DNA of 64,000 bases from Siphonodentalium dalli (Eukaryota; Mollusca; Scaphopoda; Gadilida; Siphonodentaliidae). A model generated the notes under the pieces. It was not told where the DNA came from. It was given only the letters and a program-made list of their open reading frames with translations, and searched no databases. Both the position numbers and the translations under genes were made by a program. The stretch lies in contig CP136061.1 of assembly GCA_032622095.1 (NCBI GenBank), forward strand, positions 14,833,287 through 14,897,286, written 5' to 3'. This document shows, one piece after another, positions 1-64,000 of the stretch (its first letter is position 1; each line of letters opens with the position of its first letter).

Positions 1-650
1 ATACAATAAATAAGTTGGTGGCAAACAAAGCCAAATATTACTCTTTTGAGTCGCAATCATTGGGGATAATAACATAACGTGTACATATGCAATACGTTGC
101 AGAAACATACATGCATGCTGGTTATCTTTGTCTCCTTAATAACGGTTTATTACGTATAAGTTAATCTGAGAAAGTTAATATTCCCACAATACCCATATAG
201 TGGCTTCTATAGACACGTATATATGTATATCAATATAGTAACAAATGAGTGGCATACAAAACAAATATAACACTTTTGAGTTGTAATCTTTAAGGACAAT
301 AACCTAACATGCATATGCAATGCGTTGAAATCCGTCAATAGGGAGACACATATAACCAGCATGTACGTGTCTCCCTAATCATGGTTTATTACATATCAGT
401 TAATTTGAGAAAGTTAATATTCCCACAGTGTCCACTATGTGGCTTCTATGGACACGTATTTATACCTATACAATAACAAATTGGGTGGCATACAAAGTCA
501 AATATAAGTCTTTGAGTTGTCATCATTAGGGACAATAACCTAACGTGTATATGCAATGCGTTGAAAACAGTTATTGGGGAGACATATATAACCAGCGTGT
601 ACGCGTCTACCTAATCACAGTTTTTTACCTATCAGTTATCATTTATTATA
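1..650. repeat. Tandem repeat, unit about 235 bp, 2.7 copies, open at the left window edge
   Basis: The phrase GTGGCATACAAA occurs at about 14 (as GTGGCAAACAAA), 249 and 486. Each is followed by the same order of motifs: TTTGAGT, GGACAATAACCTAACRTG, ATGCAATGCGTTG, GGGAGACA, and GTCTCCCTAATC. The array probably continues to the left of the window. A G10 run follows at about 669. Confidence 0.8.
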
Positions 651-1129
651 TTAACTCGCCACGTTATAGTACGGGGGGGGGGGAAGTCATATTGTACTCC
701 CAAATGTCATATTGGACTCCAGAGTGTACAATGCCACGTTATATTGGGACTCTGTGGCGTAACGAATTACCTATTGCGAAATAAACTGGTGAAATTGTGA
801 TGCGCGTACAACAGATTTAGCAAACGTTTCACTTCCGCGTTGAGTATTTTGTATTGCCGTGTTTACTGTTCCAAATCAAATCATGCATACTGTGTGTTTC
901 GTCATCACGGTTTCTACAAATAAAATGCGAGCGCACAATATCCATGTAACTTGTTAGTTTTTTATCATTCTACATTTATATTTATCTGATTTAAAAAATA
1001 AAACGATGAAAATACTAGGCACACACACATAGTAACATACTGGTATATAAGCCTTTTATCAAAGTCAGAATGTCATTTTGAAAAGATAAGAGATCACCCA
1101 TGACTATCTGTAAACGATTTAGAATTTGG

Positions 1130-2030
1130 AAAGTTGACGCATAATTTGGTCGCCTATTATAAAAAATAACCAAAAACAACCATGTCATCGATGACCTTTC
1201 ACCTATTAAATGGCGATCGCGATCTTTAAAAAAAATCGTATTAGTAGCGAAAACAGGAATGCATGTTTACATAGCACGTGTCTAATTATGCCAGCTAATG
1301 GGATTTTATATTCGAGAACAGTTGAAGCTGCTTTCACAGACCTGCGGCGGACGCACAAGGCCAACGCTATCGGGTTTGTGGCTGACCACTGGCACTGCGC
1401 ATAAACCGATAGCCGCAGACACTGCACGCATGCGTCAGCCGCAGGTCTGTGAAATCAGCTTTAACTTCAGACAGACAAAATTGCGACTACGACCTCCAAG
1501 TCATCTGGCCATGTGAACGGGTTCCAAACAATTATGTTTCGAGTGAAAAGGTCAGAGGTAGCAAAATACTCTAAATGACGCGGAACGTGAAATGTTGACG
1601 CATCATTTTGTCGTATATTGCAATTTTAGAAGATATGAACACTTCAATTAAAACAAGTTGTAAATTTTCAATGATCTTCCCACAACAATCATGTGATCGA
1701 TTTTGCAAAAAAAATGTATTGGTAATCGCATTAGCTCAAATATGACTGTACGATTACACACCACATGTCCCAATTAGGCCAGATAAAGGGATTTTATAAT
1801 CGACAACGGTTAAACCACAAGACAGACCACCACACTGTTGGTCCAACCAAATTGCGACCACGCCCTTTAGGCCATGTGTACGTGTGAACGGGTCCCAAAC
1901 CATATTCTTGCATATGGCGAAGTCCACCCGTTATGTGTGTACACCTCCTTTGGTAAGAAATACTGCTGACCTTGTGATTTTGATTGCGAATTATAAATGT
2001 TATACCTAAACAGAATACAACCAAAGCATA
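1130..2030. repeat. Diverged tandem duplication, unit about 460 bp
   Basis: Copy 1 (about 1130-1590) and copy 2 (about 1591-2030) share, in order, GTTGACGCATMATTTKGTCG, CCAG[C/A]TAA[T/A]GGGATTTTATA and AAATTGCGAC[T/C]ACG with GTGAACGGGT[T/C]CCAAAC. Copy 1 carries the palindrome at 1319-1470, which copy 2 lacks in intact form. Confidence 0.65.
1319..1470. repeat. Palindromic element, about 150 bp
   Basis: The left arm has TTTCACAGACCTGCGGC (about 1333) and the right arm GCCGCAGGTCTGTGAAA (about 1438). Further inside, CGCTATCGGGTTTGTGGC pairs with a diverged partner ending GATAGCCGCAG. It lies inside the first copy of the 460-bp duplication. The short ORFs on both strands here are by-products of the inverted repeat. 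Confidence 0.7.
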
Positions 2031-2176
2031 TTATGCAATCTGATTGTTAACATTTATGAGGCCTGATAACCCTGACTAGATCACAGGACGTATAACTGTT
2101 ATATTTATATATTTACATACACCTGATATCTCTTCCGATTTCACCATAGCGTTACGGTAGACACGCCCCCTTATTC

Positions 2177-2246
2177 AATGCGTTCATAAATCTATGAACG
2201 TAACGTCACGTTCAATGTCGTTCATAGGTTTATGAACACATTGTTC
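2177..2246. repeat. Short palindrome
   Basis: CAATGCGTTCATAAATCTATGAACG is answered about 20 bases later by its near reverse complement, starting CGTTCATAGGTTTATGAAC and ending ACATTG. Each arm also contains a smaller TTCATA..TATGAA palindrome. Confidence 0.6.
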
Positions 2247-2449
2247 CCGGAAATCACCGGGGATTGTCGGACATTACCGACTGCTTGAGTATCTAGTCAG
2301 CCAATACGCCAAGGATTTGATAGCAAACAATATGTAATCGAGGTTCACGATTGGATGGCTTGTGGCATCTGATCGCGAGCACGGGTGGCACAAGATGTTC
2401 GGTTGACTATCAGAATGTTGGTTATCATATAATTCCATAATATGTCAAA

Positions 2450-2600
2450 TATAGCGAATTATCGAAATATGAAATACAACGAAAAAGCGAAATATGAAAA
2501 TACAGCGAAATAGCACGAAAAATCGAGATAGGAAAATACAGCGAAATAGCGAAATAGGGCGAAATATAGAGCAAAATATAGAAATAGGAAATTATTTTTA
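2450..2600. repeat. Degenerate GCGAAATA simple repeat
   Basis: Loose tandem repeats of variants of AGCGAAATA and GAAAATACAGCGAAATAG. It causes a low-complexity ORF on the minus strand. Not coding. Confidence 0.65.
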
Positions 2601-2698
2601 TAAACAAAATAACGGACATATTTGAAAAAAGTGTTTTTGACTTAATAACGGACATATTTGGAGAAGTGTTTTAAAGAGCGTAAGTATATAAATATGAA

Positions 2699-2817
2699 TA
2701 ATAAACGGCGGACTCAACGTGGTCATGGGTTTTGACTGCGATAAAAAATCAGCAAACTCCGCATGAACCCCTTTGGGGTCAAAATCCCATGACCACATTG
2801 AAACCGCCGTTCATTTC
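2699..2817. mobile_element. Small inverted-repeat (MITE-like) element, 119 bp
   Basis: The left arm runs from AAACGGCGGACTCAACG to GGTCATGGGTTTTGAC. The right arm is its imperfect reverse complement, ending ACCGCCGTTCATT. Arms are about 38 bp around a 40-bp centre. Confidence 0.65.
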
Positions 2818-4605
2818 TTATATAAAACAAAGTGCACCATTCCAAATTTCATGCATATTCCACACCGAGATGCCAGGCCAGATGGCACTGAGTAAAATTT
2901 TATTCCATAAAATTATATGGATAGCATACACACACTGTTTACATTTAAAACAATTACATGTTTCTGAAATACGCTCAAATTCTTTCATCCTATCTGTGGT
3001 TCTACGTAACTCTGGGTGAGAATTTCACACTATATGTGCCATGAATCTGAATGAGCTAAGATCGCATGTAGTAACATCATGATTTATAATGGAATATGCA
3101 ATGGTTTGAATGTAATCAATTTCAATTGGGGGAGGGTCCGGGAGGGTGCGCGAGATCTTTTTTTGGATTTACAGCTGGGAGTTACCGTTCAAATATCGAG
3201 ATTAACGGGGTCTTTATTGGTGTTATATGGTGCTGACAGGTTCATTTAATGACAAAATTACGATTAGCCAATTAAGCTGGATAAACAACACATGTGGCGG
3301 CACACGTCGGTTTCATTTGCGGCCCAACCAAATATACCACATGTAATTTCATTAGGTTGTCGCTTGAGGGACCTAGCAGCAATAATACGCATCGTAGCAT
3401 TGATCTTGGTTACGAGCACTTTTGGGGTCCGTGAAGTTGGATCGAAGTTCGAAGTTCGAAATTCGGTGGAGATTCGACCCCCACTTTTGTTTGCCTCAAA
3501 TGCATTGTTGTGTTCCAATTCGTGCTCCCCTGCTCGAATTTTGGGTCAAAAGTGATTTTTTTTCACTTTTTCTGAGATACTGCTGGACTTGGAAAATTTA
3601 GCCACGGCGCTGGACTTATTTATGGCTGGATTGAGCTGAAATTTGGTATGTTTGATACTTTCCATAAGAGAATCAAGCAAACTAACGCTCAGCTTCGAGA
3701 AATTACTCGATCTATAGGTTTGAATTTCAATCTGGGCGAATTTCGATCTGGATTGAAGTTCGAAATTCAGATTGAAATTCGACCCCCACTTTTGTTTGCC
3801 TTAAGTGCATTGTTGTGTTCCAATTCGTGTTCCCCTGCTCGAATTTTGAGTCCAAAGTGATTTTTTTCACTTTTTCTGAGATACTGCTGGACTTGGAAAA
3901 TTTAGCCACGGCGCTGGACTTATTTATGGCTGGATTGAGCTGAAATTTGGTATGTTTGATTCTTTCCATAAGAGAATCAAGCAAACTAACGCTCAGCTTC
4001 GAGAAATTACTCGATCTATAGGTTTGAATTTCAATCTGAATTTTAATCTGGGCGAATTTCATTCTGGATTGAAGTTCGAAATTCAGATTGAAATTCAAAC
4101 CTATAGATCGAGTAATTTCTCGAAGCTGAGCGTTAGTTTGCTTGATTCTCTTATGGAAAGTATCAAACATGCCAAATTTCAGCTCAATCCAGCCATAAAC
4201 AATGCCACTTCCCTTCGGCACCTTAATATTGAAGGCCAAATTTTCTACGTCCAGCGTCGTGGCTAAATTTTCCAAGTCCAGCAGTATCTCAGAAAAAGTG
4301 AAAAAAATCACAAAAAAAGTGGGGGTCGAATTTCAATCTGAATTTCTAACTTCAATCCAGATCGAAATTCGCCCAGATTGAAATTCAGATTGAAATTCAA
4401 ACCTATAGATCGAGTAATTTCTCGAAGCTGAGCGTTAGTTTGCTTGATTCTCTTATGGAAAGTATCAAACATACCAAATTTCAGCTCAATCCAGCCATAA
4501 ACAATGCCACTTCCCTTCGGCACCTTAATATTGAAGGCGAAATTTTCTAAGTCCAGCGCCGTGGCTAAATTTTCCAAGTCCAGCAGGGGGGGGGGGGGGG
4601 GTCGG

Positions 4606-6070
4606 AAAAAAATTCCAGGCGCGTATGATGGGGTGGGTGGGTGGGTGTCTCTCGGGTCCAAAAAGCTGTTTTTTCCATGTGCCAAATTTTTTTTCCATTC
4701 CTGCTATTGAGTCTTATTTTGATGTGTTTTGAACAGAACCAGGTCATATATAGTTAATAGTAATGCTATACTATATATAGAGGTTATCAGTAGTTGGATC
4801 AGTTGCACAATGGCCAACAATAACCCAAATTCAACTTGATAGAACTAGAAACTGCGCTATTGGAAAATTAAATTTAATCAGGATTCCATCTACTGATACA
4901 ACAAAATAAGAATAACTATGCAGAACTCAGCTGAAAATAAGCAATAAAATGAAAGCACATTTGACCATATGAGACATGGAAATAAAGATATAATAAATAA
5001 TGGAATAAAATAGACTTTTGACAACATAAAACATAAAATCTTAACAAATAAATTGAAGGCCAGCCGGGCCAGCTTGAACAATTTCAAATTGTTTTCCAAG
5101 TTAATGTGGATCAGCTTGTAATGTTGATCACAGTAACAAAGATTTTATCGTCACTGATATCGTGAGCAAAAAAGAAGTGAGATTGGGCTATCCATCCATA
5201 GTATTCCCAATTATTACGAAGCCTATTACTTCAAGCAGTGGCTACCAGCCTGCCATTACACGCTATAACATGTTTCCTCAGTTCTGGTTTCTGAGATGCA
5301 CCAAGAAGAGTCACGCGGGTATATCATGGTTGTGTTTGGTATTAGCATTATTCTTCAAACTGGGATAAACTGGGATGAACAGTTGTATTTCCACATGTTT
5401 TGATAAACAATTTGGTTCCAGCAATACAGTAATGAACTAATTAAACGACTCCATAACCACAGCAGAATAATGGGTAATTTTTTCAGGGGAGAGCTTTCCG
5501 ATGAATGACAACAAGCCATATTTCCAACTAAATCCTGAAAAATTACCCATTATTTTGCTGTGGTTATGGAGTCAATTAATTAGGGCATTACTGTATATCA
5601 CATAGCAAATATCAAAATATCAAATAATCTGAAATTTGTTGTACCGGTACCATGTATTCTGTAGAATACTCAAATGTGATTATGTGACTAGATCATGTGA
5701 CTATATATTATGAAAATGAATGTTAATACAAACTTTGGCACTTTGCCTATATATCCCTAGAAATGTGATTATGTTGACACATTTCTTGATTAATGACACT
5801 TATATGATAAATTCAAATAGTATCGTTATCTCATTATGCACTGTTCTATTCAAATATCGCGCAATAAATTATGATAATGCAGGATAATCAGCTATTTGGT
5901 TGCTCAGTTGATAATTTTCTCAAATTTAAGGGGGGTGGGTATCCAAAACTGACCGGAAAAAAATTCCTGAAACGGAAAAAAGAGGGTGGGTGTCCAAAAT
6001 TGCCTGGAAAAAAAGGCCGGAAACGGAAGAAATTGGGTTGGTGGGTCCCCCGATGCCGGAAAAAATTAAA
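4606..6070. other. Spacer of the foldback element
   Basis: No gene seen. The right edge (5925-6065) has tandem GGGTGGGT..CCAAAA..TGCCTGGAAAAAA phrases related to the left edge at 4600-4660. A nested TIR element sits at 5425-5595. Confidence 0.5.
5425..5595. mobile_element. MITE, 171 bp, TACAGTAATG ends
   Basis: The left end begins TACAGTAATGAACTAATTAA. The right end closes with CATTACTGTA preceded by the reverse complement of the left arm. Arms of about 65 bp share ACTCCATAACCACAGCA and AATGGGTAATTTTT, with a central loop of about 45 bp. A TA flank fits Tc1/mariner-type insertion, but the family is not proven. Confidence 0.78.
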
Positions 6071-6842
6071 ATGATACGTGCCTGGAAAAAAATTCCGACC
6101 CCCCCCCCCCTGAGTCCAGCAGTATCTCAGAAAAAGTTAAAAAAAATCTCTTTTGACCCAAAATTCGAGCAGGGGAGCACGAATTGGAACACAACAATGC
6201 ATTTAAGGCAAACAAAAGTGGGGGTCGAATTTCAATCTGAATTTCGAAGTTCAATCCAGATCGAAATTCGCCCAGATTGAAATTCAAACCTATAGATCGA
6301 GTAATTTCTCGAAGCTGAGCGTTAGTTTGCTTGATTCTCTTATGGAAAGTATCAAACATACCAAATTTCAGCTCAATCCAGCCATAAACAATGCCACTTC
6401 CATTCGGCGCATTGATATTGAAGGCGAAATTTTCTAAGTCCAGCGCCGTGGCTAAATTTTCCAAGTCCAGAAGTATCTCAGAAAAAGTGAAACAAATAAC
6501 TTTTGACCCAAAATTCGAGCAGGGGAACACGAATTGGAGCACAACAATGCATTTGAGGCAAACAAAAGTGGGGGTCGAATCTCCACCGAATTTCGAACTT
6601 CGAACTTCAATCTAACTTCACGCGAATCTCCACCGAATTTCGAACTTCGAACTTCGATCCAACTTCACGGACCCGCACTTTTGAGGAGCTTTCTTAATCT
6701 TCAAGTATTTTTCGCAAATTGCCCAGACCATCTGGTGTGTTAAACTCTTCCCTAAACCGAAATGAGGCCAGTCCGTCCCATTTAAATCGCGCGAGGTGGC
6801 TTCGCGCGCAACGGAAACGTCTCATGCTGTGAACCATGTATG

Positions 6843-8615
6843 AATAGCGCTTTTCAGCATAGCGAAATGATGCTATTTATAGAACAGCGAGAGCACGTGG
6901 CATTGTTTATAAACAGAGGGTCGGACATTCTCCGGTATTGCAATACGTTGTCCTAACTTGTGCAATGTAAACATGTCATCACATAAAACAGTGATTGTAG
7001 GTCTTATAATAAAAAATGGGCCACCACAATTATTGGTATGGCTTATGCAACAATGGCAGAAGAAATGTGGGGAAAATCACTTGGAAAAATTAACTTTGAC
7101 GCCCTTTCCTAAGCTAAAATCAAACAGATAAAATATGTGATTTATGGATTAATTATTTGTTGCTAATACGAGAAATTAACTGTGTATACCGTTAAATTTG
7201 TGCAGTAAATATTTTGTTCGTGTCCGTAGCCCCACTAAGGAGTTCCCGGACCCAATTCCTGTCACATGCGGTAAACTTCCGAGCAAATTATGACATATTT
7301 GTATAGACGTCAAAATACGACTGGATTCACAAAATTCGAACTGTACTACTATAGTGTCAAGTGATATTGTACTATATGCATATGTACAATGTATAGGTGC
7401 ATGCAAAGCACGAGAACATGTAGGCCCTATAGGGAACGTGATGCCACAGAAACGGTTATATGTCGCCAGATTCCCTTGGTTATTTTAGCTATGTCAATTA
7501 CGCGTGGAGAGTAATACAGGGACCAAAGATGCCGTCGATGCATTACTGATTTGTGAAGAATAAACATGTATTTTGTGAACTAAGAACTGGTGTTGATGGC
7601 AAAGCTGAAAGGCAACATCACCATAAATATGCTTTCGTTATATAATCATGGATCAAGTGAAAAAGTGATTCGATAATATGACAAATCACCACAAAATATG
7701 ATATAATTGATTTGGTCGAGTATCAAACACCTGCATGCATGCAGGGGGACGCTTGCTGTTGACATTTCTTATTATAACATTGTCCTACGTGTTATAAATA
7801 GCCTTATATAATGTTTGACAATTTTGGCTTGAGAACACCATGCTTTCAACTATGTGCAACATTTTACAGTACTTTATCGTTCATATATCGCAGACATTTT
7901 CAAATCAGTTTGTATTTTACATATATAGGTGGCAGTTAATTTACATATTCAGGATAAGACAGGCCTACTGCAAAACTGGATCTTGATATTTACAAGATTA
8001 ATGTTTCAGGGATGTGTATCTTGTTACGCGCGTTGTTGTTGTTGTTGTTAAAATGAAAATAAAATATTAAATAATCCAATGTATACATGCACCCATTGAG
8101 TTTTACAACCTGTGACATGTGTGACAGTTTCAAGAATGCCACCGTGACCCTTACAAATTGGCATGTTTACATTCCGACGGCCACGAAAGGGTCCAAATAA
8201 TCACGCGACATGACATAAATTGTATTACTCTAAATGTTCAAATCTCAATATAGGGCGCCGACTAATGAATTTTATGCATGTCATACGTCCGTAAACAGTA
8301 GAAACCCTTGTGTCCAGGTGCAGACCTGACCACATGCAGTAACAGGCGTTCTGTTGTAAGATAATATACCTAACATCTGGTAAATTATTCCGATCGTTTT
8401 TACAATTTATATAGGCCCTAATTGTCATTGATTGTTTCACTGCATGTTGAAATTTAGCGCCGGGCACTTCACCCTGCATCAATTTTGAGTTTAAAACGGA
8501 CGACCGGGCATTGTTTCTATACAGAGATATGAATACTGGCTCCAATGAATGTCCGACCCTGATGCTAAATTGGCTCCGCCCACATATGATGACGTCTATG
8601 CTGAAAAGCGCTATT
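6843..8615. mobile_element. Inverted-repeat-bounded unit, 1.77 kb, no ORF
   Basis: The left end has AATAGCGCTTTTCAGCATAG (6843) and later GGGTCGGACATTC (about 6919). The right end has the reverse complements in mirrored order, GAATGTCCGACCC (about 8547) and CTATGCTGAAAAGCGCTATT (8596). The middle has no convincing coding sequence, so this would be a non-autonomous or decayed element. The short open frame at 8225-8545 is not supported. Confidence 0.65.
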
Positions 8616-10720
8616 TACCAGTATTACTAAACTGAATTCCAAGATAATTTTATTCATTAACAGCTTCTGACACTTGGGAGTAATGGGAGCCAAATCTGAC
8701 TGGTTACACAAATCAGTACAATCATATATATAATCTTACTACCGGCTCTGGTGTACTTCCGTACACAAAACTACACAATAATTGTTTAAATACAAGCACC
8801 ATCGGTCTCTATTGGCACAATTCAAGTACAATTGCATTTTAGATTGGAATTTACGAAACTATTCATACATATAAAGCTGGACATCAATATTGGAACACAC
8901 ACAGGATACATTTCTATCAGGCTAATTGATAACCTTATATCGAGTTACAACAAACGAGGCCGCATCGACAAGTTCGTGGCATCTGTGCACTGGCTGATTT
9001 ATTACCTCTTGCGCGATGAGGTGAAATCAAAGAGATACCGATACCGGATATGGCATTAATTTGTCCATACATTAGGAAGAAAATTCCAGGGATATACATG
9101 TACGATGGGTTCTTCTCAGAAGATAGCAGTCATTCTACTTACATATTTGGGACTGGCCACGACTGCTACAGTTACCATTCTGTAGTCGATCCCAGTCTAT
9201 CTGCTATATTTTCATGGCAATTACTTTACTTAATGCGTGTTAATCGTCGATAATCGTTCTTGGCTGCGTGGTATTCTCGTGGTGATTCCTTTGTGCGATT
9301 GGCAGCATCATTTTATTTAACGGAAATTTTATCGAAATTCAACCCGTCGATTGTAAAAATTGGCCCAAAGAAAGTAAAGATACCAATATACCGCGATTAC
9401 TCATAAAAATATGTTATATTGTGTGTGCTATAAAATATGCATATGTGCATATATATGAAATTACTTTGATACTAACAATTCTTGAAAATTTTATTAATTG
9501 TTGAAAATGAGCAATTTAAATTAAATTTGGAAAAACTAAATTTTATTTATATAAATTTTGATCCCAGTTTTCAAAACAAATTAATTTAAATTTAAAACTT
9601 TAGTTACGTTTTTGACATTAAATTCGATATTTTAAAGTGATCTGAAACACTCCGGTAGGGTGATGAAATAGAAATGGAGAATATCTTGCTGAAAGTAGTT
9701 ATTTTTACAAATATTATATCCAAATTGACAGAACACACCGTAATTCTTATATATATATATGCATTAAATACAGTGACCCCCCGATGGCGAAATCATTTGT
9801 GTTAATTTACCGCCGATAGTTGGGTCCCGAATCGGGAAGTAAATATTTACAATTGAGCGTATAATATAGTAGTTCAGACGATGTTTTCTATGAAGTGGTA
9901 CGGTCGATTTGTTTGAGATTTTCGGCAATGTTAGTAGAATTCATACATCCCCTCGTGGCATAGCGCATGCATACTAACTAATCAGTTTCACGCGTCCGAA
10001 CAAGTGCATAATATGTCTTTAACTTATGAATTTTTGTAATGTTATATCCAATTTGTCACCCATTTGTTAGAACACGATATCGCCGCACAAACTACCGAAA
10101 CCATTTGCGTACATGTAATATGAACAAACACAAGAAAATAGTAATGCCAACTAAAATAAAATGCGACAACAAAACATGACATGGATATAAAGGCCATAGA
10201 CACAGATAAACAAATATGATATATATATATAATTCAATATATGAAATTGTTTTTTATTATAAAAGATTTTATCTGACAATTCTGTATTCATTGACGCTAA
10301 GACCACGTGCGATTTTTCCGTGTTTTTTCCGTGTTAAAATGTTGGCCACGCGTGGTTTTGAAAACACCACGGGCCTTGTATACTGTGGTTGACACATCTT
10401 GACTTCTAGAATATACCGTGGCGCATCCATTCTAACAATACCCCTCTCCCAATCATGTTGACTTGCTATAGTGAACAGTCATTGAAGTTTTAACTAATCT
10501 AGCCGAAATGTAGGCTAAGCGTTTTTTGGAATGCGTAACCGTCTATGACGTGTCATCGGTCGACCCCATTCATGACTGATTTGATGGATACGCTCACAGT
10601 ATGTAGCCCACCACGCATGTGTACCGTCATGTATCAATCACCATAACGAATGCAAATTTAGCCCTCCCCGGTTCTTGTAATTTAACAGAACCCAGCTGTT
10701 CGAAGCCAAAGTTAAACTAT
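8616..10720. other. No gene recognised
   Basis: AT-rich intergenic sequence. 9430-9620 is especially A/T-rich. Small ORFs here have no recognisable domain. Confidence 0.5.
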
Positions 10721-11570
10721 CTCTTAATTGCTGATTATTAGTGCCTCTTCAAAACCATTATAGGTAAACAAAACCAATCCCGTGACATTCCCTGCGTCAT
10801 GTCACTTTTTTGCATCAATTTCTCCACATATCTCCATGAAATAATAATAAACGCTCTTTAATGATTGTATATCAATGAAATCATCTGAGGTCAAAGACGC
10901 CTAGATCAACGGCATCCGGATAGAGTTAATTTTTTTCTTTTAATTGCTAATTATTAGTGCATCTTTAAATCGTGTGAGGTCAACACACCCAATCCTTTGA
11001 CACGCCCTGCGTCATTCCAGTTTTGTCACAAATTTCCCCCACTCATCTTCAGGAATGAAAATAAACGCTCTTTATTGATTATATGACCATGTAAGTCATC
11101 TGAGGTCAAAGACGCCTATCGCGTGACAACCACCTGGTCGGGTGATTCATCTGTACCAGTTTCCCTACATATACTTTGAGCCTATAACTAACGCTCTTTA
11201 TTGCTCATATTTGTCCATTAAAATCGTCTGAGATCAGCGGCATCCGGATAAAGTTACATTTATCTTTTAATTTCTTATTATTAGTGCATCTTTAAATAAT
11301 TTGAGGTCAACAAACCCATTCCCTTGACATGCCCTGCGTCATTCGACTTTTGTCACCAATTTTCTCACATATCTTCTGGAATGATGATAAACGCTCTTTA
11401 TTGATTATATACCCATGTAAGTCATCTTGGGTCGAAGATGCCTATCGCGTGACATTCATCAAGTTGGGTGGTTCATTTGTACCAATTTTCCTACAAATAC
11501 TTAAAACTTATAAAGAACGCTCTTTATTGTTCAAATTTGACCCTTAAAGGCGTCTGAGGTCAACGGCATC
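10720..11570. repeat. Tandem repeat, unit about 327 bp, about 2.5 copies
   Basis: TAATT[G/T]CTNATTATTAGTGC occurs at about 10724, 10942 and 11269. AACGCTCTTTATTG with a following TCATCTGAGGTCAAAGACGCC-type stretch occurs at about 10850, 11062 and 11391, and shorter relatives at 11190 and 11516. The last spacings are 326-329 bp; the first interval is shorter, so that copy is deleted. The same AACGCTCTTTATTG phrase reappears at about 56365. Confidence 0.7.
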
Positions 11571-12177
11571 TATACCACACTATATGGGTCATCCCCGTGT
11601 TTAAACTTACACCGACCAGATTGCAACCATTTTTGGTCTATAATCAATTAGTTAGTTAAATGCGTTGTTATTGCCCCTTTAGGACATCTAATGTCAATGG
11701 GACCTATCTAATAATATTTTCCGGGCCAAATTACCCATATATCAAACCTCATTAGTAACTGACCAATGTGGTTGTCTACTTAATGCATGGTTTATTCAGA
11801 TGTAATTCTATATCTCCTGTGTCGTAGAAAATATCACCGCAAAATACGTAAATCGAAATATATCTCAGGATTTTGAATTTTAAAAGTTGATATCGAGTAA
11901 GCGGTTTTAATTATAAGATATAACCCATAATCAGTCTTCGTCATGCAAACATATTCCCAAATTAACAGTATTTATCACAATAAAACCAGGTCCCCCTAAT
12001 GTCGGTCTGTAACACTGTCAGATATATACTACCGATAATTTAATTGCATATATCTATTAAAATATTCATTCCGCGCAAAAACTATCGACAGTTGGTGAAT
12101 AATAGTGTCACAGAGATCACACATGACAGGAAAAATATATAAATTTGCATGTTAAATTCACTTAAAAAACACGCTAA
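11571..12177. other. No gene recognised
   Basis: AT-rich sequence without repeats or coding signals that I can support. Confidence 0.45.
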
Positions 12178-12410
12178 ACATTAGGGGGACACACAAAAAG
12201 TCGCCCTAATGTAAAAGTCGCCCTAATGTGGGTTATTTACACACAAATGTCTCCCTAATGTGGCTTCCGCGAACATATACATATATACATGCATATACAT
12301 ATGTATATACATATACACACATGTATACATACACATGCACATACATACACATACATATATATACCCGCGTACATACACATATATGCACATACATACATAT
12401 ATATGGGTAA
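12178..12410. repeat. CCCTAATGT hairpin and (CA/TA) microsatellite
   Basis: ACATTAGGG at 12178 pairs with CCCTAATGT at about 12202. From about 12275 an imperfect ATACATACACATAC-type purine/pyrimidine microsatellite runs to about 12405, giving spurious Tyr/Thr/His/Ile-rich ORFs on both strands. Confidence 0.7.
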
Positions 12411-12520
12411 CATGATAATAATTCATCTCCGACTTGGTCAATTCAGCGCTGTGTGTGTGAGGGCGACTGATCTGGGCTCGGTGTGGGGAAACCCACGAGA
12501 CACCGGTCCGTCTCCCACTT

Positions 12521-13130
12521 TCAGACGCGCACAGTCGTCAGGTATGTTCTTTATCATATCAGACGCACACAGTCGTCAGGTATGTTCTTTATCATATCAG
12601 ACGCACACAGTCGTCAGGTATGTTCTTTATAATATCAGACGCACACAGTCGTCATGTATGTTCTTTATCATATCAGACGCACACAGTCGTCAGGTATATG
12701 TTCTTTATCATATCAGACGCATACAGTCGTCAGGTATGTTCTTTATAATATCAGACGCACACAGTCGTCAGGTAGGTTCTTTATAATATCAGACGCACAC
12801 AGTCGTCAGGTAGGTTCTTTATAATATCAGACGCACACAGTCGTCAGGTAGGTTCTTTATAATATCAGACGCGCACAGTCGTCAGGTAGGTTCTTTATCA
12901 TATCAGACGCACACAGTCGTCAGGTAGGTTCTTTATAATATCAGACGCGCACAGTCGTCAGGTAGGTTCTTTATCATATCAGACGCGCACAGTCGTCAGG
13001 TAGGTTCTTTATCATATCAGACGCGCACAGTCGTCAGGTAGGTTCTTTATCATATCAGACGCGCACAGTCGTCAGGTAGGTTCTTTATCATATCAGACGC
13101 GCACAGTCGTCGGGTAGGTGCTTTATAATA
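12521..13130. repeat. Minisatellite, 38-bp unit, about 16 copies
   Basis: Unit CAGACGCACACAGTCGTCAG followed by GTATGTTCTTTATCATAT. Variants are TATG/TAGG, CATAT/AATAT and GCACAC/GCGCAC. TAGG and GCGCAC variants are concentrated in the right half, so local homogenisation has occurred. A 165-codon frame over the left half is a by-product. Confidence 0.92.
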
Positions 13131-16100
13131 CAACAATATCATCACACAATGGTGTATGTCCTCCCCGAACTTTCAGTATACATGATTTATATTTTTGTTT
13201 CTGGTGCACACAATGATAATTTGAGCCAGAAATAGCAATCAAACAAGAGCTTATGTTACTAAGAAATAATAGTTTCTGCAATAAAGTTCTATGTACATGT
13301 ACTTTGATACAATATGTGGCAATATTTAGAGCATTACATAATAAAATTTGCAAAACTATGTTTTAAAACATTATTGTTCTCTTGTATGTTGGTGGGAATA
13401 ATAATTGAATCGTGACTTGGAAAGGAGTTTTATAGAATGTTGTTTCTTGTACATACCACGTTGTTCGTTTGATTAGCATCGCTTGCCATACACAAAATTG
13501 CAAAAGCGGATTTGAAGGCAAAATTATGTTACGCAACAACAACAATTATATAACGAGATTAGTGTTTCTTTATATTTCCATTGCGTCACGTTCTATATGT
13601 TCTTGTTGAATGATAATAACTAATTAATTAAATCTCGGTTTGTGAAGGAAGGGCAATCTATTTTTCGTATTGCTATATTAAGCGAAAAGGGTATCTATGC
13701 ATATGCTAAATCTTATAAAAAGTAATCAATTCACGAATAAATGGCTTTTTGTAAGACAGCTTTGTAACTTGATTGTTTCGCACAACCATTGGCTTTGCTT
13801 TGATTCGTTTGATTAGCCACATATCCGAACAAGACAAATGGATATAACTAAATAGCATAAGCTTGTCCTACCAGGGTCATAGCAATACAGTAGGAACCCA
13901 ACATCATATAGCAGCTAACAGGACCACTTGATTGTTTGGTATTTTCCCCAAGATTAACTTAGGTCTTCTGAATTGCATGTAACAGTTAAGACAACATAAT
14001 AACTTAACGTTAATAAACCATAATGCCCGATGAAATCATGTTATTACTATTATTACCACAGTTTTGGACATTTGACCCATTTGAGGATTTAGTGGAATAA
14101 TGAAGTAGATTAAGAGAGAAATATTTTTAAGAACATTTAAGTTTGATATCATTTGACTTGTCAGCTGACACGGACTGACGGAGTCTCGAAAATAGGACAG
14201 GGGAAAACCCAGCATTGGAGACGAGTAACAACCAATGAGAGGTTGACAGCTAAAAGTATCAATGCATACTTACGCTTGATACAATAATTCAATCATATAG
14301 CGTGAATTCCAATCATAAAACCACTTTTGTGTCGAGGAAATCGGATACATCTTCCCATTATTTTCTTGAAATAAACACGCCATAATAATCGGAAGTTGAA
14401 GGGACGTAACTCTCGCGATAATAAACGAGATCTATAGTTTCCGGGCGGCGGGCCGATATTGAACTAGGCTTCTCATTATCGGCCCGCGGCCCGCTGTTTT
14501 GGTAACAATACGCTATTTGGAACGCCCCGAAAAACATTATCAATGGCCTAGAGAACGCCCTATACAGTGGTAATAATAACCAATAAAACATGGTAATACG
14601 GAACATAAATTAATAACATAATGTGGTGCGTGAAATCAGCACGGCGATTCAAAACATTTCACGGACAATTAAAGATGTAAGATGTGGAATATAATTGAAT
14701 GCAACACCGCCGAATAACATGTTGAACGCCTGCGTGTTATATGACATTTAATCGATATCTGATTGTCAGATAATAGACAGTTATGATGCCACTTTCTTCA
14801 AAATGATAAATCAATAAATAAGTAAAATAAAATAATATTTTCCTTACCATTAACGGAAAAAAATGTACTTATCATTCAATGTGTTTATTATGTGCCACTT
14901 CTTGTTTCAATTTTGTTATTGTGTATACTGGAGACTTAAATTTCTGGATCCCTTAATACGTCTTTAACGTGTAAATAACATACTTAAAATTTTAAGGATG
15001 CAAATCAACATTACCATAAATATCTCCTTATATAAGGGAGGGCTGCTAGTATGGACACCATAGCCGTAGACTTACATGTACACATATTCATGCATTTCAA
15101 TTACGGGGTTACTCCATGATTACACATTACATACACGTACATACATACATAAGATCTAGACATGTCATTCATGTAAATATTTTATTTTTATTTTTAGGAA
15201 AAAGACGGAGTAATATAACAGTGAGTATCCTCTCTCCGACTTGGAGAGTTCCTCCTATACTATATCGAACACCCTTATTGTCATATTTTATGTCAAATTC
15301 ACAGCACCACGTTACGGTCTTGGAACCGCATGGAACCCAGTGTTGTGTTCAGTATTACTGTTGCCGAACCAACCAATTATTTTGAATACAAGTACAAAGG
15401 TCCCACATAATATCCGCTAACGACATCCCTTAAACAAATATATGACGTCGACCTTACCTGACTTACCACTAAAGGTGCACACTGGTTTACCGATAAAACG
15501 AGGTGAGTAAATAAAGACGATAGTTATAGTCCAGGCACATTAGGGTTCACTAGGGAGAACAATTGTTCATGGATTAATAAGAACATGTTTATGAACAACA
15601 TATATATAGCAAAAATCCGAGTTGAGCTTTTTGAGATATCACGATTCTTCGGAATGGTTCAAATTCAAACGAAATTTCACCAGGCCATATTGCGAATGTT
15701 GTCAAATGTAGACTAATTTACAGACTCTATCTTCACACAAACCCATCTATTGTGGATGAGGTGTCGCTCGATGTGTGCAATTGATAGAGCTTACTGGCAG
15801 CCGATATTCGGTAACTGCGATCAAAATAATACTGAAGAGAGCAATAATATCGCATGACTATTCGAAATGTTTCCCCATGAAAGAGGACGAGCAAATATGT
15901 GCAGATGACAATGAGCTGAAATACGAACTATTATACTAAGACAGAGGTTAATTCAGAAAATTAAAGTCTGAAGATATATTGAAACATCTCCACTCTTAAG
16001 ATTTTATAACCGAAATCAGACTGGATATATACATGGGCTTCAATATATATAGCGACCGGTGTCTTTTTCCGAGCTGTATAGTGGTTCCACACGGTATATC

Positions 16101-16466
16101 TATAGTGGCTCCATCCTACAGGGCGTTGTTCGAATATTTGTACGTGCATGGTGTGCATATAGAGACGTGGGTCATTGCACCTATGGGGTATTTTGGACCA
16201 CAACTTACATGTACACAATGTAACAGTCTTAGCCTGTTGTCCATGCGTCCCATACAAGGTATATATGTGGCTGAGTCCATTGCCTATTTGCATAATTATA
16301 TATGTGGGTCTATGACCTGTATAATGATGCTGGCTCCGTGGCTTGGAGCTAGCTAAGCTCATGCCCTATATATGTGCATCTGTACCCAACGCATCCCAAT
16401 GGGATACTCGCATATATACGAACATGCCTTGGCACACGATCCTTAATGCTGCTCCAGCGAAACTCC
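13131..16466. other. No gene recognised; one short hairpin
   Basis: About 3.3 kb of AT-rich sequence. At 14446-14500, GCGGGCCGATA pairs with TATCGGCCCGC. Two overlapping opposite-strand frames at 15961-16362 have no recognisable domain and I do not call them. Confidence 0.5.
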
Positions 16467-19400
16467 CGCCATGAACTGCGCGACATGATTAACAGTGCAT
16501 TGGTGTGAACGTCACACGCCCGCCAAGGACCCCACGGCAGGATTAACAGTGCATTGGTGTGAACATCACACGCCCGCCATGAACCCCACGGCAGGATTAA
16601 CAGTGCGTTGGTGTGGACACCACACGCCCGCCAAGGACCCCACGGCAGGATTAACAGTGCATTGGTGTGAACATCACACGCCCGCCATGAACCCCACGGC
16701 AGGATTAACAGTGCGTTGGTGTGGACATCACACGCCCGCCATGATCCATACGACATGATTAACAGTGCATTGGTGTGAACATCACACGCCCGCCAAGGTC
16801 CCCACGGCAGGATTAACAGTGCATTGGTGTGAACATCACACGCCCGCCATGATCCCTACGACATGATTAACAGTGCATTGGTGTGAACATCACACGCCCG
16901 CCAAGGACCCCACGGCAGGATTAACAGTGCGTTGGTGTGAACACCACACGCCCGCCAAGAACCCCCACGGCAGGATTAACAGTGCATTGGTGTGAACACC
17001 ACACGCCCGCCATGGACCCCACGACAGGATTAACAGTGCATTGGTGTGAACACCACACGCCCGCCATGAACCCCACGACAGGATTAACAGTGCATTGGTG
17101 TGAACACCACACGCCCGCCAAGAACCCCCACGGCAGGATTAACAGTGCATTGGTGTGAACACCACACGCCCGCCATGAACCCCACGACAGGATTAACAGT
17201 GCATTGGTGTGAACACCACACGCCCGCCATGATCCCTACGACATGATTAACAGTGCATTGGTGTGAACATCACACGCCCGCCAAGTACCCCACGGCAGGA
17301 TTAACAGTGCGTTGGTGTGAACATCACACGCCCGCCATGATCCCGACGACATGATTAACAGTGCATTGGTGTGAACATCACATGCCCGCCATGATCCCTA
17401 CGACATGATTAACAGTGCATTGGTGTGAACATCACACGCCCGCCATGAACCCCACGACAGGATTAACAGTGCATTGGTGTGAACATCACACGCCCGCCAT
17501 GATCCCTACGACATGATTAACAGTGCATTGGTGTGAACATCACACGCCCGCCAAGGACCCCACGGCAGGATTAACAGTGCGTTGCTGTGAACATCACACG
17601 CCCGCCATGAACCCCACGGCAGGATTAACAGTGCATTTGTGTGAACACCACACGCCCGCCATGAACCCCACGACAGGATTAACAGTGCATTGGTGTGAAC
17701 ACCACACGCCCGCCAACACCCCATGGCAGGATTAACAGTGCATTGGTGTGAACACCACACGGCCGCCATGAACCCTACGACAGGATTAACAGTGCATTGG
17801 TGTGAACACCACACGGCCGCCAAGAACCCCCACGGCAGGATTAACAGTGCATTGGTGTGAACACCACACGCCCGCCATGAACCCCACGACAGGATTAACA
17901 GTGCATTGGTGTGAACACCACACGCCCGCCATGAACCCCACGACAGGATTAACAGTGCATTGGTGTGAACACCACACGCCCGCCATGAACCCCACGACAG
18001 GATTAACAGTGCATTGGTGTGAACACCACACGCCCGCCATGAAACCCCACGACAGGATTAACAGTGCATTGGTGTGAACACCACACGCCCGCCATGATCC
18101 CCACGGCAGGATTAACAGTGCATTGGTGTGAACACCACACGCCCGCCAAGAACCCCACGACAGGATTAACAGTGCATTGGTGTGAACACCACACGCCTGC
18201 CATGAACCCCACTACAGGATTAACAGTGCATTGGTGTGAACACCACACGCCCGCCATGGACCCCACGACAGGATTAACAGTGCATTGGTGTGAACACCAC
18301 ACGCCCGCCATGAACCCCACGACAGGATTAACAGTGCATTGGTGTGAACTCCACACGCCCGCCAAGAACCCCACGACAGGATTAACGGTGCATTGATGTG
18401 AACACCACACGCCCGCCAAGGACCCCACGGCAGGATTAACAGTGCGTTGGTGTGAACATCACACGCCCGCCATGAACCCCACGACTGGATTAACAGTGCA
18501 TTGGTGTGAACACCACACGCCCGCCAACACCCCACGGCAGGATTAACAGTGCATTGGTGTGAACGTCCCACGCCCGCCAAGGACCCCACGGCAGGATTAA
18601 CAGTGCGTTGGTGTGAACGTCCCACGCCCGCCATGAACCCCACGGCAGGATTAACAGTGCATTGGTGTGAACACCACACGCCCGCCATGAACCCCACGGC
18701 AGGATTAACAGTGCGTTGGTGTGAACACCACACGCCCGCCATGAACCCCACGGCAGTATTAACAGTGCATTGGTGTGAACATCACACGCCCGCCAAGAAC
18801 CCCACGACAGGATTAACAGTGCGTTGATGTGAACACCACACGCCCGCCATGAACCCCACGACAGGATTAACAGTGCATTGTTGTGAACATCACACGCCCG
18901 CCATGAACCCCACGACAGGATTAACAGTGCATCGGTGTGAACATCACACGCCCGCCAAGAACCCCCACGGCAGGATTAACAGTGCATTGGTGTGAACACC
19001 ACACGCCCGCCAAGAACCCCCACGGCAGGATTAACAGTGCATTGGTGTGAACACCACACGCCCGCTAAGAACCCCCACGGCAGGATTAACATTGCATTGG
19101 TGTGAACACCATACGCCCGCCATGAACCCCACGACAGGATTAACAGTGCATTGGTGTGAACACCACACGCCCGCCAAGAACCCCCACGGCAGGATTAACA
19201 GTGCATTGGTGTGAACACCACACGCCCGCCATGATCCCCACGGCAGGATTAACAGTGCATTGGTGTGAACACCATACGCCCGCCATGAACCCCACGACAG
19301 GATTAACAGTGCATTGGTGTGAACACCATACGCCCGCCATGAACCCCACGACAGGATTAACAGTGCATTGGTGTGAACACCACACGCCCGCCAAGAACCC

Positions 19401-19932
19401 CCACGGCAGGATTAACAGTGCATTGGTGTGAACACCACACGCCCGCCAAGAACCCCCACGGCAGGATTAACAGTGCATTGGTGTGAACACCATACGCCCG
19501 CCATGAACCCCACGACAGGATTAACAGTGCATTGGTGTGAACACCACACGCCCGCCAAGAACCCCCACGGCAGGATTAACAGTGCATTGGTGTGAACACC
19601 ACACGCCCGCCATGATCCCCACGGCAGGATTAACAGTGCATTGGTGTGAACACCATACGCCCGCCATGAACCCCACGACAGGATTAACAGTGCATTGGTG
19701 TGAACACCATACGCCCGCCATGAACCCCACGACAGGATTAACAGTGCATTGGTGTGAACACCACACGCCCGCCAAGAACCCCCACGGCAGGATTAACAGT
19801 GCATTGGTATGAACATCACACGCCCGCCATGATCCCCACGACAGGATTAACGGTGCATTGGTATGAACATCACACGCCCGCCATGATCCCCACGACAGGA
19901 TTAACAGTGCGTTGGTGTGAACATCCCACGCG
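16467..19932. repeat. Satellite array, 54-bp unit, about 64 copies
   Basis: Unit AGGATTAACAGTGCATTGGT, then GTGAACACCACACGCCCGCC, then ATGAACCCCACGAC. Variants include GCGTTG for GCATTG, AACATC for AACACC, CAAGGACC or ATGATCC for ATGAACC, and a 55-bp form with an extra C. Because 54 is a multiple of three, frames stay open over many units on both strands; these are not genes. Each unit contains the near-palindrome GGTGTGAACACC. A degenerate unit marks the left edge and CCCACGCG the right edge. Confidence 0.95.
19056..19817. repeat. Higher-order duplication within the 54-bp satellite, period 381 bp
   Basis: The stretch around 19140-19431 is repeated at 19521-19812 with identical translation in two frames. 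The offset is 381 bp, which is seven monomers, three of them of 55 bp. This indicates a recent block duplication inside the array. The outer limits of the duplicated block are approximate. Confidence 0.85.
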
Positions 19933-20404
19933 AGTTGACAGAGACGTCCCCAATATACCGGATATTAGACCGGAACCTTGGCACAGTAGGTCGCTGAGAA
20001 TCGTCTGAAGTAATTCTGTCATAACTCGTTGCTTCCGACTTTAGCACGCACTATATATATATAAGGTGAATATATATCGACATGGTGGTCATCTCCGCGC
20101 TAATATTATGCACACTCACATGCAGTGTTTACAACTATATTTATTACACGCTTGTTCCCCGAAGTAGAGTGCTTTTGCTGTTCCATATTTACAAATATGT
20201 ATGGAACGTGCGTTCCATGCGCATCTCGTTGACGTAAAATGACGTACATGACGTTCGCCTCAACCATGAAACCGGAACTATAAAATAAAAGCATCATCAC
20301 ACATGACAACACACGCCCTCTATGTGCCTAAATAAAAATAAACCTTCTAAGTCTGTATTTTAATGCACAGATTATAGGACGCGAAGCGTGTAATAAACCC
20401 AGAA

Positions 20405-20545
20405 CGACACGATGTGTCAGTGGGTTTGTCGATACGGCACTCGTGCTGTGGCGGAGGATAGAACTCGAGGCGCAAGCGCCTCTCGGTCTAACCCTCCGCG
20501 ACAGCACTCGTGCCGTATTGACAAACCCATTTACACATCGTGTCT
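20405..20545. mobile_element. Perfect-looking hairpin element, 141 bp
   Basis: ACACGATGTGT at 20407 and ACACATCGTGT at 20533 bound arms of about 68 bp. They share GGGTTTGTCRATACGGCAC and, near the tip, GAGGCGC-AA-GCGCCTC. The ORFs reported on both strands across this segment are mirror images of each other, which argues against coding. Confidence 0.78.
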
Positions 20546-20960
20546 CACTGTGTATATATGTAGATGTAAGCATTATCACCGCCCACAATACCTCCCCCGT
20601 AAGGTACCAAGATCTCCACATCTCCATGTCCGTGCATTTGTCACGTTATATTTCATCATAATCATCATCGCCATCATCATCATAATCCTCATCAACATCA
20701 TCGTTATCATATATTTCACGGAACTTAGTTCCGGTGCTCACTCATTTCAAAATCACGTCAACTATAAAATATTACGGGACGACTGGTGGCGTATGGCGTA
20801 TATATAACACAGTGTAAAGTCCAACAATTCCTTGAACTGCATGGTTTAAAGTTTCAGCAACAACGACTTAATTGTAACTCATTTGGCAGCCGTTACCACA
20901 TTGGTAGAACAATATGTGTAGAAAATATTTTCTTACATCTTTATTAATGCTTTCGAGCAA
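20546..20960. other. No gene; short ATC-rich microsatellite
   Basis: About 20653-20712 is an imperfect CATCAT/ATCATC run. Nothing else recognised. Confidence 0.5.
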
Positions 20961-21633
20961 CATTTCAATCAGTGTCATGGTGTCAGCCATTTCAATCAGG
21001 GTCATGGTGGTCATACATTTCAATCAGGGTCATGGTGGTCAGACATTTCAATCAGGGTCATGGTGGTCAGACATTTCAATCATGGTCATGGTGGTCAGAC
21101 ATTTCAATCAGCGTCATGGTGGTCAGACATTTCAATCAGGATCATGGTGGTCAGACATTTCAATCAGGGTCATGGTGGTCAGACATTTCAATCAGGGTCA
21201 TAGTGGTCAGACATTTCAATCAGGGTCATGGTGGTCAGACATTTCAATCATGGTCATGGTGTCATACATTTCAATCATGGTCATGGTGTCAGACATTTCA
21301 ATCAGGGTCATGGTGGTCAGACATTTCAATCAGGGTCATGTTGGTCAGACATTTCAATCAGGGTCATGGTGGTCAGACATTTCAATCAGGGTCATGGTGG
21401 TAAGACATTTCAATCAGGGTCATGGTGGTCAGACATTTCAATCAGGGTCATGGTGGTCAGACATTTCAATCAGGGTCATGGTGGTCAGACATTTCAATCA
21501 GGGTCATGGTGTCAGACATTTTAATCAGGGTCATGGTGGTCAGACATTTCAATCATGGTCATGGTGGTCAGACATTTCAATCAGGGTCATGGTGTCAGAC
21601 ATTTCAATCAGGGTCATGGTGGTCAGACATTTC
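20961..21633. repeat. Minisatellite, 28-bp unit, 24 copies
   Basis: Unit CATTTCAATCAGGGTCATGG followed by TGGTCAGA, with 27-bp variants lacking one G. The unit has no stop in any forward frame, so a 254-codon frame (20914-21678) runs through it and cycles every 84 bp. I regard it as repeat, not gene; see findings for its signal-peptide-like start. Confidence 0.93.
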
Positions 21634-21718
21634 GTCAAACAAATACTAAGTAATAGAGACAATTTATCATATAAATGAACGACGACAAATAATTATTTCT
21701 AATGGGGTACTATGCCAC

Positions 21719-22174
21719 TATATGTGACCCGCCATATCAAATCCAGTCGTATGTCGGGATTTTTTTTACCCTGTGCCAATGCATTCTATTATATATGCGA
21801 GTCGACCATAGTTCGCCTCGCATATATAAGAGAATGCATTGGCCTAACAATTTTTTACAATTTTAATAATTTTTTCTTGTATTCTTTAACAATTTTATAA
21901 TTTCACCCATACAGAGCCCCAGACAAACACGAGCAGACGACACTCTTCTATATGCTTCTATATATGTGTGGGGCTCCCTGCAGTGTAATGGATGTTTTTT
22001 TTATTTTATGTCCTAAAAATTGTAAGAAAATTTATTTTTAAAACATTGTTAGGCCAATGCATTCTCTTATATATGCGAGGCGACCTATGGTCGACTCGCA
22101 TATATAAGAGAATGCATTGGCACAGGGTAAAAAATCCCGACTTACGACTGGATTTGATATGGCGGGTCGCATAT
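21719..22174 (-). mobile_element. Double-hairpin TIR element, copy A, 456 bp
   Basis: The outer inverted ends are TATATGTGACCCGCCATATC and its complement. Inside each end lies a hairpin with 26-bp arms, CCAATGCATTCTCTTATATA-TGCGAG (one mismatch in the left one), around a CGACC-ATA-GGTCG tip. The second hairpin is the reverse complement of the first. The centre (GAGCCCCAGACAAACACGAG and onward) is reversed relative to the copies at 33069 and 55763, so this copy is in the opposite orientation. No protein is encoded. Confidence 0.88.
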
Positions 22175-23797
22175 ATATAATTAATGTTTTTTTATATTCG
22201 TTTCGTTTTTCTCTATTCGCTGCTCCGATTACAGGTTCGGATGTTCAACAAAACTCACAAATACATGATAATTATAGTAATAAGTTCGCGATCGTCGTTT
22301 CTCAGCTCCTCAGTGTTGGAGATGACCATGAGATTATGTCCTTAAGTTGTGATCGCCATATGGCCTTACTTATTTATCTATAAGTGGCAATCAAATCATC
22401 CATCGTCGTGAAATTCGAGACGCGTGCGAAACACAAAGCGATAAGCAACGACCTGATAAGAGCATAATTAAGTACACAATAATCACGATAGGCTGTCACG
22501 TAATCCCCTTACTGTCCCGTAGGCTGCCCCTTAATGTCACAGAGTAGCAAGCACGATCGTCTCACAAACAGTCTCGTTGTCATCAATTCTGCGAAAAGGT
22601 TTTTGTATCGTCTGAACATTAGGAGTGAATAGTCATTTATTACGCCATCTATGATGTTTTCTGTGATCGTGTTCTGGAGATATCAGTGGAGACATGGATG
22701 TTCTATTTATAGAAATGTGTTTTAAAAGGTACATACTAGCAATTTCCGTACCGGTTAGACTTTTGCAGGATATATGTATTCGCCGATGTCTCATTGTTGC
22801 AGTATGTAAATTTATGACAGCGTAATTACTTTCGATATTTTGGACAACTCTTGACGAGTTTATTGCGGGAATACAATGCATAATATAATGTTAAGGTACC
22901 GTTATTTTTGTTGAATGTGTCTTTTTCGCGATGTTCCGATAATCAGAACATATCCAGTAAAAGCCAGTATTAGTTGTTGAAAGTCAACTATAATCAAGGT
23001 GGTTATTCATGTCCTTTTCCAAACACCAGCGCAGGCATTATTCTATTTTTCAAAAATATATTTTTCAAAAATATATATGTTCTTGAATGTGTCATATATA
23101 CACACAAAGTATTCTCAAATCGCTTGGATTAGTCAGACACCTCGAAAATGACAACTTTAGAACAACAATAACGGTACTGTTTCGGAACGGCATCAGTTTG
23201 CCCTACCCGTGTCACATAAATTCAACAGGACCAATTGGCCAGGGATGATAACCGGGAGTAATACGTAACACCCCGGGCGAGTATATCCCAATATAGGCTG
23301 TGAAATCACAGGATATTGAACCAGCGCTGACTGATCGATTTATTATCATGTACGCTTGGCACACTCCGTTGCCCCTTCCATCGCGGTGTCAATGGTCCCA
23401 TACATTAGATATATAATCACATACACTAAGTATTGGCACACTTAGTCCGTCTTCAGCCGCGGGGTCAGTGATTCCCTATATTAGATTTACATTAAACGAT
23501 TCGTCAATTATGACGCGAAATATCCGATTAATTTCCGCCATGATTTAATAGAACGAGGACAGTTCCCTGGTTTCGAAGCAAGATTGATGAATGTCGCCCC
23601 ATCCATACATCAACGACCAAATAAACACATATTACATGTAATCATTGACCAAATACACACACATATAATAATGTTTCCCTCGCATATCGGAGAGGTTTAG
23701 AACGATAACAGCTCCCTGGTTTCGGAACAGAATAGCAAGGGTAACAATGATCAAATACACGCCTAGAATTAATTATCCCAACACATCCCTTCACATA
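22175..23797. other. No gene recognised
   Basis: Intergenic, AT-rich. A short direct repeat TATTTTTCAAAAATATA is present twice at 23043-23078. Confidence 0.45.
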
Positions 23798-23927
23798 ATA
23801 GAGACCTTTCGCAAAATCACTATTACGATTACGGATATGAACTAGTGTCCATATCCGTAATCGTGGCCATATCCGTAATCGTGTCCATATCCGTTATCGT
23901 ATTCATAATTTTGCGAAAGGTCTCTAT
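23798..23927. mobile_element. MITE, 130 bp, ATAGAGACC ends
   Basis: It begins ATAGAGACCTTTCGCAAAAT and ends with ATTTTGCGAAAGGTCTCTAT, flanked by TA on each side. The centre is three to four inverted or tandem copies of CCATATCCGTAATCGTG. The same termini and the ATTACGATTACGGATA phrase bound the 2.6-kb element at 45045-47625. Confidence 0.82.
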
Positions 23928-23984
23928 TACTCCTAATACGCACGCGATTGAAAATAGAGAAAAATTGTTAATCTCGATTGGCGA

Positions 23985-24195
23985 TTAGATAGATATTGTT
24001 ATTGAGTCTAGCTGGTGTCACGTGATGTTAGGATTGTATTAGATAGATATTGTTATTGAGTCTAGCTGGTGCCACGTGATGTTAGGATTGTATTAGATAT
24101 ATATTGTTATTGAGTCTAGCTGGTGCCACGCGATGTTAGGATTAGATATATATTGTTATTCAGTCTAGCTGGTGCCACGCGATGTTAGGATTGTA
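23985..24195. repeat. Minisatellite, 54-bp unit, 4 copies
   Basis: Unit TTAGATAGATATTGTTATTG, then AGTCTAGCTGGTGCCACGTG, then ATGTTAGGATTGTA. One copy lacks the final five bases. Unrelated to the 54-bp satellite at 16.5 kb. Confidence 0.88.
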
Positions 24196-24226
24196 TTTTG
24201 AAATGAGTAACGTGAATTCGTCGGAA

Positions 24227-24496
24227 GGGGGATAACCCAATACAGAACGTACTAGCGACTAAATAAGGGAGATAACCCAATACAGAACGTACTACCGACT
24301 AAATAAGGGAGATAACCCAATACAGAACGTACTACCGACTAAATAAGGGAGATAACCCAATACAGAACGTACTACCGACTAAATAAGGGAGATAACCCAA
24401 TACAGAACGTACTACCGACTAAATAAGGGAGATAACCCAATACAGAACGTACTACCGACTAAATAAGGGAGATAACCCAATACAGAACGTACTACC
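24227..24496. repeat. Minisatellite, 40-bp unit, 6.75 copies
   Basis: Unit GGGAGATAACCCAATACAGA followed by ACGTACTACCGACTAAATAA, almost without variation after the first copy. It contains the dispersed AAGGGAGATAAC motif. A further 2.5 copies lie at 27912-28013. Confidence 0.93.
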
Positions 24497-25737
24497 AAGG
24501 ATCATAAATAACAGGATGGCTCACCCAATCATATTTGTGTAATCGTCTTGGTAGAGTTATCGATCCTCCTGGTAGGACAGGCGCCGTATTTGAAATGGTA
24601 AATACACGAGGAATACAGAAATCGAATGAATGTTTTTTGTATCAAATGACTCACCGGCCACCTAGACCATGTAGAGGTAAACTGAAGTGATCTATATATT
24701 CACCGAGTATTAATCTTGGTGATTGTTACGTTTATTTCATTTTAATAACGGTTGTTGACTTTATTCTGATTTATTTTAATCGGTCTGTCAGTGTCAAATT
24801 CCGACGAATACGAGTGAATGGAAATACTGGTACATCGTTTTTGGTCAACATTCTCAACCAAAAGCAAGGAAAACTACCCAGCCACTTTTATAACTGAGAA
24901 AATACGTCGTTTATATTCAATCCTTGCGTACTACAGTTGTTATTTTTGTTTTGTTGCAACTTTTAAAGAATGTTTTTAACTTTTATTTTTGTTTACATTT
25001 TTACGTTGTCTTTAAATTTATCTGCAGTCTGTGTCAGCGTGTGTGTGGGCGCAGTGTGCCTGCATATGTGGCACTGTGACTATTGGTTTAGTACATGGAA
25101 ATTTCAAATTCGTCCTTTCACTTTTTATCTATTTGTAGAACTCATCTATTGGGATCACAAATCTGAAAACCTTTTTTTTTCAGTTTAGTTAACTTAATAG
25201 GCTAATTATTGTTTGAGTTATAGACATTTTTGTACCTAAAAAAATGTCATCAAATTCAGATGGGCACTCCATTTGTATTTATTCAACCTGAATCTTCCAC
25301 TTTTACATGGTAGTGTTCCCCAAATCAACACAATTCATATTATCTACATGCAGTTGCAATAGAGCATTTCTAAAGTTATGTGTTCAATTGTCCAATCAGA
25401 AATATTAGGCCATGTCAAATTATATGGTGATATTCTCAGCTGGAGAACATGTCCCCCCCCCCCCAAATATGTTGATTCTTTCATGCAGTACAGCCTACCG
25501 GTATGGTCAACTTAGTAAAATTTGTCATTGTTACATGGGCATCGCATTAATAGGAATTGTCATATTTGATATCTTGTAACTCAGTCAGTATATTCATCCC
25601 CTCACACCTTGATATTTGCACAACATATTAATTCATATGACACATTAATGATTAAGTTGATTAACTGTTGATCTGTTGTGAAGCAATTTCTCTTATTATA
25701 TGTAAAATATTTAAAATGATTGCCCTATCATGACATG
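24497..25737. other. No gene recognised
   Basis: AT-rich. A C10 run lies near 25453. A 72-codon Phe/Leu/Val-rich frame at 24970 has no family signature. Confidence 0.45.
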
Positions 25738-26084
25738 CATGGTATGATAAGCCAAATTGACATTTAATAAATAATTGAGCTCAGGCGCAATAAGGAATCC
25801 CTTAAGGAATCTCTTATTGCGCTTAAGGCTTAAGCGCAATAAGGAATTTCTTATTGCGCTTAATTAATTAAGCGCAATAAGGAATTTCCTTATTGTGCTT
25901 AAGCGCAATAAGGAATAGTCTTATTGCGCTTAATCTTATTGCGCTTAAGCGCAATAAGGGAAGATCTAATTGCGCTTAAGCGCAATAAGAATATTCCTTA
26001 TTGCGCTTAAGCGCAATAAGAAGATTCCTTATTGCGCTTAAGCTCAATTATTTATTAAATGTTAATTTGGCTTCCCATAGCATG
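25738..26084. mobile_element. Giant palindrome with internal GCGCAATAAG repeats, 347 bp
   Basis: The outer arms, about 60 bp each, share AAGCCAAATT, ACATTTAATAAATAATTGAG and GCGCAATAAGG. The interior is a string of further inverted copies of TTGCGCTTAAGCGCAA with AATAAGGAAT spacers, so many alternative hairpins are possible. No coding. Confidence 0.85.
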
Positions 26085-26650
26085 GGTCCTTGGAATCCAC
26101 TTATTTTGACATTTGTTAAAATGTATTGATCAAGTTTTTTTTTATAGCATTTTGTTCTAGTTTCTGTATGTACTATTAGTCTTTCACTATAAATTCATTG
26201 ATATATATATCATATAATGACATATGAGGCATTAATTACCCTTCAAATAATGGTATGCTTAATAAGTGTAGATTGACATCTGTCATTTGGGAGTATTTCA
26301 TCATTTACAATATACTTATTTAATTTAATGTAATGCTATTGCACATTTGCACCGGTACATGTATTCATAGTAATTTTTTTTTATCAAAATGCAAAATGGG
26401 AGTTATGGGAGACAAAATTCAAATTTTCAGTAATGACAATCAACATGCGCGATTCCATCACAGGAATCCGGGAATTTTGTTTTAAATTTTATTATATTAT
26501 TTTATATAAAAATAATATATAAATAAAAAAAATACCCGGGGGTGGTAACTTAATCTAATTTAATTATGGTTAAGTCAAGAAGTGCAATTCATTTGCACTT
26601 ATAGTGTACGGTAAATCTATAAATCCATAATTGTGTGGTGGGATGCCAAA

Positions 26651-26927
26651 TTCCATTAGGCTTAAGGAGGCCCCCACCCTCTCTTTTCGTACGCCGTATT
26701 CCATGCCCTGTTATGCGGTACGCCGTATTCCGGCCCTCTGTTAGGAGGTATTCGGTATTCCAAAAATACAGGTATTCGTACGCCGACCTTCCAAAAAATG
26801 GAATTTTCATATATTTTTATGTATTCCATATGGCTGTTAACTGGTATTCCGTATTCCACCATCTGTGTTAAGTGGTATTCCGTATTCCACGGGGGGTGGG
26901 GTGGGGGCCTCCTTAAGTGTAATGGAA
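26651..26927. mobile_element. TIR element with GTATTCC repeats, 277 bp
   Basis: Left end TTCCATTAGGCTTAAGGAGG then CCCCCACCC. The right end is its near reverse complement, closing CCTCCTTAAG..AATGGAA. The interior has at least eight GTATTCC/GGTATTC phrases. Opposite-strand ORFs of 66-78 codons here are repeat artefacts. Confidence 0.75.
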
Positions 26928-27911
26928 ATCTGAATTACACTTAAGCGTAATATTAATAAGATATTAAATATGAATTACGCCTCCTACATATCTGAAATAT
27001 GCTTAAGCGTAATTGAGATATAAATGCTTAAAAATAATTGGGTTTTCTGATCTTCATACATGTGCATTGAATAAAATGTTGTATAATCTAAAATGGTATC
27101 ACTGTGAGCGATGCCTGACTAGACCTAGATCATTTTGAGGAATTATTTTTGAGTCAATTTAATGACATGAGATATGTAAAAGTTTTCCAGTGTGTCAGCT
27201 GGACTTTGAAGTGTAGCACTTGGTTAATAATAGACTTACTAGTAATAATAGGCCTATATTAGTTATATATACTCTATTATATTAGTTCATGATTGATCTA
27301 TCCAGTTTTCCAGCCTGGTAAATGGTTAATTGGGATGGTAGAACTGCAAGTAAAGTTAGTAATGTCACTAATGAATAATGGTAATATGGTACTGGTACTA
27401 GTGGTAGGCCTATATTATAATATGTCCCTATGGCCTGTTCATAAAATTTAAACAAAAACTATTTAGGCTAAATTTTGATTTAAGTTCTATAAATGACTGG
27501 TCAATGCCATATATTATAATTCAGATACGCATGTAGTTATATATTATAGTACTAAACAAATACAAACACAAAAAGTTCAGTTGTATACAAATTGACTGAT
27601 TGACAGCGAATTTGGGTGATGCTTTTCATCGTTTTAACTGGACATTAGTAGTAACTTTCACCAGAAAGTTCAATATAGTGTAGGTCAATGCGTATTGTTT
27701 ATGGAAATATCGACAAAATAGGGAACATTTCGTTTAAATGTTGTTTTAAAATGATTTTTGGACGGGAGAAATGAGCAACTCTATATAATTCTATAGTGTA
27801 TCCATAGACGCATTTCTCGGTTTAACCTACCGACCGCAAGAGGGCGCTGCGGCGATACGCATTACAATAGAACCAATGGGAAGTGAACCTTCCCGTTATT
27901 TAAGTTCCCTG
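26928..27911. other. No gene recognised
   Basis: AT-rich. CTTAAGCGTAAT phrases at 26938-27015 echo the core of the palindrome at 25738-26084. Confidence 0.45.
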
Positions 27912-28013
27912 GTACTACCGACTAAATAAGGGAGATAACCCAATACAGAACGTACTACCGACTAAATAAGGGAGATAACCCAATACAGAACGTACTACCG
28001 ACTAAATAAGGGA
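27912..28013. repeat. Second locus of the 40-bp minisatellite, 2.5 copies
   Basis: Same unit and orientation as 24227-24496, including the GACTAAATAAGGGAGATAAC junction. The two loci bracket 3.4 kb that holds two palindromic elements. Confidence 0.9.
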
Positions 28014-30036
28014 AATTTATCTGAAACGGTTTACAACACCACAATTGATCGACTTTGGTCGCACATAAGTCGAATTAACCTATTCTTGATGGGACTTGGA
28101 CATAATAATTATAAACACTACTTGGCACTCCAAACGTTCAGAGACACACCAACCAACACAGTCTGGCTTCAGCTGCTTCCTCGTCCGCGACTGCACTACA
28201 CAACCAGGTCAACGGGTTCTGACACTCGCACGGGAGTGGAAGGCGGGCATTGCACCATCAATAGTTGAGGAGCTCTAACCGACCTTAAGTCAACCGGCTG
28301 GCATTGCACCCTCTTCCTAGAGTTGAGCCCGTACTACAAGCCCGGAATACAACAGACTAAGGCAACTGGAGTCCAAGCAAGCACTAAATAGGACAATATG
28401 TACAACTATTCACAACTCAAAACAATATATATATCAACACACAAAACTCACACAGATAAATCACGGTAAGTCTTCTCCGCCGGTCCCGGTTCGGAATGGG
28501 GTGGGGCTTTGCTTCTTGCTTTGGTGGCATTCACCACATGCACAGTAGGCAAACACCTACTGTGCATGGGTGTATATCAATCTCACAAACCCTAAAAACG
28601 CTCTTCAGTGGAATTACGGCATTCAAACGTGGGTTGTAGGAGAGGGCCGACGGCCCTTTCAAATCTTCCCGGGTATCACCCCCAAACTCCAAACTTTTTG
28701 GTGGGACTTGGTGAAGATTTGTGTCGCTCTTTAAGATCACTTCTTCTTCGATCAAAAAACGCTCTTAAAAACGCTCTTTACAAACAGTTCTCCGCTGCAC
28801 AATTTTTTATTTCTGAGTACCTCAGTTATTTTGTAAATATAATCAGTCCAAAATATTTAGTAGTGGCTAGCTGGCTCCGGTTACCCGTGTTACCCCCATC
28901 GCTTACACGTGTTACGCAGATTGAATCACAATCAATATCTAATCGTGACCCCAGATTATATACAGTTTGTTATAGAATCGTTAATTGGCTTAATGGCTGC
29001 ATATTGGAAAGTTTTAGATTGGATAACACAGACGTGGCAATTTAAACAATGGAAGCATTATATCAGTCCATATGAGTGGCGGGAATATTTGTTCAATAGT
29101 AGTTGAACTATAACATGCCAATATGCTTACAGTGATACCCACTCTATACTCGTTTGGCACGAGTATACAGCGGTCTATTAATTGTAATAAGTTGTGTGTA
29201 CTGTCGTATCCCACTTTCCACCGGTGAAAACTTGCATGGACCTCGTTCGGAAATACATGCACATCATTGTAAACGGATTCTGATATAACGCGTACGCTTG
29301 CACAGAAAAGACTAAGACCAGGCTTCTCAAAATACCGACGGTACCAGACCTATCGGTACCGGTTCCGGACTGACAGTCTGAGTTCATAATATTGTATGTG
29401 GCTGCTCGGATTTCCACGAGTTATATGTGCAATGTGGCAGGTACGAAATGCAGGTTGATCTTACGGCTGGAAGTAGATAACAATGTGGATTTAGATGAAT
29501 TTAAATAATGAATTTCGCCAATTGACCAATCATTTGTTTTCAATACATGCAAATTTCAGTTGGCAATTGTTCGTTTGAACGTGTACTTGAACAATGAGTG
29601 AAAAGTTCCATCTTACAAAGAAGCATCGCTAACTGATCGATGATCGCTTTGTTTTTGGAGAGGTAAACTATAAAGCCGATGAGTCGATGATACATACGTA
29701 CACTATGCGTGACTTGAATTAAGGTGACTGTAATAAATATTGTGATCGAATGGGTGTAGATGACGTAGTCGCCATAGCTGTAATTGATTTGATATCCAAA
29801 TTGGCAACAGGCAACGTCATTCATATGTATGAATATGATATGAAGCGAAGATTCAATATGGTTGGCGGGTCGGTAAACTTGTCTGCTTTGGTATTTTTAC
29901 AAAGCGGTTGAATAATCTTCCTCATCGATCGAATATAATTACTGATGAACAATTTATATTCACGAACATAGCTTCACTCAACTTCACTGACTATTGAAAT
30001 TGTGACTGTGGAAATGTAAGACTGATAAACGGCAAC
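28014..30036. other. No gene recognised
   Basis: About 2 kb. The longest frame (28608-29045, 145 codons) has no domain or composition that I can support as a gene. Nothing repeated was noticed. Confidence 0.45.
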
Positions 30037-30040
30037 TTAA

Positions 30041-30354
30041 AGGGGTACTGTACACTAAATCCGGCCATTTCGGGGCCATATCCTAGTATACTCAATAGAA
30101 GATATGCAACAAATGACTGCATTTGAGCCATCTGTGAGTGCAAAATACAACCGCTATATTGGTGGTAAGTGTAATGACAATGAGTTAATGACTCCAGTCG
30201 TAAACTCATTTGCATTATAATTATACTATGTTGGTTTACATCGTTCTCAAAGTAAATGGGTGTATTTTACACTCATCCATGGCTCAAATTCATTCAATAT
30301 CTTCTGTTGAGTATAATAGGAGATGGTCCCGAAATGGCCGGATATATTCACCCT
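30041..30354. mobile_element. TTAA-type MITE, 314 bp
   Basis: Flanked by TTAA on both sides (30037-30040 and 30355-30358). The ends are AGGGG at left and CACCCT at right. Arms of about 150 bp share CCGGCCATTTCGGG, TATACTCAA-AGAAGATAT and TTTGAGCCAT. TTAA target duplication is established for piggyBac and Kolobok elements; which one applies is not resolved. Confidence 0.8.
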
Positions 30355-30537
30355 TTAAATCTGCGAAGTTTTTCGTTTTTGGTGGCGCTTCGTCGAAATG
30401 ATAGGACACATGTGGCGATGCCGAACGCAACATAATAGGCAAATGTGAACGTTTTTAAACTGCTTCACTTGTTCAATTTGCTTTTTCTTCCAATGGACGT
30501 GTCACGACGGGACCTGAACAATGATAAGCCACGAAGC

Positions 30538-31136
30538 ATGCACGTAATCCGTAGCCAGTAAATCATTGCTATACATGCACGTAATCCGTAGCCAGTAAAT
30601 CATTGCTATACATGCACGTAATCCGTAGCCAGTAAATCATTGTTATACATGCACGTAATCCGTAGCAAGTAAATCATTGTTATACATGCACGTAATCCGT
30701 AGCCAGTAAATCATTGTTATACATGCACGTAATCCGTAGCCAGTAAATCATTGCTATACATGCACGTAATCCGTAGCCAGTAAATCATTGCTATACATGC
30801 ACGTAATCCGTAGCCAGTAAATCATTGCTATACATGCACGTAATCCGTAGCCAGTAAATCATTGTTATATATGCACGTAATCCGGAGCCAGTAAATCATT
30901 GCTATACATGCACGTAATCCGTAGCCAGTAAATCATTGCTATACATGCACGTAATCCGTAGCCAGTAAATCATTGCTATACATGCACGTAATCCGTAGCC
31001 AGTAAATCATTGTTATACATGCACGTAATCCGTAGCCAGTAAATCATTACTATACATGCACGTAATCCGTAGCCAGTAAATCATTGCTATACATGCACGT
31101 AATCCGTAGCCAGTAAACCATTGTTATACATGCACG
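30538..31136. repeat. Minisatellite, 37-bp unit, 16 copies
   Basis: Unit ATGCACGTAATCCGTAGCCA followed by GTAAATCATTGCTATAC. Very homogeneous; the main variant is GCTATAC/GTTATAC. Confidence 0.95.
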
Positions 31137-31374
31137 CTGCACCCATGCAAATTGGTGATTCTCAGCTCTCCTTGATAAACAAACCTTCGTCGGAATATCT
31201 CGATTGTGAAGAACGTTTACTGACATGCACGTCTCCTTTGATTGAGATAAACAAATAGTTTGATTGGAATTTGCGTGGAAACATTTTACCCCAATATGCC
31301 GCCTTTGACGGCACATGAATTGGCCGGAAACTGCATTAACCGACTGGTGAAAGTTCGTGACTCACATAATGGTT

Positions 31375-31705
31375 CTAAAGTAGACACTGCACGAGCCCCG
31401 TCAATTCGACGTGACGGCCTAAGTAGACGGTACACGAGCCTCGTCAGTTCGGCGTGACGGCCTAAATAGACGGTGCACGAGCCCCGTCAGTTCAGTGTGA
31501 CGGCGTAAAGTAGACGGCACATGATTTCCGTCAGTTCGGTGTGACGGCCTAAAGTAGACGGCTCACGATCCCCGTCAGTTCGGTGTGTGTACGGCACATG
31601 ACAGTGAGGTATTGTCGAATAGCATATGCTGATGGATTACGGTCAGTTCGGTGAGTGTACGGCACATAACAGTGAGGCCTCATCGGATAGCATATGTTGA
31701 TGGAT
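31375..31705. repeat. Minisatellite, 44-bp unit, and adjoining 66-bp duplicate
   Basis: About 4.5 copies of a unit AGTAGACGGCACACGAGCCC-CGTCAGTTCGGYGTGACGGCCTAA (31375-31590). They merge into two copies of a longer unit, GTACGGCACATRACAGTGAG-to-GATAGCATATGYTGATGGATTACG. Confidence 0.8.
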
Positions 31706-33066
31706 TACGGGACCCGAATTCTTGCACTGGTTTAATTGTGTGGGCGGGGCGCTCGTAAGATCAAAATCATGCAGAAAGGTACGTGTTTCCAACAATAGCT
31801 AGGTATAGATATCATTACACCAGGGACATGACTAGAGAGTCTTTGTTGTGGTGTCCAGCTTTGAGTTTCCAACTGCACTATCATTAACCGGACAGAAATT
31901 GCCAACTACATTGGACACTAATCGGTAAACATCTACAACACACCAAATGGGGACAATGGGTGAATACAAGTCGGAAAAATAATCGACTTTTTATTTGAAA
32001 TAAAACAAATAAAATGAACGAATATGATTATGGGACAGAAATATCCAGGGCATATTTCAATGTGTATTACACGTTTAGTTTAAGTTTAAGTTGTGCTGTT
32101 GATTGTCAGCATGAGTAAGTCATTACATTTCTGGAATCCTTTGCCGAGACAAAGTATATTTTAGAATATATGGACCAACAATATAGTCATATCACTATGT
32201 AGACTATGTATTAACGATAGCTCCGCATATTGTGATATATGCTTACTGTATTCTTATAAATTGTTATGTTATACCCATAGGTCCCTGACACAAAATTGGT
32301 ACGAACGTACCTTTTTTGTGGAAAACTGTCCCCAGATATTTATAACTATTAACTATCTCAATTGGAAGATTATCTAGTATGAAACCTGGTGTCGTTTTTT
32401 TGCATGTGTGCCAAATTGCCGGACATTGTCTATACATAAACGGGTGGGGGTGACCGGTGATATGTATATATGTTCAACTTGTTTTGGTAGTCATGTTGCT
32501 TTGCCATTATTTTTCAGTCTAATATCATGTGGGAGATGGGTACCCATAAATGAGTCAGCACTTGTCCTCCAATCACATTGTCTGTATAAACAAATATATG
32601 TGATATATATCATGTGTTATATAAATTAGACAAATAAATATGTTCAAACAAAATATAAAAGAGTAGGATCTGTCTGGCTATATGTCTGCCTGTTCGGAAT
32701 TTTCTCCGTACCGCTGGACAGATTTCAACCAAACTGGGCGTGGTGACTCGGGGTATCACGGCAGAGGTCACAGCGTCGTTAGTTTATCAAATATTTATTT
32801 GAAAAGAGGATATTTTGAAGTAGATTTTCTATATATATATAATAGTATGACGCACGCCCGCCCCCCCCCCCCCTCCCGGTGAGAACCTGTTTCAGCTAGT
32901 TGTATTACGTATAATTCAGGACATAATATTGAATATTGAAGATCACCTCATAATGACGATGTAAACGTGTACTCACAACAGAGAATAATTCACAATCATG
33001 GGCATCCTTGGAATATACACCGAATATAAAGTATCTGATGTTAAATTGTACACTTGTGTAGGGAAG
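31706..33066. other. No gene recognised
   Basis: About 1.36 kb. At 32690-32770 the phrase CCGCTGGACAGATTTCAACCAAACTGG resembles the repeat leaders at 52140, 53850 and 63540. A C-rich run lies at 32858-32874. Confidence 0.45.
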
Positions 33067-33068
33067 TA

Positions 33069-33535
33069 TATATGTGACCCGCCATATCAAATCCAGTCGT
33101 AAGTCGGGATTTTTTTACCCTATGCCAATGCATTCTCTTATATATGCGAGTCGACCATATGTCGCCTCGCATATATAAGAGAATGCATTGGCCTAACAAT
33201 TTTTTATCATTTTTTAAAAAATAAATGTTTCTTACAATTTTTAGGACATAAAATAAAAAACATCCATAACCCTGCAGGGAGCCCCACACATATATAGAAG
33301 CACATATAAGAGTGTCGTCTGCTCATGTTTGTCTGGGGCTCTGTATGGGAGAAATTCTAAAATTGTTAAAGAATACAAGAAAAAAATATTAAAAATGATA
33401 AAAAATTGTTAGGCCAATGCATTCTCGTATATATGCGAGGCGACCCATGGTCGACTCGCATATATAAGAGAATGCATTTGCACAGGGTAAAACAAATCCC
33501 GACTTACGACTGTATTTGATATGACGGGTCAGATA
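33069..33535 (+). mobile_element. Double-hairpin TIR element, copy B, 467 bp
   Basis: Same ends, same two mirror hairpins and same central CTGCAGGGAGCCCCACACAT and TCTGCTCATGTTTGTCTGGG segments as the copies at 21719 and 55763. It lies just left of the gene-bearing element. Short ORFs inside (for example 33041-33289) are shared with the other copies only because the DNA is the same. Confidence 0.88.
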
Positions 33536-33822
33536 TAGACAATTTACTGTATTCTAATGTGATGTTATAGTTGTATGTATACTATTTATGTCTTGGTTGT
33601 TAACTTTGATTTACGTTTACTCCAGACATATATTTTATTACAATTATGTCCAGCAATATACCATGGCATGAATTGAAACAAACTCTTCATATGACAAAAA
33701 ATACAATGTATTTGCCCGACAATTGCCCGACGGAAGTCCTGCCTGGAGTATTTTAGGGGGTTGACACACACCCTACACCCCCATAATTTACGTCCCTGTA
33801 TATATACGCGTTCTTCAGAGTT

Positions 33823-33852
33823 CTAGAGAGAGAGAGGGAGAGAGAGAGAGTG
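33823..33852. repeat. (AG)n microsatellite
   Basis: AGAGAGAGAGGGAGAGAGAG-type run just outside the left end of the gene-bearing element. Confidence 0.85.
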
Positions 33853-34079
33853 ATATAACCAATTATTGATGAGCACTCTGCTTGATAGCTTCACTTTCAA
33901 TAATTAGTGGAGCAGATATGTGAATAATCGTTACCGTTAATGAATAAATTGTGAAATTTGGCCCAGACGTTCCTGGTTGGGTCCTTTGAAAATATTTCTG
34001 GTAGGCAACTGGATCGGACAATTTTTAGGGTGTTTTGGGGGTTTCCATAGCAACGAACCCCATTTCAGCCTACTTTTCT

Positions 34080-34788
34080 CAGAAAAATGTATACAAGACC
34101 GGAGATTGTGGGTAGATCGGAGTTATTTTTTACTCAAAATACCACGCTAGTGACAGAAGTCTTACCCGACAACTTTTAGGCAACTAGAAGCACGGGTTGG
34201 TTGCTATGGGGACCAACTATACCAAGTCACGTGACCAATATACGTTGATGAATGGAACATGTGTATTCGAAGAGATGGACTTCAAATCAATATATATTTA
34301 GAACTAATTCGTGGGTATTATTCCCAGAATCTACTCATATTAAGTATTGTTAGACATTAAACTGTTGTATTAACGAAAACCATTTCAAATTGGGATTACT
34401 TATTATACCCAAAATACTCTCGAAAAGTGGAAATTTCTCGAAATAAGTTTGCCACCCATATGTCGTTATCAACACACTTGCGCTAGATTATGCTGGTTAA
34501 TATGACCATCTTACATGTACATCAATTAGATATATATGTAACGTGTCTAATAGTGTGTAGATTTACATTGGTCATAAGGGATGGCTGCCAAAATGGTCAC
34601 AACATATGACCGAGTCGCCCATTTTGTTAAAGTTCAAAACAGGCTATTTCAATATGGAAAATTCAGGTTTTATATCAAAATAAACACATACTATAATGTT
34701 ATCAGAGAGCTCTTCTAATCAAATTGAATTAACCGATTGATGAAAATAGTCTTCATTGTACAGTTTCTGTTGATGAGCTCATGCATAC
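34080..34788. other. Non-coding spacer between left TIR and gene 3' end
   Basis: No ORF or repeat of note. It holds a second copy of the GGTTGGTTGCTATGG motif at about 34196, in the same orientation as the one inside the right TIR. Confidence 0.5.
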
Positions 34789-37700
34789 CTAATGGGCTCC
34801 CTTCCGTTCACAACTTTCACCGCACAAGCAAATGTCAGTACACTGTAGACCATGTTTTCCACACGAGCAATGCATGCATTTAGCACCCACTTTCAAGCAT
34901 TTACAGTGAGAGAGTTCTTGACACGACTTAGCTATTTGGTCAAGATTTGTCCATGTTGGGTTCCACATATTTCTCTCGGATGATTCCCAACCCCAATCAG
35001 AAGGATCAGGGGGTTGGTATGATATGTCTAACGAATTTTCCCATATCCGTGCTTGGTAGACACTCCGCCTGATATGCTGGAGGAGAGCAGCTCGTGACGG
35101 GGGCAGTCGGTCAAAAGCTTTCCCTTTTTTTGTGAACATGTCTCGTCGCGTTGCGTCAATGTTGTTCCCTTCGCTGGTACGATCAAACAGAAACATAACA
35201 TATTTTTCAATACTACAAATGTCTTCATAACTGACTCTTTCAAGCGTGCGGAGAGATATGAACTGTTCTGTTACGTCGGTGAACCCATTCCAACATTTAA
35301 TGCAACTCTTCTTTCCGTGGTTGGCAAATCCCGAGCAGGTGTCGCATCCCGTGAAGGCATGAAAAAAGGGAAGAGCTGATGATCGGTCTGGTCCAAGACC
35401 GTCGCTAATTTCACGCACGGATATCACGCGCTCAAACTTTCCTGTGCCGAACATGATATACAGATTGTCGAGAGTGAGTTGTCTCACCAGAGAAATGGCT
35501 ATCACGACCACGTCAGAGTCTACAGTATAAATTGTTATATTCCTTAATCCAGCGTCTGTCGCATGTTTTACATGTAGGAGCAACCTTGTGTCTGCTTCCT
35601 CTTGATTGCAAGGAGAAATAGTATCAACATGGAACGTGTCTGAGCTCGACACCACTGTCTCGTTCAATGTCGCAACAAGCACCCCACATACGGGTGTCAC
35701 ATTTACAATATTTTTTGCCAGAAAGTTGAAAAGTTCTGATTTATTTGTTGAGCAACTGAGGAAGTTTTTCCACTTATTGCCTCTTGGGACTTTTGCGCTG
35801 TCAGTTACACGAATTCTCGTACCTTCACCAAGTCTTGCTCGCGTTGCATTTTTCAGGCTATTTGGAACATAGACATCAAACACAACATCCACACGCACAC
35901 ACTTCTCACCGAGATATGAACACAATTTCGGGATAAAAACGTCGTGAGCGTAGTCTGAAAATGTGGCTGTAGTTGCATACGGAACGGTCATATGAACCAT
36001 GGCAGCTCCATCTATGATGACGCAGTCACTCTCTGGAACTACATCACGTTCACAAAAGCTCTCCAGAAATGGTAAAATGTCAGACTTTTTGTTCACGAGC
36101 ATATCCCCGTTATCTGATATAGAAGGTGGGCATGCTTGATTTTCATGCATAAAGAAATCCAACATGTCAACACCGCGAATTATGGCAATGGTGAATAGCT
36201 TTGAGAAAAGTTCTAAGTCATTTCTCAACATTTTGATAGTGTTTTTTGCTTTATTTTTGTTGCGTGATCTATGCTGGAACAAAAGAAAGTTATTCCGAGT
36301 CATGGGTTCCCAGAATGCACACTGATTGAGGTTTTTGGTATATGTGCTAACACTTTCTAGTCCTGTGCTCTCTATTCGAAAAACATTGGCATTCATAACA
36401 GTGTCAGCCAAAACGTTTGTACTTATATTCATTAGTTCTGAGACAAGGAACGGATTTGACAAGTCATTCAATTTCGAGGTCAATGCAGCAACTTCCGCAC
36501 TGTAAGATATTATAACTGCTTTGGTGCTTTCATGGTGGGATAAGTAGCCCTGGATTGGCGCGTTGGTATTGCTCTTAAACGAGTCAAGAAGCTTGGCCAC
36601 TTCTGGTCCCGCAATCAACCATCTCAGCAGAATTCCCGGATCCTCGCTCAAGCCCACTGATCCACTACCGGCCTTAATCAACGCGTTGTTCTGTTCATGG
36701 GCCTGGTCCAGACCCATTGCAGAGAACTTTCTCAGAGATTTCCGTACAACGAAGTTCCCCATGACAAATTCGGAATACACGGATGGGTGTTTGCTTTCCA
36801 AATCGAGCATGTCCTTGATGTGAACTAGTAGCATTCGCGCATAATTAGGCATGTCCATGGCATGAACGAAATGAACAATGGAGCACATACTCTGGACGTA
36901 TAGATCGAAATCTCCAACGCGCACAGACCGAATGAATGCAAGTACGTGGATAATCAAGTTCAGAATCATGTGCCAGAATTTAAACATGGGATTGTCACTT
37001 GATTTCTGTTTGATCCAATCCTTGATGTCACAAATACTGTTGCTAGTATTATCGGTGTACTCGTTGTAAGCAGCAACCATTTCGTGATACATGACAACGG
37101 CAGTTATTTCGTGATAGTGACGAGCTTTCTTAATGGACGCAACTTTTAGTAAAGAATCAGCGGTACCAGACCCGACAAGTCCTGCTTCCGACAATAGCTC
37201 ACACCAGCCGCTTGAATTTAAGAGTTTACCCGTTACTGCCAATAACTCTTTCTCGATGTGTAGGGGACCTAGCATTACAACGAATTTACTCTCCCCGAAC
37301 TCATTGGGCAATAACCACTGCACTGTCTTTGCTGGTGCATATAGTGGACAATCTGCAGCAATAATGGGCGTCTGTGTCGGATTTAGATGGTGAGTTGCAA
37401 CTTTAACAATATCCATGGAATGCTTTGTCATTGCAAATGTGGCAGATTTTTGTGAGAACAGAGGTAATAGAGCGGTAAGAGTTAAATTCAATGTCTCGGG
37501 ATCCCCATATTGTTTCTCTTGCGAAAGAGCCCACGGAACGAGGGTCTCACCCGTGTAATCACCTTTACCGGTCACGTTCTCTTGAAGCCAAGTTAATTCT
37601 GGTTGAATTAGTTTTTCTGATTCAATATTTCGTTTTATGAATTGAAACAGCTTTTCACCGTCATTCTCCTCATTTCTATCGCAGAACGATGAGTCCACCG

Positions 37701-38076
37701 AAACACCAGGAAATGGCACGGGATCACGTTTTGTGGATTTACACGGTTTAATGAAAGCATAGTGGTCAGGAAGAGAGCTAACCTTTCTCGAACTTTTCTT
37801 ACGTGGTTCTCTGGAGGGGATACTCAACGAACGCTCGATCCCCGGATTTGATTGTGTTGGATATTGAAATAAAGATATGCCGGTTCCATGAAAGGACTCC
37901 TTAGCCGTTGCTGATGATGGATCTAAATCTATGTTATCGAATGCACCAACTGTGAATAGGTTTCTCCTCATATTAGTTGGACATACGACACCCTCATCGC
38001 GGAATTGCTCTACTGCTGAATCTGCCATTGTTGTCGTGATCTCCATAACACGGTCATACGATATACTGAGGCCCAT
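34789..38076 (-). CDS. C-terminal part of the same protein: PIN/FEN-like nuclease region plus CXC-type cysteine cluster (1,095 codons)
   Basis: Open without a stop for 3.3 kb. The ATG at 38076 is internal; the same frame is open upstream to the 7-A run near 38206, so the real start is 39355. Residues 235-300 hold an AADCPLYA and GPLHIE pair, and 440-490 hold an AHEQNN segment; both look like conserved cores, function unknown. Residues 685-915 have the acidic pattern of a PIN/FEN-like nuclease: D689 in IIDG, D730/D734 in VDVVFD, E827-A-D829, D853/D855 in TVDSDVVV, and G-C-D912. The C-terminus (C1058-C1089) has nine cysteines spaced C-x-C-x6-C-x2-C-x-C-x6-C-x3-C-x-C-x3-C, like the CXC motif of Tesmin/TSO1 proteins. 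The nuclease assignment is inferred from residue pattern only. No AATAAA was seen within about 290 bp downstream. Confidence 0.88.
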   Translation of the reverse strand: MGLSISYDRVMEITTTMADSAVEQFRDEGVVCPTNMRRNLFTVGAFDNIDLDPSSATAKESFHGTGISLFQYPTQSNPGIERSLSIPSREPRKKSSRKVSSLPDHYAFIKPCKSTKRDPVPFPGVSVDSSFCDRNEENDGEKLFQFIKRNIESEKLIQPELTWLQENVTGKGDYTGETLVPWALSQEKQYGDPETLNLTLTALLPLFSQKSATFAMTKHSMDIVKVATHHLNPTQTPIIAADCPLYAPAKTVQWLLPNEFGESKFVVMLGPLHIEKELLAVTGKLLNSSGWCELLSEAGLVGSGTADSLLKVASIKKARHYHEITAVVMYHEMVAAYNEYTDNTSNSICDIKDWIKQKSSDNPMFKFWHMILNLIIHVLAFIRSVRVGDFDLYVQSMCSIVHFVHAMDMPNYARMLLVHIKDMLDLESKHPSVYSEFVMGNFVVRKSLRKFSAMGLDQAHEQNNALIKAGSGSVGLSEDPGILLRWLIAGPEVAKLLDSFKSNTNAPIQGYLSHHESTKAVIISYSAEVAALTSKLNDLSNPFLVSELMNISTNVLADTVMNANVFRIESTGLESVSTYTKNLNQCAFWEPMTRNNFLLFQHRSRNKNKAKNTIKMLRNDLELFSKLFTIAIIRGVDMLDFFMHENQACPPSISDNGDMLVNKKSDILPFLESFCERDVVPESDCVIIDGAAMVHMTVPYATTATFSDYAHDVFIPKLCSYLGEKCVRVDVVFDVYVPNSLKNATRARLGEGTRIRVTDSAKVPRGNKWKNFLSCSTNKSELFNFLAKNIVNVTPVCGVLVATLNETVVSSSDTFHVDTISPCNQEEADTRLLLHVKHATDAGLRNITIYTVDSDVVVIAISLVRQLTLDNLYIMFGTGKFERVISVREISDGLGPDRSSALPFFHAFTGCDTCSGFANHGKKSCIKCWNGFTDVTEQFISLRTLERVSYEDICSIEKYVMFLFDRTSEGNNIDATRRDMFTKKGKAFDRLPPSRAALLQHIRRSVYQARIWENSLDISYQPPDPSDWGWESSERNMWNPTWTNLDQIAKSCQELSHCKCLKVGAKCMHCSCGKHGLQCTDICLCGESCERKGAH

Positions 38077-38089
38077 GTCATGAAATATA

Positions 38090-39355
38090 TCAATGAGTTC
38101 TCGACTTCGCGTCTTTGCGTGAAGTAAGAGTCCTATGTATATAGGTAACGGTGGCTCTCGTTTTCTCGAATGTCGCGCTGCTGCACTTTTTGCATCTTTC
38201 TTGCGTTTTTTTGTAAGAATTGAAAAGAATCAATTGGGCAACAGATAAAACATATTTTGATATCCTCGTTTCGCAGTTGACTAATGTAAGTAGAGAATCG
38301 GGAAGTGATTCCTCTTGCGTTTTACTATCCAGTGACTCAATATTATCTGATATTCTTGGTTTAAAGTTGAAAATTTCCTGGCGAATTTTTCGTACCGTCC
38401 TCGCAAGGCGATAGCACTCGGTGTCTGAGTCAACCATATCTAACGCTGTAGCAATTTCGTCATCGAACGCAAACACAATTTCTCTTCCGGACTTGTAGGA
38501 CCGCATTCCTGGAACCTGTGTGAGAATGCGTGCTTTTAGTCTGCTCGGATTTATATTCGTCCGCTTACCATAAAATTCAGAACGTTCTTCGTACATCTTA
38601 CGGAGATAAGAAAGTTTGAATGTTGTACCGCCAGTGCCGGAATGAGACTCCTCCATCCACATCATGATTTCAGTCAATATGATTGGTTCATAATTGCTGA
38701 TGGGGAGATGTTCCAAAAGTCGACGATTCGTTTCACTTCTTGCTCTGTTATAGAGAGAAAGCATGCACCCCGTGTGGTATTTTGCCTCTTGACTAATTAA
38801 ATCGCCTGCACTCAAAACTGCTAAAAGTTTCTCATCTTGCAACAGAGTCGCACAATCTTCAACCATTCGGCACTTCGAAAATGATTCCACTGTACAAACA
38901 TCTGAGTCAGTCAATCGTGCAAATTTATCACAAATGAAGCACTGATCACCAGGAGAGCTAAGACTTCCTGTCGAAGAATCATGGCGACCACCAAGTGAAG
39001 AGCGGAGAAACTTCTTAGCCGAATCCGGTGTTTCCAATGCTTTGCGTTTTGATGCTATCTTTGACTTTAATCTATCCGAACTTACATTCCGTTTACAGTT
39101 TTTATGGATCTTCGCTTTATTTCGATTCAGAACGTCAGCTATATTACCATCGTCGCCGAGAGTCCCAAGCTCAGTTGTATATATACCATTGTCCAGAAAC
39201 ATCTTAATTCTGTCGCCAACATCTTGAAAATCAGTCGGATACAACACAGGATTAGACGGCATATCAGCATCACCCTGACAGAAGTAACATTTGTTCCAGT
39301 CAATTTCCCTTGTATGTACACTTTGACTCTTTACCAGTGGTGGAGCATCACTCAT
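38090..39355 (-). CDS. N-terminal part of a large zinc-binding, transposon-type protein (421 codons, ends by frameshift)
   Basis: Function unknown; it is the first part of the protein continued at 34789-38076. Seen: an ATG at 39355 with A at -3 and an in-frame TGA four codons upstream, so the N-terminus is complete. There are two similar metal-binding modules: C23-x2-C26 with H84-x2-C87, and C139-x2-C142 with H194-x2-C197, the latter inside a QEAKYHTGCML-like stretch. Residues 220-380 are mixed helical without a motif I recognise. From about residue 384 the frame is wrong: the last 38 residues read through the continuation in a shifted frame, and the stop at 38090 is spurious. Known from memory, not checked: similar N-termini with paired CxxC/HxxC modules occur in multi-copy uncharacterised proteins of cnidarians and molluscs. 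Inference: DNA-binding or structural region of a mobile-element protein. Confidence 0.85.
   Translation of the reverse strand: MSDAPPLVKSQSVHTREIDWNKCYFCQGDADMPSNPVLYPTDFQDVGDRIKMFLDNGIYTTELGTLGDDGNIADVLNRNKAKIHKNCKRNVSSDRLKSKIASKRKALETPDSAKKFLRSSLGGRHDSSTGSLSSPGDQCFICDKFARLTDSDVCTVESFSKCRMVEDCATLLQDEKLLAVLSAGDLISQEAKYHTGCMLSLYNRARSETNRRLLEHLPISNYEPIILTEIMMWMEESHSGTGGTTFKLSYLRKMYEERSEFYGKRTNINPSRLKARILTQVPGMRSYKSGREIVFAFDDEIATALDMVDSDTECYRLARTVRKIRQEIFNFKPRISDNIESLDSKTQEESLPDSLLTLVNCETRISKYVLSVAQLILFNSYKKTQERCKKCSSATFEKTRATVTYIHRTLTSRKDAKSRTH
38200..38212 (-). other. Frameshift site joining the two ORFs (7-A run)
   Basis: Read on the minus strand, codons TAC AAA are followed by a run of seven A and then CGC. 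Dropping one A makes the 421-codon frame continue directly into the 1,095-codon frame through about 43 codons without a stop. The continued peptide is rich in K/R and then hydrophobic, as a linker would be. From ATG to final stop the locus is 4,567 bases, 3n+1, so exactly one extra base explains the break. The shift needed is +1, so although the run contains A AAA AAC, it is not in the phase of a classical -1 slippery heptamer. Confidence 0.85.
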
Positions 39356-39376
39356 TGTGGATTTTCAGCTTCCAAT

Positions 39377-39404
39377 CCTGTAAATAGAAGAAGTCAGGAG
39401 AATT
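39377..39404 (-). promoter_or_regulatory. Candidate 3' splice acceptor in the 5' leader of the large gene
   Basis: On the minus strand, 23 bases before the ATG at 39355, a pyrimidine-rich stretch ends in TTTACAG followed by G, with a branch-point-like TCTAAT about 20 bases further upstream. This is what a 5'UTR intron acceptor looks like in animals. The donor was not identified. No RNA evidence is available here. Confidence 0.45.
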
Positions 39405-40660
39405 AGAAACGTAATGACACAAAAAAGAACGAGAGAGAACAAGATATGTCATACAATTGTGGATGCATACTGAAACGCAATCATTGCAACACTAAAGAAG
39501 GGATCCGCAATTGTTAACATATCGGCTTTCCGTAGTTTTTTATCCATGTGCGTGACGTTTAACATGGAGTGAAAATCACCATAGTTCATATATTTGTGTT
39601 ATAATATTCAATTTGATAAAGATATGCACCACGTATCAAGCATGTGAAAAGGGGTTGGTTGGCTGAACGGGAAAACAAATAATCACCGCCGTCATGTATA
39701 GTTAGTCAACATAAATATTTCCACTTTCATCACAAAATATTTCACTCAAATCTTGATTTTATTCTGGTGAACCGTTGTGCTATAAAACAATAGTAGACTT
39801 ACCACATGAAATATCTGGTTCTGTTACTTTCTCTTTTAGTCTTCAGTTTTAGAAAGTGAATCCGATCGAAGATGTTTTTTTGAACGCACGCGGTTCTGAA
39901 ACTTCCGGCTTAAAAAATGTATGGAAGGCCAGATGCACAACAACAAACTTAGGGAACGTGAGGCGGAATAATTATAAATATTTATGATTTTAGACATAAG
40001 TTATCTTGTGATTGAATAATTGTTCAAATTTACTCGCTACCATTTGTTGTCTACCGGGAATCCGGGAAGAGACGATTTCCAGTGTAACCATTGTATTGGC
40101 ACAGTTGGGGAACGCTTGTTTCCATGACAACTAGGACCTAAATGTGGGTATAGCGAAACCAGCTTTGAGGATATATATAACATTTTAAGAGCTGCGAAAA
40201 TGTAATCTTATAGCGGGAATTCCAATTCTTAACATGTTCACCAAAGCTACTACCGGAACATCATTTTTTCAACAACCAATCTCGAAACAGCTAATTCGCG
40301 CCAACTGGTGTTCATATAAATCTTCGTTTATTGTGGTCAATCACTAACTAAATCCGGAAAATCTGTTATATTGTCTTTATGGAATACCGATGATGATATA
40401 ATCTTAAATTGAAACATATTACATAAAATTTGTGCGTACTGGTATAAACTAAATACAAATTTTATTTTTTTTAACTCAATTTTTTAAGAAAATCCACTCG
40501 TTTCCATGACAACAAACAAAACTGTGCTGACCTGGACCCAATTTTTACAGTCTGTTGTATAGAGTGGCCCTTCCTCTATTGGACAAAGAAACACCTACAT
40601 CGATATTGCTGATAATGTTCACATAGCTGTCCGTCAAAATTAACTGCCCTATACCGTAAA
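39405..40660. other. Non-coding 5' flank of the gene within the element
   Basis: AT-rich sequence with no coding potential seen. Presumed promoter and 5' leader region of the large gene. TTTCCATGACAAC-type motifs recur near 40119 and 40501. No TATA box can be assigned with confidence. Confidence 0.4.
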
Positions 40661-41254
40661 TTATAACAGGGGTTGGTTGCTATGGCAACAGCTTAATCAC
40701 CCTAAATAAGCTCGGAATTTTTTGCCTACCGAATTATTTTAACCGCGACATACCAAAAATTAAGTGTGCAAAATTTCGTAATTTATTCACAAAGTGTAAC
40801 GATTCGCTATTTTCTGGCACTTATCCGCTCCACTAAATAAGCGAGGTAACTCTATATCGACACAGATTGGTTTTCTGCCGTGCATATTGACTATTTGTGT
40901 GATACAATGATGAATGCCATTGCTCGGTCCCAACGGTTATACAGACAAATGCAAAATACATGGACTGGCTAAAGAATCACATAAAGAACCACTATTCGGT
41001 TGGTGGTGGCTATTTTCGCTCTCAGTTCATGTGTAGAATTATATAGCACGCTTCATTAATTAAGCCTACATATATTCATATACAGCTAACTTGTCATAGG
41101 GGGCATATATGACCACCAATTAGAGTGTGTACCGGTCAGATACACACGATAAAATAACTTCTGAAAATGTATGATAAAATCGCTGGAAATATATTTTCCC
41201 TAAAATTACGAGTATGCCGGTTAACTTTTAAACTTAATAAATGCTACACTCTTA

Positions 41255-41465
41255 AAACAGTAGGTACTCTGGAGTACCTACGCAGGTACTCTGGAGTACC
41301 TACGCAGGTACTATACTTCTCATGTGGGGAGTACCAACCTATTGGTACTTTGGAGTGCCTAAACGTTAGGTACTCGGGTTTAGGTACGCTGTATTACCTA
41401 TCCGGGTACTCTGTTGTACCTGTCTATGTACTTTGTAACATCTAAAATTGAGGTATTATGTAGTA

Positions 41466-41512
<47 letters not shown>

Positions 41513-41515
41513 ATA
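41255..41515. repeat. GGTACT..AGTACC palindromic repeats and (AT)n microsatellite
   Basis: Seven or eight degenerate GGTACTCTGGAGTACCTA phrases, each itself palindromic, are followed by an AT run at about 41468-41508. The 92-codon frame across it is low complexity. Confidence 0.85.
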
Positions 41516-42620
41516 TGAATCGTTATATTTAAGATTGTACCGACATAATAATGTGGTCGCTTGTTTAATTTCGATGTTTTATCATGAACGCGCCCACAAT
41601 TGAACGTGAAATTCGCCGATTTCAAGTTTGTTTTGTGTTCTTATATTTAGCAAGAATGAACATCACGTATAAATTGTTGTTTTCAATTGATATATTAGAT
41701 CTGAATTTAGGAAGATTCTGATTGGATTTGATTGATTTAATGGTCGCTTTCCTATACATTAATAAATCCGCAGCGGAAGGCCAACCGGGCGTCGACTAAA
41801 TGGATCAATTAATGACAGCACCGTCACTGTTTTAAATTTGACAAGAAAACACGTTTGATTGCTCTTCCCAATGGTATGCACAGTGCCGAACTTCGAAGCA
41901 AAATTCAGGTCAATGCTGCGTGAACTAAATGGTCTAATTAACGACAGGATAGTTCTGTCTATCTCACTCTATTTATTTATGTGGGCCGTATTCACCAAGC
42001 GAGTTTATTTTATAAACCAGGTAGATTATTTGGTAGCGGCTCATGCGACGTAATCGCAGTAGTGTGTACGTACAAATTGTCGCTGGAAAGACCGCAGGGT
42101 AGTCAATCACATGCTTTACGAACAACCTACGATATCATCATGTACGACGACATCGCAATCGTGTGAGCAAACTATCCACGATCTGGTCGGGCCCGATTCC
42201 TCCACTCACGATTGTATCGTGGTCGTCTGAAAATTCCCTAAATCGCGAGCACTAACCGGCTACAATCCGCGTACAAAGCGGTATTCATGTACATCATAAT
42301 TGTATAGAGACTCGGACTCGGACTGAGAGACTCGGACTGAAGAATGAGTTTTGATGACATGATTGAGATTTATAAATGCACAACGTGAGGAAAATGAAAA
42401 ACCAAGACCACATCTCATTAAAGCTATAATGGATAGGTCCAACCTTCTAGAAGAATCAGTGATGAGGCTAGAGCGTCTCCTTTGCGGGGTACCCAGCACC
42501 TTCACACTCCAACTGCACCACCCTTCAACCAGACCAAACACATGTTTGCGTAATTCGATTTGCACCTTACTATAGAATGGGTTTTCAGTGCAAAGTACGA
42601 TTTTTGTATCAACCCTTATA
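41516..42620. other. No complete gene; short diverged repeats
   Basis: 41750-41830 and 43978-44060 share CGGCGGA/CAGCGGA..ACTAAATGGATYAATTAA and ACTGTTTTAA, an old duplication. A GACTCGGACT microsatellite lies at 42300-42345. Confidence 0.5.
42363..42490 (+). pseudogene. Possible LINE ORF1-like fragment
   Basis: The frame reads a peptide containing REENEKPRPHLIKAIMDR and LLEESV. A basic RPRP-L-hydrophobic motif of this sort is familiar from ORF1 proteins of some LINE retrotransposons. Only about 40 residues match that impression, and the flanks do not continue it. Weak call; could be chance. Confidence 0.2.
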
Positions 42621-42765
42621 CCCTGTGGCAATGCATTCTCTTATATATGCGAGTCGACCATAGGTCGCCTCGCATATATAAGAGAATGCATTGGCCTAAC
42701 AAATTTTCATCATTTGTTATTATTTTTTTTACAATTTTAATAAATTTTTCTTATATTCTTTAACT
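42621..42765 (+). mobile_element. Truncated double-hairpin element (left half)
   Basis: One full hairpin (CCAATGCATTCTC-type arms; one mismatch at the left base of the stem) followed by the AT-rich ACAATTTTAATAAATTTTTC stretch, then breaking off into unrelated sequence at CTTTAACTC. Confidence 0.8.
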
Positions 42766-43544
42766 CTTTCAATGCCAGATTTTATCGGCCCTGGCACTCT
42801 ACAGACCGTAAATTAGGGCCGATGAGATCGGCCCCTGGCACTAAAATGTTAATGAATGGAATAATGGTCAGATCGTGTATATTGCTAGTTCAGTGCCGAA
42901 AGGATTACCATGGCAACCGTTTAGGAAGTCATAAGTCAAGCGCTCGCAACTGATGACGTGTAATACTCCCCAGGTTCTTTTACACTATAAGTTGGCAACT
43001 CTCAGAACAAGTTGATGATATTTATTCATACAAATATTTACAAGTTAACATCATCGCAGGTAGTCACGGAGAATCACATACTAACATCTTCTCACACTAT
43101 ACGTTCGGACCAAGAGAGCGTTCAGAAAACAAGAGAGAGAGAGTGGACTCTGACAGAGTCTATATATGTTGATAAAAATGCCAACGCCCCAGTCAGTTGT
43201 CAGAAGCCGATAGGTTCAACGTGGAGTGGCTCTCCAAATAGGTTGATATAATATATTTTTTATGGGATCACTAGCCCGTGAGCAAATAGCACAGGCCATT
43301 TAATCTCGGGTCAGTTTCCCACGCATATAATATGGACATTTGAGCTAGGGCATTGACTTGTAAATTAACCTTACTTACGCCGTGTAACATACGAAAGTGT
43401 CACAGACGCTCTCCGGTGTCATTTCGACCTGTCCTAAATATGGGAACTCTTTTTTAACTTTTCAAAATTATCTATTTTGGCTATTCAACTTTATGTTGGT
43501 ATGTACGTTCCAAATCTCTTTTCCAAATATATGTAAACCGCTCC
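42766..43544. other. No gene recognised
   Basis: Short inverted and direct phrases GGGCCGAT..ATCGGCCC with CTGGCACT at 42775-42845. The 79-codon frame at 43012 has no family signature. Confidence 0.45.
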
Positions 43545-43905
43545 TGGATCATGCCTCACAACATTTATCATGATGAACGAGGAAACCAGTACCTGTACCA
43601 ATTGGGCAACAGAACCATAAAACATCCCCATTTCTTGAATATGTCTTGCAGCTATACGTTCCTTTTCCGCCATGATACGCATACACATATTCTATACACA
43701 TATCACGTCAAAAATTACATGTATGAAGACAGAATGACAGCCATTTTACTATCCTGTATCCTTTGTTGACTTATAGATAGCCGAGGAGTTGACCATTCAT
43801 AATAATATTTTCCTACTAGACCGGGGGCGGTGTGGTATTACGCACCCACTTTGAAGGTATTAGGTCTGACATCAACTTTGCCATGCTGGCATAAACCATA
43901 ACACA
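43545..43905. repeat. Segmental repeat, copy 1 (partner 48390-48770)
   Basis: About 360 bp aligns in direct orientation with 48390-48770. Shared phrases are GATGAACGRGGAAAC, TACACATATCACGT, GCCATTTTACTATCCTGTAT and CTAGGTCTGACATC-like. The ORFs in the two copies differ mainly at amino-acid-changing positions, so a conserved gene is unlikely. Confidence 0.75.
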
Positions 43906-44569
43906 TATATATATATAAACCTAGTTGTGAATACGGTCCCTGGTGTTGCGGACAAAGTGTTTGCTTTAATGTTTTATTCTCTGTATATTGACGAATTCGC
44001 GGCGGAGCTCAGATTGGCGCCTGGACTAAATGGATTAATTAAGGACAACCTACTGTTTTAATCGCCTGCCATTCGTAGTTACCAGAAGTCGATTGAATGT
44101 CGGCGAGGAACTCTACTGAAGCCTCGCGTCTTTATCGATGCGAACAATTCCGTTTCATTAAAAGCAAATTCGTGGTCGATTATCCAGTCGCGGGTTGTCC
44201 AATCGGGCATGCGTTCAATAATATCCGTTTACGGTGGAGCATACGTTCAATATTATACGTTCTGCTAAAGGTTAAAGGCCTTTTCCGGTTTGGAATCGAC
44301 AACTAACATCTCGCTTTTGTGAAGCAACTGGGTTAGGGTCGTTGCACGACTTCAGAAAAGGGCACAATTTCAGCAAATGTCATGGTTTAAAATAAAAATA
44401 AATTCCCGAGAACCAACGTGAAATTATGAGAATAAAATATAGAAGTACTGGAAGAACGGGAAGTACGGGACATCGAGATATACTGAGAAATTCAGTCGCG
44501 ATTCTGATTCACGTCATAATTTATCTTCTTGAATATACTGTCATAAATGACGAACAAGTTCAATTTTGG
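43906..44569. other. No gene recognised
   Basis: Contains the second copy of the short ACTAAATGGATTAATTAA duplication (43978-44060). Nothing else supported. Confidence 0.45.
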
Positions 44570-44574
44570 TAATC

Positions 44575-44805
44575 ATGCATCATTATAAAGCATTTCTTGC
44601 CATTTTATGAAGATTGAAGGGCACGTTGTGCCCCCGTGCCCCATCCCCCTGGTGGAGTGCATATGGGGGCAAGCCACCCCTTGCTCCGGGGCCCCTGCTT
44701 TTGTAACATTGCTGTTCAGTCCTGGATTCGAACTCGCAATGGTACTATCGTGGTATATATCACTGGATGCTATATAACGTATCTGGACCATAAATTCATC
44801 ACTCT
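44575..44805 (-). mobile_element. Candidate tRNA-derived SINE
   Basis: On the minus strand a tRNA-like head ends in GCGAGTTCGAATCCAGG, a good Pol III B-box, about 60 bases after TGGTCCAGATACG, which could be an A-box. A GC-rich body follows (GGGGCAAG..GGGGGATGGGGC..) and then an AT-rich tail. The T-stem does not pair well, so a functional tRNA is unlikely. Only one copy is visible, so SINE status is unproven. Confidence 0.35.
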
Positions 44806-45044
44806 GGTTTAAAATAAGACTACTTTAGACTCAGCATACATGGAGTTATCATGAACTCGCTGTGTGGAGCAATACATTGACTGGTATATGTCGCATTAAG
44901 ATCGATGCTCCCCGTCGTTGTTGTTGTTATTTACTGGAGGTATTGTATACAGACCAGAGCGATCTCGTCTGTGTGTGTTTCACACATAACATCACTTAGT
45001 TCACAGAATACGAGCTCTTTTATCCAATCACGTCAAAATACGTT

Positions 45045-47625
45045 ATTAGAGACGTTTCGTTAATATCACTATTACGATTACGGATAGGTTATATTGTCCT
45101 AGTAAGGTGGACACATCACAGTTACGATTACGGTAAGGATATATTGTCCTAGTAAAGTGGACACATCACTATTACGATCACGGATAGGATATATTGTCCT
45201 AGTAAAGTGGACACATCACAATTACGATTACGGATAGGATATATTGTCCTAGTAAGGTGGACACATCACTATTACGATTACGGATAGGTTATATTGTCCT
45301 AGTAAAGTGGACACATCACTATTACGATTACGGATAGGTTATATTGTCCTAGTAAAGTGGACACATCACTATTACGATTACGGATAGGATATATTGTCCT
45401 AGTAAAGTGGACACATCACAATTACGATTACGGATAGGATATATTGTCCTAGTAAAGTGGACACATCACTATTACGATCGCGGATAGGATATATTGTCCT
45501 AGTAAGGTGGACACATCACTATTACGATCGCGGATAGGATATATTGTCCTAGTAAAGTGGACACATCACTATTACGATTACGGATAGGATATATTATCCT
45601 ATAGTAAGGTGGACACATCACTATTACGATTACGGATAGGATATATTGACCTAGTAAGGTGGACACATGACTATTACGATTACGGATAGGTTATATTGTC
45701 CTAGTAAGGTGGACACATCACTATTACGATTACGGATAGGTTATATTGTCCTAGTAAGGTGGACACATCACTATTACGATTACGGATAGGATATATTGTC
45801 CTAATAAGGTGGACACATGACTATTACGATTACGGATAGGATATATTGTCCTAGTATAATGTGGACACATCACTATGACGATTTCGGTTAGGATATATTG
45901 TCCTAGTAAGGTGGACACATGACTATTACGATTACGGATAGGATATATTGACCTAGTATAAAGTGGACACATCACTATTACGATTACGGATAGGATATAT
46001 TGTCCTAGTAAGGTGGACACATGACTATTACGATTACGGATAGGTTATATTGTCCTAGTAGGGTGGACACATCACTATTACGATTACGGATAGGATATAT
46101 TGTCCTAGTAAGGTGGACACATCACTATTACGATTACGGATAGGATATATTGTCCTAGTAAGGTGGACACATCACTATTACGATTACGGATAGGATATAT
46201 TGTCCTAATAAGGTGGACACATCACTATTACGATTACGGATAGGATATATTGTCCTAGTAAAGTGGACACATCACTATTACGATTACGGATAGGATATAT
46301 TGTCCTAATAAGGTGGACACATCACTATTACGATTACGGATAGGATATATTGTCCTAATAAGGTGGACACATGACTATTACGATTACGGATAGGATATAT
46401 TGTCCTAGTAAGGTGGACACATCACTATTACGATTACGGATAGGATATATTGTCCTAATAAGGTGGACACATGACTATTACGATTACGGATAGGATATAT
46501 TGTCCTAGTAAGGTGGACACATCACTATTACGATTACGGATAGGATATATTGTCCTAATAAGGTGGACACATGACTATTACGATTACGGATAGGATATAT
46601 TGTCCTAATAAGGTGGACACATGACTATTACGATTACGGATAGGATATATTGTCCTAATAAGGTGGACACATCACTATTACGATTACGGATAGGTTATAT
46701 TGTCCTAGTAAGGTGGACACATCACTATTACGATTACGGATAGGATATATTGTCCTAGTAAGGTGGACACATGACTATTACGATTACGGTTAGGATATAT
46801 TGTCCTAGTAAGGTGGACACATGACTATTACGATTACGGATAGGATATATTGTCCTAATAAGGTGGACACATGACTATTACGATTACGGATAGGATATAT
46901 TGTCCTAATAAGGTGGACACATGACTATTACGATTACGGATAGGATATATTGTCCTAGTAAGGTGGACACATGACTATTACGATTACGGATAGGATATAT
47001 TGACCTAATAAGGTGGACACATCACTATTACGATTACGGATAGGATATATTGTCCTAGTAAGGTGGACACATGACTATTACGATTACGGATAGGTTATAT
47101 TGTCCTAGTAAGGTGGACACATCACTATTACGATTACGGATAGGATATATTGTCCTAGTAAGGTGGACACATGACTATTACGATTACGGATAGGATATAT
47201 TGTCCTAATAAGGTGGACACATGACTATTACGATTACGGATAGGATATATTGTCCTAATAAGGTGGACACATCACTATTACGATTACGGATAGGACAGAA
47301 AGTCCTAGTATAATGTGGACACATCACAATTTACCTGCGAGGGCTAATTGGTGAGAAGGCATTATGCCCCACTATATTCAGTTACACATATATTTGATGG
47401 ATAAAGTAATGTGTGTCTCTTTCAGATCTCATGTTTGTATCCGTATGTAATACACCACATGGATAATGTTATATAGAGCGTCCCCAAGCAGGACCGGTGG
47501 TACACTATTGACATATAATTAAATATAGTTCGTCTCACATGCCTTTTGCTCTAATTTTGGCCGTATCCTGGCAGGATATTTCCATATCCGTAATCCTAGT
47601 CGTGATTTTGCGAAAGGTTTCTATT
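45045..47625. mobile_element. Satellite-bearing TIR element, 2.58 kb, ends like the 130-bp MITE at 23798
   Basis: Left end ATTAGAGACGTTTCGTTAAT then ATCACTATTACGATTACGG. The right end, reversed, reads AATAGAAACCTTTCGCAAAA then TCACGACTAGGATTACGG. These match the MITE at 23798-23927. Between them lie the 50-bp satellite (45067-47329) and 250 bp of unique sequence. Confidence 0.7.
45067..47329. repeat. Satellite array, 50-bp unit, about 45 copies
   Basis: Unit CACTATTACGATTACGGATA, then GGATATATTGTCCTAGTAAG, then GTGGACACAT. Variants are GACTATT for CACTATT, GGTTATATT for GGATATATT and CTAATAAGG for CTAGTAAGG. From 46021 to about 47290 the period is exactly 50. Confidence 0.95.
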
Positions 47626-48389
47626 GTTATAACTGGAGGACTGTAATCCTCAATATATAATAACCCGTTATGTACTAAATGAATGTTCCCACTCAGTTAA
47701 AATGTGTATATCGGACTGGTCTATTATTCATTTGGAGGGATTTTAAGGTGATAAAAGCAGACGACAGACAAATAAAAGCGCAGAAGAAGCCCTAGTTATC
47801 GAGAGAAATGTTCAGATAATAAGTTCAACAAACCTGTTATCGTCTGAGCATTTCCTATGGAATAACTACTCATTAATGATGTTCAGTATAGAAAAGAATA
47901 AACTTATTATATGAACATTTCTAAGGGATAGCCGTCTCATATAATAATGGACTCGTTTCGTCCATGATATAACTCATGTGCGCTTCCGATGACCACCGTA
48001 GTCCACTTTTATTTTCTGGCATACCCAACTTTGTAATTGTGACACATTTCGGCCTGGTCGTAGTAATTCTTTCTCTGAAACATTTCACTGTGCGCTCTCA
48101 AAATGCTTAGCGACATTCACAGATCAGAATTACTGTACTTATACTTTTATTTAAACAATAAACTATTTATCTGTACCTATTGTTTGACTACTAAATATCC
48201 TTAACTGTTATCACCCTGTTATCACCCTATGTTAGTAGCCCACTCCCCTCATTTGCGGGAACTCCTATATACACTATAAAATGTTATATTTTAAAGGATC
48301 TGATAAGAAAATATAATTTATAAGCTGCACAGCTAAATCAATTTCATAGCTTGATGCTAAATGAAGATCGGTGACTAAATAATTTGCCG
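47626..48389. other. No gene; one stray 67-bp-type repeat unit
   Basis: 47855-47945 is a diverged unit of the minisatellite that starts at 48774 (CTATGGAATAACTACTCATT and onward). The rest is unassigned. Confidence 0.5.
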
Positions 48390-48770
48390 TATTATGCCTC
48401 GCAAATTTTATACGATGAACGGGGAAACATGTACCTGTACAAATTGGTCAACATAACCATAAGATATCCCCATTATATCTTTAATAAGTCTTACTGTTAT
48501 GTTCCTTTTCCGTCGTGGTATGCATACATTTATTTTATACACATATCACGTGAAAAATTTACATATATGGCGGCAGAATGATCGGCCATTTTACTATCCT
48601 GTATCCTTTGTTGACCTGTATATAGCCGAGGGGTCCCTCTCGGTTACCAGTCGACCCTTCATAATAGTATTTTCCTGCTAGCCCGGTGGACCGGTGTGGT
48701 GCTATTCACCCAGTTTGTAGTTACTAGGTCTGACATCCCCTTTGCCATAATGGCATAAACCATAAAACCT
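48390..48770. repeat. Segmental repeat, copy 2 (partner 43545-43905)
   Basis: Direct repeat of the copy 4.85 kb upstream, with small insertions such as GGTCCCTCTCGGTTACCAGT. It ends where the 67-bp minisatellite begins. Confidence 0.75.
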
Positions 48771-48773
48771 ATA

Positions 48774-49766
48774 TTGGAATAACTACTCATTAATGATGTT
48801 TTAGTGTAGAAAAGAATAAACTTATTATATGGACATTCCTAAGGGATAGCTACTCATCAATGATGTTTTAGTATAGAAAGGGTTAAACTTATTATCTGAA
48901 CATTCCCAATGGGATAACAACTCATCAATGATGTTTTAGTATAGAAACGAATAAACTTTTTTATCTGAACATTTCATATAGGATAACTACTCATCAATGA
49001 TGTTTTAGTATAGATGGTGTTAAACTTATTATCTGAACATTTCCTATGGGATAACTACTCATCGATGGTGGTTTAGTACAGATGGTGTTAAACTTATTAT
49101 CTCAACATTTCCTATGGGATAACTACTCATCAATGGTGTTTTAGTATAGATGGTGTTAAACTTATTATCTGAACATTCCCAATGGGATAACTACTCATCA
49201 ATGATGCTTTAGCATAGAAAGTATTAAACTTATCATCTGAACATTTCCCATAGGACAGCTACTCATCAATGATGCTTTAGTGTATAAAGGGTTAAACATT
49301 TTGTCTGAACATTCCCTGTGAGATAACTACTCACCAGTGATGCTTTAGTTTTGAAAGGGTTGAACTAGTATCTGAACATTTCCTGCGGGGTAAATACTCA
49401 TCAAATGATGCTTTAGTAGAGATGGCTAAACTTATTATATGAACATTTCCTATGGGATAACTACTCATCAATGCTGCTTTAGTATTGAAAGGCTAGAACT
49501 TATTATCTGGACATTTCCTGCGGGGTAACTACTCATCAATGATGCTTTAGTATAAAAAGGGTCAAACTTATATCTGAACATTTCCTATGTAACAATAACT
49601 CATCAATGATGCTTTAGTATAGAAAGGGTCAAACTTATATCTGAACATTTCATGTGGGACAATAATTCACCAATGATGCTTTGGTATAGAATGGGTCAAA
49701 CATATTATCTGAACATTTCCTATGGGACAATAACTCATCAATGATGCTTTAGTATAGACAGGGTTA
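48774..49766. repeat. Minisatellite, about 67-bp unit, about 15 copies, diverged
   Basis: Unit GGATAACTACTCATCAATGA, then TGTTTTAGTATAGAAAGGGT, then TAAACTTATTATCTGAACAT, then TTCCTAT. The right half uses GATGCTTTAG and the left half GATGTTTTAG. Related units recur at 47855 and 55187-55310. Confidence 0.88.
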
Positions 49767-50309
49767 ACTGACTCCATACGAAGCCTGTTCGTTTGCCCCC
49801 ATAAGTTCACCACACCATGTCAAAACTACGTTATTGTTGCAACTAGAGGTATGCAGCCATGAGTACATGTGTAATGATTCCACAAAGAACTGGTTCGTTT
49901 TTTTTCCGGCTATATACATCGCCTCCATAATCTCGAATGCCAGCTTGGTTTGCCGATCATGTCATAGAAATACCATAAGTCCATCAATCTCTTTAGAGCC
50001 CCGCTTAATTTATGTTTAGCATACGGCGGTATTATCTCTGCCTGCCGCGATTGTTCTTCTAATTCTTTCTCCTGATTAGTTTGTTTTCCGGCTCCTGGTG
50101 AATATTAGATCAATGTTGGCGTGATCCTATTAAGTGTTCCGTGCGTTTTGGGAGTTCCCAGCCGGGATCTGTCGTTTCCTGTTTTCTGGAAACCTTCGTG
50201 AATCCGGGATTCTGGTAGCCGGATTCCTTGTTGAATTTCGTGTCTGGAGACCTCGTTCATTAGGCGTGTTTGTTTAATATGAGTAAACCTTGGCATCGGA
50301 GGATATCAC
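49767..50309. other. No gene recognised
   Basis: No repeats or coding sequence supported. Confidence 0.4.
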
Positions 50310-50600
50310 TACCACAGTGGGACCGCTCGTCTACTGTTGTGGTATGTTGTGTGGTCCCGCGTGTTGCTTAACCATTTTGATGGCTGAATTATATGGATTC
50401 CCATTCATTCATTTATAGGGATGTTGAGCTAATAATCAGACGACAGTCAAATAAAAACATCGATGGTTAATTGCATGTAGGAATTTCCATTGAGTGCAAT
50501 TTTGTTGTTGAACCTATTAGCTTGACATTCCTACAAACGAATCATTGGGAATCCGTAAACATTCAGCCGTCAAATGGTTAAATAATGCTTCAGTACATTA
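50310..50600. repeat. Diverged duplicate block, copy 1 (partner 51560-51800)
   Basis: Shares CTACTGTTGTGGTATGTTGT, GCTGAATTA, TAGGGATGYTGA, CAGACRNCAGTCAAA and TTGACATTCCTACAAA-like phrases with 51480-51800. Confidence 0.6.
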
Positions 50601-50679
50601 GCTTAGACCCTTTAATTAGACGAGTTTGCTTAGTGTTGTAGTAGTGTAGTTTTTGATAATATTAATAATAATAATTTCA

Positions 50680-50795
50680 TTGCCGCAGTAGGAACTCTCA
50701 GACAATACCCTATGGTTCCAAGTATGATAACTATATAACCACAGTAGGAACTCTCAGACAATACCCTATGGTTCCGAGTATGATAACTCTATAAC
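50680..50795. repeat. Two tandem copies of a 57-bp unit
   Basis: GCAGTAGGAACTCTCAGACA and AATACCCTATGGTTCC[A/G]AGT occur twice in a row. Confidence 0.85.
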
Positions 50796-50825
50796 CCTCG
50801 ATGAGTAGTTACTTGATTCCTATGT

Positions 50826-50981
50826 GTCGTCTGCTCATGTTTGTCTGGGGCTCTGTATGGGTGAAATTATAAAATTGTTAAAGAATACAGGAACAAATTA
50901 TTATGCATTCTCTTATATATGCGAGGCGACCTATGGTCGACTCGCATATATAAGAGAGTGCATTGGCACAGGGTAAAAACA
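50826..50981 (+). mobile_element. Truncated double-hairpin element (right half)
   Basis: Starts inside the central GTCTGCTCATGTTTGTCTGG segment and ends after one full hairpin and GCACAGGGTAAAAA. It lacks the outer TIR. Confidence 0.82.
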
Positions 50982-51039
50982 TGGATCATCAAAGTACAGG
51001 CGCAACAGCATAATGTCAGTAGCATTGAGGACAAACCTG

Positions 51040-51295
51040 GGATTCCCTTTATGACCTGGACCTGTCTTGTCCTGTTTTCCTTGGATTCACTGACCGAGAG
51101 CTTTCGGACCCTATTTCCAGGTATTCCCTGATCAGGAGTTGTACGATCTTGTTTCCCCGGTATTCCCTGATCGGGAGCTTTCAGACCATCTTCCCCCGGG
51201 ATTCATTGACCGGGAGATTTTTGATCCTGTTCTCCAGGTATTCCCTGACAGGGAGCTGTCGGGTCCTGTTTTCTGGAATCACGGATTCTGATAGC
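51040..51295. repeat. Degenerate tandem repeat, about 62-bp unit, 4 copies
   Basis: Repeating CCAGGTATTCCCTGA-CGGGAGCTTTCRGACC-TGTTTTCC phrases. A relative occurs at 50150-50230. Confidence 0.7.
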
Positions 51296-51559
51296 GGGGT
51301 ACAGCGTTGTGTGCGGCGTCTGGAATCCTAATTAATTAGACGCCTTGCTTCGGGGTGGGCCAGAAAAATTCCAAATCAAATTATCGGGGTCACTCTGGCC
51401 CATAACAAGTATACATTGGCACCGAATGGTTTCATTACCACAGCACAGGTCCCCTAGTGCGAAAACCTCAGTGCTATCGTCTATCGTCTAGTGTTGTGGT
51501 ATGTTGTGTGGTACTTAACCCCTTGATCACTGGGTTGTCGCACCAGGGGACCTGTATAC

Positions 51560-51800
51560 CACAGTGTTATCATTCGTCTAATGTTGTAGTATGTTGTATG
51601 GTCACGGTGGTACTTAACCCTTGATCACTGAATTACATACATTCACATTAAATTAATGTGTAGGGATGCTGAACTAAACATCAGACACCAGTCAAAAATA
51701 AAATATTCATCTTTTTTTGCATGCAGGTATTTCTGCCTATATATCACCATTGTGTGTCCTATCTACTTAACATTCCTACAAAAACATCAACGTGAATCAG
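51560..51800. repeat. Diverged duplicate block, copy 2
   Basis: See 50310-50600. Inside, CGTCTAGTGTTGTGGTATGT and CGTCTAATGTTGTAGTATGT (51488 and 51573) form a local tandem pair. Confidence 0.55.
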
Positions 51801-52120
51801 CTTAGAAGCAAGTAGTTTGTTATCAGGGTTAACGAGTACTTCCATAGCTTTGACCCATTCCATCAGACATCAGCGCTAGTTCTGTGACGCTCCGGGGAAT
51901 TTAATTGCCGAAGTATGAACGATGTAGCTCATGTTGCGGCCTGTTGTGTTGCCCCGTGAACAATTTCATGGCTGTATCTTCGCTGGGGCAGCATTAATGA
52001 TTCCGTGCCAGTGCATTATCTTGTTTGTAAGAGAATTCAATTGCTTACAAGTTAATGTAACTATTGTTAGGCAAATGTATTATCTATTATATATTTGAGG
52101 AAAGTTTGTGTGTGTGCGTG
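51801..52120. other. No gene recognised
   Basis: Nothing supported except a (GT)n run starting at about 52107. Confidence 0.4.
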
Positions 52121-52225
52121 TGTGTGTGTCCGCGATGGACTCGAAAACGGCTCAACCGATTTTGACGAAACTTGGTACGGGTATGTAGTTTGACATGAGG
52201 AGTAACATGGGCCGTGCGGCACCCC
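52121..52225. repeat. Leader of the 53.8-kb repeat family, isolated copy
   Basis: CCGCGATGGACTCGAAAACG, GACGAAACTTGGTAC and GAGGAGTAACATGGGCC are repeated at 53831-53945. The two copies are direct repeats 1.7 kb apart. Confidence 0.75.
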
Positions 52226-52930
52226 TTATCCACTCCCCAGTGCTAGAGTCCTTGGCACGGCGTGATGTGACCCGATACAGGAAGGACAATTCTAAATTCA
52301 CACAACGTACACAGCACAACGTCATCGAACGTATATCGTAAAATACACACAGATATTGTCAATGTGCAGGCTATTAAGAATCGTTTATCTACTTGAGTGA
52401 AAATACGGCATTTGCCGGCTCCGTCCCAAAATATAGCATTTACAATTTCTGATATATACATTTTTGTTACAGCTGATATTCTTAAGTCTATTTTGGATAC
52501 ATTTATATGTTTATGCTATTATTTTCCACACCTCACTTAGTGCGAAGTCATGTAAAGTTAGGTGCCGGGTAAATGTTCACTAAATATCATCATCGTTATG
52601 GTCTGGAATCTCATCCATGTATAAAGTGGAGCGAATCCATTGTCTATGTCTCAAATCTGCATTCGGGTAAAAGTCGATTAAATTCATTTACCTGAGATGG
52701 CTTCCAGAATGGCCGAAATTTTGGTTAAAGTTGTGTAACAGATCTTAGCCCTTTTTTTGGCTACACGTTTGGTTTATTTACATTGAAATTGGTTAACTGC
52801 ATCTTTTGAAGCTTCATAATTAATGAGCGTGTGTATATGAGGCGTCGCTATCAAAGAGCGTTTATCTACTTGAGTGGAAATCAAATCGGGTAAAACTGGC
52901 GGATTTCTACGGAGGAAACTTGATACATAT

Positions 52931-53097
52931 GTGTTATATACACAATGTATTTGTATCGATTCATGCATATCGACAAGGCTAGCTTTCGTGGCCATATAGC
53001 GACGAGGCGACCTTGGTCGCCGAGTCGCTATATGGCCACGAAAACTAGCCGAGTCGCGATACATGAATCGTTACAAACACATTGTGTATATAACACA
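52931..53097. mobile_element. Long hairpin element, 167 bp
   Basis: GTGTTATATACACAATGT at left is matched by ACATTGTGTATATAACAC at right. The inner arms share TCGTGGCCATATAGCGAC around a GGCGACC-TTG-GTCGCC tip. The tip resembles the CGACC-TAT-GGTCG tip of the double-hairpin family, so the two may be distantly related. Confidence 0.82.
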
Positions 53098-53825
53098 TTT
53101 ATCTACCATTTGTGTGACAGAATCCACCGCACAAATTACAGTTTAGGAGTTTCTTAAATGCCAAAACTGTTGAATTTGTGTCCGACGATTAGCTTTCTTG
53201 AGTAAATTCTCCCAACGTGCAAAGGTATCTGTGTCACGCAATTAGCTTGCTTTGCTAAATTCTCACAACCTGCAAGTTTACGAGAATATGCCTAACGGAA
53301 ATTGTATTCAATGCCCAAAATCTCTTACACTTATAATAAATACTGAACAAATACATATTAGTTACTTTGTGATATGTTATACCATAATACCCATGATGGT
53401 ATCCTGGTAGGCAATCAAATAGTGTTAAAACCTTGGAACTATTTGTTTACATTACAGTTTATAGTACGCAAGAATAAACGTTGGACTGTCGTTTTGATTT
53501 TTCACGCGATTGGTGTGACGTCAGTTCATTCATGATTTTGAACCAGTCAACGACGTCACGAGCGCCTTGTATCGCAACTGCAGTAACGATACGGATGCTT
53601 TTATCGCCAATTCGTTATCGCCAATTGTATCAGAGAATTTCGTAGGAAATGGTAGATAAATAGGGTTACTTTTGTCCGGAGAGTGTATTGGACGGGTCAA
53701 ATCGTGACGCCGACCTGACCTTGACATACAAAATGGTCCATTCAAGGTAAATCGGGTCCAATTTCGCATGCGCCCGTGTTCTTGCTCATATACGCTCATA
53801 TACACTCATATAGTCATGCTTCTGG
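53098..53825. other. No gene recognised
   Basis: No supported coding or repeat. Confidence 0.4.
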
Positions 53826-54280
53826 CCTGTCCGCGATGGACTCGAAAACGGCTTAACCGATTTGACGAAACTTGGTACAGGTATGTAGTTTGACCCGAGG
53901 AGTAACATGGGCCGATCCGTTTGCCCGTGCGGCGTGACCTTGACCTTCGGGTGACCTTGAACTCATATATCGGGATCCGCTGAGCCGATTCCCACCTAAT
54001 TTGGTGTGTGGGGGTAGTTTGAGGCGCCGAGCAATTTCGTCACACCCGGATGCCCGTGTGGCGTGACCTTGACCTTTCAAATGACCTTCGATCCGTATAT
54101 CAGTATCCGCTGGGCCTATTTCCACCAAATTTGGTGTGTGGGGGTAGTTTGAGGCGCTGAGCAATTTCGTCACACCCGGATTCCCGTGCGGCGTGACATT
54201 GACCTGTCATATGACCTTGAACCTGTATCTCGGGATCCGCTGGGCCGATTTCCACCAATTTTGGGGTGTTGGTGTAGATG
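53826..54280. repeat. Tandem repeat, 130-bp unit, about 3.5 copies
   Basis: ATCCGCTGRGCCGATT-CCACC recurs at 53975, 54105 and 54235, 130 bp apart, with AATTTGGTGTGTGGGGGTAG and GCGTGACCTTGACC in between. The first unit carries the CTCGAAAACGGCTTAACCGA leader. The 104- and 106-codon minus-strand frames translate the repeat and are not called as genes. Confidence 0.85.
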
Positions 54281-54349
54281 GGGATGTCAATAAAAAAAAC
54301 AACACAACAACTCTCCCCATCAGGACGGGTACCCAGATAGTCTATTATA

Positions 54350-54540
54350 TATTTTGGAAGTTTTGTCTGTCTCTGTGTTATAGACTCGAAAACTTCTCGA
54401 CCGTTCCGACTCAAATTTGATATGTAGGCCTACTTTGATCCCGGGGACAATATGAGCGTGTACAATTTCACGTGCGACCATGTCCTTGACCTTAACGTTG
54501 ATATCGCCCATATATGTTCATATAGGCATGTTTCTGGACA
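54350..54540. repeat. Diverged relative of the same leader
   Basis: GACTCGAAAACTTCTCGACC and CCTTGACCTTAACGTTGATATCG are recognisable but not tandem. Confidence 0.5.
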
Positions 54541-55186
54541 GATCGAACAATAGTTGTTTTCTTTCTCCTAATACTTTTCAACGTTGTTCGCTCAGTATTG
54601 TTCAAAGTTGTCACTTTGTATTCTGCCCAGACGGAGGCGATCACAAAGAAATTCCTAAATAGCCCGGACGAAGTCTGGCACATATTCGAATCCCCTACGC
54701 AATGGTTTTCGCAAACATTCAGGAAGCTACAGTCATGGAAGAGTTATGCCTTTGGACAACCCAACGATGGGTTATATCTGGGTTACCACTCAATCATTTA
54801 GAGGGATATCCAACCAATACGTTCAACATCTTATCGGCTAAACATGATTTCAAGCTATTCTATAACACGGTGCTTCCTATTGTTGACTAATATGGCTTGG
54901 AAAATGGACATCCATACAAATAAAGATCGAATACGCCATTCAAATGTATAGTATTATAATTTACTGGAAGAATATATTCAGTAATCAAATGTTTAACTCT
55001 TTGTAAGTAAATTGTCATTTCAGTTATACACGTATATATTGGTTATTATTGGAATGGTCTATTATCCGTCGGGAGGGGTTTCTAGGAAAAATAAGCAAAT
55101 GATAGTTAATAAAAGTGCAGAATGTGTCCTGTTTGTTGGAGGGAATTTTAGGGTAATAAGTACACCCGACAAGTTGAACTTATTAT
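54541..55186. other. No gene recognised
   Basis: Overlapping 60-67-codon frames at 54480-54890 have no recognisable family. Confidence 0.4.
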
Positions 55187-55325
55187 ATGAACATATCCTA
55201 AAGGAACTACTCGTCAATGAGTATTTAGTATAGAAAGGGTTCATGAGGGAACTACTCATCAATGAGTATGTAGTATACACATGGCTAATAGGGGAACTAC
55301 TCGTGAATGATTATTTATTATATAA
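55187..55325. repeat. Diverged units of the 67-bp minisatellite family
   Basis: GGAACTACTCGTCAATGAGT-type phrase, three copies about 57 bp apart, related to 48774-49766. Confidence 0.6.
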
Positions 55326-55762
55326 ATAGTTAATAATGGAACCACTCGTCACTTGTTTTTATTATAAAATGATCCAAGTCCCATTCCGACCACATTATAA
55401 ATAAGCCGAAAACTAATAAATAATACCAACACCGGTATTAGAAGATCTCCGTGAATAGACTACGATGACGTCAAAATAGTCTAGCCAATTAAAAACACAG
55501 ATTTTGTTATGCAGAATAAGATTACGTAATCGTAGGCAGCCGATACTAAAATGCGAAAACGGCGTTGTGTGTGCGCAGTGCATAGACAACGTCGCTATGC
55601 GGTGTGCTGTGTAATTAATCAAGATAGTGTGGTTAAATTGGGAAGTTATTCCCGTATATCAGTCTATAATTATATGAATACAGTAGTGTTAAGGCATTCG
55701 CATCAACTTTGACATAAGAAGCACACAAACGTTATAAAAACACTGGGCGTAATAATGTTAAC
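55326..55762. other. No gene recognised
   Basis: No supported feature. Confidence 0.4.
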
Positions 55763-56232
55763 TATATGTGACCCGCCATATCAAATCCAGTCGTAAGTCG
55801 GGATGTTTTTACCCTGTGCCAATGTATTCTCTTAAATATGCGAGTCGACCATATAGGTCGCCTCGCATATATAAGAGAGTGCATTGGCATAACAATTTTT
55901 TATCATTTTTTTTAAATAAATGTTTCTTACAATTTTTAGGACATAAAATAAAAAACATCCATTACCCTGCAGGGAGCCCACAAATATATATATATAAGCA
56001 TATAGAAGAGTGCCGTCTGCTCATGTTTGTATGGGGCTCTCTATGGGTAAAATTATAAAATTGTTAAAGAATACAAGAAAAAATTATTAAAATTGTAAAA
56101 AATTGTTAGGCCAATGCATTCTCTTATATATGCGAGTCGACCTATGGTCGACTCGAATATATAAGAGAATGCATTGGCACAGGGTAAAAAAATCCCGATT
56201 TACGACTGGATTTGATATGGCGGGTCACATAT
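55763..56232 (+). mobile_element. Double-hairpin TIR element, copy C, 470 bp
   Basis: Complete ends (TATATGTGACCCGCC..GGCGGGTCACATATA), both mirror hairpins and the central segment in the same orientation as copy B. Small differences in the hairpin stems show independent decay. Confidence 0.88.
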
Positions 56233-57478
56233 AATTAAGTGGTTCATTCGTTGTCTTTATGTAAGTTATTTTCAAATTCTCAATCATTCGTATATTCAAA
56301 TGCCACCATGCCACATACACATCATGCAATACCTCGAAAAAGACAAAACAAGTTATAATTGAGAACGCTCTTTATTGTCTAAAAACGCGAATCGCGATTT
56401 TTTTATTTAACAGTGCATGTGTTTGGTAGTATCTACGGGCAACATTAGTGAGATGATACACGTTTTAGAGCTGACGGTTTAACACTGAGCTAGCGTTATC
56501 AATTGTGATTGATTAATCTCTCTACAATTGAGATCACTGAGTCGCGGCCGTATTGAATTCATTCAGCTCCGTTTCGTGGGTTCAGATATTCATCCATCTC
56601 CGGTTCCGAGGTTTTAGTGCTACCAGTCAAAGATCTGGTGTAGCGTTTCCATACTTGGAGCTTTTAAATAATTATGCATGACTTCCATATATGGAAATGC
56701 TACTCCAGAACATTGACCATATGACCGCGAGTTCGTGACGGGGCGTACTACGGTTAACTATCTATTACTGTACATATACGCTAATGACTTCATGTTGTGA
56801 TGATGTACTGAAATAAATATATATATATATAATTCAAGCTCCAAATAATTTGTATTGCCTATATTAGAAAACTATTGTCCGAGCCACCATCTCATTACGG
56901 TGAATGGAAAGATGTCAATGTCAATTCAAGTCTAACAGCAGATCACGAGGCACCAGTTTACCTTCACATGAAGAGGAACACATATATCCATACATTAAAC
57001 CAATTGGATGTCGATACCATGCATGGAAATATATCTGATTTCATGGAATCAGACCTCTAGTTATTATTATTATTAAACGATCAAAACAGGTCACCAAAAC
57101 AATCTATTCTCTTTCTAAGAAATTTAAACTAACAATTGATATATTCATGAAGTTCCCAGGGGAGTGAAGTGCATCCGTGAGCATCCCGAAGCATCACTGG
57201 CGACATTCGGTCGACCCTTATGCCTATACACCTGCATGCATCTGGTGCAAATCATCCGTATTCTGTCGCTATACTGCTCCTGTCGGGAGAATGAGACGTG
57301 TATATATTCTTGTACTAACATTGGGCGTTTAAACTGGGATCATCATATCAAATAGAACGCGGAAATGTCAATAGGCTAAATAAATATGTGCAATGTCCCT
57401 TTCGTGATAACATGTAAGGATGTATCGCACACATAATGTACGGCTGGTGCATATCGTCGGTGGGTTTCTAAAAAGTTG
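56233..57478. other. No gene; one small palindrome
   Basis: At 56632-56712, CTGGTGTAGCGTTTCCATA pairs with a near reverse complement ending TGGAAATGCTACTCCAG. The rest is unassigned AT-rich sequence. Confidence 0.5.
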
Positions 57479-57992
57479 TAGATCATGCCATGAATCTCTA
57501 CGCTGGCTAACGCCTGTAGAGATCATATTCCACCAGCCCAAAACCTTGGAACATTTTGAAGTTTTGACAGGGAACCTTATAACTTAGAATAACGCGGGGA
57601 ATATATTTCTTAGTTATTATCTGTTTCTTAATAATGTACTTCATTGTAGGTGAAGGTCCCAACTCTAAATTTCACGATTTAAGTGAATTTGTGAGTGATT
57701 TTGCTTTGCATCGCATACAATTATTGCATTTTTCTTGGGTAATTAATTTGATGTTTATTGCGATATCTGCTCACATACATGAGAGAAAACCATGCAATTT
57801 CGAGTTGTGACCTTCACCTACAGTGATGTACATTATTAAGGAAAAGATAACAACTAAGAAATATATTCCCCGCATTATGTTTTCGACTTTATATGGTTCC
57901 CTGTCAAAATTTCAAAAAGTTCCCAGGTGTTGTACTGGTGGAATATGATCTCTACGGGCGTTAGCCATAGTAGAGATTCATGGCATGATCTA
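57479..57992. mobile_element. Long-armed MITE, 514 bp
   Basis: TAGATCATGCCATGAATCTC at left is matched by its reverse complement at right. Arms of about 180 bp also share AGAGATCATATTCCACCAG, TGACAGGGAACC, GGGGAATATATTTCTTAGTT and AATAATGTAC. The loop of about 160 bp has no ORF. Confidence 0.83.
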
Positions 57993-58758
57993 AAAAAGTA
58001 GTACCGGAAAATCAAATTGTTCAAGAGACACACAAATCTATTTATCTCTGGAACTAGAATTGTCATATGCCATTAACTTTGCACAATAACATCTTCGATC
58101 ACAATTGTTATAATCGATACAAATTCATATTCAATTATCTTCTAGTTGATGAGAAAACATGATTTGATTGTGTCATGCAACACTTTTGAAGATAAAAATT
58201 GAAATCCTATCTAAGCAACATTTTAGTTTTGACGATTCCCACAACTTCGTTTGTCTCTGTCTCTCAGGATAAGGAGGATATATACGCACTTATTTTCGCG
58301 GGGAACCCAGATACCACATTTTAGAACACCAAATTCCCAGATAAACAGATAGACAAATGACATTTGTACTTGAATTATTGACCGAAATCCGGATGCCTTT
58401 ATTTTCAGTAGACCCCAGATGCCTACTTTCGCTAGATAGTTCACTTTCCTACCGCCGATAGTTTCTGCGTATTTTCAATTAAACGGAAAAGGGCTCCAAT
58501 AGACAAATAATGTGCTTCCTTGATTAAACCATGGGAGTATAATATATAATATGTCTATAGCACCTTATCACAGAGGGCACAACGCACACTAATTCCTCTT
58601 AATACCATGCACTCTCAAGCGTCATATATGTAAACATGAAATATAAACAACAAATACCAGATTTATTGTACAATAACGGCAACATTAACCTTATTAACCG
58701 TAATGTATTCTGAAGAGTTCAGTCTTTAATAGAGTATTAACATCTTCTAAAGAGTTGG
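57993..58758. other. No gene recognised
   Basis: AT-rich sequence; no supported feature. Confidence 0.4.
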
Positions 58759-58762
58759 TTAA

Positions 58763-59154
58763 CCCTTTACCCAACAAAACGGCCAAAACCGGCCAAATAA
58801 AGCTTCAACAGCCTAAAATATCTTCGGCCTGTCTCAATAGAACCATACAAATATGGATATCATTGGAACCGGCTCCTTGACCACATTGTGATAGTTACAG
58901 TTATGCCCTGTGCCAATGCATTATCTTATATATGCGAGTCGACCATAGGTCGCCTCGCATATATAAGAGAATGCATTGGCCTAAACAAAATCTTGTTTTA
59001 ACACTTTTTACCATTTTTTCTTACATTCTTTAACAATTTTATAATTTTTAATGTGTTAAGCCAATGCATTCTCTTATATATGCGAGGCGACCTATGGTCG
59101 ACTCGCATATATAAGAGAATGCATTGGCACAGGGCACTTCTGCTGGGTAAAGGG
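58763..59154 (+). mobile_element. piggyBac-like MITE carrying the double-hairpin module, copy 1, 392 bp
   Basis: Flanked by TTAA (58759-58762 and 59155-59158). Ends are CCCTTTACCCA and TGGGTAAAGGG. TTAA duplication with CCC/GGG ends is the established signature of piggyBac elements. Inside lie an arm of about 140 bp (ACGGCCAAAACCGGCCAAAT and onward) and then the two mirror hairpins with the CCAATGCATT arms seen in the 21719/33069/55763 family. No transposase. Confidence 0.86.
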
Positions 59155-59158
59155 TTAA

Positions 59159-59950
59159 TCTACGGCCTTTTGGCAGTGAGTTCCAGATAGTCGTAGCATA
59201 ACAGTCAAAGTCTATGTTGTCAGATCTCTTAAGTTTCCAACTCATTCGAAGGAAGGAATATCCATCAGTGCAATTGTCTTTGATCTGAGGTCTATGGGCG
59301 GAATTTACTTGGTTATAATTCATTCCAAGCAATTTGGTATCAGACGAATTAGACTATAACTTTACTCAGGTATCTTGTAGCAGTATGGCCCACATGTGTA
59401 GTCAATGGATGCACGTATGGAAGTTAGTACCGATCGTTAATTTGACATGCGATAACTTTGACTTTCGAGAAACAATCTTGGCGGCAACATTAATAACTGT
59501 AATTTATCGAGAAGTTCATTTGAGATGATGGCGAGAATGACGTTACAATAGTCTAATTTTAAAACACAAATGATGATACAAGAGTAGCCATGATGTATGC
59601 GACAGATGTGTATATCATCCGATATACTCAGTACTGTAATGTGTGAAGTTGCAAACACTTTGTGTGCCTTTAGTAACGTGCCATAAATCTTGATATATTG
59701 AATTTATGGACATTACTTCAGCAAATGTGTGAACTGACTTTATCAAAACATGCTGGTTTGTCTACGAAATTATTAAAATATGAACAAGTTTATGCTTTTA
59801 AGCTGCGTACAAGCCTTGTTGTGAATACCTGTTCAAAATAACTATACCACACGAGCTATGCGTGTAGATTCGTGTATGATTTTCTTAATGTAGCAGTGTG
59901 AGAGTGGCCCAAGTGAAATTCACTCGGGAACGTGCACAATTGAGTGCAAT
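59159..59950. other. No gene recognised
   Basis: No supported feature. Confidence 0.4.
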
Positions 59951-60124
59951 GATATGATATGATATGATATGATATGATATGATATTATATGATATGATAC
60001 GATATGCTATGGTATGATATGATATGATATAGATCAGTGTATCCTTACTCTAATGATATGATATGGATCAGTGTATCCTTACTCTAATGGTATGATATGG
60101 ATCAGTGTATCCTTACTCTAATGG
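59951..60124. repeat. (GATAT)n microsatellite and three 41-bp units
   Basis: A pentanucleotide run to about 60031 is followed by three copies of ATATGGATCAGTGTATCCTT-ACTCTAATGGTATG-type sequence. Confidence 0.85.
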
Positions 60125-60254
60125 CTGTGATTTATGTCTGCCAGTCGATCTGTCTCATCTTGTTATATTTGTTTCATCAATCAAAAACAATGACGATAAG
60201 CCCTGTTGTATAATGCATGAAATGTCTGCATTTAGATTGACATTCTCGGTTTAA

Positions 60255-60670
60255 CCCTTTACCCAACAGAACGGCCCTGTGCCAATGCATTCTCTTATAT
60301 GTGCGAGTCGACCATAGGTCGCCTCGCATATATAAGAGAATGCATTGGCTTAACACATATTAAAAATGATAAAATTGTCAAAGGATGTTGAAAAATATTA
60401 TAAAAATTGTTAAAAAATGTAAGAAAAAATTATAAAATTGTTAAAGAATGCATTCTCTTATATATGCGAGGCGACCTATGGTTGACTCGCATATATAAGA
60501 GCATGCATTGGCACAGGGCATAACTGTAACCATCACAATGTGGTCAATGAACCGGTTCCAATGATATCCATATATGTATGGTGTTATTGAGACAGATCAA
60601 AGATAGTTTAGGCCGTTGAAGCTTTATTTGGTCGTTTTTGGCCGTTTTGGCCGGTTTGTTGGGTAAAGGG
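60255..60670 (-). mobile_element. piggyBac-like MITE carrying the double-hairpin module, copy 2, 416 bp
   Basis: Flanked by TTAA (60251-60254 and 60671-60674), with ends CCCTTTACCCA and TGGGTAAAGGG. The long arm (TGGTCGTTTTTGGCCGTTTT) is on the right here, so this copy is inverted relative to 58763-59154. The second hairpin is directly preceded by AAAGAATG, so GGCC is missing at its base. Confidence 0.86.
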
Positions 60671-60674
60671 TTAA

Positions 60675-61938
60675 TGCCAGCGTCTGTAGAACCCACCGAG
60701 ATGGTAAAAATCTCCCTAGCATGTAACACTTCTCCATGTTTGCCCCAACATTACCATTAATGCAAACTGTTGGTGGTCAAAATAAGATAATGGGTGACTC
60801 AATATAGTTCTGACGATATGTACAAATAGATGTATCGGTCCGCAAAGTACCATCCTTGTGGCAGTACTATATCGCAGTGATAACGTAGAGGGTGCTGTGT
60901 GGAGTTTGTTAAATACTCCGAACTTCCTTCTGGGGAAGGAAGTATCAAACTATGATTTATGATTTTATTTTTGAGGATGTTTTGCCGTATTGAATATTAT
61001 ATTCTTTAAAGTTTTTATCACATTTGTCCTAACAATATTAATGGTGGTATTTAACTGCACATGACAGCATATCTTTTAAAAGGACGGCCGTCATTGTATG
61101 GCTAATGGTCGGGGTTCAAAGCTGCAGAGTCGAGGTGCGTCCAACTGATTGAAGTTATTTACACTGACATTAATTTGTTCCGCCATGGGCTAATACAGCA
61201 TTCTTTCTGATGTTTGATAATGATTGTCCTAATAATATTATAGAGTGGTATTTAAGTGCACATTCGAGCACAGTTATTGGTTTGGCCAATGACTGTGTGT
61301 CAATGTTGCTAAGTTGGGGTGCGGCATGCTTCTCGGGCTTTGATATCAAAGAAATTTCACACCATTTTTGTAAGCGACATTGTACTTTGCATCTGCATAG
61401 GCTGGCTGTTTGCGTTGTTCTCAGCTTCTGGCTAACGATCATACATTGTAAAACACTTGCGTTTTTTATAGTTCTTGGTTCTAGAAATGTAGCTCAAGTA
61501 AGTTATTATTTAAATGAATGGCCCTGGTGGGCGTATCGTTGACAATCAGTAAAATTAAAAAGTACAAATAAAACAAATCTAATTTTAGAACAATTTGGAT
61601 TCAAATGTGCTATTGATCTGGATAAATAAACGCTAGATTTGTCGATACATGTTGAAGTTGTGTACAAAAGATAAATATTGAGTTTGAAATCGACGGCCTA
61701 TTTTTCTCCAGAACTTAAGTGTTTCGACCGTGCCGGTGCTCATCATAATAATGTTTGTTCATTCATCATCTGTGTTATATGTTTTCGAACATTTTATCCT
61801 AGAAATATGTACCATATTTGTAAAACATAGTTTTTATTCGATCGACTGGCGTTGGAATTGTATGATTCGGTTCTGGTGTTTGTGAATTATGATCTTTAGA
61901 AGTGAGGACGTATTCGAATATGCGAACTCCCTTAATTG
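60675..61938. other. No gene recognised
   Basis: Two opposite frames at 61170-61542 (90 and 110 codons) overlap. Neither has a domain I know, and they are not called. Confidence 0.45.
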
Positions 61939-62574
61939 TAACGTATTAATACCATTAGCGATGCGTGTATAAGGTATTAATGTCACTAGCGATGTATTTG
62001 TAGCGGATTAATATCATTAGCGATGCGTTTGTAACGTATTAATATCATTAGCGATGCGTCTGTACGTATTAATGTCATTAGCGATGCGTTTGTAACGTAT
62101 TCACATCATTATCGATGCGGTTTTAACGTATTAATGTCATTGGCGATGCGATTGTAACGTATTGCAATTAGCGATGCGATTGTAACGTATTAATGTCATT
62201 AGCGATGCGACTGTACGTATTAATGTCATTAGCGATGCGAATGTACGTATTAATGTCATTAGCGATGCGTTTGTAACGTATTAATATCACTAGCGATGCG
62301 GTTGTAACGTATTAATGTCATTAGCGATGCGTTTGTAACGTACCAATATAATTAGCGATGCGTTTGTAACGTATTAATATAATTAGCGATGCGTCTGTAC
62401 GTATTAATGTCATTAGCGATGTGTTTGTAACGTATTCATATCATTAGCGATGCGATCGTAACGTATTAACACCATTAGCGATTGTAACGTATTACCATTA
62501 GCGATGTGTTTGTAACGTATTAGTGTCATTAGCGATGCGACTGTAACGCATTAATGTCATTAGCGATGCGTTTG
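61939..62574. repeat. Minisatellite, 31-bp unit, about 21 copies
   Basis: Unit TAACGTATTAATGTCATTAG followed by CGATGCGTTTG. Variable lengths (29-32 bp) and several truncated units. Confidence 0.92.
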
Positions 62575-63486
62575 TTGAAGTCACGCGCTCGTTTTTGTTT
62601 TATTTCTGTTTTATTGATATTTTGCTCGTTTTAGGGACACGCCCCTGTGGAATGATCATTGAAATTTCAGCCACAATTGGTATGTTTAATTTTTTCAGAA
62701 CAGGATCCCATGGCAACCGAGACCCTTTAAACAGCCCCCACGCAAGTTTTTAAAAGTACATACCACAGCAATTGAAAGTCATACAAAACATGTTCTCCAA
62801 TGGAATGCTAACGCGGTACATGAATATAGTATCTAGTATCATTTACCAACATTTTATATTTAACCACACTTCAACGACGTCACACAAATGGTGAAATTTC
62901 CAGTGAAAATTGTAAAATTAGATGTTTAATAGCTATATCTAGAAGCACTTTAAAAAGTGATAGCCCAAGTAGCAGGTAACGACATTAAGATTATCCTGAC
63001 GCTTCATGGTGAAAGTTGTGTACTGAGAAGCAGGATATATAATAGTTTAATAAGACTCCCAAATATTGATCACAAAATACAGTTAGTTTTTGAACGACTT
63101 TGACCTCAACAAGTTACATTGCAGCGAAGATTTATGACATTGATATCAGTTTCTTCGGAAATATCCAGTATATACATACATGGTCCTACGTTGTTAATAT
63201 AAGACTGTAAGAAAAAATGATAAACATTGTTAAAGAATGCCAAGAAATTGATAGAAGAGTATTATCCTTCTCGGGCGACGATATGTCAATTGTCGGGGTA
63301 TGGCATCACCTGGAATTAAATCGGAGATGACTCTATATAAGCATCTATATCTATATTTGCGAATGTCTGTCTGTCTGTGTTCTATATAAATTCACAGGGG
63401 GCCATCTAGATGATACCAAAGGGGTCTACTAGGGGTAACTTTTTACGAGAAAGATAATAGTGTGGGTTAGAATATTCTAAAGTGAC
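62575..63486. other. No gene recognised
   Basis: CCCATGGCAACCGAGACCC at about 62708 recalls CCATGGCAACCG at 42908. AGACTGTAAGAAAAAATGAT and TTGTTAAAGAATGC (about 63204-63240) look like the AT-rich spacer of the double-hairpin family, possibly a remnant. Confidence 0.4.
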
Positions 63487-64000
63487 GTCGTTGTCAGGGG
63501 CAGAAAAGGGGAGGGGCAGATTTTTTTTGTCGCCGATTGCCACGAAACTTACATGTAATCATCCCCATGTTAAGAAGAATCTAATGGTGCGGTTTAAATA
63601 TGTCAAGAGTGGCGTCGTTCGAGTCAGGGAGGCACGGAAGGGGAGAGGGGCACCAAAATTGATAAAACGGGTTTAGAATGGGTTTAGTCGCCGATTGCCA
63701 CCACACTTATACAAAATCATCCCCATTGTATGAGGAGTCAAATGGTGTGGCTTAAATATGTCAAAAGTGGCCTCATTCGAGTCAGGGGTCCACTGAAAGG
63801 GAGAGGGACACCAAAATTCATACACAATATGTTTAGCGCCAATTTCCACCAAATTGATACATGTTCTTATCCATGATACGAGAAATCTAATCGTGTGATT
63901 TAAAGACGCCATATTGGTCATGTTTTTGTGAGAGATGGAGAGGGGAGGGTGGGCACCAAATTTGACAAACAATTGTTTAGTCGCCGATTAGCACCAAACT
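63487..64000. repeat. Tandem repeat, about 150-bp unit, open at the right window edge
   Basis: TCGCCGATTGCCACCAAACT-like phrase at about 63529, 63688, 63836 and 63981, with GTTTAAATATGTCAAGAGTGG and GGGAGAGGGGCACCAAAATT in between. Preceded by TGTCTGTCTGTCTGTG at 63366. The array continues past the window. Confidence 0.85.

Follow-up and report, generated by a model that had tools for sequence, protein, structure and literature searches.

The nuclease encoded by AcademX transposons is of XPG type. AcademX is a lineage of the Academ superfamily, reportedly recognised by Kapitonov and Jurka in 2010 and by Kojima in 2020. According to the available part of Kojima 2023 (PMC10045372), AcademX duplications are 3 or 4 bp and those of AcademH are 9 or 10 bp, lengths which are there related to the encoded nuclease (AcademX) or helicase (AcademH). 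Academ is among the DDE superfamilies listed in the accessible text of PMC9587614. In molluscs, as excerpted from PMC10294476, Academ elements are almost exclusive to bivalves, where they are common, and the mean length of 100 curated elements is 5,565 bp.

We describe here an element lying in a 64,000-nucleotide stretch of the Siphonodentalium dalli genome, called below the window. We are fairly confident that it is a cut-and-paste DNA transposon, most likely of the Academ superfamily and its AcademX branch, with a gene that, in this copy, is broken by a frame change. Its features are collected in Table 1.

Table 1. Positions, in the window, of the element and its component features
Feature	Position	Strand	Remark
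Whole transposon copy	33905..40835	.	6,931 bp; ends common to other copies
Left target-site duplication AAT	33902..33904	.	
Right target-site duplication AAT	40836..40838	.	
Left imperfect terminal inverted repeat	33905..34061	+	gapped alignment
Right imperfect terminal inverted repeat	40669..40835	-	gapped alignment
N-terminal transposase ORF	38090..39355	-	421 aa
C-terminal transposase ORF	34789..38076	-	1095 aa; different frame from N-terminal ORF
First CxxC..HxxC module	39086..39289	-	N-terminal ORF
Second CxxC..HxxC module	38756..38941	-	N-terminal ORF
Putative DDE core, D47 to E461 (between: D242, GxLH with H273)	36694..37938	-	conservation
Putative FEN/XPG-like nuclease acids, D689 to D912	35341..36012	-	motif level only
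CXC-like cysteine tail, residues 1058-1095 of C-terminal ORF	34792..34905	-	
Palindromic motif close to GTTGCYATGGYAAC	34041..34054	.	1 mismatch
GTTGCYATGGYAAC-like palindromic motif	34200..34213	.	2 mismatches
GTTGCYATGGYAAC-like palindromic motif	40118..40131	.	2 mismatches
GTTGCYATGGYAAC-like palindromic motif	40500..40513	.	2 mismatches
GTTGCYATGGYAAC palindromic motif	40676..40689	.	perfect

The element begins at its left end with TAGTGGAGC and finishes at its right end with CCACTA. The inverted repeats on which an earlier note, made from the window alone, had based its transposon status were recovered: the first 157 nt, set against the last 167 nt in reverse complement, gave a gapped alignment score of 52, whereas 300 versions of one arm with single-base shuffling scored 10 on average and 16 at most. 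The assembly (2.23 Gb, nine contigs) was searched with positions 33900-36800 (2,901 bases) as query. With 40 of the 158 candidates scored, at least 45 genome matches were obtained, and at least nine of these besides the window are 97-99% identical to the query over 2,700 or more of its bases. Twenty loci were fetched (L009-L028, the window copy among them). Both ends were recognised in eight, all of which carry a 3-bp duplication (AAT in the window, TTT, TTA, ATA, ATA, TAT, TAG and AAC) with A or T as the middle base; the other 12 loci, showing one end or none within the fetched stretch, were left unscored for duplication. The window copy by itself would also allow a 4-bp duplication, but this was ruled out because 3 bp is the sole length compatible with the other copies.

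Identity to the window copy over the matched pieces is 95.4-98.6% for 14 of the 19 further loci and 88.5% for one (L023). In the remaining four (L025-L028; 82-83% identity), similarity is confined to some 700 bp at the left end, and the fetched stretch contains no transposase match; they are therefore probably non-autonomous copies. The genome matches, the common ends and the 3-bp duplications of all two-ended copies establish that the element is a real transposon, and transposition is recent enough that most copies remain 95-99% alike. The earlier note had named a single copy, or repeats dissociated from the gene, as outcomes that would speak against mobility; what we found instead are many copies in which gene and repeats occur together.

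The unusually long coding region could suggest a single-copy host gene lying by chance between inverted repeats. The probability of this is negligible, and we dismissed it as contradicted by the copies: those with the same ends at 94% identity or more are spread over seven contigs, with separate 3-bp duplications, and the window copy's flanks occur nowhere else in the assembly. A query made of the joined flanks without the element matched only the window's own two flanks, overlapping by AAT, and thus revealed no empty site in this assembly. The organisation of the gene, which lies on the minus strand, calls for a similar choice. It had been presented as a single frame of 1,520 codons, and is in fact divided in the window copy between an ORF of 421 aa and one of 1095 aa, which are in different frames. 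At their junction, a homopolymer run of the window copy differs in length by one base from that of all 12 loci that align there, out of the 19 others fetched; this difference is either a mutation or a sequencing error, which cannot be told apart. The nearest copy (L010, 98.6% identical) is without this length difference, but it too is split into two ORFs, by a 2-base gap of its own about 50 nt from the window's junction. A protein search of the genome gave at least 53 matches (42 of 5,146 candidates scored), of which at least 18 show 35-41% identity; in seven of these divergent relatives the frame runs uninterrupted by stops for 1,507-1,534 residues. As these seven are open and none of the 12 loci has the window's length difference, we judge it unlikely that an intron or programmed frame change lies at the junction, although the separately split L010 leaves this reading some probability. 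Since the longest stop-free frame of the 20 fetched loci is 1,146 residues, no intact gene is present among the fetched close copies.

Protein features named in the earlier note were found in place: the two CxxC..HxxC modules are both present in the N-terminal ORF, the nuclease-like acids sit at exactly the residue numbers given for the C-terminal ORF, and the tail of the latter contains nine cysteines (residues 1058-1089), a tenth being located at residue 1052. We also observed a second invariant acidic set absent from that note, D47, D242 and E461, positioned upstream of the nuclease-like acids and displaying the layout of a DDE triad. Ten divergent loci (L029-L038) were fetched, eight of which were aligned with the window ORF (alignment A1); L033 and L038 were omitted, their ends being the same as those of L031. 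Although members of A1 are only 33-39% identical to the window protein, D242, E461, D689, D730, D734, E827, D829, D853 and D855 are invariant in 9/9 sequences, as are D47 (8/8) and D912 (7/7) in the sequences with a letter at that column. When L055 (25% identical) was added, the named acids of both sets were kept save D730, D912 being read by eye. Many other A1 columns are also invariant, some of them acidic (e.g. D408, D457, E516), so that invariance alone cannot name catalytic residues. A hydrophobic stretch precedes D47 (hhTxAxDNID); D242 stands in PVIxxDxP, followed by GxLHIE, and E461 in DQxHEQ. From this D-D-E layout we infer a putative DDE centre.

A pattern search of four full-length relatives detected the nine-cysteine tail in all of them and the second CxxC..HxxC module in all but L030; the frame of L055 terminates without such a cysteine tail. 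The window's own tail escapes this pattern owing to one longer gap. Among the four divergent families, L031, whose protein is about 35% identical to that of the window, has both ends (TAGTGTAGGTAGTTAGC) and a 3-bp duplication, TTC; ends of L029, L030 and L032 were not found within the approximately 2 kb fetched on each side.

The nuclease-like set appears in the order hhDG, VxFD, EEAD, TxDxD, G-x-D..GKK. FEN1 motifs have the same order of acids and the same contexts, and the likeness to FEN1/XPG flap nucleases was also seen by eye against host XPG-family exons. In contrast, significant sequence or profile similarity to these enzymes was not found. The nine aligned members did not match the Pfam families XPG_N and XPG_I at E up to 10, the window protein had no Pfam match, and NCBIfam returned weak and mutually unrelated matches only. 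The best hit of the PDB profile searches was an unrelated GTPase (E 0.2). With hhalign, the score against four host XPG-family sequences was 16.4, compared to up to 18.4 in 60 column shuffles, and P was 0.6 against Asteroid; Smith-Waterman comparison with Asteroid gave z of -0.8 to 2.3 for nine sequences (controls up to 1.4). A single-sequence AlphaFold model had a mean pLDDT of 33, without usable fold. Of the PIN/FEN-like domain proposed in the earlier note, the conservation of the acids across relatives thus held up, whereas the database and alignment searches were negative and gave it no fold; we designate it a putative FEN/XPG-like domain. No relatives were found in viral, prokaryote, plasmid and phage collections, and a literature search combining XPG, terminal inverted repeats and DDE transposase found no paper.

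A possible connection to AcademH came from the Pfam family DUF6589, which has at least 90 matches in the genome (102 of 196 candidates scored). The window protein itself did not match DUF6589, but the divergent relative L055, one of ten aligned members, passes its cut-off (29.4 bits versus 27, E 4.4e-7), and a second aligned member lies below it (E 0.021). Four DUF6589 loci share GDN and GGDQ, and the three reaching further share DLxMEH. In a weak profile alignment with these genes, MEH pairs with the HEQ of E461 (P 0.01, probability just 4.1%). Beside L056, the sole DUF6589 locus whose surroundings were inspected in this way, an opposite-strand ORF contains QEVGRAGRDG and matches RecQ_Zn_bind under the cut-off (22.8 bits versus 25). 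Such a RecQ-like fragment next to a DUF6589 gene fits the expectation for a helicase-bearing sister such as AcademH, and DUF6589 proteins may correspond to that group. We offer this as a weak sequence link between DUF6589 and the window's transposase group.

Close to the element ends and all outside the ORFs, five sites match the palindrome GTTGCYATGGYAAC, which we take to be the RFX X-box, with two mismatches at most. One of the five is perfect; 20 single-base shuffles gave an expectation of 0.05 sites (maximum 1), and at three mismatches there are 5 sites versus 1.1 in shuffles. The sites are also present in L025-L028 and in the seven further close copies examined, as descent would predict; their recurrence does not prove function.

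These elements can be assembled into a possible transposition scheme. Binding to the inverted repeats and to the palindromes near the ends would fall to the zinc modules, to the CXC-like tail or to both. The DDE-like centre could then perform the 3′-end cuts and strand transfer with a 3-bp stagger, and the FEN/XPG-like domain might act as an accessory nuclease, cutting or trimming the other strand or resolving flaps. A more specific version is speculative and rather improbable: one polypeptide would hold two unrelated metal-ion sites which split excision between them, the DDE site taking the transferred strand and the FEN/XPG-like site the other strand or flaps, with the subterminal palindromes, presumably identical to the X-box, recruiting a host factor.

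That the FEN/PIN-like domain would itself be the transposition catalyst, the element moving without DDE chemistry, was the reading favoured by the earlier note. Its acids are indeed conserved as well as the DDE-like ones. Nevertheless, the upstream D-D-E set is equally invariant, and a uniform 3-bp duplication is usual for DDE integration; given this upstream triad, we judge non-DDE mobilisation very unlikely. Nor would a transposase accompanied by a nuclease be unlike known DDE systems, AcademX with its nuclease and 3-4 bp duplications being in print (available part of PMC10045372) and Academ itself being classified as DDE (accessible text of PMC9587614). The supposed new class of mobilisation is thereby removed, and the element most likely belongs within a known superfamily. 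It could alternatively represent a separate, undescribed DDE superfamily, independently joined to a FEN-like nuclease and merely resembling AcademX, as Pfam is silent on the window protein and the resemblance to AcademX is one of description. We consider this improbable: both the duplication length and the transposase-plus-nuclease make-up match AcademX (as excerpted from PMC10045372), and Academ is common in bivalves (excerpt of PMC10294476).

Clear ends, copies mostly 95-99% identical and open-frame relatives make this family suitable material for studying the role of the nuclease-like domain. Among known systems, Zisupton/KDZ elements differ by their duplications, 7-8 bp in the portion of PMC12730594 at hand compared to 3 bp here. 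Kolobok lineages follow the same design idea, a DDE transposase with an added nuclease or helicase, but as described in the accessible text of PMC9587614 their nucleases are of other types and they have C/DxxH where the window family has GxLH. AcademH, for its part, differs by its 9-10 bp duplications and its helicase (available part of PMC10045372), the two ORFs of the window element being without helicase family match. With AcademX, likeness is by description, the window element's nuclease being recognised from motif; it comprises the terminal inverted repeats, a long protein with both a DDE-like and a nuclease-like set, and the 3-bp duplication found in all eight two-ended copies of the 20 fetched and in L031 (AcademX values from the same part of PMC10045372). 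The 3-bp duplications and the nuclease-like domain point to AcademX, and the element is most likely a new AcademX family, placed by published description rather than by comparison to a named Academ sequence.

Among the host-genome loci matching the element, three copies on contig C2 (L013, L014 and L016) have an identical left flank and an inverted internal piece in common, and they therefore look like duplicates of a single rearranged insertion. Four related loci (L025-L028) share approximately 700 bp of the left end of the element, with 82-83% identity, and no transposase match was observed in the fetched stretches of these loci. In one of them, L026, the left and right termini are both present, with a duplication of 3 bp (AAC). 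Retention of the left end, absence of a transposase match and the structure of L026 together indicate that this family is probably non-autonomous.

In the element, five palindromes match GTTGCYATGGYAAC, the RFX X-box, with at most two mismatches, one of these being perfect. A fold-back sequence lies immediately to the left of the element, with 105-nt arms (94% complementarity) and outer arms of 51 nt. Elsewhere in the window, two near-perfect arrays separated by about 3.4 kb have one unit in common, rotated.

Coordinates of the features described
Feature	Location	Strand	Remarks
Subterminal palindromes	window 34041-34213 and 40118-40689		flank the gene on either side
Fold-back sequence	window 33066-33540
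Long tandem array	window 16465-19931		54-bp unit, 64 copies; within G+C-rich stretch
Near-perfect array	window 24225-24496		40-bp unit
Near-perfect array	window 27912-28013		40-bp unit
Long tandem array	window 45065-47331		50-bp unit, 45 copies
Open frame	L055:403-5025	minus	1,541 residues
RecQ-like helicase fragment	L060:2231-2749	+	L056 gene lies roughly 0.6 kb away

The open frame of a very divergent relative (L055) shares just 25% identity with the protein from the window. Since it retains both acidic sets (putative DDE-like and FEN/XPG-like) and its product exceeds the Pfam DUF6589 cut-off, sequence comparison suggests that DUF6589 is a portion of a transposase. Another locus, L056, carries a DUF6589 gene, which with the adjoining RecQ-like fragment possibly constitutes an element of the AcademH type, the helicase-bearing Academ lineage.
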